This document shows, piece after piece, positions 1 to 56,185 of a stretch of 56,185 nt of DNA; positions within the stretch are counted from its first letter, which is position 1; the number at the start of each line of letters is the position of its first letter. The position numbers and the translations under genes are program-made. This DNA comes from an uncultured Victivallales bacterium (GTDB taxonomy: Bacteria > Verrucomicrobiota > Lentisphaeria > Victivallales > UBA1829). The stretch is from positions 1 to 56,185 of the forward strand of contig CALXRI010000021.1 of assembly GCA_944390795.1 (NCBI GenBank), written 5' to 3'. The notes beneath the pieces are model-generated. The model was not told the origin of the DNA, made no database searches, and saw only the letters and a list, made by a program, of their open reading frames with translations.

Positions 1-17
1 CTGCCGCGCTCCAGCTG

Positions 18-545
18 CAAGGGCCAGTGGCCCTTGACCCCGAGAAAAATGCTCTCGCATTTTTCCGTCTAAAAAAAATAATTTGCAGCGCAAATTATGA
101 TTCGTGCAGGACTCTCAGTCCTGCCGCGTTCCAGCTGCGCAAGCTGGTCGCGCGGAGCGCGAAATCTCCGCCGGCGGCGGTTCCAACCGCTGAAGGACGA
201 GAAGCGAAGCTTCGAGAGCCGCCGGCACAGCGTATGACCTCGGGGGAAAAAACGGAGCTCTCGCGGATACGCATGTGAAAAACATGCAATCTCGGGGAAT
301 GGTCAGAGGCTCTCATGATTATTGATTAGTAAGGAGCCGAAAAAATGCTCTCGCATTCTTTCGGCTCATCTCAATGGATACGCCCGGAGCTCTCGAACTT
401 TTTCACAGAAAAAGTTCTCGTCACTGAGCGGTCTGAACCGCTCCGGGCGGGGGATTTCGCGCTCCGCGCGACCAGCGTTTCGACGCTGGAGCACGACAAG
501 GACCGACGGCCCTTGACCCCGGGAAAAATGCTCCCGCATTTTTCC
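18..545. repeat. Array of at least 16 tandem short hairpins
   Basis: This stretch has no convincing gene and consists almost entirely of tight inverted repeats with loops of 2-5 nt. I can place them at 18-36, 44-65, 78-98, 106-124, 131-147, 148-162, 177-190, 201-213, 271-287, 334-367 (15-bp stem, one mismatch), 395-417 (10-bp stem), 426-443, 457-471, 472-489 (TTCG loop), 497-515 and 522-545. The stem sequences differ, but the words CTCTCG or CTCTC recur in loops and spacers. The block at 18-67 is repeated in slightly diverged form at 497-547. The hairpin next to the Bat gene (522-545) could act as its terminator, but that does not explain the rest. I do not recognise the element. Confidence 0.85.
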
Positions 546-554
546 GTTTCCGTA

Positions 555-3254
555 TCAGTTGGCGGAGATGCCGCGCGGTGTCCAGAGACTCGCGACATCG
601 GCTGCGCGCATCCAGCCTTCCGCGTCGCCGGACCGGATGCGGACCCAGTCCATCCGCCGTTCGCCGATCAGGACCTCCTCGCCGGCCTTAAGTTTCATCT
701 CGACCCGGCCCGACTTCTCGGACGGAAGCGAGTAAACCGGAGCGTTGCGCACCGTGACAAGCGCATATTTTTCATTGTAGGCCGTCATTTTCTGGGAAAG
801 CGCCGCAACGGCGGACCCGGCAATCAGGAAGCATCCCGCAATCAGGAAAATCCGGAACAACACCCGTTTTTCCGCAATCCGCCGGACGCCGAGGCCGGCA
901 AAAATCAGCGCGACCCCGAATGCAAGAAGAAGCATCCACTCGTCCGGGCGCAGGGAATCGCGCAGATAGACCGGAATGTCCGAAGGCGACGCGATCAGAT
1001 ACTTTTCCGGCAGCCCGAGTTTGCGGCGCACGAGATTCAGATTTTCCAGAATGTCCGAATCACGCGGCGCAAGACGGGAAGCGCGCTCATAACAGATCAG
1101 CGCGCGCGGCAGATTGTCCAGCTTGTAAAGACAGTTTCCCATGTTGTAGAGAACATGTGCGGACGGTCTGGATTTTTCCAGGCGCGACGCATAGAACTTC
1201 CCGGCATCCTCGAATTTGCCCGAGTCGTAAGCGGTCATGGCCTCCGCGTCGTTTGTGACCGGAGCCTCCTTCGCAAGAGTGACATCCGCACCGTAAGCCG
1301 GAACGGAAAATGCGATCAGCGCGACGGCAGCAGCACCAAGCCGGGAGAGCGCCTTCACCAGACGCTGCCGGAATTCCGGCGTGAAACGCGTCTCCTGCGA
1401 CGGCATCCACGCGGACTGCGCAATTTCCTCCAGCATGTCAGCGAGTTCCGGCGAGTCCGAACGCACGGCGGAAGCCGCTTCGCACAGATCGCTTCCCGGC
1501 GGAAGATCCGCAAGATCGGCAAGATAGGAGGCGATGTCGCCGGAAACCGAGGAAAGTTCCTGCGGATTCAATGCCTTCAGACGGGCGATGAGTTCGCATC
1601 TGCGTTTCTTCGCCGCGTTCCGCCGGAGAATCGACGGATCGTTTTCCAGAGTCTTGCGACGGAAGTGGACGATCTCGCAGACGATCCAGAACAGAAGTCC
1701 GAGAATGACCAGAGGCACTCCCGTGAACAGCGCATTCCGATAAAGCGGCATCCGCACGCCGGAACGATCCAGTTTCTTGAGATAGAGAATTTCCTCGGGC
1801 CTGCGCCGCTCGGGTTCGCCCGCTTCCGTCGCCGGGACGGACGGCGCGATATAATCGGCCGCAACAGACGCGGCGGAATAGGAGCCCTGTTCAATGTTCA
1901 GTTTCCGGCTGAACGACTGCGTCTCGTATTTCCCCGTTTCGGGATTGAACGTGGCATACGGAGGAAGCACAAGATTGTCTTTTCCGGTGTCGAGCCGTTC
2001 CGTCGGAATCAGGATGTAGCGGACCTCCGCGGAATTGACGCTCTTTTCGATTTCAGGCGGATAAATGCGGTATCCTTTCAAGTCCAGCGTCTGGGCGCGA
2101 AGCGTGTCGAGCGAGCCCGTCCCGCGGAATTTGATCCGGAGCGTAACGGGTTCGCCGGTCTTGTAAGGCGGGGGAGTGATTTCGACTTCCGAACGCCAGG
2201 ACCCGACCAGTCCCGTGAAAAACATGTCCTTCGGAGGCGGCGGAAGCGCCTTTACCGAAATCGTTGCGGGTTCCGTCTGAAGCGTGCGGGCGATTTCACG
2301 GTCGCGGGAGAAGAAACTCCCCCCGAAAAAGTCGTCGAACAGCGAATCCGCGCGGGAGGGGCGGTCGTCCGGAACAACCAGCGCGCCCTGCGTCACGGTG
2401 GAGACTTTCATTTCTCCCGCCGCGATCGGGCGGAAAGCGGTCTGGAAGGAATACACTTTATAAAGGCGGCCGTCGACCTCGGCGGTGGTCTCCGTCGGAC
2501 GGTCGAAGTTCGGATTCTGATCGTTCACGCTTTTATAGTCCTTGAGCACTGCGCCGTCCCGCTCGCCGAAATTCACCGTCGGCCAGGACAACTGCGCCCG
2601 GACGCCGTGAAGGATGTAGACATTGATCCGAAGCGGAATCTCCTCGCCGATGTAATACTCCTTCCGGTCGGAGACAATCGATGCGCGGGCGAACATCGCC
2701 TCGTCCAGGGTAACGCCACCCTGCGCGGACTTCTCCTGTTCCTGTCCGGACGGATTCCGAGCCGGAGGCGCACTCCGGCGGGAACGCCGGGAAGGTGCGG
2801 GCATTCCGCGCAGACGCGGCGTCGGAAACGCATTGCGGAGCCCAGCGTTTGCCTGCGGAGAAGCAGGAGTCGGCATGACCGCCTGAAATTCAACAGGCTT
2901 CGTGCGTTCCTTGCTGTGTGTCAGGCGCAGGGAGGGAATCGTGTACTTCCCCTCCTTTTCCACGGTGAACGGAATGCCGAGCTCATAAACCGAGGAGCGG
3001 CGCCCGTTTATGATGCTGATGCTCCGGCTGCTGCTGGAGCCGTTTCCCCAGCGCAGACCGTCGATTTCCGGAAGGCGGCTCCGGACCTGGTTCGCGGCGC
3101 CGTCGTTGGAACGGATCACCAGCTGAGCAGGAACGCCGACCTGTACCGGATTCGGGGTGACAAAAACCTCCACCTTCTCCGCCGCGCAGAGAAGCGCCGC
3201 GCCGAGGGAAAGTCCCAGTATCAGAATTCCTTTTCTCCATTGCTGCTGCAACAT
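555..3254 (-). CDS. BatD-BatE fusion, aerotolerance protein
   Basis: This 899-residue protein joins two Bat components. An N-terminal signal sequence is followed by a BatD-like (oxygen tolerance) periplasmic region to about residue 480, with its beta-rich opening after the AAEKVEVFVTPNPVQVG stretch, and a membrane segment near 495-515. After a cytosolic linker and a second hydrophobic segment near 640 come TPR repeats (about 665-760, motif YNMGNCLYKLDNLPRALICYERA), two membrane segments and a C-terminal bacterial SH3 domain, which is the BatE layout. The ATG at 3254 is preferred over the GTG at 3260 because GGGAG lies 9 nt upstream of it. The gene follows the BatB-BatC gene by about 20 nt, so the two are co-transcribed. 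Bat proteins are linked to envelope stress and oxygen tolerance in Bacteroides and Leptospira; the exact role is unproven. Confidence 0.85.
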   Translation of the reverse strand: MLQQQWRKGILILGLSLGAALLCAAEKVEVFVTPNPVQVGVPAQLVIRSNDGAANQVRSRLPEIDGLRWGNGSSSSRSISIINGRRSSVYELGIPFTVEKEGKYTIPSLRLTHSKERTKPVEFQAVMPTPASPQANAGLRNAFPTPRLRGMPAPSRRSRRSAPPARNPSGQEQEKSAQGGVTLDEAMFARASIVSDRKEYYIGEEIPLRINVYILHGVRAQLSWPTVNFGERDGAVLKDYKSVNDQNPNFDRPTETTAEVDGRLYKVYSFQTAFRPIAAGEMKVSTVTQGALVVPDDRPSRADSLFDDFFGGSFFSRDREIARTLQTEPATISVKALPPPPKDMFFTGLVGSWRSEVEITPPPYKTGEPVTLRIKFRGTGSLDTLRAQTLDLKGYRIYPPEIEKSVNSAEVRYILIPTERLDTGKDNLVLPPYATFNPETGKYETQSFSRKLNIEQGSYSAASVAADYIAPSVPATEAGEPERRRPEEILYLKKLDRSGVRMPLYRNALFTGVPLVILGLLFWIVCEIVHFRRKTLENDPSILRRNAAKKRRCELIARLKALNPQELSSVSGDIASYLADLADLPPGSDLCEAASAVRSDSPELADMLEEIAQSAWMPSQETRFTPEFRQRLVKALSRLGAAAVALIAFSVPAYGADVTLAKEAPVTNDAEAMTAYDSGKFEDAGKFYASRLEKSRPSAHVLYNMGNCLYKLDNLPRALICYERASRLAPRDSDILENLNLVRRKLGLPEKYLIASPSDIPVYLRDSLRPDEWMLLLAFGVALIFAGLGVRRIAEKRVLFRIFLIAGCFLIAGSAVAALSQKMTAYNEKYALVTVRNAPVYSLPSEKSGRVEMKLKAGEEVLIGERRMDWVRIRSGDAEGWMRAADVASLWTPRGISAN

Positions 3255-3275
3255 TGTCACTGTCTCCCGTTGTAA

Positions 3276-5687
3276 TTACCAGTCTTTTTCGACCGGACGG
3301 ATGCCGCGGGCGCGTTTCATACGGTCCTTGAGTTCATCCTTCAGAAGTTTTTCGTCATTGGACATCAAGTCAAGCAGGGCACGAGCCTGATTCCTGTCAA
3401 TGTCCTTATTGTCATCTTCCTCCTGCGGCCGGGGCTGTTCGCCCGACTCTTTCGGAAGTTCACGATCCTTGTTCTGATCCTTCTGATCCTTCTGATCTTT
3501 CTGATCTTTCTGATCTTTCTGATCTTTCTGATCTTTCTGATCCTTCTGATCCTTCTGATCCTTCTGATCCTTCTGATCCTTCTGATCCTTCTGATCTTTC
3601 TGATCCTTGTTCTGATCGGACGAACCGCCAAGCTGCTCCAGAGCTTTCTTCAGATGTTCTTCCGCCTCTTTGCCTTTGTTTTCCTCCTGAGCCTGACGAG
3701 CCTTGTCAAGTTCCTCTTTTGCTTTCTTCGCCTGATCTTCCAGATTTTTCTGATTCAGCTCCCGAGCCTGATCCTGCAACTTCTGCGCACTTTCACGGGC
3801 TTTTTCCGTCTGTTGTTTGGCCTGATCCTGCTGGTTCTGCTGCTGATCCTGCTGATCCTTGTTCTGCTGCTGATTCTGCTGTTGATCCTTGTTCTGCTGC
3901 TGATCCTGCTTCTGCTGATTCTGCTGCTGATCCTGCTTCTGCTGATTCTGCTGCTGATCCTTGTTCTGCTGCTGATCCTGCTTCTGCTGATTCTGCTGCT
4001 GATCCTTGTTCTGCTGCTGATCCTGCTTCTGCTGATTCTGCTGCTGCTGATTCTGCTTCTGCTGATTCTGCTGCTGATCCTTGTTCTGCTGCTGTTGCTG
4101 ATTTTTCGCCTGCTGCGTATTGTTCCGCGCCTCCTGCTGCTGTTTCTTCAGCTCCTCAATCTTCTTTTTCAGCTCCTCGGCCTTTTTCCGGTCGATGAGA
4201 AGAAGCTGCTGATTCCTGGAAACGGAGGAGGAATCGGCGCTCTCGCGCAGCGCTTCCTTGTAAATATCCTGCGTGGCGGCAATCTGCTTCAAGGTCTGAT
4301 CGACCTCCTGCAATGCGGCGTCAAGCTGCTGGGCGGCAAGTGTCCGCTGCGCCTTGTCAAAGACGGAGCGAGCCTGCTGATGATGAAGAACCCCGAGATT
4401 CTGATAGGATTTCGCACGGACTTCCCGATTGTCTCCGGCGCTTCCGATCGCCTGTTCATAACGCGTCAGAGCCTTCTGCGCATCTTTTTCCTCGGACTGC
4501 GCCTTCAATCCTTCGTTGTAGAGTTCCACCGGCGTGGCATCGGATTTCTCCTCGACGGCCGCAGGCGCGGTCTCTTGAGCGGAGGGAGCCGTTTCGGGAC
4601 TCGGAAGCGGCGCATCCTCCGCGCCGAAGGAATGCAGTCCGGCGAAAAGAAGTCCGAAAAGAAGGAGACATCTTGCCGCAGACGCGCTCATCCGCTTTTC
4701 CGAGAGACAGAACCAGAGGCAGAGAAGCAGGAACGCTCCCGCAAGCGGATAGACGGGCCGCTCGATCGGGCGCGTCTGCTTGCCGCTGTCGATCTTCTGT
4801 CTGGCGAGCTTCCCGATGCGCGCTTCAAGGCGGTTGAGCCCGGAATCGGTCGTTGTGGACCGGACATAGATTCCGCCGGTTTTCTGCGCAAGGGAGCTCA
4901 GGGCGCGCTCGTTGAGCGGACTCTTCACCGGATTTCCCTGCGCATCCTTCAGCGTGCGGAGTCCGCCGTTTTCAGACGGGACCTGAATCAGCGACGGCTG
5001 GGACGGATCGCCGATGCCGGCGACAAAAAGCGGAATCTTCAGCTTGACGATCTCGCCGACGGCCTTGCCGGAATCGCCGTACAGCTCGTCGCCGTCGGTA
5101 ATGAGAAGAACCGCGCGATGAGAGGTTTCCGCCGCGCGGAATCCCTTGACCGCCGTGGCAAGCGCCTGTTCAATATTGGTGCCGCCGACGGGAATCGTAT
5201 CGGTGGAAAGATCGTTGAGCGAAGCCAGAAAACTGGTTTTGTCAATGGTCAGCGGACATTCGAGAAACGCCTGTCCGGCAAAGGCGATCAATCCGAAACG
5301 GTCGCCGGGATTGCGTTTCACCAGCTCGCGGACCAGCCATTTTGCGTGTTCGAGCCGGGAGGGGCGCACATCCTGGGCAAGCATGCTGCGCGACGTGTCG
5401 AACACCACCATGATGTCGCGTCCCTGCCCCGTATAGGGCTGAATGCTGACACCCCAGGAGGGACGCGCCGCCGCAACAAAAAGAAGAACCAGCGCACCGG
5501 CGAGAATCACGGCGCGCCAGAAACGGCGGGATCCGGACACGGAGGTGTACGAGGGATCTCCGGCGCGCTTTCCGAGAAAACGCCTCAGAAGCGTGTGGCG
5601 CCTCCGCCATCCGAAATGAAATACAAGAAAAAACAACGGCAGAACCCAGAACAGGTTCCAGAGAATTTCTCCATTCAAAAAACGCAT
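3276..5687 (-). CDS. BatB-BatC fusion: vWFA protein with TPR and Gln/Asn/Lys-rich tail
   Basis: The 803-residue protein starts with two membrane segments (about 10-27 and 58-76). A von Willebrand A domain follows with an intact MIDAS: DTSRS, the threonine in PVGGTN, and the aspartate in TDGDE. Two more hydrophobic segments near 318-360 lead into a TPR-like region (about 390-480), as in BatC. The rest is highly charged low complexity: Gln/Asn/Lys repeats at roughly 520-640 and a (Asp-Gln-Lys)n run near 695-745, then a short ordered C-terminus. Normal BatB and BatC are separate proteins. BatA, MoxR and DUF58 genes, which usually precede them, are not upstream here. The start at 5687 has GGGGGAG about 9 nt upstream. 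It is the first gene of a two-gene operon with the BatD-BatE fusion. Confidence 0.85.
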   Translation of the reverse strand: MRFLNGEILWNLFWVLPLFFLVFHFGWRRRHTLLRRFLGKRAGDPSYTSVSGSRRFWRAVILAGALVLLFVAAARPSWGVSIQPYTGQGRDIMVVFDTSRSMLAQDVRPSRLEHAKWLVRELVKRNPGDRFGLIAFAGQAFLECPLTIDKTSFLASLNDLSTDTIPVGGTNIEQALATAVKGFRAAETSHRAVLLITDGDELYGDSGKAVGEIVKLKIPLFVAGIGDPSQPSLIQVPSENGGLRTLKDAQGNPVKSPLNERALSSLAQKTGGIYVRSTTTDSGLNRLEARIGKLARQKIDSGKQTRPIERPVYPLAGAFLLLCLWFCLSEKRMSASAARCLLLFGLLFAGLHSFGAEDAPLPSPETAPSAQETAPAAVEEKSDATPVELYNEGLKAQSEEKDAQKALTRYEQAIGSAGDNREVRAKSYQNLGVLHHQQARSVFDKAQRTLAAQQLDAALQEVDQTLKQIAATQDIYKEALRESADSSSVSRNQQLLLIDRKKAEELKKKIEELKKQQQEARNNTQQAKNQQQQQNKDQQQNQQKQNQQQQNQQKQDQQQNKDQQQNQQKQDQQQNKDQQQNQQKQDQQQNQQKQDQQQNKDQQQNQQQNKDQQDQQQNQQDQAKQQTEKARESAQKLQDQARELNQKNLEDQAKKAKEELDKARQAQEENKGKEAEEHLKKALEQLGGSSDQNKDQKDQKDQKDQKDQKDQKDQKDQKDQKDQKDQKDQKDQKDQKDQNKDRELPKESGEQPRPQEEDDNKDIDRNQARALLDLMSNDEKLLKDELKDRMKRARGIRPVEKDW
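3475..3610. repeat. In-frame 9-nt tandem repeat coding for (Asp-Gln-Lys)n
   Basis: About fourteen copies of the 9-nt unit TGATC(C/T)TTC (plus-strand reading) lie head to tail inside the BatB-BatC gene. The units fall in blocks of identical third-base variants (two C, five T, several C, one T), which suggests recent slippage or unequal exchange. Because the unit is a multiple of three, copy-number change keeps the reading frame. Confidence 0.9.
3826..4112. repeat. Gln/Asn/Lys/Asp-rich coding repeats
   Basis: CTGCTGATCCTT and CTGCTGATTCTG words (plus-strand reading) repeat irregularly in units of 12-30 nt within the BatB-BatC gene. They encode QQQNKD and QQNQQKQD blocks. This is a different repeat class from the 9-nt array at 3475-3610. 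Confidence 0.85.
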
Positions 5688-5805
5688 CTTGCGGAACTCC
5701 CCCGTTTACGGTTGACATTGCATGATCTTTTCCAACGTTAGCGATAGACACGATGGAAAGGAGAATGTTCCCGCACACGGAGGAAAAAAAGAGGCGCAAA
5801 TACGT

Positions 5806-6135
5806 TCAGCTGAAGCAGACGTCCACATCGCTGCGGCACATCAGCACCTGGCTGATCTCGCCTTTCAGGAACGCGGCGAATCCCTCGATCCGCTCCGGCT
5901 GATCGACGATTTCGATGATGACGGGACGCATCACCTGCATGTTGATGATTTCCGGGGACTTGACGGGATCGTTCAGATAGTATCCGCCGTTTCCGCGGAT
6001 CACCGTGGCGCCCGCGATCCCGCGCTCGCAGGCCCGGCAGACGATCCATTCGCACAGCGGCTGGTCGTCCTTCATCCTGCGTTCGGGGATGTAGATTTTC
6101 AGAATCTGAGCCTTGGATTGAAATACCGACGCCAT
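5806..6135 (-). CDS. DUF190 family protein (PII-like fold)
   Basis: A 109-residue cytosolic protein with the DUF190 pattern: an opening strand (QILKIYIPE), then a CEWIVCRACERGIAGATVIRG helix-turn and the IVDQPERI stretch near the C-terminus. DUF190 proteins have a ferredoxin-like PII/CutA-type fold and are thought to bind small ligands; several sit beside fluoride channels, but no crcB gene is visible here. The start at 6135 is supported by GGAAAGGAGG six bases upstream. It lies 33 nt after rdgC on the same strand and is probably co-transcribed with it. Confidence 0.75.
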   Translation of the reverse strand: MASVFQSKAQILKIYIPERRMKDDQPLCEWIVCRACERGIAGATVIRGNGGYYLNDPVKSPEIINMQVMRPVIIEIVDQPERIEGFAAFLKGEISQVLMCRSDVDVCFS

Positions 6136-6168
6136 GACGGGCCTCCTTTCCCTGCAATGAAAATGCGG

Positions 6169-7266
6169 TTACAGCGATTCGCGTTCCTCCGCCCATTTCC
6201 GGATGTCTTTTTCCAGAGCGGGACGCCCGGATCCCATAAGCGTGGTCGCGAAAAGCCGGAAATATTCCTCCAGAGCGACATGCAGCGTGTGAAGGAATCC
6301 GACACGTTCCTCGAAGCGGGCGTTGAGCTCCATCTCCTCGCCTTCCGGAAGATTCAGCCCCGTCATCGTGAAGTTGTCCGCGTCGAATGTGAAGGTCCAG
6401 CGCTCCGAATCCCCGCGGGCGAGCAGGATCTTCGCCTTCTTGAGCTTCTTGCCGACGGCGAGCGCGGCCTTGGCCTCCGCGGAAATCTGCGGACATCCCT
6501 TCTTGAGCACGCTTTCGGTCGCGCCGCGCGCCTCGTCGGAAGCGAAGGCGAACGAGAGCGGTCCCTCGACAATCAGATGGAACTCTCCGAGGTCTCCGAT
6601 CTTGAGCCTCCCTTCGCTGGTCTCCGCGTGATACCAGAGCCAGGTGAGGAAATCGCGCCCGGGAACGGCCTCGCCTTCGTCGCGCCCGTTGAAGGAGAGA
6701 CGCGGGAGATCCACGTCGGAAGCGCGGAAAAGCTTGACCATCAGTTCCGGAATCGTGACGGGAACGGGTTCGATCTCCATCGCGCGCGCAAACTCCGCCG
6801 CAATCGTGTCGAAACCGGAAAGGGAGGCGCTTCCGACATACATCACATTCAAGGCGCGGTCCACGATGATCGGCGTGGCGGAAATCGTCGGGGGCATCTT
6901 CATCAGATTCCGCTCGACGGCATCCTCCTTGATCCGCTTGCGTTCGGCTTTCGGCACCGTAATCATGTTGTTCGCCTGCATGTAGGCGAGCTCCTCCTTC
7001 CGGCAGATCGCCTTCAGAAGCTGGGCGGGAATTTTCCGTTCCGCCTTGCGCAGGTTGACATAGAGGTGGCCGCCGCAGATGGAGGTCGTTTCGCTGATCT
7101 CGCTTTCCAGAAGATGGCGTCCGCTGACCCAGCCGACCGTGGGTTCGTCCTTGACGTCGTCGAGCCGTCCCGCGCTGTATTTCGCAAGACGCTCCAGAAA
7201 ATCGTCGGGCAGTTTCTCGCCGAGCGTGCATATCATCAATGCGGTGCTTCCGCTTTCAAAAGGCAT
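6169..7266 (-). CDS. rdgC: RdgC-like recombination-associated protein
   Basis: A 365-residue protein whose N-terminal two thirds follow the RdgC layout: a GWVSGRHLLE stretch, then GGHLYVNLRKAERKIPAQLLK, an ERKRIKEDAVERNLMKMPP helix, and IIVDRALNVMYVGSAS. RdgC forms a ring around double-stranded DNA and limits RecA loading in Proteobacteria. The E. coli protein is about 300 residues, so this one is longer at its C-terminus. Translation probably starts at the ATG at 7266, which has AAGGAG upstream; an in-frame upstream extension lacks such a site. A TTGCCG-17-TATATT promoter lies upstream. The family call rests on motif recognition only. Confidence 0.7.
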   Translation of the reverse strand: MPFESGSTALMICTLGEKLPDDFLERLAKYSAGRLDDVKDEPTVGWVSGRHLLESEISETTSICGGHLYVNLRKAERKIPAQLLKAICRKEELAYMQANNMITVPKAERKRIKEDAVERNLMKMPPTISATPIIVDRALNVMYVGSASLSGFDTIAAEFARAMEIEPVPVTIPELMVKLFRASDVDLPRLSFNGRDEGEAVPGRDFLTWLWYHAETSEGRLKIGDLGEFHLIVEGPLSFAFASDEARGATESVLKKGCPQISAEAKAALAVGKKLKKAKILLARGDSERWTFTFDADNFTMTGLNLPEGEEMELNARFEERVGFLHTLHVALEEYFRLFATTLMGSGRPALEKDIRKWAEERESL

Positions 7267-7315
7267 GACAGAATCTCCTTGTTCTTGAGTGATCCGGGTT
7301 TCTCCCGCAGGGGCT

Positions 7316-7344
7316 AATATAACCATGTTTCCGGTTTTCGGCAA
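7316..7344 (-). promoter_or_regulatory. Promoter of rdgC-DUF190
   Basis: On the minus strand TTGCCG and TATATT are separated by 17 nt. A 7-bp inverted repeat with a two-base loop (TTCGGCAAATGCCGAA, 7337-7352) overlaps the -35 box and could be an operator. Confidence 0.6.
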
Positions 7345-7384
7345 ATGCCGAAGGAATATTTTTTTCAAAAAGAAAACCCGCGCC

Positions 7385-7412
7385 TTGTCAAACAGGGAAA
7401 ATGCGCTACATT
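7385..7412 (+). promoter_or_regulatory. Promoter of rdgB
   Basis: TTGTCA and TACATT are separated by 16 nt, about 45 nt before the rdgB start. It is divergent from the rdgC promoter. Confidence 0.5.
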
Positions 7413-7457
7413 AATTCCGGAGAAAAACAAATCTTTATTCAAGCAGGGAGTGAAATC

Positions 7458-8078
7458 ATGCTTCAGATACTTGCCGCCACATCGAACAAGCACAAAGTCG
7501 AAGAGTTCCGCGCCGCCTTCGCGCCGCTGCTCTCCCGCATGGAAATCCTGACCGCGGACGACATCCGCGGCTATCCGGAAATCCAGGAAACCGGCACATC
7601 CTTCGAGGAAAACGCCGACATCAAGGCGCGCGAAGCCTCCGCCTACGCCGACATGCCCGCATTCGCGGACGATTCCGGACTCGAAGTTGCGGCGCTCAAC
7701 GGCGCGCCGGGGATTTTCTCCGCCCGTTACGCCGGAGATCACGCCAGCGACGCCGAGCGCATCCGGAAGCTTCTGGACGAGATGAAAGGCAAAACCAACC
7801 GCCGCGCGCGTTTTGTCTGCGTGATCGCCCTGGCATACCGGGGCACAAGCGTCAAGACCTTCCGCGGCGAAGTCAACGGCACGATCATCGACGAACCGCG
7901 CGGCGCCCACGGCTTCGGCTATGATCCCGTCTTTGTGCCCGACGGATATGACAAAACCTTCGGCGAGCTCGGCCCCGAAGTCAAGGACAAGATCAGTCAC
8001 CGGGCGAAGGCGCTGGAAAAAATCGTCGCCTTCATCAGGGAAGAGCTGGATTCCATGGACGATTTTGAATTCGAATGA
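7458..8078 (+). CDS. rdgB: dITP/XTP pyrophosphatase (HAM1/RdgB family)
   Basis: This 206-residue enzyme hydrolyses non-canonical purine triphosphates such as dITP and XTP to monophosphates and so keeps deaminated bases out of DNA. Family signatures are present: ATSNKHKVEEF at the N-terminus, TGTSFEENADIKA, FADDSGLEV, the GAPGIFSARYAG nucleotide-binding stretch, and HGFGYDPVFVPDGYDKTFGEL, with KISHRAKAL near the end. Length matches the family. The ATG at 7458 has GGGAG 7 nt upstream; an earlier in-frame ATG at 7401 lies in the promoter region and lacks a ribosome site. The stop overlaps the next gene by 4 nt. Confidence 0.95.
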   Translation: MLQILAATSNKHKVEEFRAAFAPLLSRMEILTADDIRGYPEIQETGTSFEENADIKAREASAYADMPAFADDSGLEVAALNGAPGIFSARYAGDHASDAERIRKLLDEMKGKTNRRARFVCVIALAYRGTSVKTFRGEVNGTIIDEPRGAHGFGYDPVFVPDGYDKTFGELGPEVKDKISHRAKALEKIVAFIREELDSMDDFEFE

Positions 8079-8986
8079 AGCTTCTTTTTCTGTTTTTCGC
8101 CCTCTATTCCGGACTGCTGCTTTCCGGCGCGGAAACGGTTCTGTTCGACCGGCCGCTGAAGGCGGGGGACCGTTTCGACTGCATGGCGGACTCCTCCCAG
8201 TCGCAGCAGTACACGTTCCGGATGCCCGGCATCGACAACCCTCCGGTGCGCCTGAACACAGTCAGGCTTCGGTTCGCGGGGCTGCTGACGGTTGAAAAGG
8301 TCGATGCCGAGGGAAAAGCGCTGAACATCCGCCTGGAAATCCGATCCCTGCGCGGAAGCATCAACGGCCGGAATGCCGACTGTTCCGCAATCGAGGGAAA
8401 AACCGTCACGGGTGACCTCTCCCGTTCGCCTGCCGTGTTCCACTCGCCGGACGGCACTCTGAACAGGGAGGCTGTCATTCTGCTCTCCGCCCTCTTCCGC
8501 CCGGTCTCCACGCACAGTCTTGCGGAGCTGACCGGAAGACAGCGCACGCTGGAACGGATCGGCGAAACCTGGAGTCCCGATCTGCGCGCGTTCAGCGAAT
8601 CGCTGCGCAGACGCGGAATCGATCTCCCGCCCGGTGCGATCAAAGGAACCATCACGTATGCGGGGAAGGAAACCTTCCGAGCCCTGGAATGTTTCGCATT
8701 CCGTTTTTTCATCCAGTCGAAGAAAACCGCCGGATATGACTTCCGCTTTTCGGGGCAGATTCTGTTTCCTGTGAATCCGGAGGCGGGACCGGCGGTCCGA
8801 GTCACGCGCGACGCCACCGAGGTGATCGACCGCCTGCTCTCCGCGTCCGATCCCGTTGCGGCGGGATCGAAACTCAAACTGATCAGCACGGACAGAACGG
8901 ACATGATGCTTTTTCCCGTCCGTTTCCTGAAAGAAGAAGCGCCCGCTCCGAAAAAGGAATCCTTCTGGGACGCTCTGCTGCGCTGA
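8075..8986 (+). CDS. Secreted protein of unknown function
   Basis: A 303-residue protein with a clear signal peptide (MKLLFLFFALYSGLLLSGA) and no later membrane segment. I recognise no domain. The body alternates beta-like stretches, and near the C-terminus is a short basic/proline segment (EEAPAPKKESF). The gene starts inside rdgB through an ATGA overlap, so it is translationally coupled to it. It converges with the DUF4091 gene, leaving a 10-nt gap with a weak hairpin and no T-tract. Confidence 0.8.
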   Translation: MKLLFLFFALYSGLLLSGAETVLFDRPLKAGDRFDCMADSSQSQQYTFRMPGIDNPPVRLNTVRLRFAGLLTVEKVDAEGKALNIRLEIRSLRGSINGRNADCSAIEGKTVTGDLSRSPAVFHSPDGTLNREAVILLSALFRPVSTHSLAELTGRQRTLERIGETWSPDLRAFSESLRRRGIDLPPGAIKGTITYAGKETFRALECFAFRFFIQSKKTAGYDFRFSGQILFPVNPEAGPAVRVTRDATEVIDRLLSASDPVAAGSKLKLISTDRTDMMLFPVRFLKEEAPAPKKESFWDALLR

Positions 8987-8996
8987 AAACCATCTT

Positions 8997-10652
8997 TCAG
9001 AGGCACGCGCAGATGCGGCGGTCAATCCGCTTCCGGAGTTCAGGAAGCCATTGCGCATCATGGGGATAATGCGTCATCGAAATCGGATGCTCCACTCCTT
9101 CCTGAATCACTTTCAGCGTTTCTTCGCGTCCGATTTCCGACTCGAGAAGCCGGAGCGCGCGCAGGTCCTGAAGCCCTTCGGCAAACACCTCGTAATGGAT
9201 GGAGTCGACGGGACCGTCCTTTCCGGGATAGACCATGAACGCTCCTCCGCCGCAGAAGGCGCGCCCCGCGTCCGTCACGGAATAGGGATCGATATGCCAG
9301 TTCAGCGAGTGCTGCGTGAACCAGAAGTTGTAGCCCCAGTTCAGAAAGCCGTCGATTCCGTGCACGTAAAGAAGCACGCCCAGCACGCGGTTCCGCGCAG
9401 ACGGCATGCCGAACTGCCGGTTCGGCACGCCGTGTTCCCAGTTGCCGCAGTAGTAAACCCAGCGCTGCTCGAGATCTTCCCCGCGGAAATCCTCCAGACG
9501 CGTCGTCGACGGGACCGGGCGGCGGATCAGTCCGCGGCGGCAGAACTCCACATCGGAGAGGGCGTCGATCACGGGATAGTCTCCGATCAGGCCTCTGAGG
9601 AGCTTCGACGCATATTCATAGGAGTCCGCAACATCGGGCGTCGGTTCGTCCGAGACATGGAAAAAGGTGTTCTCCGGTGTGAGCCCCTGTTTTTCCAGGA
9701 ACGGAATCAGGCGCTGTGTCAGACTGGTCAGAAATTCACGGTATTCGGGAGAATCCGCCGGAACGTGCCAGCCGAAACGCTTTTTTTCAACACCGTTTTC
9801 CTTCACGACGATTTTGGGGGTCGCCTTCGCTCCCCACTGCGTGAAGGCGTGCACCATCTCGAAATATTCGAAGCCCGCGCGCCGGGCGGTCGCAATCCAG
9901 CGTTCCAGACGCGAAAAGTCAAAGTGATAGACACCGTCCGCAAAGGAGATCTCCAGAAGCTGGGCGGTGGGGCGTTCATGTCCGACCGCGGTGTCGAGCG
10001 GAACGCTCCAGAGCGGAGTCAGAATCACGTTGTTTCCGTGCCGCACCATGTTCCGGAAGTATTGTCCCAGAAGTTCCCAGTGTCTTTCGCTCCAGCAGGG
10101 AACGCGGTAATACGCCTGCACGCAGTCCGCGTAGAACCAGTTGACGGAAAGAAGCCTCTGCTTCGGAAGACGGAACGGGAGCACCTCGACGGAAACGGAT
10201 GCAGCGTGATGCGGAGTGCCCGGCGGACTGAACGGCGTTTCAGGCATCGTGACGGTGAAGCGGATTTCATACGTCCCCGGTTTCATGTCTTCCGGAATCC
10301 GGATCGAACACCAGACACCATGCCAGTTCCCGCGCGTCAGGCGCATGCGGTTTCCCTCCGGAGGAAGGAGCGGATCGGGGAAAACACCGGCCCGGCTTGT
10401 CAGAACAAAGGGATCGTCCGGCATCGCGGGCATCAGACACGGCACCAGACCGACCTCGCGCATCGTGAGGAATTCCGCGATCTCCGACTCCGCGCGGATC
10501 TCAATGACGGAATTGCTTTCACTTCTGCATGCAAGCTGAAATGCGACGGTTTCGCCGCGCGCGCCGCTTACGGATTCGATTTCTTCCGCCGGAAGTTCCG
10601 GGGAACAGAAGACCTTTTCCAGTGAACTCACAAACCTTGCGGTAAAAGACAT
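8997..10652 (-). CDS. DUF4091 glycoside-hydrolase-like protein, cytosolic
   Basis: The 551-residue protein has an N-terminal beta-sandwich (residues 1-170, with the ETVAFQLACRSE and PGTYEIRFTVTMP pattern typical of DUF4091 proteins). A TIM-barrel-like domain follows, with RHGNNVILTPLW, FHVSDEPTPD (probable catalytic acidic residues), YCGNWEHGVPNRQFGMPS and the conserved GIDGFLNWGYNFW. DUF4091 proteins are putative glycoside hydrolases of gut and marine bacteria. No signal peptide is visible. The start at 10652 has GGAGAAGG upstream; earlier in-frame codons do not. It is a single gene behind its own promoter. Confidence 0.85.
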   Translation of the reverse strand: MSFTARFVSSLEKVFCSPELPAEEIESVSGARGETVAFQLACRSESNSVIEIRAESEIAEFLTMREVGLVPCLMPAMPDDPFVLTSRAGVFPDPLLPPEGNRMRLTRGNWHGVWCSIRIPEDMKPGTYEIRFTVTMPETPFSPPGTPHHAASVSVEVLPFRLPKQRLLSVNWFYADCVQAYYRVPCWSERHWELLGQYFRNMVRHGNNVILTPLWSVPLDTAVGHERPTAQLLEISFADGVYHFDFSRLERWIATARRAGFEYFEMVHAFTQWGAKATPKIVVKENGVEKKRFGWHVPADSPEYREFLTSLTQRLIPFLEKQGLTPENTFFHVSDEPTPDVADSYEYASKLLRGLIGDYPVIDALSDVEFCRRGLIRRPVPSTTRLEDFRGEDLEQRWVYYCGNWEHGVPNRQFGMPSARNRVLGVLLYVHGIDGFLNWGYNFWFTQHSLNWHIDPYSVTDAGRAFCGGGAFMVYPGKDGPVDSIHYEVFAEGLQDLRALRLLESEIGREETLKVIQEGVEHPISMTHYPHDAQWLPELRKRIDRRICACL

Positions 10653-10745
10653 GACCCTTCTCCTGTTTTTCTGAAAAACAACCTTGAAACGCAAAATTCC
10701 GCAATCCAGGCCGTTCCCGGAACGGGAAGCCTGCGGCCGGATTAC

Positions 10746-10774
10746 AGTATAATGGCAGAAATGAACTGAAACAA
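10746..10774 (-). promoter_or_regulatory. Promoter of the DUF4091 gene
   Basis: On the minus strand TTGTTT and TATACT are 17 nt apart, about 95 nt upstream of the start codon. The rest of the 10653-10877 gap is AT-richer and shows nothing else clear. Confidence 0.55.
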
Positions 10775-10877
10775 GAAGATTTTCATACGGAATATGATGT
10801 TTTTATAACACTTTCGATGCGGAAAATAAAAATAATGACGGAAAACACATGGCAACGGGAAAAAGAAACGGGAAAAA

Positions 10878-11939
10878 TCACGCGGAGGGCGGATCGGAAA
10901 AAACGGCACGGGAGAAGGCCTTCCAGGCGGACGGCAGGGCGATCTCGCCGCGCAGCGCATCCCGCGTCACCCAGCGGAAGGCGGAATGCGGCTCCGCGCA
11001 GTCAATCCTCCATGCGCCCATCTCCCACTCCAGATGCGTGAAGACATGGCGGGCGCAAATCGAACGGGAAAGCCGCAGGACGCGGATTCCCGATGCCTTC
11101 AGGTGCTCCCGGACGGCAGACTCGGAGAGTTTCCCCTCCATATTCGGGAATTCCCACAGTCCCGCCAGCACGCCTTTTTCCGGACGGCGGCGGAGAGCGA
11201 CGCAATCTCCGCAGCGGAGCAGAAAGACCGTCAGATTCACCACGCGCCGTGCCTTCTTTTCCGGCCGGACAGGCAGGTCGCGCGCGCATCCGGTCCGCAG
11301 CCCGGCGCAGAGTCCGGCAAGCGGACACTCTCCGCATTTCGGCGCACCGTTCGGCAAACAGACCGTCGCGCCAAGCTCCATCAGGCTCTGCGTGAAATCC
11401 CCGCAGCGTCCCGGCGGATAGACCGCCTTGAGGCGGTTCCCGATTTCGCGCCGGAGGGCGGGTTTCGACAGATCGGCACGGGTCCCGGTCACACGGGCGA
11501 TGACCCGCAGCACGTTGCCGTCCACAGCGGGACAGGGCTGCCCGAATGAGATCGAGGCGATCGCTCCGGCGGTGTAATCCCCGATCCCCGGCAGGGCGCG
11601 GATCTCTTCATAGCGTTCCGGAAATACGCCGCCGAAACGCTCCCGGATCACCAACGCGGCTTTCCGGAGATTGCGTGCGCGGCTGTAATAGCCGAGTCCC
11701 TCCCAGAGTTTCAGGAGAACCTCCTCGGGAGCCTCCGCCAATGCGTCAACGGACGGAAAGCGGGCAAGAAAACGTTCAAAATAGGGTTTCACAGCCTCAA
11801 CCCGGGTCTGCTGCAGCATGATTTCGGAAATCCAGACACGGTACGGCGTCGGATTCTCCCGCCATGGAAGAACGCGCGCATGGAGGTCATACCATGCCAG
11901 CAGAGGCGCCGGCAGCAAAGCGAAGAGATCGGAATTCAT
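10878..11939 (-). CDS. mutY: A/G-specific adenine glycosylase MutY
   Basis: MutY removes adenine mispaired with 8-oxoguanine. The 353-residue protein has the PWR and VWISEIMLQQTRV segment, the helix-hairpin-helix LPGIGDYTAGAI, the catalytic aspartate in PAVDGNVLRV, and an iron-sulphur cluster motif C-X7-C-X2-C-X5-C (CLPNGAPKCGECPLAGLC; the first spacer is one residue longer than in E. coli). A C-terminal NUDIX-like domain for 8-oxoG recognition follows. The ATG at 11939 has GGAGG 7 nt upstream; a longer in-frame extension to 12179 is not credible. Confidence 0.95.
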   Translation of the reverse strand: MNSDLFALLPAPLLAWYDLHARVLPWRENPTPYRVWISEIMLQQTRVEAVKPYFERFLARFPSVDALAEAPEEVLLKLWEGLGYYSRARNLRKAALVIRERFGGVFPERYEEIRALPGIGDYTAGAIASISFGQPCPAVDGNVLRVIARVTGTRADLSKPALRREIGNRLKAVYPPGRCGDFTQSLMELGATVCLPNGAPKCGECPLAGLCAGLRTGCARDLPVRPEKKARRVVNLTVFLLRCGDCVALRRRPEKGVLAGLWEFPNMEGKLSESAVREHLKASGIRVLRLSRSICARHVFTHLEWEMGAWRIDCAEPHSAFRWVTRDALRGEIALPSAWKAFSRAVFSDPPSA

Positions 11940-12167
11940 TGTCCGCCCTCCGGAAGAAGGCGCGCCAGGAAAGCCGGAACCAAAATCGCGGTGGAGCAGA
12001 AGCCGCCGGTAAGAACAGATGAAATGCGCATTACGATCCTCCCGCGATACAATAGGGCGCATCCGGAAAAATGCAAGCGCAATGAGCATCTTTTCCTCCC
12101 GGACACGTCTCATGCGGGGAGACATCTTCCCCGCCGGAAAAAATGCCGAAAAAAAAACCATCCCCCC

Positions 12168-12196
12168 TTGACAATCCATGAAATTTCGCCTATAAT
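12168..12196 (+). promoter_or_regulatory. Sigma70-type promoter of cassette A
   Basis: TTGACA (12168-12173) and TATAAT (12191-12196) match the consensus exactly and are separated by 17 nt. The start codon of the lacI gene follows 41 nt after the -10 box. Confidence 0.9.
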
Positions 12197-12199
12197 TAA

Positions 12200-12219
12200 T
12201 TACATAATCGATTATGTAA
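12200..12219. promoter_or_regulatory. 20-bp palindromic operator at the cassette A promoter
   Basis: TTACATAATCGATTATGTAA is a perfect palindrome with a central CpG, as in LacI-family operators. It starts 3 nt after the -10 box and so covers the expected transcription start. The adjacent LacI-type regulator is the likely ligand, giving autoregulation; that part is inference. Confidence 0.85.
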
Positions 12220-12237
12220 ATTCTGCGGAAGAGAAAA

Positions 12238-13287
12238 ATGAGCGTAACAATCTATGATGTCGCAAAACGTGCGAAAGTCTCCCCGAGCTGGGTTTCCTGG
12301 GCGTTGCGCGACCATCCGCGGGCACAGGAGATCCGCCAGGAAACGCGGGACCGGATCCGCAATGCGGCTCAGGAGCTCGGATATCTGAAGAACCGTTCCG
12401 CCACAACAATCCGGACCGGATTCAATGCGTCCACCGTGGCGCTTCTCTCCACGGAAAATGCCCATCCGCAGGGAAATTTCTCTCTTCTGACCCGTCTGAA
12501 TGCCCTGGGCTATGAACTTCGCTTTTACTCTCTCGGGGAACAGAAGAAGGCTTTCGAGGAAATTCTTGCAAACCAGCTCCGCTACGTTATCTGTAAAATT
12601 CCTGTTCAGGACGCCCGCGTCCAGGTGGCGGAATTCTGCCGTGCCAACGGCATCCGCGCGGTTTTCCTGGGTGCGGGAACAGTGGGGATGGGATACCCCG
12701 CCTTCGCGGTTGACACCCGCAGGGAAATGCGTCAGCTGACCAACCGCCTCTTTTCTCTTGGACACACGGAAATCGCCCTGCTCTGCGGCGTCCACAGGTA
12801 CTGCGCCACGGAACTCCGCCACCGGGGATATCTCGACGCCTTCCGGGAGCACGGAAGGGAAGCCGATCCCGAAATGATGCTCTGCGATGAATATTCCACG
12901 CGCTCCTTCCTGCACTTCGTGGAACGGAAACGCCCGACGGCCCTGGCATGCATCGACGGTCTTCTCGCGACACGTGCGCTGAATGACCTGATCCGTCATG
13001 GCGTGCATGTTCCGGACGAGATTTCAATTCTGGCGATTACGGGAATTGACGTTCCCCCTTCGATTCTGACGATCGGACGCTTCACGGAACCGGAAGGAAT
13101 CAGCGAGCAGAACGCCCTGGAATTCCTGTTTTCCGGGAAATGCTCCGCTCCGCTGACCGAAGACGGGCTCCAGCTTAAACTGGAATCCGTCTATCATCCG
13201 GGAGAAACCGAAGCGCCTCCGCCACGGAAGATCCCCCGTTACAGAAACTTGCAGACCAATGATATTTTCAGGAAAACATCAGCATAA
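12238..13287 (+). CDS. LacI-family transcriptional regulator (cassette A)
   Basis: The 349-residue protein has an N-terminal helix-turn-helix ([20 protein letters not shown], residues 4-23) and hinge ([12 protein letters not shown]), followed by a periplasmic-binding-like sensor domain. The family's [30 protein letters not shown] stretch is present. The second helix reads PSWVSWAL where most members have xxTVSRAL, so the recognition helix is unusual. It is the first gene of cassette A, behind a consensus promoter with a perfect palindrome. It probably represses the operon until its sugar appears. A pseudopilin gene follows after 10 nt. Confidence 0.93.
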
Positions 13288-13297
13288 GGAAAACAGC

Positions 13298-14044
13298 ATG
13301 AAGAGACAGAGTTTTACATTAATTGAACTTCTGGTGGTAATTGCTGTCATCGCAATTCTGGCCTCGATGCTTCTGCCCGCCTTGCAGAAGGCGAAAAACA
13401 GAGTGAAAGCCGTGCAATGCCAGTCGAACGCCAAACAGCTCGGAGTCGCCTTTGCGGGATATTTCGCCGACTCCAGAGACTGCTTCGCGCCGACGGAGTA
13501 TGGGACCGCGGATCAGCTTGCCTCCACCATCTGGTGCGATCTCATGGCGGACTCTCTGAACTTCAAACGGTATGCGAACAGGACGCTCCGCCCGAATCAT
13601 CTGCTCCGATGCCCCAGTGTCGTCTCCCCGATGGTGCTGAACACGGATGTCTGGTCCAACGGGGGAGTCGGATACAAAAGCATTCATTACGGATACAATC
13701 AGCTGCAAAGCAGCGACCCGAAACATTTCATCAAGACAGCCCCGATTCATGCGCCGACACGCCATCTCCTTGCAGCCTGTTCCATGATCGCTGAGACGGG
13801 AAGCGCTCTGAATCCGGTGAACGGCAACCGCGGCGTATACCGCCTTGACTTCACTCAGCAGGTGGCCTTCCGCCATCAGCGGCGCTCCACGGCGCTTTAT
13901 CTGGACGGTCATGTCGAGATGGGAGACCAGCTGTGGCTGAGGCTCGGATCGTCGAACAATCTTCCGTTCAACAGAAATTTGAAAGACGCGCCATGGACGC
14001 GGGGAACCGCGACGGCGCTGAGCAGTTTTCACCCGTTCAACTAA
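13298..14044 (+). CDS. H-X9-DG pseudopilin (cassette A)
   Basis: This 248-residue protein has the prepilin N-terminal methylation/cleavage segment [20 protein letters not shown], which forms the hydrophobic N-terminal helix, with Glu5 of the mature part present. The residue before the phenylalanine is Ser rather than the usual Gly. The C-terminal part has the H-X9-DG motif (H193, D203, G204 in YLDGH) known from prepilin-like proteins of Lentisphaerota and Planctomycetota. The ATG at 13298 has AAGGA upstream. The function is unknown; a surface-exposed or pseudopilus role tied to the neighbouring glycan enzymes is inference. Confidence 0.9.
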
Positions 14045-14067
14045 ATGAATAAGGAGATCCCGAAATT

Positions 14068-14850
14068 ATGAAGAGAGCTGTCATCATGTTTGCCGCGCTC
14101 GGCCTTTCCGTCATCGTCGCAGCGGATTCCCCGGATGACTGGACAGGACGCGACGGAAAGCCCTCCAATCTGCGCGCCGGAACGGACTGCCTGTCCGTTG
14201 CGGATCCGGCGAAGGAATTTTATGTTTTCAGCGTAAAACCGCTTCCGGTTCATCCCGATGGGAAATATCAGCTCACAGGAACCTTCCGCCAAACAGGAAA
14301 AGGCATGCCTCCCGCGAAGCTGTATTTCGGCATCGCCATGTATGACGGAAACGGGAAATGGATGAACGGATTTCAGTCCCGTCCTCTGGAAGGAACGCAC
14401 ACGGAACTTGCCGCCCCCGCGAAAAAAGGGGACCGCGTCCTGAAACTCAGGGACGCATCCGCCTGGAAAAAACAGGCAAGCGCAATCGCCTTCGGCGCAA
14501 AAGCGGACTTCAGCGATCTTCCGAACCGGAATATCTCCCCGGTCATTACCCATATTGAAAAAACTGCCGATGCATGGGAAGTCACTCTGCGCCACCCGCT
14601 CGGGAAAGACTATCCCGCCGGCATGCCGGTGAGACAGCAGAGCGGCCCTCCCTATCTTTATGTCCGTGCGGGCGCGCCTCTGGACGGTGAATGGAAAACA
14701 TTCACTTCCGGGACCATCGGCGGCCCCGGACTCGGACGCGACCGTCTCTGGAAAGGCACGGCAGGCGTGAAAGTCGTGATTTTCAGCGCAGGCGGGCAGA
14801 AAGCCGGAATTGACATGAAAGAGATTGTTCTGAAAGAAATCAAACCGTGA
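14068..14850 (+). CDS. Secreted protein of unknown function (cassette A)
   Basis: The 260-residue protein has a signal peptide (MKRAVIMFAALGLSVIVAA) and a beta-rich body. The opening (HPDGKYQLTGTFRQTG) and the closing segments (YVRAGAPLDGEWKTFTSG and VKVVIFSAGGQKAGIDMKEIVLKEI) resemble the jelly-roll of carbohydrate-binding modules, but I cannot name a family. AAGGAG lies upstream of the ATG. It sits between the pseudopilin and the DUF4838 gene. The stop is 8 nt before the next start, so it belongs to the cassette A operon. Confidence 0.85.
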   Translation: MKRAVIMFAALGLSVIVAADSPDDWTGRDGKPSNLRAGTDCLSVADPAKEFYVFSVKPLPVHPDGKYQLTGTFRQTGKGMPPAKLYFGIAMYDGNGKWMNGFQSRPLEGTHTELAAPAKKGDRVLKLRDASAWKKQASAIAFGAKADFSDLPNRNISPVITHIEKTADAWEVTLRHPLGKDYPAGMPVRQQSGPPYLYVRAGAPLDGEWKTFTSGTIGGPGLGRDRLWKGTAGVKVVIFSAGGQKAGIDMKEIVLKEIKP

Positions 14851-14858
14851 GGTCCTGC

Positions 14859-17402
14859 ATGAAACACCCTGTCGTCCTCCCTTTGTTCCTCGCCGCGTTC
14901 TGCGGCGCCTTATGTGCCGCGCCGCATGCGCAGGAATATGACAATCCGGCCCTGAACAAGGTCCGCTTCGGAAAGGCGCGGAATCACTCCCCGCTGGAAA
15001 TGGTCAAAGACGGGAAACTCCGCTTTGCCATCGTCTGCGACCTTGCCGCCGAAAACCAGGCGAGAATCGAAGGAACGGGGAAAGCGCTCAAGCCGTCCTG
15101 CCGCTCCCTTCATGCCTCCGCGCGCCTTCTTCAGAAATATCTGGAACGGTGTTTCGGGGAAAAGCCGCGGGTGCTCCCGCCGGATTCTCCGGAACTCGCC
15201 GCATATCCCCTCAGAATCCTGCTCGGGAAAAGCAGTCATACGGACCGTCTCGGCATTGATATTGCGAAGATGCCTCCGGACGGATTCCAGATCCGGACCT
15301 TCGAAACGGGAATCGCCATCGTCGGACGGGACGGCTCGATGATTCCCGGCTCCTATCAGTGGAACGACATGGGAAATTACGCGGAAAACGGCACAATCGG
15401 CGCGGTGTTCGACTTTCTGGAGCGTTTCCTCGGGATGCGCTTTTACTATCCCGGACTCGGCGTCGTCCTGCCGGAACGGCACGAATGGAAGGTGTTGCCC
15501 GTCGCCTATGCGGACAGTCCGAAATATCTCACGCGGAGTTTCGGGCGTCCCGGCGGGGCGTTCCACGCAAAAGGGGAAAAACCCCGCCCGCTGGGTCTCG
15601 CCAAGACCAGCGAATGGCCGTGGCCGGACATCCCGAACGATCAGGATGACTTCACCGCGGCCTACCGGATGCAGAGCAGGCCGACCCGCTGGATGTGCAG
15701 CGAAGGCCCCAATCCCTACCGGGTGGCGAAGGCGTTTCCCGACAAGCTCGACGTCTGCTTCTACCGGGACAAAAGCGGCAGGCTCCGCCAGTCCTTCACG
15801 CAATATACGGCAAACTACTTCGACCTGAGCAACATGGAATTCTCCAAACTGCTGGCGGACAGTTTTGTGAAATTCTATGAATCGAAAGGAAAACTCAATC
15901 TTCTCTGGGACAATATTTTCTGTCCGAACCCGGAATACATGTATTTCGGCCCGGTGGACGCTCACTGCGTCATCGACAACGAGCGGACGCGGCATCTGCC
16001 GAAGCGCCGCGAAAAATACGCCGTCATGAGCGAGGTGAACGGGCAGTTCTACCTCGATCTGGCGCAACGTCTGGAAAAACGGCTTCCCGGGAAGAAAATC
16101 GCATTCATGGCCTATGCCAATTTCCTTGCGACGCCGCAGAGCGTCGCGAAATTTCCGGACAACACCCGGATTCTGGTCTGCGCGGGGACCCCGGTCTTCA
16201 TCCGCGACAAAGGGTCGGAAAAATTCTGGAGCGACCTCTTCAGCGCCTGGAACCGGAAGGTTCCGGAAAAAGTCGCGATCTATCCCTACGACCCCGCCTA
16301 CAACCCGCAGGGGGGAATCTCCCACGCGCTCCGCGGACGATTTGAAGGGGAATTCCTCAGGAAAATGGCTCCCTTCATCAGCGACTACGCAATCTTCTCC
16401 TGCGTCTATTTCCGCTGGGATTACTACTATTCGCTCTACCTGATCGCACGGGCCTACTGGAATCCGGATTTCAATGCCGAAGCCGCGCTCGACGAACACT
16501 GGAAACTGCTCTACGGACCCGCCGCGCCGCATCTGAAGGCGTTTTACGATCTGGTCACGGAACGCTGGAACAGCGTCTATATCCCGAACGCGGCAATCGC
16601 GCACGGCAGCATCCCCGGCCTGGACTACGCGACTCTTTACAAAAAAGCCTACCCCCGCGCCGTTCTGAACCGGATGCAGGCACTGCTGGGCAAAGCCCGC
16701 GCATCCGTGAAAAAAGGCTCCGTCGAGGAACGGCGTCTGAACTTCTTCGCCATGCCATGGATCCGGATCATGAACGAGGCGACGGCCTACGGCATGCTCC
16801 GGACGCCCCCGCCCTGCCGGGCGGTCTATGCCGAAGAGGAAATCCGGATTGACGGGATCCCGGACGAAGCGGTCTGGAAAAAAGCAGGAAAACTCCGCTT
16901 CAAAACCGCCTACTACGGGGAGAACGGCAGGATCACCTCCCCCGACGCAAGACTCGCGTGGAACCGGGACGGCATCATCCTCGGAATTTTCCAGCCCGCG
17001 CCCTACAGGAAAACGGGTAGTCTCTGGAAGGACGACAATGTTGAATTCTTCCTCTCCCCCGGCCAGACGAAGAACAAGCTCTTTCAGTTCGTTCTTTCCT
17101 CCGGCGGACTGTTTGAAGACTATTTCCAGTCCTTCGACCCTCCGCGCGATCTGGAAGTCAACTGGAAATGCAAAGGCGTGCGCAAGGCGGTCCGCGCGGA
17201 TGAAAAGGGATGGTCCGCGGAGCTTTTCATCCCCTTCGCCGCGCTTGACGGCTCCCCCGCTCCGCTCCCCGGCGACAGCTGGTTCGGCAATCTCGTCAGC
17301 AACCGGACGGACTCCGAAACGGCCTCCTGCGCACCCACGCTCGGAAACAACCGCAACATGAACTTTTACGCGCGCATCTATTTTGCGGGAAACTGTGAGT
17401 GA
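14859..17402 (+). CDS. Secreted DUF4838 protein with C-terminal CBM9-like domain
   Basis: This 847-residue protein has a signal peptide (KHPVVLPLFLAAFCGALCA). An alpha-glucuronidase-like N-terminal domain follows, with RILLGKSSHT, a DGFQIRT strand and GTIGAVFDFLERFLGMRFYYPG, typical of DUF4838 proteins. A TIM-barrel-like DUF4838 domain spans about residues 230-600. The last 190 residues resemble a family 9 carbohydrate-binding fold (EEIRIDGIPDEAVWKKA, ARLAWNRDGIILGIF, DDNVEFFLSP, WSAELFIPFAAL). The ATG at 14859 is preferred because GAGG precedes it; the GTG at 14847 overlaps the upstream stop. It is probably a periplasmic or surface glycoside hydrolase; the substrate is unknown. Confidence 0.88.
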   Translation: MKHPVVLPLFLAAFCGALCAAPHAQEYDNPALNKVRFGKARNHSPLEMVKDGKLRFAIVCDLAAENQARIEGTGKALKPSCRSLHASARLLQKYLERCFGEKPRVLPPDSPELAAYPLRILLGKSSHTDRLGIDIAKMPPDGFQIRTFETGIAIVGRDGSMIPGSYQWNDMGNYAENGTIGAVFDFLERFLGMRFYYPGLGVVLPERHEWKVLPVAYADSPKYLTRSFGRPGGAFHAKGEKPRPLGLAKTSEWPWPDIPNDQDDFTAAYRMQSRPTRWMCSEGPNPYRVAKAFPDKLDVCFYRDKSGRLRQSFTQYTANYFDLSNMEFSKLLADSFVKFYESKGKLNLLWDNIFCPNPEYMYFGPVDAHCVIDNERTRHLPKRREKYAVMSEVNGQFYLDLAQRLEKRLPGKKIAFMAYANFLATPQSVAKFPDNTRILVCAGTPVFIRDKGSEKFWSDLFSAWNRKVPEKVAIYPYDPAYNPQGGISHALRGRFEGEFLRKMAPFISDYAIFSCVYFRWDYYYSLYLIARAYWNPDFNAEAALDEHWKLLYGPAAPHLKAFYDLVTERWNSVYIPNAAIAHGSIPGLDYATLYKKAYPRAVLNRMQALLGKARASVKKGSVEERRLNFFAMPWIRIMNEATAYGMLRTPPPCRAVYAEEEIRIDGIPDEAVWKKAGKLRFKTAYYGENGRITSPDARLAWNRDGIILGIFQPAPYRKTGSLWKDDNVEFFLSPGQTKNKLFQFVLSSGGLFEDYFQSFDPPRDLEVNWKCKGVRKAVRADEKGWSAELFIPFAALDGSPAPLPGDSWFGNLVSNRTDSETASCAPTLGNNRNMNFYARIYFAGNCE

Positions 17403-17405
17403 ATC

Positions 17406-19445
17406 ATGGCATGCAGACTTGACAACGGCATCACAACCCTTCTTCTGGACGATGACGGAAAACTGAGCGGAATCACGCACGCTTCAATCGGAATCAATCC
17501 CCTCCGGCCCTACTGTCTCTGGCGCGCGGTCATGGAGTATGACTCCCGCCGCGAGGTGGAACTCCGCCCGTCCGGAAAGGCGGAAGTGCATGCGGAAACG
17601 GACCGGGCGGAACTGCATTTCACGGAATGCGTCACGCGCAAAGGGGAAAAATTCCCGATCGACGTGCGATGCACGATCACGCTGGAAGGAGAGGAGATTC
17701 ACTTCGCCTCCGCAGTGAAAAACCTTCTGGAGGGCTCCGTCCTCCGGGAGTTCCAGTATCCGGTGCTCGGCGTCAGGCGCGGCCTCCCGCACATGAGCAT
17801 CATCGACTCCATCGAAGGCGGCGAGCGTTACAACGACTTCTACGACAACATCCAGAAATGGCGAACCGCCTACTGTCAGCAGGACAACAAATACCTGCGC
17901 CGCCAGTATCTCTATCCCGGACTTGTCGGCGCGATGAACTGCTTCGTTCTCGACTTCAGGACCTGGGGAATCTATTACGGATGCCACGATCCGGAATTCG
18001 ATTCCACCATGCACATCATGGAACTCGAGCAGGAAACGGAGGAACTGAATCTCTACATGGTCCGCTATCCGTTCCTTGCGCCGGGGGAGGAACGGAGCGA
18101 AAGAAATTTCGTCATCGCCCCCTACTCCGGCTCCTGGCATCACGCTGCGCGCAAATACCGAGCCTGGGCGGAAAGCGCCTGGTACAAGCCGCCGGAAATT
18201 CCCGCCTCCGTCAAAAAAAGCGAGGGCTGGCAGCGCCTGATTCTGAAACAGCAGTGCGGCGATCTCATCCACCCCTACTCCACGCTCGAACAGGCCTGGG
18301 AGGACGCGAAGAAGGCCGGAATCGACACGCTCTTCCTGTTCGGCTGGACCCGCGACGGCATGGACTCCGGATATCCGGTCTACGCTCCGGACGAACGCCA
18401 GGGCGGAACCGGAGCGCTGAAACAGGCGATCCGGCGCATTCAAAACCGCGGCGGGAAAATCATTCTCTATTTCAACGGCCAGCTGATCGACATGGAGAGC
18501 GAATACTACCGCTCCGGCGAAGGAAGGAAAGTCTGCATCAAGCGCAGGGACGGAAGCGAACACCGGGAGTTCTACAACTTCGGCGGCGAAGGAACCTGGC
18601 TGAACTGGTTCGGCAACAAGGCGTTCACCGTCGCGTGTCCGGCGGTCGCCTCCTGGCGGGAGATTCTCTTCCGGCATATCGATTTCGCGCTGGAGCTGGG
18701 AGTCGACAGCATTTTCTTCGACCAGATCGGAAGCATTCAGCATCCCTGCCACGATCCGGCGCACGGACACAAGGTGCCGTTCACGGGAATCATGAACGCC
18801 AAGCGCGAACTCCTGAAGGAACTGCGAACCTATCTCAAAAGGAAATCTCCGGAAACCGGGATCGGCATCGAAATCATCTCCGACCAGACCGCCCAGTTCG
18901 CGGACTTCATCCACATCTGCGTGGCGAGCAAAATCCGTTCCTACTCCGAACACGGAATCGAGCCGTTCCCGGAATTCTTCAAATACACCTTCCCGGAAAT
19001 CATTCTTTCCAACCGGGACATCCGGGACGAGCGGGAACCCGTCGAACCCGCGGTCAACGAAATGTTTCTTCTGGGCAGCCATTCGGATGTGGAGATCTAC
19101 CGCTGCCGCGCGACGATCGCGGAAACCCCGCACTATCAGGCGTATCTCGGGAGAGTCAACGCGCTGCGGGAACGCTTTGCGGATGTTCTGCTGGAGGGAC
19201 GATTCAACAGCACGCTCGGCTATGAACTGGACGAACCGCTGATCCGCAGCAACTCCTTTGTGCGGGGCGAATGGATGGCCGTCGCGCTGACACACCGTCA
19301 GGAAAGGGAGCTCTCCGTCGCGGTGCAGGCACCCGGCTTCCGCCTGGAGCGGATCGACTCCGCCCTCGGAGACGCCCGTCTTGAAAACGGCCGTCTGTTC
19401 CTTCCGAAGTACAGCCTCTGCGTCATGCTCTTCCGGAAAGAGTGA
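17406..19445 (+). CDS. DUF6259-like putative glycoside hydrolase, cytosolic
   Basis: A 679-residue protein without signal peptide. The N-terminal 270 residues form a beta-sandwich-like part (VEYD, RCTITLEGEEIHFASAVKN). A TIM barrel follows with LFLFGWTRDGMDSGYPVYAPD, GGKIILYFNGQL, a VDSIFFDQIGS strand that probably carries a catalytic aspartate, and GIGIEIISDQ. A small beta domain closes it. The layout matches DUF6259-type proteins of Lentisphaerota and clostridia, as far as I recall. It starts 3 nt after the DUF4838 gene and is the last gene of cassette A. Lack of a signal peptide suggests it acts on imported oligosaccharides. Confidence 0.8.
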   Translation: MACRLDNGITTLLLDDDGKLSGITHASIGINPLRPYCLWRAVMEYDSRREVELRPSGKAEVHAETDRAELHFTECVTRKGEKFPIDVRCTITLEGEEIHFASAVKNLLEGSVLREFQYPVLGVRRGLPHMSIIDSIEGGERYNDFYDNIQKWRTAYCQQDNKYLRRQYLYPGLVGAMNCFVLDFRTWGIYYGCHDPEFDSTMHIMELEQETEELNLYMVRYPFLAPGEERSERNFVIAPYSGSWHHAARKYRAWAESAWYKPPEIPASVKKSEGWQRLILKQQCGDLIHPYSTLEQAWEDAKKAGIDTLFLFGWTRDGMDSGYPVYAPDERQGGTGALKQAIRRIQNRGGKIILYFNGQLIDMESEYYRSGEGRKVCIKRRDGSEHREFYNFGGEGTWLNWFGNKAFTVACPAVASWREILFRHIDFALELGVDSIFFDQIGSIQHPCHDPAHGHKVPFTGIMNAKRELLKELRTYLKRKSPETGIGIEIISDQTAQFADFIHICVASKIRSYSEHGIEPFPEFFKYTFPEIILSNRDIRDEREPVEPAVNEMFLLGSHSDVEIYRCRATIAETPHYQAYLGRVNALRERFADVLLEGRFNSTLGYELDEPLIRSNSFVRGEWMAVALTHRQERELSVAVQAPGFRLERIDSALGDARLENGRLFLPKYSLCVMLFRKE

Positions 19446-19536
19446 CACGCTCCCGAAAACCCGGAAAATGCCCCCTGGAATCCCTTCCGGGAAGCGGCAT
19501 TCCGGGGCGTTCGGAAAATCCCGGGAAGACCTCCCC

Positions 19537-20088
19537 CTACAGCGTAATTGCCTTGACGAAACGCATTCCGCTCCCGTCGTCTCCGAGAGAATCCAGAATC
19601 TCCGACGCAGTCCTGTGCAAGGTGGGAAACACCGCGCAGGGAGCGATCTCCGCGAGAGGGCGCATGACAAACAGGCGTTTATGCGCAAGCGGATGGGGAA
19701 TGACGAGATCTTCCGTATTCAGAACCCTGCCGTCAAAGAGAATCAGATCCAGGTCCAGCGTCCGGGAATGCCAGTGCGGATGATCCGCAGGACGTCCGGC
19801 GGCAGCCTCAAGGCGGCGGCAGAGCGCAAGAAGCGTTTCCGGCGTCCCGTTCCAGAATCCGTGCGCAACGGCATTGTAAAAGGGCGGAGCTCCTTCCTCG
19901 CAGCCGACGGCCGCATTTTCATAGAGCCCGGACACGGCGTCAACGGCAAACCCGTTTTCGCGCAAAGAAGCCAGCGCGGCACGGAAAACCGCCTCCCGGT
20001 CGCCGAGATTCCCGCCGAGAGCCAGAAACGCGGACGCTCCGGCCGGAGCGTCCGCGGCATGGCGCGTTTCCCGCTCTTCCGTCAGCAT
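19537..20088 (-). CDS. folK: 6-hydroxymethyl-7,8-dihydropterin pyrophosphokinase
   Basis: FolK transfers pyrophosphate from ATP to 6-hydroxymethyl-dihydropterin in folate synthesis. The 183-residue protein has LALGGNLGDRE, YENAAVG, PPFYNAVAHGF, and the signature PHWHSRTLDLDLILFDGRV followed by IPHPLAHKRLFVMRPLAEIAP. The ATG at 20088 overlaps the serA stop by 7 nt, so the genes are coupled. An alternative start further in is possible because the first 18 residues precede the conserved core. Confidence 0.95.
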   Translation of the reverse strand: MLTEERETRHAADAPAGASAFLALGGNLGDREAVFRAALASLRENGFAVDAVSGLYENAAVGCEEGAPPFYNAVAHGFWNGTPETLLALCRRLEAAAGRPADHPHWHSRTLDLDLILFDGRVLNTEDLVIPHPLAHKRLFVMRPLAEIAPCAVFPTLHRTASEILDSLGDDGSGMRFVKAITL

Positions 20089-21641
20089 GAAAAGGAAAAG
20101 GCCTTTTCCGCCTTGACTTCCTCTTTGATCCGGGCGATCAGATCCGCCGGAACGGGAACATTGGTTTTCACGACGGCAAGCGAGCGGCTGCGCTCCAGAT
20201 CCTGCGGAGCGCGGATGTCGATGATGTTGATCGAATTCTCTCCGAGGATGCTGGCGATTTTCCCGATGATGCCGGTGGCGTCCTTGTATTCGACGAACAG
20301 ATTGTTTCCGCTGAGTTCCAGGTAAAGCTTGTCGTAATTGTTGATCCGGGAAAGCATCATGTGGCTTTCCGCGATCGTGCCGCGGACGGAGACGGTGTCC
20401 TTGTTTGTGACGAGGTCAATCGTGATGGACTCGCCATAGTGCTTTTCATCATCGACGGCGCGGTCGATCATTTCAATGCCGCGCGACTTGAGGAAATCAA
20501 GCGCGTCCTTGGCTCCGAGATAAGGATCGAAGGTCTTGCAGATGCCCGCGGTAATCGGGGCGAGCATCCATTTTCCGAACGGATGAAGCGCGCCGTAGAA
20601 GCTAGTCTCGACGCGGGAGATCTGGGCGTCCGCGCCGAGATAGGCGGCGGAAACTCCGGCGAGCAGGGAGGCAAGCGTCTGGTATTTCTCATCCATTCCG
20701 TCCGGAACGCCCTTGTTGACGACGCAGGTCGTCACGCCGTCGGCAAAGTAGGCGACAGTCTGGTCCGCGGCGCGTTTCGCGGCCAGGAAGTTGGCCTCCT
20801 TCGTGCTGGCGCCGAGATGCGGCAGCATGATGTCGGCGATGTCGGCAACGCTCTTTGGGCCTTCGGCATCCTTCTTGTAGACGTCATTGCAGTAGATGAG
20901 CTCCTTTTCCGCCTTGGCGGCGCGGATCGCCTCCTCGTCCACGATACCTGCGCGGGCGCAGTTGATCAGCATCGCGCCCTTCTTCATGAGGGAAAGAAGC
21001 CGGGCATTGACCATGCCGCGCGTGGCGTCGTTCTCCGGGATGTGAAGGCTGATGATGTCCGCCTGCGCGAAAATATCCTCGACGCTGCAGAGCTTGACGC
21101 CGAGCGATTTCGCCATGTCGGCGGAAAGCACGGGGTCGAATGCGAGAACGGTCATCTCGAAACCGGAAACACGTTTTGCAAGCAGTCTCCCGATGTTGCC
21201 GAGCCCGAGGATGCCGAGGGTTTTGCCGGTGATCTCGCGTCCCATGAATTTGGACTTTTCCCATTTCCCCGCCCGGGTGGACTCGTCGGCGGGCACCAGT
21301 TTGCGGTATGCGGCAAGCGCCAGGGCGACAACCTCCTCGGCGACGGCGTTGGAATTCGCCCCGGGGGTGTTCATCACGTCGACGTTGCGCCGCCGGGCAT
21401 ATTTCGTGTCGATGTTGTCATAACCGGCGCCTGCGCGGACCACGAGTTTGAGTTGCGGCAGCTGGTCCATCACTTCGGGCGTGACTTTTTCGCTTCTCAC
21501 AATCACAACCTGGGCGTCGGAGTTTTCCTTCGCAAGATCCAGGACCGGTTTGTCCGGCACCTGAACGACTTCAAAACCGGCGTCGGTCAGAATTTTGGCG
21601 ACCACTTTGTCCAATTTTGTCGGAATCAGGACTTTCTTCAT
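20082..21641 (-). CDS. serA: D-3-phosphoglycerate dehydrogenase
   Basis: SerA oxidises 3-phosphoglycerate as the first step of serine synthesis. The 519-residue length fits the long bacterial type: substrate domain, NAD domain (TLGILGLGNIGRLLA), catalytic Arg in NCARAGIVDE, His in LPHLGAS, an intervening ASB-like domain (about 310-440), and a C-terminal ACT domain (FVEYKDATGIIGKIASILGENSINI) for serine feedback. The ATG at 21641 has GGAGG 7 nt upstream; the in-frame extension to 21839 is not supported. It forms an operon with folK. Confidence 0.95.
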   Translation of the reverse strand: MKKVLIPTKLDKVVAKILTDAGFEVVQVPDKPVLDLAKENSDAQVVIVRSEKVTPEVMDQLPQLKLVVRAGAGYDNIDTKYARRRNVDVMNTPGANSNAVAEEVVALALAAYRKLVPADESTRAGKWEKSKFMGREITGKTLGILGLGNIGRLLAKRVSGFEMTVLAFDPVLSADMAKSLGVKLCSVEDIFAQADIISLHIPENDATRGMVNARLLSLMKKGAMLINCARAGIVDEEAIRAAKAEKELIYCNDVYKKDAEGPKSVADIADIMLPHLGASTKEANFLAAKRAADQTVAYFADGVTTCVVNKGVPDGMDEKYQTLASLLAGVSAAYLGADAQISRVETSFYGALHPFGKWMLAPITAGICKTFDPYLGAKDALDFLKSRGIEMIDRAVDDEKHYGESITIDLVTNKDTVSVRGTIAESHMMLSRINNYDKLYLELSGNNLFVEYKDATGIIGKIASILGENSINIIDIRAPQDLERSRSLAVVKTNVPVPADLIARIKEEVKAEKAFSFSC

Positions 21642-21936
21642 AAAAACAACCTCCGTATTGTGTATTGCGCCCAAGGAAAAATAATGGATGAAAGATACCA
21701 TGACTTTGACGTTCTTGCAAGTCCGGGAATGCAAAAAACGCGCAAGAAGTTGTTTTTTCCGAAGCATATGCTCTTTTCTCCCCCATTTCCCATGTGAAAC
21801 AGAATCGCAGCACAAGCCTTTTCCTCTTCTCCGGACCACAAAGCTGCAATGCTCTTTTCAAGGTCGGCAGTATCGCTGCGGGAGCAGTAAGGTGTCATGC
21901 GCCCCTTTTTTCAAGGACGGCATTACGTGGAAGCAG

Positions 21937-22310
21937 TCACAAGGTCTTTTGATTCAATTCGCCTGCCATACTGGAACTGACCTTTGTTTCCCACAGGACT
22001 GCGGTGATATCCTCCACACGTCGAACGGACACACCCGCCAGATGCATCTCGATCGAGGCATCCCCGGCGCGGACTTGCTTCGTCTTATAACGCGCAATGA
22101 TTTGCGTTTCAAGGGACAACGTTCTCAGACGGGAGAACATGAGATTCCACTTTTCCCGCTTTCTTCAGGAGTTTGCGTTTGCAGCTTCCAACCCGCGCAT
22201 CCTGCCGATCCGGAGCGCGCCGATACCTCGAAGCCTGACAAATCGCGTCGGCTTCCGCATTCAGAAACGCATTCGGCGTATCCTCGACCGACGGTCGAAG
22301 CAGTGACCTG
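21937..22310 (-). pseudogene. IS256 (Mutator)-family transposase fragment, N-terminal part
   Basis: Two overlapping minus-strand frames give the N-terminal part of an IS256-type transposase. The first reads LLRPSVEDTPNAFLNAEADAI and continues through RYRRAPDRQDARVGSCKRKLL to KAGKVESHV. The second reads RLRTLSLETQIIARYKTK, then IEMHLAGVSVRRVEDITAVLW and ELNQKTL. The reading shifts near 22135, where one extra T in a CTCCC run breaks what would read HVPRLRTLS. The match stops at a TGA at about 21937, before any catalytic residue. It is a dead fragment; no terminal inverted repeats are visible. Confidence 0.8.
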
Positions 22311-22684
22311 TTTTCCTTTCTTCTGATTACGGTTTGGTCACTATAATCAGTTGACGAGTCGAATGCCCTCCTAAAATATCGTAAAAACTGCAAATTTCTG
22401 AATCCGACCGAAGTTGCGGCCGCATGGCTCTCTTTTCTCTTCCGGCAGAGGCGAACCTTCTTACGCCGGATGATTCGATTGAATCCGATGCAGTGAGCCC
22501 TGTTTCTGCCGCGTCCCGTTTCCCGTGGTTGACTGCATGGAGTTCTTCCCCGGATTCGGATTGTCCCGTTTTCGAGGGCAGACGCTCAAACTTCATTACA
22601 TGCTCCTGTCCCCTGTGTCTGGATTTGAGGGATCCATTCATTCCGGCACGGGGAAATTTTATTGGATTTTTCGCATTCTCCCCC

Positions 22685-22713
22685 TTGACGATTTTTGTTT
22701 TCTGATATATAAT
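22685..22713 (+). promoter_or_regulatory. Sigma70-type promoter of cassette B
   Basis: TTGACG and TATAAT are separated by 17 nt, 45 nt before the lacI start. An 8-bp palindrome AACATGTT (22727-22734) lies just downstream and is a weak operator candidate. Confidence 0.85.
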
Positions 22714-22757
22714 TAGGAAATAGGAAACATGTTAACCTTTTTATTGCGAAAAGGGAA

Positions 22758-23825
22758 ATGATGATAAAAACAACAACAAATATCCGGGAAATTGCAAAGA
22801 TCGCGGGAGTTTCCGTGGCATCGGTTTCCCGCGCCCTCAAGAGTGAACATTCCACGAAACTTTCGGAAAAACAGCGTCAGCACATTCTCGACATCTGCGC
22901 CAGACTGCATTACTGTCCGAATGAACATACGAGACGGCTTTTCTCCCGTCGCGCCAACACCGCCGCCATCTTCTTTCCTCCCTTCGGGAAAATCTCCGAG
23001 GACATGGTTGAGGATTACATTGACATGAATTTCGGCGCCTGCCTGATGGGGGTGCAGTCCGCGCTTCGGGCACATGGAATTGATCTCCTCCTGACGGAAA
23101 TCACGCCGGAATTCGTCGAATCGAAACGCTATCTGTCCATGATCCGCGGCAAGCTTCTGGACGGCATACTTCTATGGGGCACCATGGAACAGGATGAGTA
23201 TGTTCAGGAAATCCTTCAGGAAGAAATTGCCGTGGTTATGTTTCAAACCCGGAAAGCCTCCTGTGAATGTTCGATGGTGACAGCGGATGATTACACAGGG
23301 ATGAAGCAGCTGACTAGGCGTGTTCTTGCCGCGGGGCACCGGAAAATCGCCGTGGCCCGCGCACCGCAGGAAGCCTCGACCGGAAGAAACCGGATGGCGG
23401 GAATTCTGGATACGCTGGCGGGAAACGGCATCCGTCCGGAATATGTCACGGCACAGGCCGGCTACGGTTATCAGTTCGGGAAACGTGCCGCATGCGAGAT
23501 TCTGGAACACGCGCCAGACGTCACCTGCATCATGAATTCCAATGACATGGCCGCATTCGGATGTATTGACGAACTGCTTTCGCGCGGATTTTCCATTCCG
23601 GGCGATCTTTCCGTGACGGGAGCGGACGGACTGAAGCTGCCCGGGCGCGGAATCCGGATCGACTCCTTCTTTTCACCCGCTTTCGAGATCGGAAAACGCG
23701 GTGCGGAAGAACTTTTTAATCAGATTTCCGGAAATACGGTTCCGCAGAGCATCTGCCTCCCCGTCACTCCCGTGGAAGGGGAGACGATCCGGGACCTTAA
23801 TCTCCTGCAGAGGAATGAAAAATGA
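22758..23825 (+). CDS. LacI-family transcriptional regulator (cassette B)
   Basis: The 355-residue protein has a standard LacI helix-turn-helix (NIREIAKIAGVSVASVSRAL, residues 8-27), the ILDICARLHYCPNEHTRRL hinge region, and a periplasmic-binding-like sensor domain with VTCIMNSNDMAAFGCIDELLSRGFSIPGDLSV near residue 270. The first of two adjacent ATG codons is listed; AAGGG lies upstream. It heads cassette B, and its stop overlaps the next start (ATGA), so regulator and the ADP-ribosylglycohydrolase-like protein are translationally coupled. Confidence 0.92.
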   Translation: MMIKTTTNIREIAKIAGVSVASVSRALKSEHSTKLSEKQRQHILDICARLHYCPNEHTRRLFSRRANTAAIFFPPFGKISEDMVEDYIDMNFGACLMGVQSALRAHGIDLLLTEITPEFVESKRYLSMIRGKLLDGILLWGTMEQDEYVQEILQEEIAVVMFQTRKASCECSMVTADDYTGMKQLTRRVLAAGHRKIAVARAPQEASTGRNRMAGILDTLAGNGIRPEYVTAQAGYGYQFGKRAACEILEHAPDVTCIMNSNDMAAFGCIDELLSRGFSIPGDLSVTGADGLKLPGRGIRIDSFFSPAFEIGKRGAEELFNQISGNTVPQSICLPVTPVEGETIRDLNLLQRNEK

Positions 23826-25402
23826 GAGAGATTTATCGTGATCAGGTAAGCGCCTGCTGGCTGGGAAAATGTCTCGGAGGCGCAATCGGCATGGCATACG
23901 AAGGCGTTCCATGGAGACCGGATCTGCGGGAAGAGGATATTTTCCTGCAGGATGTTCCGAATGATGATCTTGAACTCCAGCTTGTCTGGCTGAGGGCGCT
24001 GGAAGAATATGGGACAGCACTGGATCATGCCGCGCTCGGGAAAATCTGGCTGAAATACATTCCGCACGGCGTCGATGAATACGCCGTTGCGCTCCGGAAT
24101 CTGAAACGCGGTATTTTCCCGCCGGCGAGCGGATGGAAGGATAATTTCTTCGCGGACGGCATGGGAGCGGCGATCCGTTCGGAAATCTGGGCGGCTGTTT
24201 TTGCGGGGCGGCCGGATGCCGCCGGTTATTTCGCCTCTCTTGATGCGTCTGTGGATCACTGGGGCGACGGCGTTTACGCGGAGGTCTATATGGCGATGGC
24301 GGAGTGTTTCGCTTTTGAAATGCCAAATCCGGACGCTGCGCTCAAAAAAGCGCTGGCATATCTCCCGGAATGCCGTCTTTCGCGGGCATTGCGCGAGGTG
24401 CACCGTCTGTTCGACGCCGGAACGGAATCCGGTGAGGCGCGGGAAATCCTGTGGCGGACCTTCCGGCATCCCAATTTCACAGACTGTGTCATGAATCTGG
24501 CGACTGTGACATTTGCATTGCTCTGGGGCGACGGCGATTTCATCCGGACGATTCTCCTTGCCGTCAACATGGGGCGGGACACGGACTGCACGGCGGCGAC
24601 GGCGGGAGCGTTTCTCGGAATCACAGGCGGCAGCGGCGCAATTCCGGAGAAATGGAGAAACAAAGTGCGGGAAGAGCTTACGGTAAGTGATTTCATCCGG
24701 CAGATTCCGGGGATTCCGCTGACGCTTTCCGATCTGACGGAGCGGACTCTTTCCCTGCACAAGTCGCTTCCGCTTCCGGAGAAGCTGTATCCGTTTTACA
24801 CGCCGTATGTTTCCGAAGGCAGGGAAGTGTCGCTCGACCGTTCGGTCTGGCTGGTGCTCCGGGAGTCGGAATGCGACATCAGACGTCTGGAACAGACATT
24901 GGCGGAAAACGGGGAGTGTCCGGCGGAGCTGAGGGAGCATCTTGTTGTGTTTGACGGTCTGACGATGGATCTTGCACCTTACGCCGAGCCGGGGGGCAAT
25001 CTGCATCTTTTCAGTTTTCTGGCGGTGGAGAATCCGGCGCTTGATCCGGACGATGTTTATCTTTCGGCAACGGCGGACACGGGATTGACGGTCTGGATGG
25101 ACGGGAAAAAACTGTTCGACCAGTTTTCCCGGGCGCGGATGCTTCCCTCGTTTCACCGTGCGGAAGGGGGGATGTGTTTCCGTTATCCGCTCAAACACGG
25201 GGACCGGAAACTGGTTCACATCCGTCTTTATTCGTGTATTGAACCATTGCGCTGCACATTCATGTTCGGCAGCGGCGACCGGGATCATCTGGAGGGCTTC
25301 CATCTTTCGCTTTCTCATCAGAAATGCATCCCCCGGCCACATCATGCCCGCAACACAGAATGCGACGTTTCAGCCGCGGCACAAACGCTTGTCCCTGTAT
25401 AA
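23822..25402 (+). CDS. ADP-ribosylglycohydrolase (ARH) superfamily protein
   Basis: A 526-residue cytosolic protein. Residues 1-290 follow the ARH all-helical fold: [16 protein letters not shown], the metal-site motif NDD (47-49), DHWGDG near 146, and the second metal motif [20 protein letters not shown] (Asp253, Asp255). The C-terminal 230 residues are beta-rich and unlike the classical enzyme; a [16 protein letters not shown] stretch suggests an added sandwich domain. ARH enzymes remove ADP-ribose from proteins or cleave related N-glycosidic bonds. In a LacI-controlled glycan locus the substrate may instead be a sugar conjugate; this is inference. Confidence 0.85.
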
Positions 25403-25448
25403 AATCAATATCCAGATAAAAAAGAATCAGTCAGGAAAGGAGTTTGAA

Positions 25449-26213
25449 ATGAAAAGGATGCAAGCAGAAATGGTGACTTTTCCCGTGAAACGGAATTCCC
25501 GTCGGTACAATTTTACTTTGATAGAGCTTCTTGTGGTGATAGCGATTATTGCCGTTCTCGCAGGCATGCTGCTTCCCGCGCTGAACACGGCGCGTGAAAA
25601 AGCCCGTCAGGTCAACTGTATTCAGAATCTGAAACAAATCGGTCTGGGATTGAACTTTTACATCAGCGATAACGCGGAATGGATTCTGGGAGGAAGGCCC
25701 TATATAAAAAAAGACGGCACCACCGATACCTATCTGCCTTATGCATATGCACTTGCCGGACTCAATTACAATATGTACGGATTCACGGCATACATTCTGA
25801 ATAAGAAAATTTTCTACTGCCCGAGCGAGAGCAAGGCAAAATTTGATGAAGATGACAATGCCTATTCCTCTTTAAGCTACGGAATCAATTACTGCACCAC
25901 GGGATGGAATCCGATCGAAACCTGGAAGACCCAGAGACTCAGCGTGTTCGAGAAAAAGGCGCAGCTGTCCTCGCTGATTTACGTTGCCGATTCACAGCCC
26001 AAGCTGAACGGCGGTGGGGGCGGACATCTCATTACACGCCTTGGAATATACCAGATTGACGGAGGAGCAAACAATCCGGTAAGCATACGCCATTCTCTCA
26101 AAGGGAACGCCTTGTTTTTTGACGGTCATGCCGCGGCATTGGGCATTGTGGAATTTCGTGACACAAACAAAACCTGGAAACCGTATTGGTCCGGCAGCGT
26201 GTTCAACTTCTGA
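25449..26213 (+). CDS. H-X9-DG pseudopilin (cassette B)
   Basis: The 254-residue protein has a basic 21-residue leader, then [20 protein letters not shown]. Asn21 takes the place of the usual -1 Gly. The body has several Cys residues (CPSES, YCTTGW) and the C-terminal H-X9-DG motif (H215, D225 in FFDGH). The ATG at 25449 has GGAAAGGAG just upstream, while the in-frame extension to 25158 runs inside the preceding gene. The role is probably the same as that of the cassette A pseudopilin. Confidence 0.9.
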
Positions 26214-26249
26214 GCCTTCCGCGGCACATGGAAAGGAGACAAGAAAGAG

Positions 26250-26957
26250 ATGCGTCTGCAAAGAACTGTCATTTTATGCGTCTTATTTCTCGCAGTCCGT
26301 TCCCTTTGCGGGGAATACGGCAGTTTTGACGAGGCTGTGGCGGCGGCACGGGAAAAATATGCGAAACGTGATTATGCCGGTGCTTTGAGCGCCTGGACCG
26401 CCGCCGGAACCATAACCCGCCAGCCAAAGAATCTGAGTACGGTCCACTGGGAAAAAGGCAACTGCTGTTTTGCCATGAAACACTACCGGGATGCTGCAAA
26501 TCATTACCGGGAGACCGCACAAGTGAAAAACGGCTGGGAGCATCTGGCATACCGTGCGCGTTTCCGGGAAGGGATCTGCCGGAAAAACCTCGGCGAGTAC
26601 AGGGAAGCCAGGGAGTGCTTCCGATGGCTGATCCGGAAAGAAAATTTTCAGAAGGAATTCGGCCGTTATTTCTTTGAATCCTCTATCGTGGAATATGCGC
26701 AGTGCTGCGTGCTTCTGCATGATTTTGAGGAAGCGGAAATTCATTTCCGTACGTGTTTTGCGGAACTGACTCTTGCGGAATACCGGACCGCCATGCTTCT
26801 GGAACGTTCGGAATTTGAGTTGAAACGCGGAAATGCGGAACTTGCAGCAGGGTATCTGAAAGAGGCCTCCGGGAATCCCGGAGCAGGAAAACGTTTCAAA
26901 GCCAGAATGGAAAGCATCCGGAAGAAATTGCTTCCGTATGATCAGAAAGGATCATGA
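26250..26957 (+). CDS. Secreted TPR-repeat protein (cassette B)
   Basis: The 235-residue protein has a signal peptide (MRLQRTVILCVLFLAVRSLCG). Several TPR-like helical pairs follow: YAKRDYAGALSAWTAAGT, HWEKGNCCFAMKHYRDAANHYRET, REGICRKNLGEYREARECFRWL, and VLLHDFEEAEIHFRTCFAEL. A protein-protein docking role in the periplasm is likely. AAAGGAG lies upstream of the ATG. It overlaps the DUF4838 gene by 4 nt, so the two products are likely made together. Confidence 0.85.
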   Translation: MRLQRTVILCVLFLAVRSLCGEYGSFDEAVAAAREKYAKRDYAGALSAWTAAGTITRQPKNLSTVHWEKGNCCFAMKHYRDAANHYRETAQVKNGWEHLAYRARFREGICRKNLGEYREARECFRWLIRKENFQKEFGRYFFESSIVEYAQCCVLLHDFEEAEIHFRTCFAELTLAEYRTAMLLERSEFELKRGNAELAAGYLKEASGNPGAGKRFKARMESIRKKLLPYDQKGS

Positions 26958-29308
26958 TGATGAAACCTCTTTTGTTTTTTTCCCTGATAGTTCTTGTTTC
27001 CGTTTCTTCCGCGGCTTTAGAGATCAATCATCTGGTTTTGCCGGAAAAGCCGACAAAATGGGAGGAAAAAGCTGCCGGAGAATTTGCCGCTTATTTCCGG
27101 AAAATCAATAACCGTCCGCTGAAGCAGTACACCGCAGGTGATTCGCGGATCCCGAAAACTGGCGGTCTGTATCTGGGAAATGCCGCGGAAGAAAAACTGG
27201 CGGTATCGCAGGCGGAGTCCGGTCAGCTGAAAGCGGGCGGCTATCTCCTGAAGATTCGCACCGGCAATGTCGGCATTACCGGTGCACATTCCGGCGGCAT
27301 TCTCTACGGAGTCTGTGCTCTGCTGGAAATCGGCGGAGTCAAAGTTTACGGGGAAGAGTGTGAAGTGCTTCCCCGGAAACTCCTTTTCCCCGATACTCTC
27401 TTCAAGGTCTCCAATCCTGCATTCCTCCTGCGGGTGCTGGAACCGGGGTTCTGGCGCTGGAACCGGTATTATGCCGAGCCGATGACTGCGGTCCGGCTGG
27501 GATTTACGGCGCAGTTCCATGACGACTATTTCGGGGATCTTTTTATCCCGAGCTGGGAACCGAACGGCCTGCCGCGTTCACCGCGCAGGGACAGCGGACA
27601 CAGTCTGAAATATCTGGTTCCGCGTGCGAAATACGGTAAAACACACCCGGAATACTTTGCACACGACATAAAAGGCAAGCCGATCAAAAGCCGCTACAAC
27701 CATCTGTGCCTTTCCAATCCGGAGGTTTCTGCAATCATAAGCGGATGTCTCCGCAAGATTGTGGAAAAGTATCCGAGCACCTTTTTCTTTGTCACACAGG
27801 ATGACATGGATGACTGGTGCCAGTGCGCCGCCTGCCGTGCACTTGATCCTTTCCCCGGAAAAAAAGACGGCCCGACACGATGGACGAATCTTTCCGACCG
27901 CTACTTCCAGTTTCTCAATCCCATCGCAAAGGAGATCCGGCGCCTTTCTCCGGAGAGATGGCTTCTGAGCCTGGCGTATCGCTCCACGGCGGAGCCGCCG
28001 GTGGGGGTTCTGCCGGAAAAAAACATCGGAATTGTCATAGCGGCAAGCGCGGAATCCGGGAATCCATGTCAGAGCCACGGTGTTGATTGTCCGAAAAACA
28101 GGAAATTCCGTGACTTGATTTTCCCGGACTGGAGCAGAAAAGCGCCGGGACAGATTTTCATCTGGAACTACTGCATGAATTTTGTCAATCGTTACTCTCC
28201 GTTTTTTCCGCATGACGCAATGGTGGAACGGCTTCGTTATTATAAAAAGCATCATGTCGTCGGAATGTTTTACAACGGGGCGCCGCGGATGTTCATCCAG
28301 TTATTCTGTTATGTGCAGGGCAAACTTCTCTGGAATCCCGATCTGGATGAGAAGAAACTGGAAGAAGAGTTTCTGGAGCATTTTTACGGTCCGGGTGCTC
28401 CGGCGATGAAACGCGTGCTGGCGATTCTCCGGGACAGAATTCATGATCCGCGCGACCCGGTTCATCAGGGAGAATATGCCTCTTTCGATGCCATCATCGA
28501 GCCACTCTATCTGGCGGATATGCAAAAGGCATTTCAGGAAGCGGAACAGGCGGCGGAAAAATCTCAATTGTATCTGAAACGTGTCCGCTATGAGAAACTT
28601 TCCGCATTTCTGCTGCCGATGCTGGACGGCGGATACTGCGAAAGTCTGCCGGAACGTTTGAAAATGCTGCGTGAGATTGTCGAATGTGCCATGGAATGGA
28701 AGCTGATCAACATTCTGCCGAATCCGTCTGTCTGGTTTGAAAAGAAAATGGGATTTTCCCTGAAGACAAAGTCTCGCAACTGGTATTCCGATCCCTTCAT
28801 TCAAAAACTTCTGGCTGCTGAAACGCAGCGGGACTGGGATGTCCTGGCAGAAGAGGCTGCTCATATGCGGAGCAAACAGCTTCCTTACAGGGAGACCTCC
28901 GATGGAAGGATTGAATTCAATCTGGATGCGATTGTCATTGATGGGCCGGGCTGGGGACCCGGCGATTATGCGCATCAATGCGAGAAACGCAGGGCTCTTG
29001 GAATTCTCGGCGGGGACACCATGCGAATGCGTTTCCGTCTTGACGCCCCGCGGGAAATGCTCTTGAGACTGCATGCGCTAGACCATGACAAGGAAGGGAA
29101 AACCGCCATTCGGATTTCCATGAACGGCAGTCCCGTTTATTCCGGAAAAAATCAGGCATCCAAGACCGGATGGACCGTATTGGAATATCCTGTCCGGGCA
29201 AAGATGCTGCGTCAGGGTGAAAACACTCTGGAAATCAGAAATCTGGAAAAGAAAACCACGAATGGAAACTGGTTCATGATTTCCGGTGCGGAAATCATTC
29301 GGAAATGA
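26954..29308 (+). CDS. Secreted DUF4838 protein (cassette B)
   Basis: The 784-residue protein has a signal peptide and an alpha-glucuronidase-type N-terminal domain (EKAAGEFAAYFRKI, GGLYLGNAAEEKL, GGILYGVCALLEIGGV). The DUF4838 barrel carries FVTQDDMDDWCQCAACRALD, a Cys cluster and acidic pair typical of the family. The last 130 residues form a beta-sandwich (RMRFRLDAPREMLLRLHALDHD, TAIRISMNGSPVY) like a carbohydrate-binding module. It lacks the CBM9-like domain of the cassette A paralogue. Three ATG codons in a row at 26954-26962 leave the exact start open. Confidence 0.87.
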   Translation: MMMKPLLFFSLIVLVSVSSAALEINHLVLPEKPTKWEEKAAGEFAAYFRKINNRPLKQYTAGDSRIPKTGGLYLGNAAEEKLAVSQAESGQLKAGGYLLKIRTGNVGITGAHSGGILYGVCALLEIGGVKVYGEECEVLPRKLLFPDTLFKVSNPAFLLRVLEPGFWRWNRYYAEPMTAVRLGFTAQFHDDYFGDLFIPSWEPNGLPRSPRRDSGHSLKYLVPRAKYGKTHPEYFAHDIKGKPIKSRYNHLCLSNPEVSAIISGCLRKIVEKYPSTFFFVTQDDMDDWCQCAACRALDPFPGKKDGPTRWTNLSDRYFQFLNPIAKEIRRLSPERWLLSLAYRSTAEPPVGVLPEKNIGIVIAASAESGNPCQSHGVDCPKNRKFRDLIFPDWSRKAPGQIFIWNYCMNFVNRYSPFFPHDAMVERLRYYKKHHVVGMFYNGAPRMFIQLFCYVQGKLLWNPDLDEKKLEEEFLEHFYGPGAPAMKRVLAILRDRIHDPRDPVHQGEYASFDAIIEPLYLADMQKAFQEAEQAAEKSQLYLKRVRYEKLSAFLLPMLDGGYCESLPERLKMLREIVECAMEWKLINILPNPSVWFEKKMGFSLKTKSRNWYSDPFIQKLLAAETQRDWDVLAEEAAHMRSKQLPYRETSDGRIEFNLDAIVIDGPGWGPGDYAHQCEKRRALGILGGDTMRMRFRLDAPREMLLRLHALDHDKEGKTAIRISMNGSPVYSGKNQASKTGWTVLEYPVRAKMLRQGENTLEIRNLEKKTTNGNWFMISGAEIIRK

Positions 29309-29439
29309 CCTCCGGGAGGGAACGGCTTCAAGGCTTTCCGGACCCCAGACTTGTTGTCTCTCTGCTCCGGAATGGTAGAACTCAGAATGGAAAGAAAATA
29401 CGCAAATAAAAAAAAAACCCTTAAAAAAGGAGTTGAACA

Positions 29440-29538
29440 ATGAAAACACAAAGCCAAAGGCAAAGAAGAGACTGCCCGGCAAGTGGAATACATGTGAAAT
29501 ATTTTACATTGATAGAGCTCTTGGTGATTAGCTCATAA
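29440..29538 (+). pseudogene. Truncated pseudopilin gene
   Basis: After AAAAAAGGAG a 32-codon frame begins at 29440 and reads a basic leader followed by [10 protein letters not shown], the prepilin signature, then ISS and a stop. The hydrophobic helix is cut after LLV. Homology ends where AT-rich DNA with hicAB begins. It is the 5' stump of a second pseudopilin gene of cassette B; I could not find the missing 3' part to the right of hicAB. Confidence 0.85.
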
Positions 29539-29565
29539 TATAACTGTGGTTGCATCACTATTAAA

Positions 29566-29597
29566 ATACCCTCAACTTCCGAAAAAGTCAAGGGTAT
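29566..29597 (-). terminator. Terminator after hicB
   Basis: ATACCCT and AGGGTAT pair around an 18-nt interior that can pair further. On the minus strand the stem is followed by TTTTAAT; on the plus strand a T-run also follows, so it may work both ways. Confidence 0.6.
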
Positions 29598-29607
29598 CTT
29601 TGATTTT

Positions 29608-30015
29608 TTACGCTTCACGCATATACGCCAATGTAGCATTTACCATTAATTTTGAACGGTTTATATTTTTCTTCTTGGCGTAATCATTTATTCTTGCCAG
29701 AACATCCCCTTTTAACGTAACGTTAATACGTTCCGTTTTGGCAGGCGGATAAACGACAACCGGAACGATACAAAAGACTTCGCCGTCCTCTTTGTCAAGC
29801 TTGTTTTTCAACTCATCGCCGGAAGTAGCTTCGGGAAGTTCCTTGTTTTCCTCAACATAACATTCTGCGCTGAAATCAAGAAGCTTACTGGCATTTTCAA
29901 TAGTTTCTTCCAAAGTTTCACCCTGATCGACAATATTCCAATCCGGGAACTTACAGAAAAAACCGCCCTCTTCAGCCTTATACACTGCTAAAAAATACGT
30001 TTTCTTGTTTTTCAT
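29608..30015 (-). CDS. hicB: HicB antitoxin
   Basis: The 135-residue protein has the degenerate RNase-H-like HicB fold at the N-terminus (TYFLAVYKAEEGGFFCKFPDW, GETLEETIENASKLL) and a C-terminal ribbon-helix-helix-type DNA-binding part (ERINVTLKGDVLARINDYAKKK, NRSKLMVNATLAYM). HicB neutralises HicA and usually represses the operon. It follows hicA by 46 nt. Base composition is clearly lower in GC than the surroundings, suggesting acquisition from elsewhere. Confidence 0.9.
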   Translation of the reverse strand: MKNKKTYFLAVYKAEEGGFFCKFPDWNIVDQGETLEETIENASKLLDFSAECYVEENKELPEATSGDELKNKLDKEDGEVFCIVPVVVYPPAKTERINVTLKGDVLARINDYAKKKNINRSKLMVNATLAYMREA

Positions 30016-30061
30016 AATCCCTTATCCTTTTAAGTTATAACAAGGGGGATTCCCCCTTGTT

Positions 30062-30247
30062 TTATTTCAACCCTAACTGTTTTAAAATTCCCCGCCTTGT
30101 GCCCTCTTTTATTTCCTTGCTTCCGTGGCTGTGCATTATTGTTCGTTTTCCGTTTGGTGCCTCTATCAGTATTCCGTCATTTGTTCGTTTTATCACCTGG
30201 CACCCTTTTTCTTTTAGCAGGAATTTTAAAAACTCGTTGAAACTCAT
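30062..30247 (-). CDS. hicA: HicA mRNA-interferase toxin
   Basis: The 61-residue protein has a small dsRBD-like fold. The family core is present: LKEKGCQVIKRTNDGILIEAP, then the catalytic histidine in TIMHSHGSKEIKEGTRRGILKQLG. HicA cleaves mRNA independently of ribosomes. The ATG at 30247 has AAGGAA upstream; the longer frame to 30346 crosses the promoter. The toxin-first order (hicA then hicB) is the common one. Confidence 0.9.
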   Translation of the reverse strand: MSFNEFLKFLLKEKGCQVIKRTNDGILIEAPNGKRTIMHSHGSKEIKEGTRRGILKQLGLK

Positions 30248-30275
30248 TGGCGTTTCCTTTCTTGTTTCTGATATT

Positions 30276-30303
30276 AATATACACACTTTCGTGTGGATTT
30301 CAA
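30276..30303 (-). promoter_or_regulatory. hicAB promoter with operator-like repeats
   Basis: On the minus strand TTGAAA and TATATT are 16 nt apart. The palindrome CACAC-TTTC-GTGTG (30282-30295) lies in the spacer. The word TGTGGATT occurs at 30292-30299 and, as one arm of an 8-bp inverted repeat, at 30320-30341. These are likely HicB binding sites. Confidence 0.65.
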
Positions 30304-30347
30304 GTGTTAAAAGCAAAAAAATCCACATTTTTTTGTGGATTGACAAA

Positions 30348-30946
30348 TAATCTGAAATTATTGCAAAAAGGAAACGGCTATTTCCTGTACTTGGTGGTAA
30401 TGTGGCAACTGAAAAAGTGCCGTTCTACGCTCATAGTTTCTTGGTGGTCTGCTCCATGGTTATCGACGAGAACAAGCGGCGGCATGAGCGTGAGGAATTT
30501 ATGCACCCCCGTTACGCGCGCGTGAGGATTTTCGCTCTTGTCAGAAAAAATAGGGATTTTATGACAGTCTGCCAGTCTGATTTTTTCGTAAGCCAGGTCA
30601 TGTGTAGAGACCGGAAGTTCGAATCTCTTTTCTACCATTTTCGCGATGTTCAAACTCTTTTTTGAGGCAGAATGAAGTTCCAGTTTCTCCCGGAGAATTT
30701 TTCGAGAAGTGAAAATGCTCCACCATTTTTTTGATTTTCCGCCGACCGGTCTTCCGGCCGTTTTTTTTTGTCACCTGAATCACACCGAAAGCGCGTATTG
30801 CGGCAGGAATGGGAAATTGCGGAAACGAAACAGGACTGACGGCGGCACTTTTCTTCCACGCCACTGATTTCCATGCCTGCACGGCTGTTCCGATCTTTAT
30901 CGCGGAAAACAGATGAAAAACGCATGATTTTCCACGGTTCGCCGTT
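30348..30946. other. Gene-free stretch between hicA and ogt
   Basis: I see no supported gene here. A Rho-independent terminator lies at 30742-30769. A TTCGAATC...CTACCA segment at 30615-30644 recalls a tRNA 3' end but does not fold as one. Base composition returns to the local average after about 30400. Confidence 0.5.
30742..30769 (+). terminator. Rho-independent terminator
   Basis: A 7-bp stem (CGACCGG / CCGGCCG with one mismatch, TCTT loop) is followed by nine T residues on the plus strand. No complete gene ends just upstream, so its transcript is unknown; it may be left from a lost gene. Confidence 0.7.
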
Positions 30947-30976
30947 TATAGTATGGAAAACAGAGGAGGATTCATC

Positions 30977-31495
30977 TTGAAATCATGCAGGAAAACATCT
31001 TTCGGCTTTCTCACGGTCACGGAACGGAACAATGCGATTGCCGCCATTGCCTTTGCGGATCCCCCTCCCCGCGGGGAATCCCCATCCCCGGAAACGGAGA
31101 CGCCGCTTCTGAAGGAAGCCTTCCGCCAGCTGGAAGAATATTTCACTGGAAAAAGAAAAGACTTCGACCTGCCGCTTGATCCGGAGGGAACGCCATTCAT
31201 GAAAAGGGTCTGGAAGCGCCTCCTGGAAATTCCATACGGAAAGACCGCCTCCTACCGGGAAATCGCAGTTTCCATCGGCATTCCGGGAGGAATGCGCGCC
31301 GTCGGACTGGCCAGTCATCGGAATCCCATTCCCGTCATCATTCCATGCCACAGGGTCATCGGATCCGACGGCAGGCTTGTCGGTTATGCCGGAGGACTTT
31401 CCCTGAAACGCAGACTGCTGGCACTGGAGGCGGAACATGCACCCCCGGAACCGGAAAGCGAAGGAACGACGCAGGAAACAATTTCCGGAAAATAA
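30977..31495 (+). CDS. ogt: Methylated-DNA-protein cysteine methyltransferase
   Basis: This suicide enzyme moves the methyl group from O6-methylguanine to its own cysteine. The core is intact: PFMKRVWKRLLEIPYGKTASYREIA, GMRAVGLASHRNPIPVIIPCHRVIG (active Cys in PCHRV, about residue 124), GYAGGLSLKRRLLALE. I choose the TTG at 30977 because GGAGG lies 7 nt upstream, a -10-like TATAGT lies at 30947-30952, and the protein then begins like other family members. The ATG at 30953 has no ribosome site. A helix-turn-helix partner (Ada) is absent. Confidence 0.9.
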   Translation: MKSCRKTSFGFLTVTERNNAIAAIAFADPPPRGESPSPETETPLLKEAFRQLEEYFTGKRKDFDLPLDPEGTPFMKRVWKRLLEIPYGKTASYREIAVSIGIPGGMRAVGLASHRNPIPVIIPCHRVIGSDGRLVGYAGGLSLKRRLLALEAEHAPPEPESEGTTQETISGK

Positions 31496-31510
31496 TTTCT
31501 GAAAAACAAC

Positions 31511-31550
31511 GCCCCGTGCCGTCTTTCCCGCAGTCACGGCGGCACAGGGC
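31511..31550 (-). terminator. Terminator between ogt and the small membrane genes
   Basis: An 11-bp stem with one mismatch (GCCCCGTGCCG / CGGCACAGGGC) is followed on the minus strand by GTTGTTTTT. It ends the minus-strand transcript and may also serve ogt. Confidence 0.65.
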
Positions 31551-31559
31551 ATTCCGGAA

Positions 31560-31697
31560 CTACCTCCGGCGGGCGCTTCTTCGGCCGCGGGATTTGTTTT
31601 TCAGCTCACTGATAATCAGAAAAACAACCAGCAGGGCGAAGAGCCCGAGCAAACCGAATCCGGCAAACTGAATCAAATGCATAAACCATGCGTCCAT
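31560..31697 (-). CDS. 45-residue single-span membrane protein
   Basis: The small protein has one membrane helix (FAGFGLLGLFALLVVFLII) and a strongly basic tail (KNKSRGRRSARRR), so the tail should face the cytosol. The ATG at 31697 has AAAGGAAAG upstream. A terminator follows directly. I do not recognise a family. Small basic single-span proteins often attach to larger membrane complexes, but no partner is evident. Confidence 0.6.
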   Translation of the reverse strand: MDAWFMHLIQFAGFGLLGLFALLVVFLIISELKNKSRGRRSARRR

Positions 31698-31813
31698 GGG
31701 ATCTTTCCTTTTTTTGAATGAGAGTCCGTTCCTGCACGGGGACAGGAAGATGCGCCGCACATCCTGAAATTCCTCTCAAAGACACCGGCGCACGAAGGGC
31801 AGATACAGGAAAG

Positions 31814-32209
31814 TCAGATACCCGGCCCGGCACGGACGGGACAGTGTTTTCCAAGAAAACGCAGAAAAAAAGACGGAAAAACTGTCCGGAAAAACAACTG
31901 CCCGGCACCGAACAGGAAATGCAGCGGGATCTCCTGTGCGGGGCCGGCGGACACGAATCCGGAAAAAGGCTGAATCCGGAAAACGGTTTGAAGAGAAACA
32001 TTTCCCCGGAGGATGTGGAACTGTTCCTGCGCGGGCAATACACCGGAAATGGAATCGCGGCTCTCCGGAGAAAGTGTGTCCGGGAAAAATCCCTGCGTCT
32101 GCTGAACAAGATGCGGGGAGAAAACCGTGAAACAGGCAAGCAGAACAATGAAAAACAGCGGTGCGCAAACCACCGCCTTCCGTTCTGCTGTTCCGATCCT
32201 TCCGGTCAT
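31814..32209 (-). CDS. Putative membrane protein, orphan
   Basis: A 131-residue frame with one likely membrane span (VCAPLFFIVLLACFTVF) and a second hydrophobic region near the C-terminus. Support comes from a strong ribosome site (GGAGGAGGG, 7 nt before ATG), a promoter at the right distance and codon use like the neighbours. Other frames of the same stretch are rich in Arg and Pro and look like shadows. I recognise no domain. It may be co-transcribed with the 45-residue protein 116 nt downstream. Confidence 0.5.
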   Translation of the reverse strand: MTGRIGTAERKAVVCAPLFFIVLLACFTVFSPHLVQQTQGFFPDTLSPESRDSISGVLPAQEQFHILRGNVSLQTVFRIQPFSGFVSAGPAQEIPLHFLFGAGQLFFRTVFPSFFLRFLGKHCPVRAGPGI

Positions 32210-32233
32210 GCCGCAACCCTCCTCCGGAGCTGT

Positions 32234-32261
32234 AATATACGCCGTATCCCCCGCAATGCAA
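32234..32261 (-). promoter_or_regulatory. Promoter of the orphan membrane-protein gene
   Basis: TTGCAT and TATATT on the minus strand are separated by 16 nt and lie 25 nt upstream of the start codon at 32209. Confidence 0.5.
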
Positions 32262-32341
32262 ACGGGGAAATCGTTCCGGGACTCCTTTCCGGACGGATGC
32301 GCATTAAAGCGGATGCGCAAAAATTCGCCATGCCCGGCCCG

Positions 32342-35020
32342 TCATTCGAAGACAAGCCATCCAGCGCATCCGGGATTGTAATCCCGATGCAGCAGACGGT
32401 TCGGCCAGGGGTTGCGTTTCACCCAGCCTTCGCTTCCGCTCCACACATTGATCCGCATCGGGAAATTCCCGCGGCGGAAACCGTCGAACACCTCCATCGG
32501 AATCCGGATTGTCAGGATGCCGTCCTTCCGGACATATTCCAGCGCCGGAATCTCCCGGAAAATGAAGGAATACAGAGTCGGCGCTCCGTCCGCGGAAAAG
32601 TCGATGCGCAGCGGCGGCCAGAGACGACACGGCTCAATCTCCAGAACAAATGACTTGCCTTCGCTTCCTGCGACCTGAATACTGAGCGTCTTTTCCTCAT
32701 AATACGAACGCCAGGAGATTCCGCTCTCCCCGACCTTTTCCCAATCCCCGTGTGCCGATCCTCTGGCGCAGACGGCTTTGGGGCCCGTCGGATTTTTCCC
32801 CGTGTATTCGGCAAGGGCAGGATCATCCATGCGGAATTTCGGAAAATCGACATGGAGCAGCTGTTCCAGCAGAGCAATGCGCGCGGAAAGTTTCTCAGGA
32901 AAGAAGAGATACCCCTCCGCTTCGGAATGGTAGCCGAGCCGGGAATCCCGTTCGCAGAGACGTTTCATTGCTTCGGAGTTCCGGATCTCGTCCAGAACAA
33001 TCTGCCGCATCGCCTCCAGATTGTCTTTGCCGTCAAAGAACATCTCCTCGCGCAGGGAGTAGAAGCCGAGCAGATTCACGGTGCTGCGCATCTGAAGGGC
33101 AATCGCGGAAGCAAGATCGATGTCGGCGGACCGGGCGGGATCGTCGGCGTATTCGCCGCGCAGGGACTCCAGAATGTCGGCGCCCTTCCGCCAGAGTCCG
33201 TACATCTCCCGGCAGAGCGTCAGAGCTTCCGCCAGCGTATGCTGAAAGATCAGGCATTCCCCGATCCTGTCGCCGCTCACCTCGGGAAAGTTTTTCAGAA
33301 TCCAGCTCGGCGAAATCGGCTCGTCCACGGGAAAAAGATGAAGCGGCCATGCGATCGAGTGATGAAGCGGACCGTACCATTCAAACGCGATATTGCCGGG
33401 AAAATGCCGGTAGCCGGAAGAAAAACATTTCCAGGCCTCGACAACTTTCGGCGTGTTCTTCCGCCAGTCGGGCCGTGCCAGCATCGTCAGGAATTCGTCC
33501 TCGGACTCCGGGAACGGTTCAAAGGAAAGCTCCCCGGCCGCCTTGTTCATCAGTCCGGGATAGTTGCCGAAATACCAGCACTGCATGGCGGCGTATACGC
33601 CGAGTTCGTGCATCGTTTTGTATTTTTCATACAGATTGCCGGGAACCGGAATGAACGGCACGGAGGCATCCTCGTGCGAACAGCCGACCTGCAGTTTCGC
33701 CCCTGTTTTCGGATGGGTTGAAGCGATTCGGCGGAAGAGTTCCGAGGGCCCGACATAGGCCAGCGAATAATCAAAGACATGCCGCCCCTTTCCAAGCTGC
33801 CGGACAATCCCCCCGGACTCGAAATTGAACATGATTCCGCAGTCGTCCGGCCATTTTGAGGCGGCTTCCTCCAGACGGTTCATAAAGGGGGAGCCGTCGC
33901 GCTGGCCGGGCGCATAAAACCAGCCGATGAACTCCGCATTCGGACAGACTTTGTGAATCGCGCCCGACATGACCCCGGCAAGTTCGCGGTAGATATCCGC
34001 CGGATCGCGTGCGGAGCAGCGGGGACAATGGCAGTGTTCCTCGTCATACAGCATATGGCTGATACATGCGCCGTTGTCCTCGCCGAACATGATGTTGATG
34101 ACTCCGCCCAGACCGGGAACTGCGGAAAAAAGCCGTGTCAGGGATTCGGCGAGGTACTGCCTTCCCAGAGGGGTCGAGGTGCAGAAAAAGCCGTAGTCAT
34201 TCCACGTGTCCCCGATCAGTTCCGGATGCGCCGAGGCATCCTCCTCCGGGATGGAATAGGAGGTTTTTCCGAAGCCTTTCGGCTCGCTGAAAAAGACGTA
34301 AATCCGAATGCCGAAGCGGGCACAGCGTTTTACGGTCTGACGCAGTTTTTCAAACCGTTTTTCCGCATCCTTTCCGCGTCCCGGAAAAATATCCGAAGGC
34401 AGATCCCGGAAATACATCGTAAGCCACAAGCCGTTGACTCCTTCGTGCGCAAGCCTGTTCAGATATTCATCCGGATAGTAGTTGATGTCGTTGGTCAGCT
34501 CGTCGATGAAGAACGGAGGGCGGTAGGTCGGGCCGAAGAAACAGCGTGAAATACGGTGTTTCACAAAGGGACGCCGCCTCCAGGAGCCGGCCGTCGCGGA
34601 AGGCCCCTCCGCCTCGCAGATCCGGTCCTCCAGAAAATAAATTCCCCGGCGCATGCCGTCGGCGTCGGCCGCCGTTACAGCGCAGGAATCCGCGGAAATC
34701 TCAACGGCATACTCCTCACGTCCGAACGCCGCGTCATACCGGAAGTCAATCGGGAATCCGCCCGTTTTTTCGGGAACGCCTTTCGCTGTCAAAACACGCC
34801 GGAGAGACTGATATGCAGTTTCCAGAAGGCCCTCCGCGTCCGGAAATTCGATCTTCAGCTCCGCTCCGTTTTTCATGCAGTCCTGCGCGGCGCCGGCAGG
34901 ACACCCGGCTCCCCGGGAAAAGTGACAGGACAACGGACGTTTCAAGTCATCGACGAAAGGCGGCGGCGTGCACGGCGGCTGCGGAATCTGCGCAAAGGCG
35001 CAAATGTCTTCGCAATTCAT
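32342..35020 (-). CDS. Large putative glycoside hydrolase (GH20/DUF4838-like), cytosolic
   Basis: The 892-residue protein has no signal peptide. Residues 40-150 resemble the alpha/beta domain that precedes GH20 and alpha-glucuronidase barrels (ETAYQSLRRVL, DADGMRRGIYFLEDRI). A TIM barrel follows with INYYPDEYLNRLAHEGVNGLW, IYVFFSEPKGFG, a FGEDNGACISHM acidic pair, and the Cys-rich EEHCHCPRCSARD typical of DUF4838-like enzymes. A helical region and a C-terminal beta-sandwich (about 760-892) complete it. The ATG at 35020 has GGGGAGA upstream. A perfect palindrome lies 19-34 nt before the start codon. Substrate unknown. Confidence 0.75.
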   Translation of the reverse strand: MNCEDICAFAQIPQPPCTPPPFVDDLKRPLSCHFSRGAGCPAGAAQDCMKNGAELKIEFPDAEGLLETAYQSLRRVLTAKGVPEKTGGFPIDFRYDAAFGREEYAVEISADSCAVTAADADGMRRGIYFLEDRICEAEGPSATAGSWRRRPFVKHRISRCFFGPTYRPPFFIDELTNDINYYPDEYLNRLAHEGVNGLWLTMYFRDLPSDIFPGRGKDAEKRFEKLRQTVKRCARFGIRIYVFFSEPKGFGKTSYSIPEEDASAHPELIGDTWNDYGFFCTSTPLGRQYLAESLTRLFSAVPGLGGVINIMFGEDNGACISHMLYDEEHCHCPRCSARDPADIYRELAGVMSGAIHKVCPNAEFIGWFYAPGQRDGSPFMNRLEEAASKWPDDCGIMFNFESGGIVRQLGKGRHVFDYSLAYVGPSELFRRIASTHPKTGAKLQVGCSHEDASVPFIPVPGNLYEKYKTMHELGVYAAMQCWYFGNYPGLMNKAAGELSFEPFPESEDEFLTMLARPDWRKNTPKVVEAWKCFSSGYRHFPGNIAFEWYGPLHHSIAWPLHLFPVDEPISPSWILKNFPEVSGDRIGECLIFQHTLAEALTLCREMYGLWRKGADILESLRGEYADDPARSADIDLASAIALQMRSTVNLLGFYSLREEMFFDGKDNLEAMRQIVLDEIRNSEAMKRLCERDSRLGYHSEAEGYLFFPEKLSARIALLEQLLHVDFPKFRMDDPALAEYTGKNPTGPKAVCARGSAHGDWEKVGESGISWRSYYEEKTLSIQVAGSEGKSFVLEIEPCRLWPPLRIDFSADGAPTLYSFIFREIPALEYVRKDGILTIRIPMEVFDGFRRGNFPMRINVWSGSEGWVKRNPWPNRLLHRDYNPGCAGWLVFE

Positions 35021-35038
35021 TGTTTCTCCCCGTTCTTT

Positions 35039-35054
35039 ATTGAAACGTTTCAAT
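35039..35054. promoter_or_regulatory. Palindromic operator ATTGAAACGTTTCAAT
   Basis: A perfect 16-bp palindrome with central CpG, close to general LacI-family operator consensus. It lies between the DUF4886 gene and the 892-residue enzyme gene. No regulator gene is adjacent, so it may be bound in trans. Confidence 0.7.
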
Positions 35055-35110
35055 CAAGCTAAAAAAGACATGCGCCAACACGCCGGATTCCCCGGCAGCG
35101 GCAGAAAACG

Positions 35111-35971
35111 TCATTTCACAAGCTGTTCGAATCCGTCCACGGCCTTCTGCGCGATTCCGCGCAGGAATGCCGCATCGGAATTGTCGATCACATCCGGCAC
35201 AAACGTGATTTCCGAAGCCGGACGGCCGTAAAGGAATGCGAACCAGACACAGGCCTGAAGATACTGTCCGCGCGCATTGAGATGAATGGTGTCGCGTCCG
35301 ATTTTCAGTTTGCCGTTCCCGTCCTTGCACCACCACATCCGTCCGACCAGCGAACCTGCCTGCTGCGGCAGATCCGGCCAGTGAAGCGAATCAAGAAGCG
35401 CGGGGTCGTAATTCCGGAAATGGAGAGACTGCTCCTCTCTCGCCAGCTGCACGGCATATCCGGTGGGAATCACGCGGAGATTGAGTTCGGAGGCGAGTTT
35501 GCGGTAGGCTCCCGTCAATCGTTCATACATGCCGGTCTGGTCGAATCCCCATGCTCCGCCAGGCATAATGCGGGGATCATCCGCGCGGTAGGCCCATGTC
35601 TGCTGGATCACGACTTCCGCCTGCGGCGCATATTTCCTCACATGGGCGCAGATATTCGATGCATAGGGCTGATAGGAGTCCGGATTCCAGCTTTCATGAC
35701 TTGCCTGCTGAATCGTGACGACATCCCAGGGTTCCCGCTGAAGAATGCTGCGCAGCTTGACACGGGGCTCCTGATACATTCTGACCACGGCGTCCCGTTC
35801 CTCGAACTCGATATAGCTCCAGTGCCGGCGGAGTTCGCATCCTCCGTGATTGGCCCGGTCGAACAGCAGACCGCATCCCGCTGATTCAACCACCTCCGAA
35901 AAACAGAATGTGAGGCTGTCCGTAAAACTGTTTCCGATCGTCAGAATTCTGAGAAAGTCCTTAGCGCCCAT
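35111..35971 (-). CDS. DUF4886 SGNH-type hydrolase, cytosolic
   Basis: The 286-residue protein opens with LRILTIGNSFTDSL, the nucleophile block I of DUF4886 (Ser in GNSFT). It continues with DVVTIQQASHES and, near the C-terminus, DTIHLNARGQYLQACVWFAFLYG, carrying the Asp-X-X-His pair. DUF4886 proteins are SGNH esterases, often near glycan enzymes, so a deacetylase role on a carbohydrate is plausible. There is no signal peptide. The ATG at 35971 has GGAG upstream. It precedes the 892-residue enzyme gene by 90 nt. Confidence 0.85.
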   Translation of the reverse strand: MGAKDFLRILTIGNSFTDSLTFCFSEVVESAGCGLLFDRANHGGCELRRHWSYIEFEERDAVVRMYQEPRVKLRSILQREPWDVVTIQQASHESWNPDSYQPYASNICAHVRKYAPQAEVVIQQTWAYRADDPRIMPGGAWGFDQTGMYERLTGAYRKLASELNLRVIPTGYAVQLAREEQSLHFRNYDPALLDSLHWPDLPQQAGSLVGRMWWCKDGNGKLKIGRDTIHLNARGQYLQACVWFAFLYGRPASEITFVPDVIDNSDAAFLRGIAQKAVDGFEQLVK

Positions 35972-35995
35972 TGTTTCACTCCGGTTCCATTTGTC

Positions 35996-36736
35996 TTACA
36001 TGGTAAACTGCGGCCCGAGATAAACCTCGCGTGCCTTGGGATCATTGACAAGGAAATTGCTGTCGCCCTCGCAAACGATGGTTCCCTGCGCCATCAGGTA
36101 TGCGCGGTCCACACAGGAAAGCGTCTCACGCACGCTGTGATCGGTAATCAGGATTCCCATATTGCGCTGCTTGAGCTGCGCAATGATCTGCTGAACGTCA
36201 TAAACGGCAATCGGATCGACGCCGCTGAACGGTTCGTCGAGGAGAATGAATGCGGGATTTGTCACAAGCGCACGGGTGATTTCCAGCCGTCTGCGTTCGC
36301 CGCCGCTGAGCGTCATTGCCTTCTGCTTGGCAAGATGCGCAAGCTCCAGCTCGTTCAGAAGACGGTGCAGACGTTCCTTCCGCTCCTTCGCGGAGATCGC
36401 CAGCGTCTCGAGAATCGCCATGATGTTCTGCTCCACGGTCAGCTTCCGGAAAATCGAAGGATCCTGCGCAAGATACCCCATTCCCATCCGGGCGCGGACG
36501 TACATCGGCTGATGGGAAACGTCCACGCCTTTGAAGAAAATTGTCCCGGCATCCGGCTTGATGAGTCCGGTAATCATATAGAAACTGGTGGTCTTCCCTG
36601 CTCCGTTCGGGCCGAGAAGCCCGACAACCTCGCCGCGCCGCACATTGATGTTCACATTATTGACGACGCGCCGGCCGTAATAGGCTTTCATCAGCCCGCG
36701 CGCATCCAACAGCAATTCCTCGTCAGCCATAGCCAT
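35996..36736 (-). CDS. lptB: Lipopolysaccharide export ATP-binding protein LptB
   Basis: LptB powers extraction of lipopolysaccharide from the inner membrane with LptFG. The 246-residue ABC ATPase has Walker A GPNGAGKT, a Q-loop (YLAQDPSIFRKLTVEQN, typical of LptB), the signature LSGGERRRLEITRAL, Walker B FILLDEPFSGVDP and the switch His in ITDHSVRE. It is the last gene of the kds-lpt operon, 9 nt after lptA. The first ATG (36736) is listed; GGGGAA precedes it. The lptFG genes are not in this window. Confidence 0.95.
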   Translation of the reverse strand: MAMADEELLLDARGLMKAYYGRRVVNNVNINVRRGEVVGLLGPNGAGKTTSFYMITGLIKPDAGTIFFKGVDVSHQPMYVRARMGMGYLAQDPSIFRKLTVEQNIMAILETLAISAKERKERLHRLLNELELAHLAKQKAMTLSGGERRRLEITRALVTNPAFILLDEPFSGVDPIAVYDVQQIIAQLKQRNMGILITDHSVRETLSCVDRAYLMAQGTIVCEGDSNFLVNDPKAREVYLGPQFTM

Positions 36737-36745
36737 TTCCCCGCT

Positions 36746-37369
36746 TTATTTCTTGAACAGTCCGCCATCGGCCTGTCCGATCGCACCGCCGGTAATGATA
36801 ATGCGTTCGTTTTTGACGTCGATCTCGATTTTCTCCCCGGACAGACGCTGCGCGCCGTTGACGACCACGGGGCGGTTCTCCGTCAGCGTAATCATGTCCT
36901 TCCGCACATCGTAGACCGCTTTCCCCGCGAACGCCTTCTGCACATTGCTTCCGGCGACCTTGTCCGCGGAAGTGCGCGTGATGACGACATCGCCGACGCA
37001 CTCGATATGCGACACCTGCTTGCCTCCCGCAGGATCCATCGCCCCGTCTCCGGAAGCCGGCCGAACGGGCGCTGCCGCCGCATCCGGCTTTTTTTCCAGG
37101 AAAATCATCATCTTCCGGCATTTGATGTTCATTTCAGGGTCGTCCACCTCGACGTTCCCCAGCAGTGTAATCATGTCCTTCCCGATATCGATGTCCATGG
37201 CGTCGGAATTGACTCTCGTCGGGATATTGGATTTCTCCGTGCGGCTTTTTCTCGCTCTGTTCTTCATCATGTCGGTGAACTGCGCCTGCGCCTCCACGCA
37301 GAACGCGGCCGCCAGTGCGGCGGACAGAACAAGCGCCGTCTTTTTCAGGGAAAAAAGGGTTCGCGTCAT
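36746..37369 (-). CDS. lptA: LptA-like periplasmic lipopolysaccharide transport protein
   Basis: The 207-residue protein has a signal peptide (LKKTALVLSAALAAAFCVEA) and two OstA/LptA-type strand repeats: TRVNSDAMDIDIGKDMITLLGNVEV and KAVYDVRKDMITLTENRPVVVNGAQRLSGEKIEIDVKNERIII. An insertion of about 35 residues rich in Ala, Pro and Gly separates them. LptA bridges the periplasm as a beta-jelly-roll filament. The start overlaps the lptC stop (ATGA). Confidence 0.88.
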   Translation of the reverse strand: MTRTLFSLKKTALVLSAALAAAFCVEAQAQFTDMMKNRARKSRTEKSNIPTRVNSDAMDIDIGKDMITLLGNVEVDDPEMNIKCRKMMIFLEKKPDAAAAPVRPASGDGAMDPAGGKQVSHIECVGDVVITRTSADKVAGSNVQKAFAGKAVYDVRKDMITLTENRPVVVNGAQRLSGEKIEIDVKNERIIITGGAIGQADGGLFKK

Positions 37370-37965
37370 TTTGCCTGATCCTTTGCTGATTGATTGGTTT
37401 CCTTCGCACCGCCGCCCATTCCGCCGCGCCGGTATTCCGGACGGATCACCATCCTGACTTTGCTGCGGATATGGATCAGCTTGTTCTCATAATCGGCGTC
37501 AAACCCCACGCCGTCAATGTCCATTTCACGGGAACGGAAGAACGCCGGCGTATCGCCCCGGAGCACTTTCGTATTCTTGTTGTATTCCGCCGCCGTCGAG
37601 AAAATCAGGGCGCGGCAGTGCTTTTTGTCCGCCCAGAACCGGCTGACTTCCGCAGCGGAAGCGTTCAGGGGATAGAGCTTCACGCCGCCGAGCGGAACCA
37701 CTTCGTTGATGTTGCGGATGTTCTCGTTGACGATATCCATCAGCGGGTTCTCCAGATTGATGAACGCGCCCAGATTGGTTGCCCGGTCTCCGTAGATGAT
37801 GAACTGGAGGCGGTTGTCCTTCTTCCGGTATTCGGGCAGGGCGAAATCGGTCAGGGACACCGCCGCGCCGGTATCATCCGCGCCGGAGGCGCACAACGGC
37901 AGCAGCGCCGCAAGCGCGGTCAGACCGGACATCAGGAGAAATACCGTTCCATTAATGCGTCCCAT
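37366..37965 (-). CDS. lptC: LptC-like protein
   Basis: A 199-residue protein with an N-terminal hydrophobic segment ([21 protein letters not shown]) and a beta-rich body with the LptC-type features FALPEYRKKDNRLQFIIYGDRA, MDIDGVGFDADYENKLIHIRSKVRMVI. Size equals typical LptC. The closing strand pattern is the LptA/C/D fold. The family is poorly conserved, so position between kdsC and lptA is strong support. Its start overlaps the kdsC end by 34 nt. The leader could be a cleaved signal peptide instead of an anchor. Confidence 0.8.
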   Translation of the reverse strand: MGRINGTVFLLMSGLTALAALLPLCASGADDTGAAVSLTDFALPEYRKKDNRLQFIIYGDRATNLGAFINLENPLMDIVNENIRNINEVVPLGGVKLYPLNASAAEVSRFWADKKHCRALIFSTAAEYNKNTKVLRGDTPAFFRSREMDIDGVGFDADYENKLIHIRSKVRMVIRPEYRRGGMGGGAKETNQSAKDQAK

Positions 37966-38456
37966 TTGCCTTGTTCCTTCAATAAAAGTTCAATCGCCTC
38001 GCGCACCGCGCCGCGGCCGCCCGCATGTTTCGTCCGCATGTCGCAGACCCTGTCCAGTTCGGGCGCGGCGTCCCCGACGGCAACGGCAAAACCGCAGCGT
38101 TTCATCGGAGGCGCGTCCACAATGTCGTCGCCGATGTACATGCACTGTTCGGGAGCGAGAGCGCGGTCACGCAGAAGCGTCGTGAATCCGGCATCCTTGT
38201 CCAGGATCTTTTCATACAGAAAATCCAGCTTCAGTTCCGCCGCCCGGATGCGGTTCGCAACGGACTGGCGACCGGAAAGAATCCCGACAAGAAGCCCTGC
38301 GCGGCGGGCAAGCACGATCCCGTGTCCGTCGCGCACGTGGAAAAACTTGATCTCGTTTTCCGAACCGCCGCCGTAACCGATCCGCCCGTCGGTCAGAACG
38401 CCGTCCACATCCAGGACAACCGCCTTGATTTCAGCGCATTTTTCGTGTAAGTTCAT
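37932..38456 (-). CDS. kdsC: KDO 8-phosphate phosphatase
   Basis: KdsC removes phosphate from KDO-8-P. The 174-residue HAD-type C0 protein has [12 protein letters not shown] (nucleophile Asp), the GILSGRQS motif, Lys in LYEKILDKD, and [25 protein letters not shown]. The ATG at 38456 fits the family start; it lies inside the 3' end of kdsA (26-nt overlap). A longer in-frame extension to 38672 is a shadow of kdsA. Confidence 0.95.
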
Positions 38457-39252
38457 AAATCGCAAGCACCTGGTCAAGCACCTTTTCCGCATTCGCAAAA
38501 TCGAGGCTGTTCGGCCCGTCCGAAAGCGCTTTTTCCGGATGCGGGTGCACCTCCATGAAGATTCCGTTGATCCCGACTGCCGCCGCCGCGCGGGCGAGCG
38601 AGGCGATGAATTCGCGCTGTCCGCCGGAAGCGTTTCCGAGTCCCCCGGGAAGCTGAACCGAATGCGTCGCATCGAAGATCACCGGATATCCGAACGAGCC
38701 CATCGTCTGAAGCGAACGCATGTCAACCACAAGATTGTGGTATCCGAACGAGGAACCGCGCTCGGTCAGCATGATGTTCATACAACCCGCCCCCTCAAGC
38801 TTGCCGACCGCTCCCTTCATATCCTCCGGCGCCATGAACTGGCCTTTCTTCACATTGACCGGAAGCCCGGTGCGCGCGGCGGCGACAAGAAGATCGGTCT
38901 GCCGGCAGAGAAACGCCGGAATCTGGAGAACGTCCACGACCTTCGCCACGGTCTGAGCCTGTTCCGATTCATGAATGTCGGTCAGCACGGGAAGATGCAG
39001 TTTCGACTTGATTTCCGAAAGAATTTCAAGCCCGTATTCCATCCCCTTCCCCCGGAATGAAGCGCCGGAGGAACGGTTCGCCTTGTCAAACGAAGCCTTG
39101 AAGATGTAGGAGACGCCCCGGGACATGCAGAGATCCTTCAGAAACGAGGCGATCTCGAAACAGATTTCGGGACTTTCCGCCACGCAGGGGCCGCCGATCA
39201 GCGTGAACTTCTCCCCTCCGACTTCAAAATTTCCGACTTTCGCCGTTTTCAT
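38431..39252 (-). CDS. kdsA: KDO 8-phosphate synthase
   Basis: KdsA condenses phosphoenolpyruvate with arabinose-5-phosphate. The 273-residue protein has the family blocks [92 protein letters not shown] and [14 protein letters not shown]. The Cys in GGPCVAE suggests the metal-dependent class, though other ligands were not checked structurally. The start overlaps the kdsB stop (ATGA). Confidence 0.97.
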
Positions 39253-40001
39253 TGTTCCTCTCCCCTGCGTTTGAGTTCCGCCAGAAAACGCTCGGCCTTC
39301 TCAAGCTCTTCCGGCGTGTCGATTCCGACGCTCTGGTAGACCGTTTTGATGACCTTGATCCGCATGCCGTTCTCCAGCGCGCGGAGCTGTTCGAGTTTTT
39401 CGCATTTCTCAAGATTGCCCTCCGGCAGCGAAACGAAACGCGCGAGGGCTTTCCGCCGGTAGGCGTAGATTCCCCAGTGCCGGAACGTCTCCATCTCCGT
39501 CCCTCCGGTACGGAGAAACGGAATCATCGAACGGCTGAAGTAAAGAGCGTAACCGTCTTTTGTCATGACCACCTTCACCATGTTCGAATTGTCCGCAAAC
39601 TCCGCGCGGGGGCACGGGACCGCGACGGTCGCCATGTCCGGCGCTCCGGGATCGGACATCGCATCGATCAGCGAATCAATGACCTGCGGCTTGACGAAGG
39701 GTTCATCTCCCTGCACATTGATGATCACCTCCGCATCGCGTTCGCGCACCGCCTCCCAGATCCGGTCGGAACCGGAGGGATGATCCGGAGAGGTCATCAC
39801 AATGTCCGCGCCGAACGCGCGCCCCGCATCAAATACCTTCGGATCGTCGACGGCAATCAGCACTGCGTCCGCTTTCGAACGCTTCGTACGCTCCCACACA
39901 TGCTGAAGAATCGGCTTTCCGCCGAGATCCGCCAGAACCTTTCCGGGGAACCGCGTGCTTGCATACCGCGCGGGAATCACCGCCATGCTTTTCATCGCCA
40001 T
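39249..40001 (-). CDS. kdsB: CMP-KDO synthetase
   Basis: KdsB activates KDO as CMP-KDO for transfer to lipid A. The 250-residue protein has [56 protein letters not shown] and the [14 protein letters not shown] segment. The ATG at 40001 is preceded by GGAGGG. It lies 15 nt after the DUF1015 gene on the same strand. Confidence 0.97.
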
Positions 40002-40016
40002 CGGACACCCTCCGGA

Positions 40017-41249
40017 TCAGAAGTTATGGGTGACGAGACCGTCGCGCAGCTTCGGCTCGAACCAGGTTGACTTCGGCGGCATGATCGCGTCCGCGTCGGC
40101 GATCGCCATCAGCTGCGGCAGCGTTGTCGGATACATCGAGAACGCGACCGCACCTTTCCCGGAATCCACCAGTTTTTCAAGCTCTTTTGTGCCGCGGATT
40201 CCGCCGATGAAGTCGATGCGTCTGCTGGTGCGGGGGTCGTCAATGCCCAGAAGCGGCGCCAGAATGTTGTCCTGAAGAATGCTCACGTCAAGCCGCTCGA
40301 TCACTCCCAGATTCGAGATGTCGAAGCGCGGGCGCAGGAGACTCCATTTTCCTTCGAGATACATGCAGAATTCGCCGCTCGTTTCCGGAGAGGGATTGTC
40401 CGTCGCACTGACAGTGAACCTCTCCCCTACCTTCCGGAGAAACTCCTCGGGGGAAAGCCCGTTGAGATCGTGAACGACACGGTTGTACGGCAGAATGCGC
40501 AGCTGGGACGCAGGAAACGTGACAGCAAGAAAATAGTTGTAAGCCTCGTCTCCGCGGTGCGCGGGATTCGCAGCCCGGCAGGCCGCCGCCGCACGGGAGG
40601 CGGATGCCGCGCGATGGTGTCCGTCCGCAATGTAGAAGCAGGGCACCTCCGTGTCGAAGATCCGGGAGAGTTCGAGGCTTTTCTCCGCTCCGGCCTTCCA
40701 GAGCTTATGTTCAATGCCGTCCGGCGCAGTAAAATTGAAATACGGTTCCTCCTTCATAATCTCCCTGACAATCGCGTCAATCGCGGCGGAGTCGCGGTAT
40801 GTCAGGAAGACGGGTCCGGAATGATTGCGCAGCTCCATGACATGCCGGGCGCGGTCATCCTCCTTGTCCCTGCGGGTCTTCTCGTGCTTCTTGATGACGC
40901 CCGCATCGTAGTCGGAAACGGAAGCGGCTCCCGCGATGCCGACCTGGGTGTGATTCCCCATTTTCAGGGAATACACATAAAGATTCGCCTCGGGATCTTC
41001 GGCAAGCGGCGCCTCCCTGCGGAGACGCCTGAAATTCGCCGCGGCCCTCGCATAAACCTCGTCGGAATAAAGATCGGTTCCGGGCGCAAGTTCGATTTCG
41101 GGACGTGAAACGCGCAGAAAACTCAACGGGTTACCTTCCGCAAGCGCGGCGGCCTCTTCGGTATTCACCACATCATAGGGGACAGCGGCAACGGCCGCAA
41201 CCTTCTCCGGCAGCGGCATCAGCGCATGAAACGGTAAAAATTTTGCCAT
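40017..41249 (-). CDS. DUF1015 family protein
   Basis: The 410-residue cytosolic protein shows the DUF1015 pattern: an N-terminal FHALMP...VPYDVVNTEEA motif, NPLSFLRVSRPEIEL, NLYVYSLKMG, IKKHEKTRRDKEDDRARH, and the core FYIADGHHRAASA. Some members have been linked to serine metabolism as serine kinases (SbnI type), because of the conserved DGHHR region; that function is not certain here. It is the first gene of the operon that continues into kdsBAC and lptCAB. A GGAG lies 12 nt before the ATG, a rather long gap. Confidence 0.85.
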   Translation of the reverse strand: MAKFLPFHALMPLPEKVAAVAAVPYDVVNTEEAAALAEGNPLSFLRVSRPEIELAPGTDLYSDEVYARAAANFRRLRREAPLAEDPEANLYVYSLKMGNHTQVGIAGAASVSDYDAGVIKKHEKTRRDKEDDRARHVMELRNHSGPVFLTYRDSAAIDAIVREIMKEEPYFNFTAPDGIEHKLWKAGAEKSLELSRIFDTEVPCFYIADGHHRAASASRAAAACRAANPAHRGDEAYNYFLAVTFPASQLRILPYNRVVHDLNGLSPEEFLRKVGERFTVSATDNPSPETSGEFCMYLEGKWSLLRPRFDISNLGVIERLDVSILQDNILAPLLGIDDPRTSRRIDFIGGIRGTKELEKLVDSGKGAVAFSMYPTTLPQLMAIADADAIMPPKSTWFEPKLRDGLVTHNF

Positions 41250-41703
41250 GGCGGTCTGTTCTCCTGAATTTAAAACATGATCAGGTCAAAAGATACACTT
41301 TCGACGGCACTTCTTCAAGTTCTCAAACAAAAAGATATTGCAGAATCTTTCAGGATTCATGAATCGGAGGATTTCAAACCGGCCGGGCCGTCCGTTTTGC
41401 GGACAGGACGCCTTTTCTTTCATCACGCGCCGTCAATTGCTTCATCCATGGGATATTCCGCCGGGACGAATCCCCGCAAATGAACTCCCCCGGGGCAGAA
41501 CACGCGGGGGAGCGGGAAGTTCGCCTGTGCCGACCTGCGGATTCAGATCGAACGGAAGCGACAGGAGGGTGCAAAACAATGGAACATCCAGCGATCAATC
41601 CGGTTTTCCTATAAGCTCCGCTGTCCTTCCTGTAAACAGCAGTGAGCATCCCCGAAGAGGAACAGCGGGAAGGGTTGCGGAATGGCAATACAAAACGCCG
41701 CAA
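41250..41703. other. Gene-free stretch between cassette C and the kds-lpt operon
   Basis: I see no supported gene. It contains the presumed promoter region of the DUF1015 operon at its left end, without a convincing -10/-35 pair, and one GC-rich hairpin (41485-41512). Confidence 0.55.
41485..41512 (-). terminator. GC-rich hairpin, possible terminator of cassette C
   Basis: A perfect 8-bp stem (CTCCCCCG / CGGGGGAG) with a 12-nt loop lies about 190 nt beyond the last gene of cassette C. The following TTCATTTG is only weakly T-rich, so the terminator call is tentative. Confidence 0.4.
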
Positions 41704-43632
41704 TTACAGTTCCTTGTCGCACCTGCTTTCCGAAATCTCCCCTGAGTTGACGGCGTCGGCCGTTTCCCGTTTTCCCGCCGTGCGAGGAACCGGACTGGTC
41801 CCGCGGATCTTATCGCGGGAAAGATATTGCCGGTAAAGCCGGCATACGGCTTCAGGCATTCCGCATGTTTCCAGAACGGACGGATCCGGAAGCCCTCCCT
41901 CTCCGAATACGGTATGAGATTCCCGTTTTGAAGTGATGAACGCCGAATCCGGCACAGGAGTGTAGGTTTTCAGAATGTAATGGTAGTCATCACAGAATTT
42001 TACTCCGCAGGAAGGATCCAGCTGCCAGCAGAAATTGTAATCTCCCGCCCATGTGTCAAGCATCTCCTGCTTCCCCGGAGTTTCCAGCAGGTATTTCATG
42101 AAAAAGGGCATTCCGTCCGCGATGCAGAGATTGTGCGAGAAGTCGAAGACCTTGTCGCCGGGAATGAAAGAATTCGCCTTGCGGTCCATCGTCCCCCTGG
42201 TAATGGCGCAGCATGCGCTTCCGCGTTCCGCGATCAGGACATTGCCGTACACCTTATTGTGTTTGCCGAAATGAACCCGGAACGGTTCATTCACGCAGTT
42301 ATGAACCAGATTTTCCGCCACGGTGATATCGCTGGCTCCTTCATCCAGATAGATCCCCCAGCAGAAGAATCTGCCGGAAACATTGTAAATATGATTTCCT
42401 GCGACAATGGTCCCCGGCTGATGTCCAAGAAGATAAATTCCTCCCATATCCAGGACCAGACGATTGTGACCGAGATCATGAATTGAATTTCCGAGGATCC
42501 GGTTGTCATGCGCAATGGACGGCTGATAGCCCCAGGTCCATCCGCATGAGATTCCCGAATAGGGAAAATCGCTGATGTCATTGCCGCGGAGTGTATTTTC
42601 ACCGGAATGACGGATCAGGAGAGCGACAGATCCGCTCCAGCGCTGGCCGCCGTGTGAAATGCTGCAATTTTCCACGGTGTTGCGCCCGCAGTAAGACTCC
42701 GGGGGATCATCAGCATGCCCTCCGGACATCTTCACGGCGCCGGAACCCAGATTCACAAACTCACACCGGGAAAAGAGATTCCCTGTCGCACCATGCCGCA
42801 GATCCGCCCCCCAGCAGGAAAGAGATTCAAATCGGCAATTCCTGAATACACAGTTTTTTGCATTGCGGAGTTCCAGAGCTGCGCTTCCGCGATGATCCGC
42901 CTGATGGGAATTCCGAATTGCGGCGTCTCCCGTATGACGGAAGACAATGTTCTCAAACACCGCGTTCTCAATTCCTTCAAGCAGCAGGAGTTTTTCCGCG
43001 CCACCGCTGAAGAACACGGCGTCTCCCGGATTCTCTCCCGGCAGCGGCTTGTAGTAGAGGATCCTTTCATCCGGATCGGGATGCCATTGTCCGCAGGACA
43101 GATAAGATTGCGGCATGTCTTCGAAAAAGAACTCGCATTCCGGCGCATGATACATGGCGGAATCAAAAGGAAGGTCGATGCCTTCTTCATCGATCCTCAT
43201 GCCGCGAAGCCGGCAGCACTGCCATCCGAAGTAAAGCACAATCTCGGCATTGGCCGCGTCCCGTCTGATTTCTGCCGGAAGGGAATGACGAAGGCTGTTT
43301 TTCACCCACTCAAAAGTTCCAGGTTTCTGTTCGGATTCCCATCTCCGGCAGCAGATTGTTTTTTCCGCCGGATAGCGGGAATTGACAACCATGCGACCGT
43401 TCCGGTAGAGGAAACGATGGCCGCAGGGCAATGGCGCACACCAGAGACCGTCATGGGTGATATTCCAGCTTCTGACGGGCGTTCCGCCATCAAAGACAGT
43501 CCGGTTTCCTTTGAAAACGCACCCGGAAAAGCTGTTCCCGAGAGAGACCGGCTGATCGAAATGAAAAGTGTCCGCTGGCAGCTGAATCACCTGCTCAGCC
43601 CTGCGTTCAGATAAAAAATCAGCAAAGTTCAT
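41704..43632 (-). CDS. Right-handed beta-helix protein (cassette C)
   Basis: The 642-residue protein has no signal peptide. The first 200 residues include a beta-helix opening (PVSLGNSFSGCVFKGNRTVFDGG). From about 205 to 470 come regular short repeats of the parallel beta-helix type (ENAVFENIVFRHT, KNCVFRNCRFESL, GNLFSRCEFVNLG, GRNTVENCSISHGG, NRILGNSIHDLGHN, TIVAGNHIYNVSG, DITVAENLVHNC, NKVYGNVLIAE). Such folds occur in polysaccharide lyases and GH28/GH110-type hydrolases. It is the last gene of cassette C, 78 nt after the SGNH gene, with no clear ribosome site. Confidence 0.85.
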   Translation of the reverse strand: MNFADFLSERRAEQVIQLPADTFHFDQPVSLGNSFSGCVFKGNRTVFDGGTPVRSWNITHDGLWCAPLPCGHRFLYRNGRMVVNSRYPAEKTICCRRWESEQKPGTFEWVKNSLRHSLPAEIRRDAANAEIVLYFGWQCCRLRGMRIDEEGIDLPFDSAMYHAPECEFFFEDMPQSYLSCGQWHPDPDERILYYKPLPGENPGDAVFFSGGAEKLLLLEGIENAVFENIVFRHTGDAAIRNSHQADHRGSAALELRNAKNCVFRNCRFESLSCWGADLRHGATGNLFSRCEFVNLGSGAVKMSGGHADDPPESYCGRNTVENCSISHGGQRWSGSVALLIRHSGENTLRGNDISDFPYSGISCGWTWGYQPSIAHDNRILGNSIHDLGHNRLVLDMGGIYLLGHQPGTIVAGNHIYNVSGRFFCWGIYLDEGASDITVAENLVHNCVNEPFRVHFGKHNKVYGNVLIAERGSACCAITRGTMDRKANSFIPGDKVFDFSHNLCIADGMPFFMKYLLETPGKQEMLDTWAGDYNFCWQLDPSCGVKFCDDYHYILKTYTPVPDSAFITSKRESHTVFGEGGLPDPSVLETCGMPEAVCRLYRQYLSRDKIRGTSPVPRTAGKRETADAVNSGEISESRCDKEL

Positions 43633-43710
43633 ATTGATAAAGACGCAAAGTTGCGGGTTAAAGATATTCGTCTTGTCTGCGTTCTTGTTCCACTGTGCGA
43701 CGGGGAAGGC

Positions 43711-45117
43711 CTATTGCAGCAGCGGAGCAGCGGCTGCGTGAATCCGCCTGGCAAAACACTCATATCCGTTTTCGTTGAACATCAGCCCGTTTTCATACAG
43801 TTCCTGCTTCAGCGACCCGTCCGGATTCAGAAAAATGGAAGCGCATTCCTGAAAAAAGACTGTTTTCCCGTCGGCAAGTTTTGCAAGACGCTGATCCGCT
43901 TCTGCGCCGCGTTTGATCAGATTATTGCCGGGATAGTGTACCGCGGGAATGCCGAGGAGTAAAATTTTTGCATCCGGCTGAGCCTGCCGGACATATTCAA
44001 GCAGTCGTGATACCCCGTAAGCCGCTGCAGCCGGGGTGTCGGTGAGATTATCCGCATAGAAATTTGCCAGTCCAGCCTGAATGATGACAAGCCGGGCCCG
44101 GTAACCGTCCAGTTGGCGACGATCTTTCACTCTGTTGATCAGCTGTTCCGTGCGGTCATGGACATAAGCGAGATTGAACGCGGAGTATTTTCCGAAATTT
44201 TTTTCCCATGCTTTTTTTCCTTTTGCCTGGCTGAATCCCCAGAGCTGGTTGTCTCCGAAAAGAAGGATGTCAAAAGTTTTCCCCGCATTTTTTTTGACAA
44301 GAGTGGAAATGAAATCACTCCATTGACGCCATGCAGCTCCTTTTGGAATGCTTTGCGCGCTTCTTGGTTCAACGCCGGGAAGATTCGCCTCGATCACAGG
44401 TTTCAGCCGGGACGCGTAAACGGTAAATCCCTTTTGGTTGAGGTGAATCCCGTCCATGAAGAGTTCCTGATTCAATTCCTTGCCCTCCTTCATGAAACTT
44501 TCCCTGAAGTCGGAAAACAGAATTGTTTCCCCGTCGGCGAATGGCATGATTCTGCGGTTGAATTCCTCAGTCCACGGCAGAAGATTGCATCCGTCAAAAT
44601 GAGCGGGCAGTGCGCCGAGCAGCAGGATTTTTGCGTCCGGCTGTTTCCGCCGGATCATCTGCAGAATGGCCCGCACCCCGTCCGCCGCCTCATGAGGAGT
44701 GTCCGGTTTTTCAGCCCCGGGCCGGACCTGATGTGCATTATTGATTCCAATCATCAGGATGATCAGCCTGGCTTTGTAGCCGTCCAGCTGCTTTCCTTCC
44801 GTGATTCTCCAGAGCAGATGTTCCGTCCGGTCGCCCGCAAGAGCAAAATTGCTCATGGAGTATTTCCAGAAAAACTCATTCCAGATTTCTTTCCCGCCGC
44901 CTGGCTTTGCAATCGGATTCTGCCATGCCATATTGATGGAATCCCCCAGAATCAGGATGTCAATGGTTTTTCCGGCCAGTTTTGATGCCTGTTTCGTGTA
45001 CCAGCCGCTGTGCGGTCCGGCCCAGCCGTCTCTTGCCGCGGGAATTGCCGCGCCTTCTTTTCCCCACAAACAGGAAAGGGAAAAAAGCGCAATCCATGCA
45101 AAAAGCATTTTCTTCAT
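43711..45117 (-). CDS. Secreted tandem SGNH protein, second domain degenerate (cassette C)
   Basis: The 468-residue protein has a signal peptide and two SGNH/GDSL domains. Domain 1 (about 45-245) keeps the blocks: ILGDSI (Ser60), AGDRTEHLLW, GINN (124-127) and DGIHLN (Asp222, His225). Domain 2 (about 265-468) repeats the layout, but block I is FGDNQL (Ser replaced by Asn290), GINN becomes GLAN, and the catalytic dyad segment reads NGLMFN (Asn443, Met446). It therefore looks like an active esterase joined to an inactive copy. The ATG at 45117 has AAAGGAGG 7 nt upstream. Similar acyl esterases act on acetylated glycans. Confidence 0.9.
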   Translation of the reverse strand: MKKMLFAWIALFSLSCLWGKEGAAIPAARDGWAGPHSGWYTKQASKLAGKTIDILILGDSINMAWQNPIAKPGGGKEIWNEFFWKYSMSNFALAGDRTEHLLWRITEGKQLDGYKARLIILMIGINNAHQVRPGAEKPDTPHEAADGVRAILQMIRRKQPDAKILLLGALPAHFDGCNLLPWTEEFNRRIMPFADGETILFSDFRESFMKEGKELNQELFMDGIHLNQKGFTVYASRLKPVIEANLPGVEPRSAQSIPKGAAWRQWSDFISTLVKKNAGKTFDILLFGDNQLWGFSQAKGKKAWEKNFGKYSAFNLAYVHDRTEQLINRVKDRRQLDGYRARLVIIQAGLANFYADNLTDTPAAAAYGVSRLLEYVRQAQPDAKILLLGIPAVHYPGNNLIKRGAEADQRLAKLADGKTVFFQECASIFLNPDGSLKQELYENGLMFNENGYECFARRIHAAAAPLLQ

Positions 45118-45139
45118 GATGTTGCCTCCTTTGTTTGAA

Positions 45140-47833
45140 TTATTGAAAGAGAAGAATCCTTGCATCCATTGCAGGTATATCGACATGAATATCAGTGCCG
45201 GAAAGTTTCTGTATGCGGCCCTCCGTTTTCATCGTATTTCCTCTGCCGATTCCCAATAACTCAAATGTTACGCTTTTGCTTTGATCCGTTTCATTGAAAA
45301 GGAAAAGCAGAATCCGGTTTCCTCTGCGGATTGCGATTGCATCGGGATATGCAATATCCCCGGATGAAAACAGGGCGTCCGCACGGATTCCTTCGCGGAT
45401 GACAGCTTCATAAGGCTTTACCGCCTGCATTGCCAGTGCCATATAATAAAGGCTTCCTGCAGGATAATACAATGCATTCTGGATGTCGACTCCGCCGCGG
45501 CAGGATGCCAGCATCCGCAATATCTGGATTTTCCAGAGTTCCAGATCCTGATGGACCCCATCCATGCTGCATACGGTCATTGTCTTCCATCCGTCCTGAG
45601 TCCTGGCCGGACCGAGCCGGGCGAAACGTTGCGCAATCATCAGAGGCACTTTGCTGGTTCGGCAGAGCGTTTCCGACTGACGATCCATGAATTTCTGTTT
45701 GTGGCGTGACGCGGGACTGTTTCCAGGAACAGTCGCAAAGATTTCGGGAACACTGCCTTCCAGCTTCCAACGGGCATCCGGATGCTCCTGACTGTAAAAA
45801 AGAACGTCCATGCCGATTTTTTTCAGAGCTTCTGATATCGTTCCGACTGTTTTCGCATCCTGTCCGGAACGGAAATTCATCCATTCCTTTCTGTATTTCC
45901 GGATGATGTCAGAATCAACGGGGATTTCCTTGAGACCGTTTTCCTTTTGAAACGCTTCTCTGCATTTCCTGCAGAAACACCAGATGCCCTGCTGCTGATT
46001 CCGGAGAGGCGAATATTCCCAGTCAATAAAAACATGCTTCAACCCCGGATAGCGCAGCATTTCCTTCCTCATGACGGCAATGATCTCTTTCTGATACGCC
46101 TTTTTCCCTTTTCCGTTGATGAAGGAAGGGCACAGTGCTCCATAATGAATGTTGTGTTCGGCATCTCTCTGATACAAGGCCTCCGGAAATCCGTTCAGGA
46201 AACGGACTTTCGCCTCCGGATTGCTTCCGACCCACGCAATCATTGACGTCACAGAATCAGGTATTGCCCCCCAGAACTTCAAGGTCATGGGGAAACTGCC
46301 CGGAATTCCGTAAACAAGCTCGCCGTAAGGGATTTCCTTTAGAAAGACGCGGGACAGAAGATTTTCTTCCGGCGACATGAAATGCCGGTTCAAGCCGATT
46401 TTCCTCGCCTGGCGATAATGAAGAGCCGCGTGCTCCTCCGACACGGGAAGAATCATCCCATCCTCATATCCCTGAACCGCAAAAGATGACCGGCCGGAAT
46501 CAGGTATCGGCGGCAATGTTTTTATTGGAATCCTCACAGGAAGCTCCGTAAAGTTTCCATTGCCGGTTCTATAATAAAGGAGCGAAGGGCTGCCCTCAAA
46601 AACCTGCGGCGCGACAAGCGGCACCAGCGTATATCCGGACTGTCCGAACCGCTGGTCCGGATAGGAAATCGTGTAACGGACCCTGTCCTGAAGTCTTTCC
46701 CGCATGACATCGACCGGATAGGAAAGCCGGTGATTCCGGATCGGCTTTTTCGTCATGTCGGCTATCCGGAATCCGGGCGGCAGCTCAAAAACGCACTGGA
46801 ACTTTTTCATTCCGTGCCTCAGGGGAGAATAAAGCGCACAGAACAGGGAATCCAGCGCGCCTGCGGGCAGCGCATATTCTTCCGTCGTGCCCAGCAGCAG
46901 TTTCCAGCCGCCGTGATGAGTGGCATTCCAGAGAATCACCTGCCGTAAAGTGTATTCGCCGTCGCCCGGAAACCTGACCGATCCGTCGGGATGGAATTCC
47001 GCCATATCCCATGCGGAGTCATCATACTGCGGGTCGATGGCTTCCGGATGTTTCCCTTTTGCAATTTTCCAGCGTCTTTCCAGAATCGGATATTTGGCCG
47101 AGGAAAAGGCAAGCCGTCTGGTGGAATCCGCATGGACAAGGAGGGTATGAAGTCCTTCCCGCAGCGTCTTCGATGCTTTCCCGTCCACCAGAATATCATG
47201 GCCGGGCGCGCGAAGCTCAAGATTTGTTTCCTGCGGTCTGTTCTTCCGGTAGATATCGCGCCGTCCGGGATTTTCTTCAGTGTCATAACTCAGGGAAACG
47301 GAATCGATCCTTACGGAATTTTCCGGAGAGAGAATGATGATCCCGCAGCCGACTTTCCTGACCTCGTTATCGGGGGCATGGAAAACCCAGGAGTATTCGC
47401 GCCATTCATCCACAGTGGAAAGGACCGGGGACATTCGTCCGCACAGGAAACCTCCTCCGCCGTCTCGGAAATTCAGATAAAGCTTTATCCTGGCAAAATT
47501 ACTGCTCCGTATTGTCGCTTTCATCCGGTAGATTCCTCCTGGGACGCAGGGATACCCGCCGCGCCCTCCGGCATCGGCGCCGGAAAACGGAATAACGGTA
47601 TCCGGAGCAACTGCATTTCCCGTGCGAATCTCCAGAGCTGATTTTCCCCGATGGGCATCCGAGGTAACGGACAGCATGCCTTTCTGGCGCATCAGCATAA
47701 ACCATCCATCAGCAGTTCCGTCTTTCACTTTTTCCATTCCGCCGTTTGGCAGAAGCTCATAAATTGCGCCGTGCAATGCGGAGACTGTGCCCGCACAAAG
47801 AATGAATAAAAGAAATTTCATGTGTTTCATCAT
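45140..47833 (-). CDS. Secreted putative glycoside hydrolase with N-terminal CBM (cassette C)
   Basis: A roughly 897-residue protein with signal peptide (MKFLLFILCAGTVSALHGA). Residues 25-190 resemble a CBM4/9-type jelly roll (ELLPNGGMEKVKDGTADGWF, GKSALEIRTGN, YRMKATIRSS). A middle beta-rich region follows, then a TIM barrel (about 490-810) with LKHVFIDWEYSPLRNQQ, a Cys cluster WCFCRKCREAF and VLFYSQEHPDAR, like DUF4838-type enzymes. The C-terminal domain is a small beta-sandwich. The start is uncertain among a GTG (47839) and ATGs at 47833, 47830 and 47821. It follows the pseudopilin gene directly. Confidence 0.82.
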   Translation of the reverse strand: MMKHMKFLLFILCAGTVSALHGAIYELLPNGGMEKVKDGTADGWFMLMRQKGMLSVTSDAHRGKSALEIRTGNAVAPDTVIPFSGADAGGRGGYPCVPGGIYRMKATIRSSNFARIKLYLNFRDGGGGFLCGRMSPVLSTVDEWREYSWVFHAPDNEVRKVGCGIIILSPENSVRIDSVSLSYDTEENPGRRDIYRKNRPQETNLELRAPGHDILVDGKASKTLREGLHTLLVHADSTRRLAFSSAKYPILERRWKIAKGKHPEAIDPQYDDSAWDMAEFHPDGSVRFPGDGEYTLRQVILWNATHHGGWKLLLGTTEEYALPAGALDSLFCALYSPLRHGMKKFQCVFELPPGFRIADMTKKPIRNHRLSYPVDVMRERLQDRVRYTISYPDQRFGQSGYTLVPLVAPQVFEGSPSLLYYRTGNGNFTELPVRIPIKTLPPIPDSGRSSFAVQGYEDGMILPVSEEHAALHYRQARKIGLNRHFMSPEENLLSRVFLKEIPYGELVYGIPGSFPMTLKFWGAIPDSVTSMIAWVGSNPEAKVRFLNGFPEALYQRDAEHNIHYGALCPSFINGKGKKAYQKEIIAVMRKEMLRYPGLKHVFIDWEYSPLRNQQQGIWCFCRKCREAFQKENGLKEIPVDSDIIRKYRKEWMNFRSGQDAKTVGTISEALKKIGMDVLFYSQEHPDARWKLEGSVPEIFATVPGNSPASRHKQKFMDRQSETLCRTSKVPLMIAQRFARLGPARTQDGWKTMTVCSMDGVHQDLELWKIQILRMLASCRGGVDIQNALYYPAGSLYYMALAMQAVKPYEAVIREGIRADALFSSGDIAYPDAIAIRRGNRILLFLFNETDQSKSVTFELLGIGRGNTMKTEGRIQKLSGTDIHVDIPAMDARILLFQ

Positions 47834-47835
47834 TC

Positions 47836-48549
47836 TCACCAGGGATAAATGTAATTCGTTGTTGCAACCATAATGCCCGGCGGAGGAGGGATGGATCCAT
47901 ATCTGAAATTCCCGACATGCCCGTCAAGAAACAGCAGATTTTCCGACAGACCGTGACCGTAGGCAAACCCGTTGACCGTATCTGACAGCTTGATTCTTTT
48001 CTGATTGGATGCGATATACACCTGCACGCCGACATAACGGCTTTCTCCGACACAGAAATGATGGCTTCCCTGAACAATTCGACTTCGTCTCAAGGCATTG
48101 CAGCTTCTGTTCGGATCATCCAGTCCGTAAGGGGATCCCCGGTAAAAGTATCCGACCATCAGCCCGGAATACAGATAGGAGCCATGGTGATAATATTCCG
48201 GCAAAACACTGGGACAGATGAAAACGGAATTCCTTCTGCGGGATGAATCGTCCGCAGTTCCCTGATACGGCAGATAGTTTGTCGCACAGCTGAGGATCCG
48301 AGCCAAATGACTGGTCGCGGAAGACAAGTTAAGGGTAAGCGGAGGCAGATAGTCGGAATAATCATCGGCATAATGACTCATCCCGAGAAAAATTTGCTTC
48401 TGGTTGCCGGCGCATTGAACAGTTCTGGCGCGTTCTCTCGCCTGCTGCAATGCGGGAAGCAGCATTGCGGCAAGAATTGCGATGATCGCAATCACGACAA
48501 GCAGCTCCACCAAAGTGAAAATTCTTCCGGCATTTTTTCCTTTTCTCAT
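47836..48549 (-). CDS. H-X9-DG pseudopilin (cassette C)
   Basis: The 237-residue protein has a short basic leader, then [20 protein letters not shown] with Ile at -1 instead of Gly. The H-X9-DG motif is at H199 and D209 (FLDGH). Between them are a CPSVLPEYY segment and Tyr-rich stretches. It follows the GntR-type regulator by 1 nt and is followed by the large secreted enzyme with no gap, so translation is coupled through the front half of the operon. Confidence 0.9.
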
Positions 48550-48550
48550 T

Positions 48551-49576
48551 TCAAAGTCCGCCTTTCATGCTGTATCTGTTAAAAATAATCCGACTGCACA
48601 GTTCCTGTCCGCCCGGCAGATCCGAAAACAGGAAATTGATTCCGCGCTCAGCCATATGCCGCAAATCAAATCCAATCAGGTGCGGCGGCCTTGCCATGCT
48701 GCAGAAGTCCATGAGATTGTCATTCATCAGAATCGGAATATCTTCCGGAATATTCAGAAGGGAATTGAAACTCCAGAGTGCTGAAACCCTCGGGAAGGTC
48801 TCGCAGAAGATTGCATCGCAGCGGAAGCGGAAAAACGCCTTCCTGATCCTGACGGTCTCCCGGGGATCCGAAGAGATGATCTGGACCGACGGCAAATCCA
48901 GACCGGGGATGACCGTTCTCCCTTTTTCCATGACGAAAAGAGGCCGTTTACAACCGGCGTGTTTCAGAAAATCCGCTCCGGCACGGATAAAGGCCGCTCC
49001 GTCAAATCCGATAAAAAGAATGTCCGGCAGATTTCTGTCATATCCTTCCGGACATGTGTGATACATGACAATCCGAAACCGCTGGCTCACAGGCAGCGGA
49101 AACAAGGACTGATACCAGGATGCGCCGCAGAAAATCAGACGCGCCCCGGAAGGAAGATTGCGCAGCCGTTCCTCCAGCAGATGTTCCGGATTGTTGTCGT
49201 TGCTCAGGGGAAACATCACACATTGAACCTGCCGCGCGGCACATGCCTGCACGATGCCGGACATCAAACGCAAATGCCCGATTACGGAAGAATAATTCAT
49301 ATTTCTCTGGAAATCATGGCACGGCAGAATGTAATAACAGAAATTTTCCATCCCGGATGCACCAAGGTGGACAAACGTCCCCAGGCGGGGATGCCGGACA
49401 AGCAGATTTTCCGATTCCAGACGCTCCAACGCTGCACGCAGGGTTTTTCGTGAAATGTCAAGTTCTGCGGACAGTGAACGTTCTTCCGGCAGTTTTCCTC
49501 CTCGCGGATAGTATCCGGACAATATTCTGTCTCGCAGCAATGTTGAAATGAATTCCTGTTTTACCGGTTTACGCAT
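48551..49576 (-). CDS. GntR-type regulator with LacI-like sensor domain (cassette C)
   Basis: The 341-residue protein has an N-terminal GntR winged helix ([61 protein letters not shown] region, residues 9-68). A periplasmic-binding-like sensor domain follows, with [31 protein letters not shown] and [13 protein letters not shown]. This resembles the AraR type. It heads cassette C and probably controls it in response to a sugar. A TTGTCG-18-TATAAT promoter with an inverted repeat lies upstream. Confidence 0.9.
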
Positions 49577-49614
49577 CGTGTTTCCAGGCAGCCTTTCTGC
49601 TGTATTGTGTCTGC

Positions 49615-49644
49615 ATTATAATTCTTGGTATCCTTATCCGACAA
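49615..49644 (-). promoter_or_regulatory. Promoter of cassette C
   Basis: On the minus strand TTGTCG and TATAAT are 18 nt apart, 39 nt upstream of the regulator start. Confidence 0.75.
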
Positions 49645-49669
49645 TCTTCCAATATGAGAAAATAAGGAT
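49630..49669. promoter_or_regulatory. Inverted repeat at the cassette C promoter
   Basis: ATCCTTAT (49630-49637) and ATAAGGAT (49662-49669) form an 8-bp inverted repeat with a 24-nt gap that encloses the -35 box. It is a candidate site for the GntR-type regulator. Confidence 0.5.
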
Positions 49670-50183
49670 TTTTTTGCATTCTGCCGTCAGAAGGCGAAGG
49701 AAATTCGAGCCGGTCTGGACGGCAGGCAAATACAGCCACGGCAAAATTCCATGGAACGAATCGCGGAAATCAATATTATTCTTTTGTATTGCAATATATC
49801 GTGAAGCTTTTTCGTTGTGATTTTCCCCTGCTCCAAAGAGCTCTTTGTGGAAAGACCGGCATTCAGGGTTCTTGTGCTGCAGCAGCTTGCAGTTTGCCGA
49901 TGACGACCGCCCCGGATTCATGCGTGCCGCCGACAGGATTCCGATTCAAGACCGTTCAAGAAAGGAACTCCCTGTCCCGGGAAACAGGAGCGGACCTTTT
50001 TAACCGGCGGTTTTCCGGATTCGGTCCTGCTTCGGAACACAGTCCGCCTTCCGGGATTCTTCAGTTCTGACACGTTCCCGGAAACATGACTCCGTCCATA
50101 TTGGCTCCCTCCGGGAGCATGCAATACGGCTTGCATCTCGAGACGGCCGGCGACCTTGCAGGTTCCCGGAGAGGAAAAGGGGA
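49670..50183. other. Gene-free stretch upstream of cassette C
   Basis: No supported gene. One 14-bp palindrome (CAAAGAGCTCTTTG, 49834-49847) is visible without an obvious partner gene. Confidence 0.5.
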
Positions 50184-50621
50184 TCAATTCAGCGGCAGAT
50201 TGGTAACACCAAGCTGCTTAAAGATGTCGTAACGGTCGTATTTGGCTCGTTTTTCAATGATTTTTCCCGCGTCGTTGAAAGTGAGCCAGGTCATGAAATC
50301 GGTCAGAATATGCTTTTTCGGAGTAGGCACTCCATGCCAGGAATTTTCGAGGAGTGTGCCCTCAAATGTGAGATAGACCGCCACGAAATCGCCATCTGCC
50401 GCGATTCTTTCGACTTTCATTTTGAAATCGCCGGAGGGATCCATATTCGCCCGCTCGTAATCAATGAATGCCTGCAGACCTTCCAGTTTTGTATGGATCT
50501 GCGGATAATAGACGAAATTCTCATCGCAGAGGTCGAAGAGCTTGTCATATTGTTTGCTGGCAATCCGTTCATAAAACTTTCTGGCGGTTTCCTTGTTCAT
50601 CGCGGTTTTCTGCTCATTCAT
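50184..50621 (-). CDS. SnoaL-like (NTF2-fold) protein
   Basis: The 145-residue cytosolic protein has the NTF2/SnoaL cone-fold pattern: a first helix (NKETARKFYERIAS), FDLCDENFVYYPQIHTKLEGLQAFIDYE, then strands VERIAADGDFVAVYLTFEGTL and HILTDFMTWLTFNDAGKIIEKRAKYDRYDIFKQLG. SnoaL-like proteins include polyketide cyclases and many small hydratases of unknown role. The ATG at 50621 has AGGAAAG upstream; the longer frame lies in the preceding gene. It is the last gene after the cation efflux gene, 100 nt away. Confidence 0.82.
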   Translation of the reverse strand: MNEQKTAMNKETARKFYERIASKQYDKLFDLCDENFVYYPQIHTKLEGLQAFIDYERANMDPSGDFKMKVERIAADGDFVAVYLTFEGTLLENSWHGVPTPKKHILTDFMTWLTFNDAGKIIEKRAKYDRYDIFKQLGVTNLPLN

Positions 50622-50721
50622 GATTTTTTTCTTTCCTGATTTGTAAAGGTTGAGGGGTTGTTGTCCGATCCTCCGGAGATGAAGAGCTGTCACATCTCCG
50701 GAGCGATTGCATTTCAGGGAT

Positions 50722-51630
50722 TTATTCCTTCTGCTTGTCGGGACATTGCGCGGTCGGGGATTCCGTCTCCAGCGTGGCGTGGCCGATTCCGTGTTCGGCA
50801 AGCTCCTCATGCAGACGTTTCCGGGTCTCCTCCCACTCTCCTGCGTCGCGGAGAACGACATGCGCGGTCAGGGCGTTTTCCGTCGTGCTGATCGGCCAGA
50901 TGTGGAGATGGTGAATTGCTTCCACATTCGGGTCCTCCAGCAGATGCTCCCGGATGGTCTCGACGTGAATCCCGGCCGGAACTCCGTCCATCGCCAGACG
51001 CACGCTCTCTTTCAGGAGTCCCCAGGTGGAGAAGAGAATCACCACGGCGATCACCAGCCCGATCAGCGGGTCGACGATGTTCCATCCTGTCCGGAGAATC
51101 ACAATTCCGGACAGGACCACCCCCACCGAAACCAGCGTATCGGCCAGCATGTGCAGATAGGCTCCCTTCACATTCAGATCATGTTCCTTTTCCCGCTGGA
51201 AGAAGAACACGGTCAGCCCGTTGATGACCACACCGACGCCTGCCGTGATGATGATCGGCCAGCCGCCGACCTCCTCCGGAGAGAGAAACTTCCGGATGCA
51301 CTCCGTCACAATCGCACCCACGGCGACCAGAAGAATCGCCGCATTCAGCAGCGACGCCCAGATCGTCCCTTTCCGCAGTCCGTAGGTGTAGTTCGGAAGA
51401 TAACGTTTTTTCGCCAGCAGAAATGCGACCAGCGAGATCAACAGTCCGCTCACGTCTCCGAGATTGTGTCCCGCATCCGCGAGCAGCCCCATTGAGTTGA
51501 AGAGGAATCCCGCCGTGAACTCCCCGATGACAAAGAGCGTGTTCAACGCGATTCCGAACAGGAATGCGCGCCCCTTGACCGCATCCGCGGAAAGTTCGTG
51601 ATGGTGATGATGATGTTCATGAGCCGGCAT
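50722..51630 (-). CDS. Cation diffusion facilitator (CzcD/ZitB-type efflux)
   Basis: The 302-residue inner-membrane protein has six predicted helices. CDF motifs are present: LLADAGHNLGDVSGLL in helix 2 and GAYLHMLADTLVSVGVVL in helix 5 (His/Asp metal site), with a His-rich N-terminus (HEHHHHHHE). The C-terminal cytosolic domain includes VEAIHHLHIWPIS. CDFs export Zn2+, Co2+ or Cd2+ against protons. The ATG at 51630 has GGGAGGA upstream. It follows the metallo-beta-lactamase-fold gene by 16 nt and lies below an ArsR-type regulator, so metal-responsive control is likely. Confidence 0.93.
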   Translation of the reverse strand: MPAHEHHHHHHELSADAVKGRAFLFGIALNTLFVIGEFTAGFLFNSMGLLADAGHNLGDVSGLLISLVAFLLAKKRYLPNYTYGLRKGTIWASLLNAAILLVAVGAIVTECIRKFLSPEEVGGWPIIITAGVGVVINGLTVFFFQREKEHDLNVKGAYLHMLADTLVSVGVVLSGIVILRTGWNIVDPLIGLVIAVVILFSTWGLLKESVRLAMDGVPAGIHVETIREHLLEDPNVEAIHHLHIWPISTTENALTAHVVLRDAGEWEETRKRLHEELAEHGIGHATLETESPTAQCPDKQKE

Positions 51631-51646
51631 GATAGATTCCTCCCGT

Positions 51647-52432
51647 TCAGAATTCGCAGACTTCCCCGTCTTCCGGCACAAGAAGCCGCGTCTCCAGATG
51701 ATGTTGCTGGACATAGCGTTTCAAATCCCTGCGCCAGAGCGTTTCATGACCGACATTGTCCATATGGCTGGCGATGACGACGGCATGCGGAGCGTGATCG
51801 AGCACCGCCCGGACGTCTTCCAGATCCATGATGATCCGCCCGAAGCCGCGGATGGTCGCAGCCGCCGCATTCACCACGATCACATCGGGCTTGAACGTGT
51901 CGAGCGCGGCTTTCACATAGTCGCACCAGATCGTATCACCGACGAGATAGAGGGTTTTCTCCTCTTCCGGATGGCGCATCACGATGCCGCAGGCGGAACT
52001 GCGCAGATTCATCTTCTCATACAGCAGCCCGATGTTTCCGGGCTGGCCATGCAGGCAGTCGGTTTTGGTAAGCTGAACGCCTTGGAATTCCACGCCGGCG
52101 TATTTCAGAATCCGGACATCCTGAAATCCCTTTGTCCGCAATGTCTCCCCGTCGATCCCGTCCTGCACGAAAACCACCATGGATTTCGGAATCCTCTCCA
52201 TGGCCGTTTCATCGAAGTGATCGAAATGCAGATGGGTGGCGATGACGGCATCCACATCCAGAATTTCATCCAGCGGCAGCGGCAGATCACTCACCGGACA
52301 GCGCAAATCCGGATTCGGAGAGCCCGGAATCGGCGGAATCGATTCCTTGGCCCCCAGCCACGGATCCACGAGGAACCGCACCCCCCCGAATGTCACGATC
52401 GCCGTCGCACTTCTGATTTCCTGAAACTTCAT
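51647..52432 (-). CDS. Metallo-beta-lactamase-fold hydrolase (UlaG-like)
   Basis: The 261-residue cytosolic protein has a metal-binding motif ATHLHFDHFD (HxHxDH) and further ligands in TDCLHGQPGN, YLVGDTIWCD and VVIASHMDNVGH. The opening GVRFLVDPWLG is typical of the UlaG/L-ascorbate-6-P lactonase-like group. The substrate is unknown. The ATG at 52432 has AAGGAGGAG upstream. It lies between the ArsR gene and the cation efflux gene. Confidence 0.88.
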   Translation of the reverse strand: MKFQEIRSATAIVTFGGVRFLVDPWLGAKESIPPIPGSPNPDLRCPVSDLPLPLDEILDVDAVIATHLHFDHFDETAMERIPKSMVVFVQDGIDGETLRTKGFQDVRILKYAGVEFQGVQLTKTDCLHGQPGNIGLLYEKMNLRSSACGIVMRHPEEEKTLYLVGDTIWCDYVKAALDTFKPDVIVVNAAAATIRGFGRIIMDLEDVRAVLDHAPHAVVIASHMDNVGHETLWRRDLKRYVQQHHLETRLLVPEDGEVCEF

Positions 52433-52490
52433 TTTCTCCTCCTTTTTATTTATCATTTTATGGAATGCTGAATTGTCTTATAAAAAAATA

Positions 52491-52865
52491 TCACCCTTTC
52501 AACTGCATCAGATGATCGATCAGTTGCCTCCTCTGCTGCTCCATGCAGACATTTTTTTCCTCGGGCGAAAGACGGTTGAATTCGTCGCGCGCTTCCATGA
52601 AGCGGATCATCCAGGGAATGCACGGATACGCAAGACGGTAAAAAACATGTTTGCCGCGCTTGTCGCACTCCACCACGTGCGCTTTCTTCAGGACATTCAA
52701 ATGCTGGCTGATCGAGGAGAACTCCTCATCGGTTCCTGTGACGAAATCACAGACGCAGAGCTCCCTTCCCTCCAGATTTTTCGCAATCCAGAGTCGGGTC
52801 GGATGTCCAAGCGCCTTGAACACCTCCGCGAGATTCACAAGTTCCCTGGTTTCGTTGTTTGCCAT
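52491..52865 (-). CDS. ArsR/SmtB-family metalloregulator
   Basis: The 124-residue winged-helix repressor has FKALGHPTRLWIAKNL, GRELCVCDF with the Cys-X-Cys metal site of the alpha3 type, and a recognition helix SSISQHLNVLKKAHVV. It binds As(III), Cd(II) or similar soft ions and releases DNA. AT-rich sequence (about 52880-52915) upstream is the likely operator/promoter, but I cannot mark the boxes. It heads the operon with the hydrolase and the efflux gene. Confidence 0.92.
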   Translation of the reverse strand: MANNETRELVNLAEVFKALGHPTRLWIAKNLEGRELCVCDFVTGTDEEFSSISQHLNVLKKAHVVECDKRGKHVFYRLAYPCIPWMIRFMEARDEFNRLSPEEKNVCMEQQRRQLIDHLMQLKG

Positions 52866-52953
52866 TGAAAATTTCTCATTTTAATATTTTATAATATAAT
52901 GTAATGTCATATTGAAATTTATCAAGAGGAAAAATGATTTTTTTCATGAATTT

Positions 52954-53050
52954 TCCGGTTGGCGCGTCGATCGTCAAGTCTTGAAAGAGGAAACCTGTTG
53001 ATTTCCAGCACACACACGATCGCAGGAGCGCTCCGGTTGGCGCGTCAATC
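52954..53050. repeat. 19-nt direct repeat around the hxlR 3' end
   Basis: TCCGGTTGGCGCGTCGATC (52954-52972) recurs at 53032-53050 with one change. The second copy covers the stop codon of the HxlR gene. It may mark a past small duplication or deletion. Confidence 0.7.
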
Positions 53051-53401
53051 CTCCGGACACGGATCGGGCACGCCGAGATATTGGAAGTAGTCGTGCCCCC
53101 AGTCGCTCATGGCGTTGACGATCGGAACGAGGGTTTTCCCCAGATCCGTCAGAGAATATTCCGTCTTCGGCGGGACAACCGGATACAGTTTCCGCCGGAT
53201 GATTCCATCGCCCTCGAGTTCTTTCAACTGCTGGCTGAGCATTTTTGCCGTCGCCTGCGGGATGGCTTTCTGGATCTCGTTGTAGCGCATGACCGGAGAA
53301 ACGTTCAAATGCCAGATGATGATGGCCTTGTATTTTCCCCCGAGAACCGCCATCGCGGCTTCCACCGAACAGTGAAACGACAACGCTTTTTTCTTGTCCA
53401 T
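53045..53401 (-). CDS. HxlR-family redox/aldehyde-type regulator
   Basis: The 118-residue winged-helix protein starts with FHCSVEAAMAVLGGKYKAIIIWHL; the N-terminal Cys is the sensing residue in several HxlR members (HypR, YodB, QorR). QLKELEGDGIIRRKLYPVVPPKTEYSLTDLG is the wing. It is divergent from the flavodoxin-like genes and probably controls them. The intervening 270 nt contain AT-rich near-palindromes around 53513-53545. Confidence 0.9.
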   Translation of the reverse strand: MDKKKALSFHCSVEAAMAVLGGKYKAIIIWHLNVSPVMRYNEIQKAIPQATAKMLSQQLKELEGDGIIRRKLYPVVPPKTEYSLTDLGKTLVPIVNAMSDWGHDYFQYLGVPDPCPED

Positions 53402-53553
53402 CTGAAACCTTTCACTTTCATTTCAGGAAAAATCAATTTTTTCTTTACTATATCCCGCAATGTCCAGAAAAGCAAATTCTGAGCATAAAATATATACTGA
53501 CTGAAATGATAGTATTGAACAATAATGATATTATAATACCAAATAGTGCATTC

Positions 53554-53581
53554 TTGACAAGAAAAAATTCCAGATTATATT
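53554..53581 (+). promoter_or_regulatory. Promoter of the flavodoxin-like operon
   Basis: TTGACA and TATATT are 16 nt apart, about 95 nt before the first start codon. Confidence 0.7.
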
Positions 53582-53675
53582 GATTGAAAAGATAGAAAAT
53601 CCGATCGGACAATCCGGGAAAGCGGAATCCTCTTCCCGGATCAATGCAGAAAACATCTGAAAAGGAGTATGGAAA

Positions 53676-54233
53676 ATGAGCAGAAAAATTCTGGTTCTCA
53701 ACGGAAGCCCGCGTTTGAACGGCAACACGGCGGCCCTGATAGAGGAGTTCACCCGCGGTGCGGAAGCAGGCGGCAATACGGTGGTCCGCTTCGATCTGGA
53801 CCGGATGTCGATTCACGGCTGCAAGGGGTGTCTCGGCGGCGGTCGGAATCCGGACTCTCCCTGCGTCCAGAAGGATGATATGGAGAAGATCTATCCGGAG
53901 TACCGGTCGGCGGATATTCTGGTTTTCGCCTCTCCGATGTATTACTGGGGATTTTCCGGTCAGTTGAAGTGCGTGCTGGACCGTCTGTTCGCGGTGACTG
54001 AATCCGACCCGAACCTGGCAACCCCCCACAAGCGGACGGTTCTGCTGATGGCCGCGGAGGGCGCCGGGCGGGAGAACGAAGAGCCGGTTCTCCATTACTA
54101 CAGGTCGCTGCTCGGTTTTCTGGGATGGGAGGATCTCGGCGCTCTGATTGCGGGAGGGGTTTTGAAACTCGGCGACATTGCGGGGCATCCTGAGCTGAAA
54201 AAAGCGTTCGAGCTCGGGGAGCACATTCGTTGA
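53676..54233 (+). CDS. Flavodoxin-like NAD(P)H:FMN oxidoreductase
   Basis: The 185-residue protein has the FMN-phosphate loop VLNGSPRLNGNTA, a Cys cluster (GCKGC and, after an insertion, PCVQKDDM) and FASPMYYWGFSGQLKCVLDRL, the isoalloxazine-binding stretch of the iron-sulphur flavoprotein/NADPH-dependent FMN reductase group. AAGGAG lies upstream. It reduces quinones, nitro compounds or similar; the true substrate is unknown. A second flavodoxin-like gene follows after 23 nt. Confidence 0.9.
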   Translation: MSRKILVLNGSPRLNGNTAALIEEFTRGAEAGGNTVVRFDLDRMSIHGCKGCLGGGRNPDSPCVQKDDMEKIYPEYRSADILVFASPMYYWGFSGQLKCVLDRLFAVTESDPNLATPHKRTVLLMAAEGAGRENEEPVLHYYRSLLGFLGWEDLGALIAGGVLKLGDIAGHPELKKAFELGEHIR

Positions 54234-54256
54234 AAACAAAAAAGGAGCGAATTACC

Positions 54257-54877
54257 ATGAAAGTGTTACTGGTCAACGGAAGTCCCCATCGGGACGGCTG
54301 CACATTCACCTCTCTCTCCGAGGTGGCCGGCGCATTGAACAAAAACGGCGTCGAGTCGGAAATCTTCTGGATCGGGAATCGGGCAATTCAGGGGTGCGTC
54401 GCTTGCTGGAAGTGCCATGAAGACGGGACGGACGGCTGCGTGTTCCGGGAAAAACTTTACACGGATTTTGTAACGAAGATGAAAGATAGCGACGCCCTGG
54501 TCATCGGAGCGCCCGTCTATTATGCGGGTCCTCCGGGGGCTCTCTGCGCGATCCTCGACCGGGTGTTTTTCTCGGCATCGGAATATTTCCAGTACAAACC
54601 GGCGGCCTGCGTGGTCAACTGTCGCCGCGGCGGAGCGAGCGCGACATTCGACCGCCTGAACAAGTACTTCACCATTCTGCAAATGCCGGTCGTCTCAAGT
54701 CAGTACTGGAACTCGACCCACGGGTTGACACCGGACGAGGTCAGACGCGACCTCGAAGGACTCCAGACCATGCGCACCCTGGGGAACAATATGGCGTATC
54801 TGCTCAAGAGCATGGCGCAATCGAACCTGCCGCGCCCGCCGCAGGAGCCGTGGGTCGCGACCAATTTCATCCCGTAG
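54257..54877 (+). CDS. Flavodoxin-like oxidoreductase, second copy
   Basis: The 206-residue protein shares the layout of its neighbour: VLLVNGSPHRDGCT loop, GCVACWKCHEDG Cys cluster, and IGAPVYYAGPPGALCAILDRVF. It then has ACVVNCRRGGASATFDRLNKYFTI and a longer C-terminus than the first copy (to PWVATNFIP). The ATG at 54257 has AAAGGAG upstream. Two such enzymes in one operon beside an HxlR regulator fit a response to electrophiles or quinones. Confidence 0.9.
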   Translation: MKVLLVNGSPHRDGCTFTSLSEVAGALNKNGVESEIFWIGNRAIQGCVACWKCHEDGTDGCVFREKLYTDFVTKMKDSDALVIGAPVYYAGPPGALCAILDRVFFSASEYFQYKPAACVVNCRRGGASATFDRLNKYFTILQMPVVSSQYWNSTHGLTPDEVRRDLEGLQTMRTLGNNMAYLLKSMAQSNLPRPPQEPWVATNFIP

Positions 54878-54935
54878 TCACAGGATTTGTGCCTGATTCA
54901 ATAATCGGAATTCAATTTCTCTGGAGACATTTACT

Positions 54936-55319
54936 ATGAGATCGGAAATCAAAGAGTATCAAGCCGTGGAAGAGGCCGCCATGAAGTTCGTCAAAAGCGT
55001 GGCGGAAGGCAACAGCAAGTATGCCAGGGAACTTTTCATCGACGAAGCGGTGCTGTTCGGCCGTCTGAACGGGGTTCTGGAACATGGCTCCATCGAGCAG
55101 TTTTACCGCAATGTGGACACCACTCCCGGGAATCCAAACTTCCGCGCCCGGGTGGATGTTCTGATGGTCGAGGAGAACTTGGCAGTGGCCCGCGTGCTGG
55201 AAGAAGGCTGGGGCGGCAGCATCGACTTCACCGATGTTCTGCTGATGCTGAAGCTGGATGGGCAGTGGAAATGTGTTGCGAAAGCCTACAACCAGAACTC
55301 CGACACAATCCGGAACTGA
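54936..55319 (+). CDS. NTF2-like / lumazine-binding-type small protein
   Basis: The 127-residue protein follows the Lumazine_bd_2 pattern: AVEEAAMKFVKSVAEGNSKYARELFIDEAVLFGRLNG, then HGSIEQFYRNVDTTP, VDVLMVEENLAVARVLEEGW and FTDVLLMLKLDGQWKCVAKAYNQ. Such proteins adopt the cone-shaped NTF2 fold and often accompany small oxidoreductases. TCTGGAG lies upstream of the ATG. It ends the operon. Confidence 0.82.
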   Translation: MRSEIKEYQAVEEAAMKFVKSVAEGNSKYARELFIDEAVLFGRLNGVLEHGSIEQFYRNVDTTPGNPNFRARVDVLMVEENLAVARVLEEGWGGSIDFTDVLLMLKLDGQWKCVAKAYNQNSDTIRN

Positions 55320-55693
55320 AAGGAGAACTGGAACTGGTCGGAAGCCCTGTCAGCCGATCCGTCTCACTCAACAGGCTTCCCTGCACGGGTTTCCTCCCTC
55401 GAATCCTCCTTGATTTCATACAGGATTCATCCGGAGAGGAGGCCGATATCGGTCTGCTTGGCGGGAATCGGTCTCTTCTGTCTTCCGGATCAAAGACCAG
55501 CCGTGCCGAAAGACTCCCGACATGGCTGGTCGCAAAGCCTTTTCCAACGCTCCGATCATTTCAGGATTGTTCAGAAAAAAGTCTTCCGCCGTTTGCATCA
55601 ATCACCCGCTGGGCGTCGAACTGTCTACGCAGTTCATCACGCTCGTCGGCATCCATGGTGCCGAAATGTCCGTCGGCGCTGACGCGCCTCATG
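55320..55693. other. Gene-free stretch before the transposase remnant
   Basis: No supported gene. A 46-codon minus-strand frame from 55704 (opening MYDMRRVSADGHF) is open, but has no ribosome site or known domain. Confidence 0.5.
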
Positions 55694-56057
55694 TCATACA
55701 TTGCAACTGCAGCGGGTCAGTGTCCGATATTTTGCGCACATTTGCTTCTGTGTGATTACAGATGACAAATGTGATTCGGCTTCACAAAGTGCGCAAGTAT
55801 TCATATACTGTCGAATGCCCCATTTTGCTGTGGAAACATGCCTGAGCCTGGCACCGACAAGCATCATGACCGAGTATCCATCCGGAAAGCGATGACCCGG
55901 GTTCGGTGACGAATCTCTTTCATGATGCGTTCAAGACCGCTATTTGTCCGCAATCTGCTCCAATATTCATACGGGAAATCCATATACGACAATGTCTCCT
56001 TCACGCTGGTTTCTGCAAAACTTGCGATCCGCTCCAGCTTCATGGCTCTTAGAGTCT
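55694..56057 (-). pseudogene. IS256-family transposase fragment, C-terminal part
   Basis: On the minus strand the frame runs YEQTLRAMKLERIASFAE, then ETLSYMDFPYEYWSRLRTN, SGLERIMKEIRHRTRVIAF. After a frameshift near 55885 it continues FPDGYSVMMLVGARLRHVSTA to a stop at 55694. The Glu in GLER is the third residue of the DDE triad, and the rest is the typical C-terminus. Upstream of 56057 homology stops at an in-frame TAG. The remnant is inactive. Confidence 0.82.
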
Positions 56058-56185
56058 GTTCATACTAAGCATCGTTGCATAAATTTCTATATCAATAAAT
56101 TCCAGATGCCCAGCCCGACATTGAGAGGCGTTGCCAAGCGTCCGTTGATTCTTGCCGACATGACTTTTCTGACGCGGCTCAGAAG
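56058..56185. other. Unassigned end of window
   Basis: The last 128 nt show no recognisable feature; transposase similarity does not continue here. Confidence 0.4.

Follow-up and report, generated by a model that had tools for sequence, protein, structure and literature searches.

The window analysed here, a stretch of 56,185 nucleotides from an uncultured Victivallales bacterium, begins inside a dense array of hairpins, and this array is one copy, about 0.5 kb long, of an interspersed repeat (element L) in the metagenome-assembled genome (MAG) to which the window belongs. On balance, it probably belongs to a family of modular palindromic repeats, non-autonomous and found in the order Victivallales, similar in kind to BIMEs and REPs, with a putative role in DNA topology or as a boundary. 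Below we report the structure of the array, its relatives within the order, and the way in which its stems and its positions have been conserved.

Structure of the hairpin array

Positions 1-560 of the window contain 16 non-overlapping hairpins whose arms pair perfectly over 5 bp or more and whose loops measure 3-9, compared with 3.9 ± 1.8 (maximum 9) in 300 Markov-1 shuffles, and 12 hairpins with perfect arms of at least 6 bp, compared with 1.16 ± 0.98 (maximum 4). The folding z of the region is -12.95 as RNA and -13.3 as DNA. This is in accordance with a preliminary description of the sequence, which placed a dense hairpin array correctly at 18-547. The same description reported that the block at 18-67 recurs at 497-547 with a change on both sides of a stem; indeed, blocks 18-68 and 497-547 share 88% identity, and GAGA/TCTC in one has become GGGA/TCCC in the other. 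It also reported a shared word CTCTC(G), which stands in its longer form only: CTCTCG occurs five times, both strands counted (Markov mean 0.71, maximum 4), whereas seven occurrences of CTCTC are not unusual (mean 1.86, maximum 10). Part of the CTCTCG signal comes from the conserved GAGAGC linker of the module called F below.

The layout of L is an inverted unit E-C-B-A, a module F1, a spacer, a hairpin G, a module F2 and a forward unit A-B-C-D, so that a spacer is enclosed by two multi-hairpin units, F-A-B-C-D/E, in mutually inverted orientation, with nearly fixed linkers joining hairpins A, B and C. At the left end, positions 1-17 are the truncated remnant of a reverse B-C unit on the minus strand; the array continues on another contig, C61, as the overlap with that contig and sequence comparison show. 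Hairpins C (18-36, CAAGGGCC/GGCCCTTG) and D (41-67, GAAAAATGC/GCATTTTTC, loop TCTC) follow on the plus strand. The next four hairpins lie on the minus strand: hairpin E (70-98), with a hairpin at 78-98 and then, read directly from the sequence, a run of eight T on that strand, and hairpins C (104-126, GCAGGACT/AGTCCTGC), B (131-147, CCAGCT/AGCTGG) and A (148-162, TCGCGC/GCGCGA) of the reverse unit. Module F1 (170-226, plus strand) is branched, with the outer stem GCCGGCGGC/GCCGCCGGC and the linkers GACGA and GAGAGC, which are conserved in an alignment of 19 F modules. Comparison of L copies delimits the middle spacer between the two inverted units (227-333), and hairpin G (334-367, GAGCCGAAAAAATGC/GCATTCTTTCGGCTC), identified as the inverted pair I4, comes next. 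Module F2 (381-449, minus strand) has the shape of F1 reversed, with the outer stem CGCCCGGAG/CTCCGGGCG, other stem sequences and hairpins at 395-417 and 426-443; in the alignment, F1 and F2 agree in their outer and inner stems, whose pairs are swapped. The forward unit (453-547, plus strand) has hairpin A at 457-471, B at 472-489, C at 497-515 and D at 520-547. Only 7 bases from the array is the stop codon of a convergent flanking gene (555-3260, minus strand), which encodes a BatD-like domain (Pfam PF13584, 1.8e-11), TPR and SH3.

The left part of the array is cut by the start of the contig, and the end of contig C61 (C61:5114-5250) overlaps positions 1-138 of the window by 138 bp. On C61 the missing part is another A-B-C-D unit, which starts shortly past the stop codon of a gene that converges on the batD-like gene, and the complete array sits between these two convergent genes, batD being the right one.

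Distribution of the repeat family

In its own genome (G000), element L gives 79 blastn pieces, and its sister element S gives 49, many of them at 97-100% identity. These copy numbers are lower bounds; the assemblies are fragmented MAGs, and their contigs frequently break off within such repeats. Element S is 156 bp long and carries A-B-C between two end hairpins (TTTATTCAAAAAAATTTAGG ... GCATCGCGGTAATTTATT). Partial, tandem and single-unit copies of L are common, and the F-A-B-C-D/E units occur scattered as single units, as tandems and in inverted pairs. A near-identical S subfamily of its own is present in the genome G002, and a further one in G003. Copies were sought in related genomes as well, and related ones occur within the genus, in genus g10 and in one more family of the order; a sister genus has many single A-B-C-D units. 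Hairpins A-B-C recur across the order: with their covariance model, four genomes each give at least 37 matches, and several genomes from another family give lower numbers. Beyond the order there are isolated weak matches, probably due to chance. Among 84,980 species genomes, an exact 30-nt pattern matched uncultured MAGs only, and those with specific titles are Lentisphaeria or Victivallales. Viral contigs contain no match to an exact 33-nt core pattern, and carriage by phage was rejected on this result. In the literature covered, a search on repeats of Lentisphaerae or Victivallis returned nothing specific. For practical purposes, many contig ends in MAGs of this group coincide with these repeats.

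Two further kinds of repeat lie beside copies of the family. A second hairpin-rich family (GACGGCAGGCTTGCCTGCCGGGTGCAGGTG...CACCTGCC...GTGAGGG...CCCTCAC) flanks the repeat copies at L020 and L023 (G000, contigs C8 and C1), and is multi-copy in G002 and G003 too. In genus g10, an array of GCCGCTGCGCGGT + T-run repeats lies beside an A-B-C-D unit (L052), upstream of the unit at 1501.

Insertion and recombination of the copies

The sister element S is mobile. Its copies are bounded by TTTATT or close variants, one hexamer is common to adjoining tandem copies, and empty sites in a sister genome reveal that insertion was precise, at TTTATT/TTCATT. The orthologous empty sites have one hexamer each (L125, L128, L253, the window near 7970-8178, and others); for example, the window at 7970-8178 reads CTTCATTCGAATTC where G002 has the 156-bp element (L123). 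At two informative sites the hexamer on the left is identical to that of the empty site, unlike the one on the right, which would fit a target retained at the left flank; a 6-bp duplication with later mutation is also possible. Copies of L are mostly common to G000 and G002, and at one L site G003 has a lone D hairpin only. Two inverted L copies flank one gene (L009, G000:C24:39860-43115), and the order of the four flanks places this gene in flipped orientation in G002 relative to G000; therefore L copies act as substrates for recombination.

No mobilising enzyme for L or S was found in the own genome, in G003 or among the Y1 loci of the whole order, nor was an autonomous partner bearing the ends of S. 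In the own genome Y1 transposase has a single match, an IS200 remnant. Y1 transposase is absent from G003, whose assembly, like that of G000, is incomplete, and Y1_Tnp is absent from the repeat-rich G003, G019 and G026. Among 34 Y1_Tnp loci of the order, none is flanked by units, and one shows a weak resemblance about 860 bp away. A RAYT or Y1 transposase was rejected as the mobiliser, as the own copy is an IS200 fragment and the loci across the order are not flanked by units. This own copy is a decayed IS200-like element with a Y1 transposase fragment on contig C3 of G000 (L074, about 4360-5000), with neither L nor S beside it.

Conservation of the stems

Across 62 nonredundant A-B-C-D units we count 78 compensatory cells, against 24.6 ± 3.3 in shuffles, and sliding the stem partners destroys the signal. 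The gap-free subset of 22 sequences gives 30 compensatory cells against 10.5 ± 3.9, with 98.2% of cells paired. The overlapping stem CGAGA/TCTCG, which was proposed to form an alternative structure, has its five pairs intact in no more than 3 of the 33 gap-free units, and hairpin D has a nearly random loop. This loop differs even between two nearly identical tandem L copies at L012 (ACAGACGC versus GCCGGCGC).

The resident copies can be compared between species, with the loops as an internal neutral control. The comparison covers eight orthologous loci and a single species pair, G000 and G002. Among 429 pairs of perfect stems, 7 have changed on one side and 2 on both, and the reciprocal comparison shows 8 and 3 in 418 pairs; choosing hairpins that are perfect in one genome lowers these counts about two-fold, which is too little to explain the gap. 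In the loops, 47 of 253 positions differ (18.6%). The rest of the element differs at 77 of 1784 positions (4.3%) and other alignable intergenic DNA by 7.3%, while four-fold sites in the flanking genes, a yardstick drawn from a limited set of loci, differ by 13.6%. A stem rate from whole-element folds was set aside, its long-range pairs being unreliable. The loops behave as neutral sequence and the stems are constrained. Hypermutable loop tips were considered and rejected, as the loop value is only slightly above that of the four-fold sites and neutrality suffices for it.

Strand symmetry separates constraint on DNA from constraint on RNA. Stem mismatches in the 62 units are 15 G-T and 16 A-C, and the units in tandem gene contexts are 24 sense and 22 antisense. 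With G-T equal to A-C and no bias of orientation, the selection looks to act on DNA rather than on one RNA strand.

Placement and alternative explanations

Mechanical gene calling places a gene on each side of 39 copies; 26 of these copies have tandem neighbours, 12 convergent and a single one divergent. Divergent gaps make up 46% of the intergenic bases and 14% of the gene junctions in the window, a background from 56 kb, which is a small sample with mechanical codon-usage gene calls. The avoidance of divergent gaps could result from purifying selection on promoters alone. The placement matches that described for REPs, including their closeness to stop codons (PMC3733652).

The units lie past stop codons, in some cases by a few bases only, fold strongly and change in a compensatory manner, and on the minus strand a T run comes after hairpin E, all of which would suit a structured RNA, namely hairpins of a 3'-UTR or small RNA that protect or terminate transcripts. 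Such an RNA would however be expected to favour G-T over A-C mismatches and one orientation towards the genes, and neither is seen; no Rfam family reaches the cut-off, the best matches being far below the gathering scores, and terminator-like sites are no commoner than chance, so that both Rfam families and intrinsic terminators were rejected. We consider a structured RNA improbable. Still less credible is an account without selection, in which intrastrand, hairpin-templated correction at replication keeps the arms complementary. It agrees with the two-sided changes across copies and with the free divergence of the loops, but unbiased correction would make about half of the arm mutations two-sided, which at 13.6% divergence means dozens in about 430 pairs, and with 2-3 seen it is not the main cause.

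It has long been asked whether REP- or BIME-like repeats are merely selfish or of use to the host. If the family were a purely selfish palindromic repeat, its hairpins would serve mobilisation only and gene ends would be harmless places of insertion; the recent near-identical bursts of S in each species, its target-specific insertion, and the scarcity in divergent gaps, which fits the removal of promoter-damaging insertions, are in line with this. Selfish spread alone, on the other hand, would not preserve copies already in place, and in resident orthologous L copies the stems, though not the loops, are far less changed than four-fold sites. A purely selfish repeat is possible, though unlikely. 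We find the evidence best explained by a palindromic repeat that evolved independently, is or once was mobile, and is retained at its resident sites through selection for DNA structure. Among the interpretations of the preliminary description, a mobile repeat (the dispersed many-copy family and the empty sites of S), a recombination substrate (the one case of the C24 gene inverted between G000 and G002) and compensatory change in the main stems are supported, and selection on alternative structures and a structured RNA are not; for an attachment site in the phage or integron sense there is no evidence, the exact 33-nt core pattern being absent from viral contigs.

For the repeat kept by selection for DNA structure, we suggest that an enzyme acting in trans would recognise the hairpins and disperse the copies, and that copies landing beyond stop codons would be retained. 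There the palindromes may work at the level of DNA, irrespective of strand, and form a boundary between convergent or adjacent genes which would absorb supercoiling or stop transcription and replication complexes. We infer this topology or boundary role at gene ends from placement, symmetry and the analogy with BIMEs, to which gyrase and IHF bind. More tentatively, the family may be a lineage-wide chromosomal element in which the branched multi-hairpin DNA structure itself is selected in resident gene-end copies, with a boundary or topology role that arose independently of proteobacterial BIMEs and with a mobiliser other than RAYT. If the finding of constraint in resident copies holds, BIME-like palindromes at gene ends would have arisen independently in a distant phylum without RAYT, and this independent origin would argue for a general role of palindromes at gene ends.

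Comparison with known repeat systems

Like L, the BIMEs of enterobacteria, E. coli among them, are intergenic mosaics of palindromic units in alternating orientation with variable tandem copy number, located at 3' ends and between convergent or tandem genes. Both features are found here, the first in the inverted units around a spacer together with the single, tandem and partial copies, and the second in the 26 tandem and 12 convergent positions against one divergent. BIMEs are bound by gyrase and IHF (PMC2817692). The BIME unit is however a single palindrome of 20-40 bp, whereas here three to five hairpins are joined with a branched module, and there is no sequence relation and no GTAG tag.

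The GTAG and CGTC REPs (PMC3733652) and the REPINs with RAYT (PMC2817692, PMC3116915) share with this family high-copy palindromes, alternative complementary stem residues and the same placement at gene ends, and CGTC REPs are likewise without a dedicated transposase. Unlike REPs and REPINs, the family has no GTAG or CGTC tag at the hairpin foot and no linked RAYT: GTAG or GTGG, on either strand and anywhere, occurs in only 10 of 61 units, the conserved end of hairpin D is CCGT, and no RAYT flanked by the repeat is found among the 34 Y1_Tnp loci. G-T pairs are infrequent here, unlike the frequent GT pairing in REPs (PMC3733652). Lacking both the tag and the linked RAYT, the family is not a member of the described REP families, nor is it homologous to the proteobacterial BIMEs and REPs.

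Element S is further comparable with the MITE/PATE elements of IS200/IS605. It differs from these MITEs in having no cognate Y1, which is absent from G003 and present as a fragment only in G000 (both assemblies being incomplete). Like them, it shows no clear target duplication, carries similar hairpins in direct orientation near both ends, and uses a short fixed target that may be retained on the left flank.
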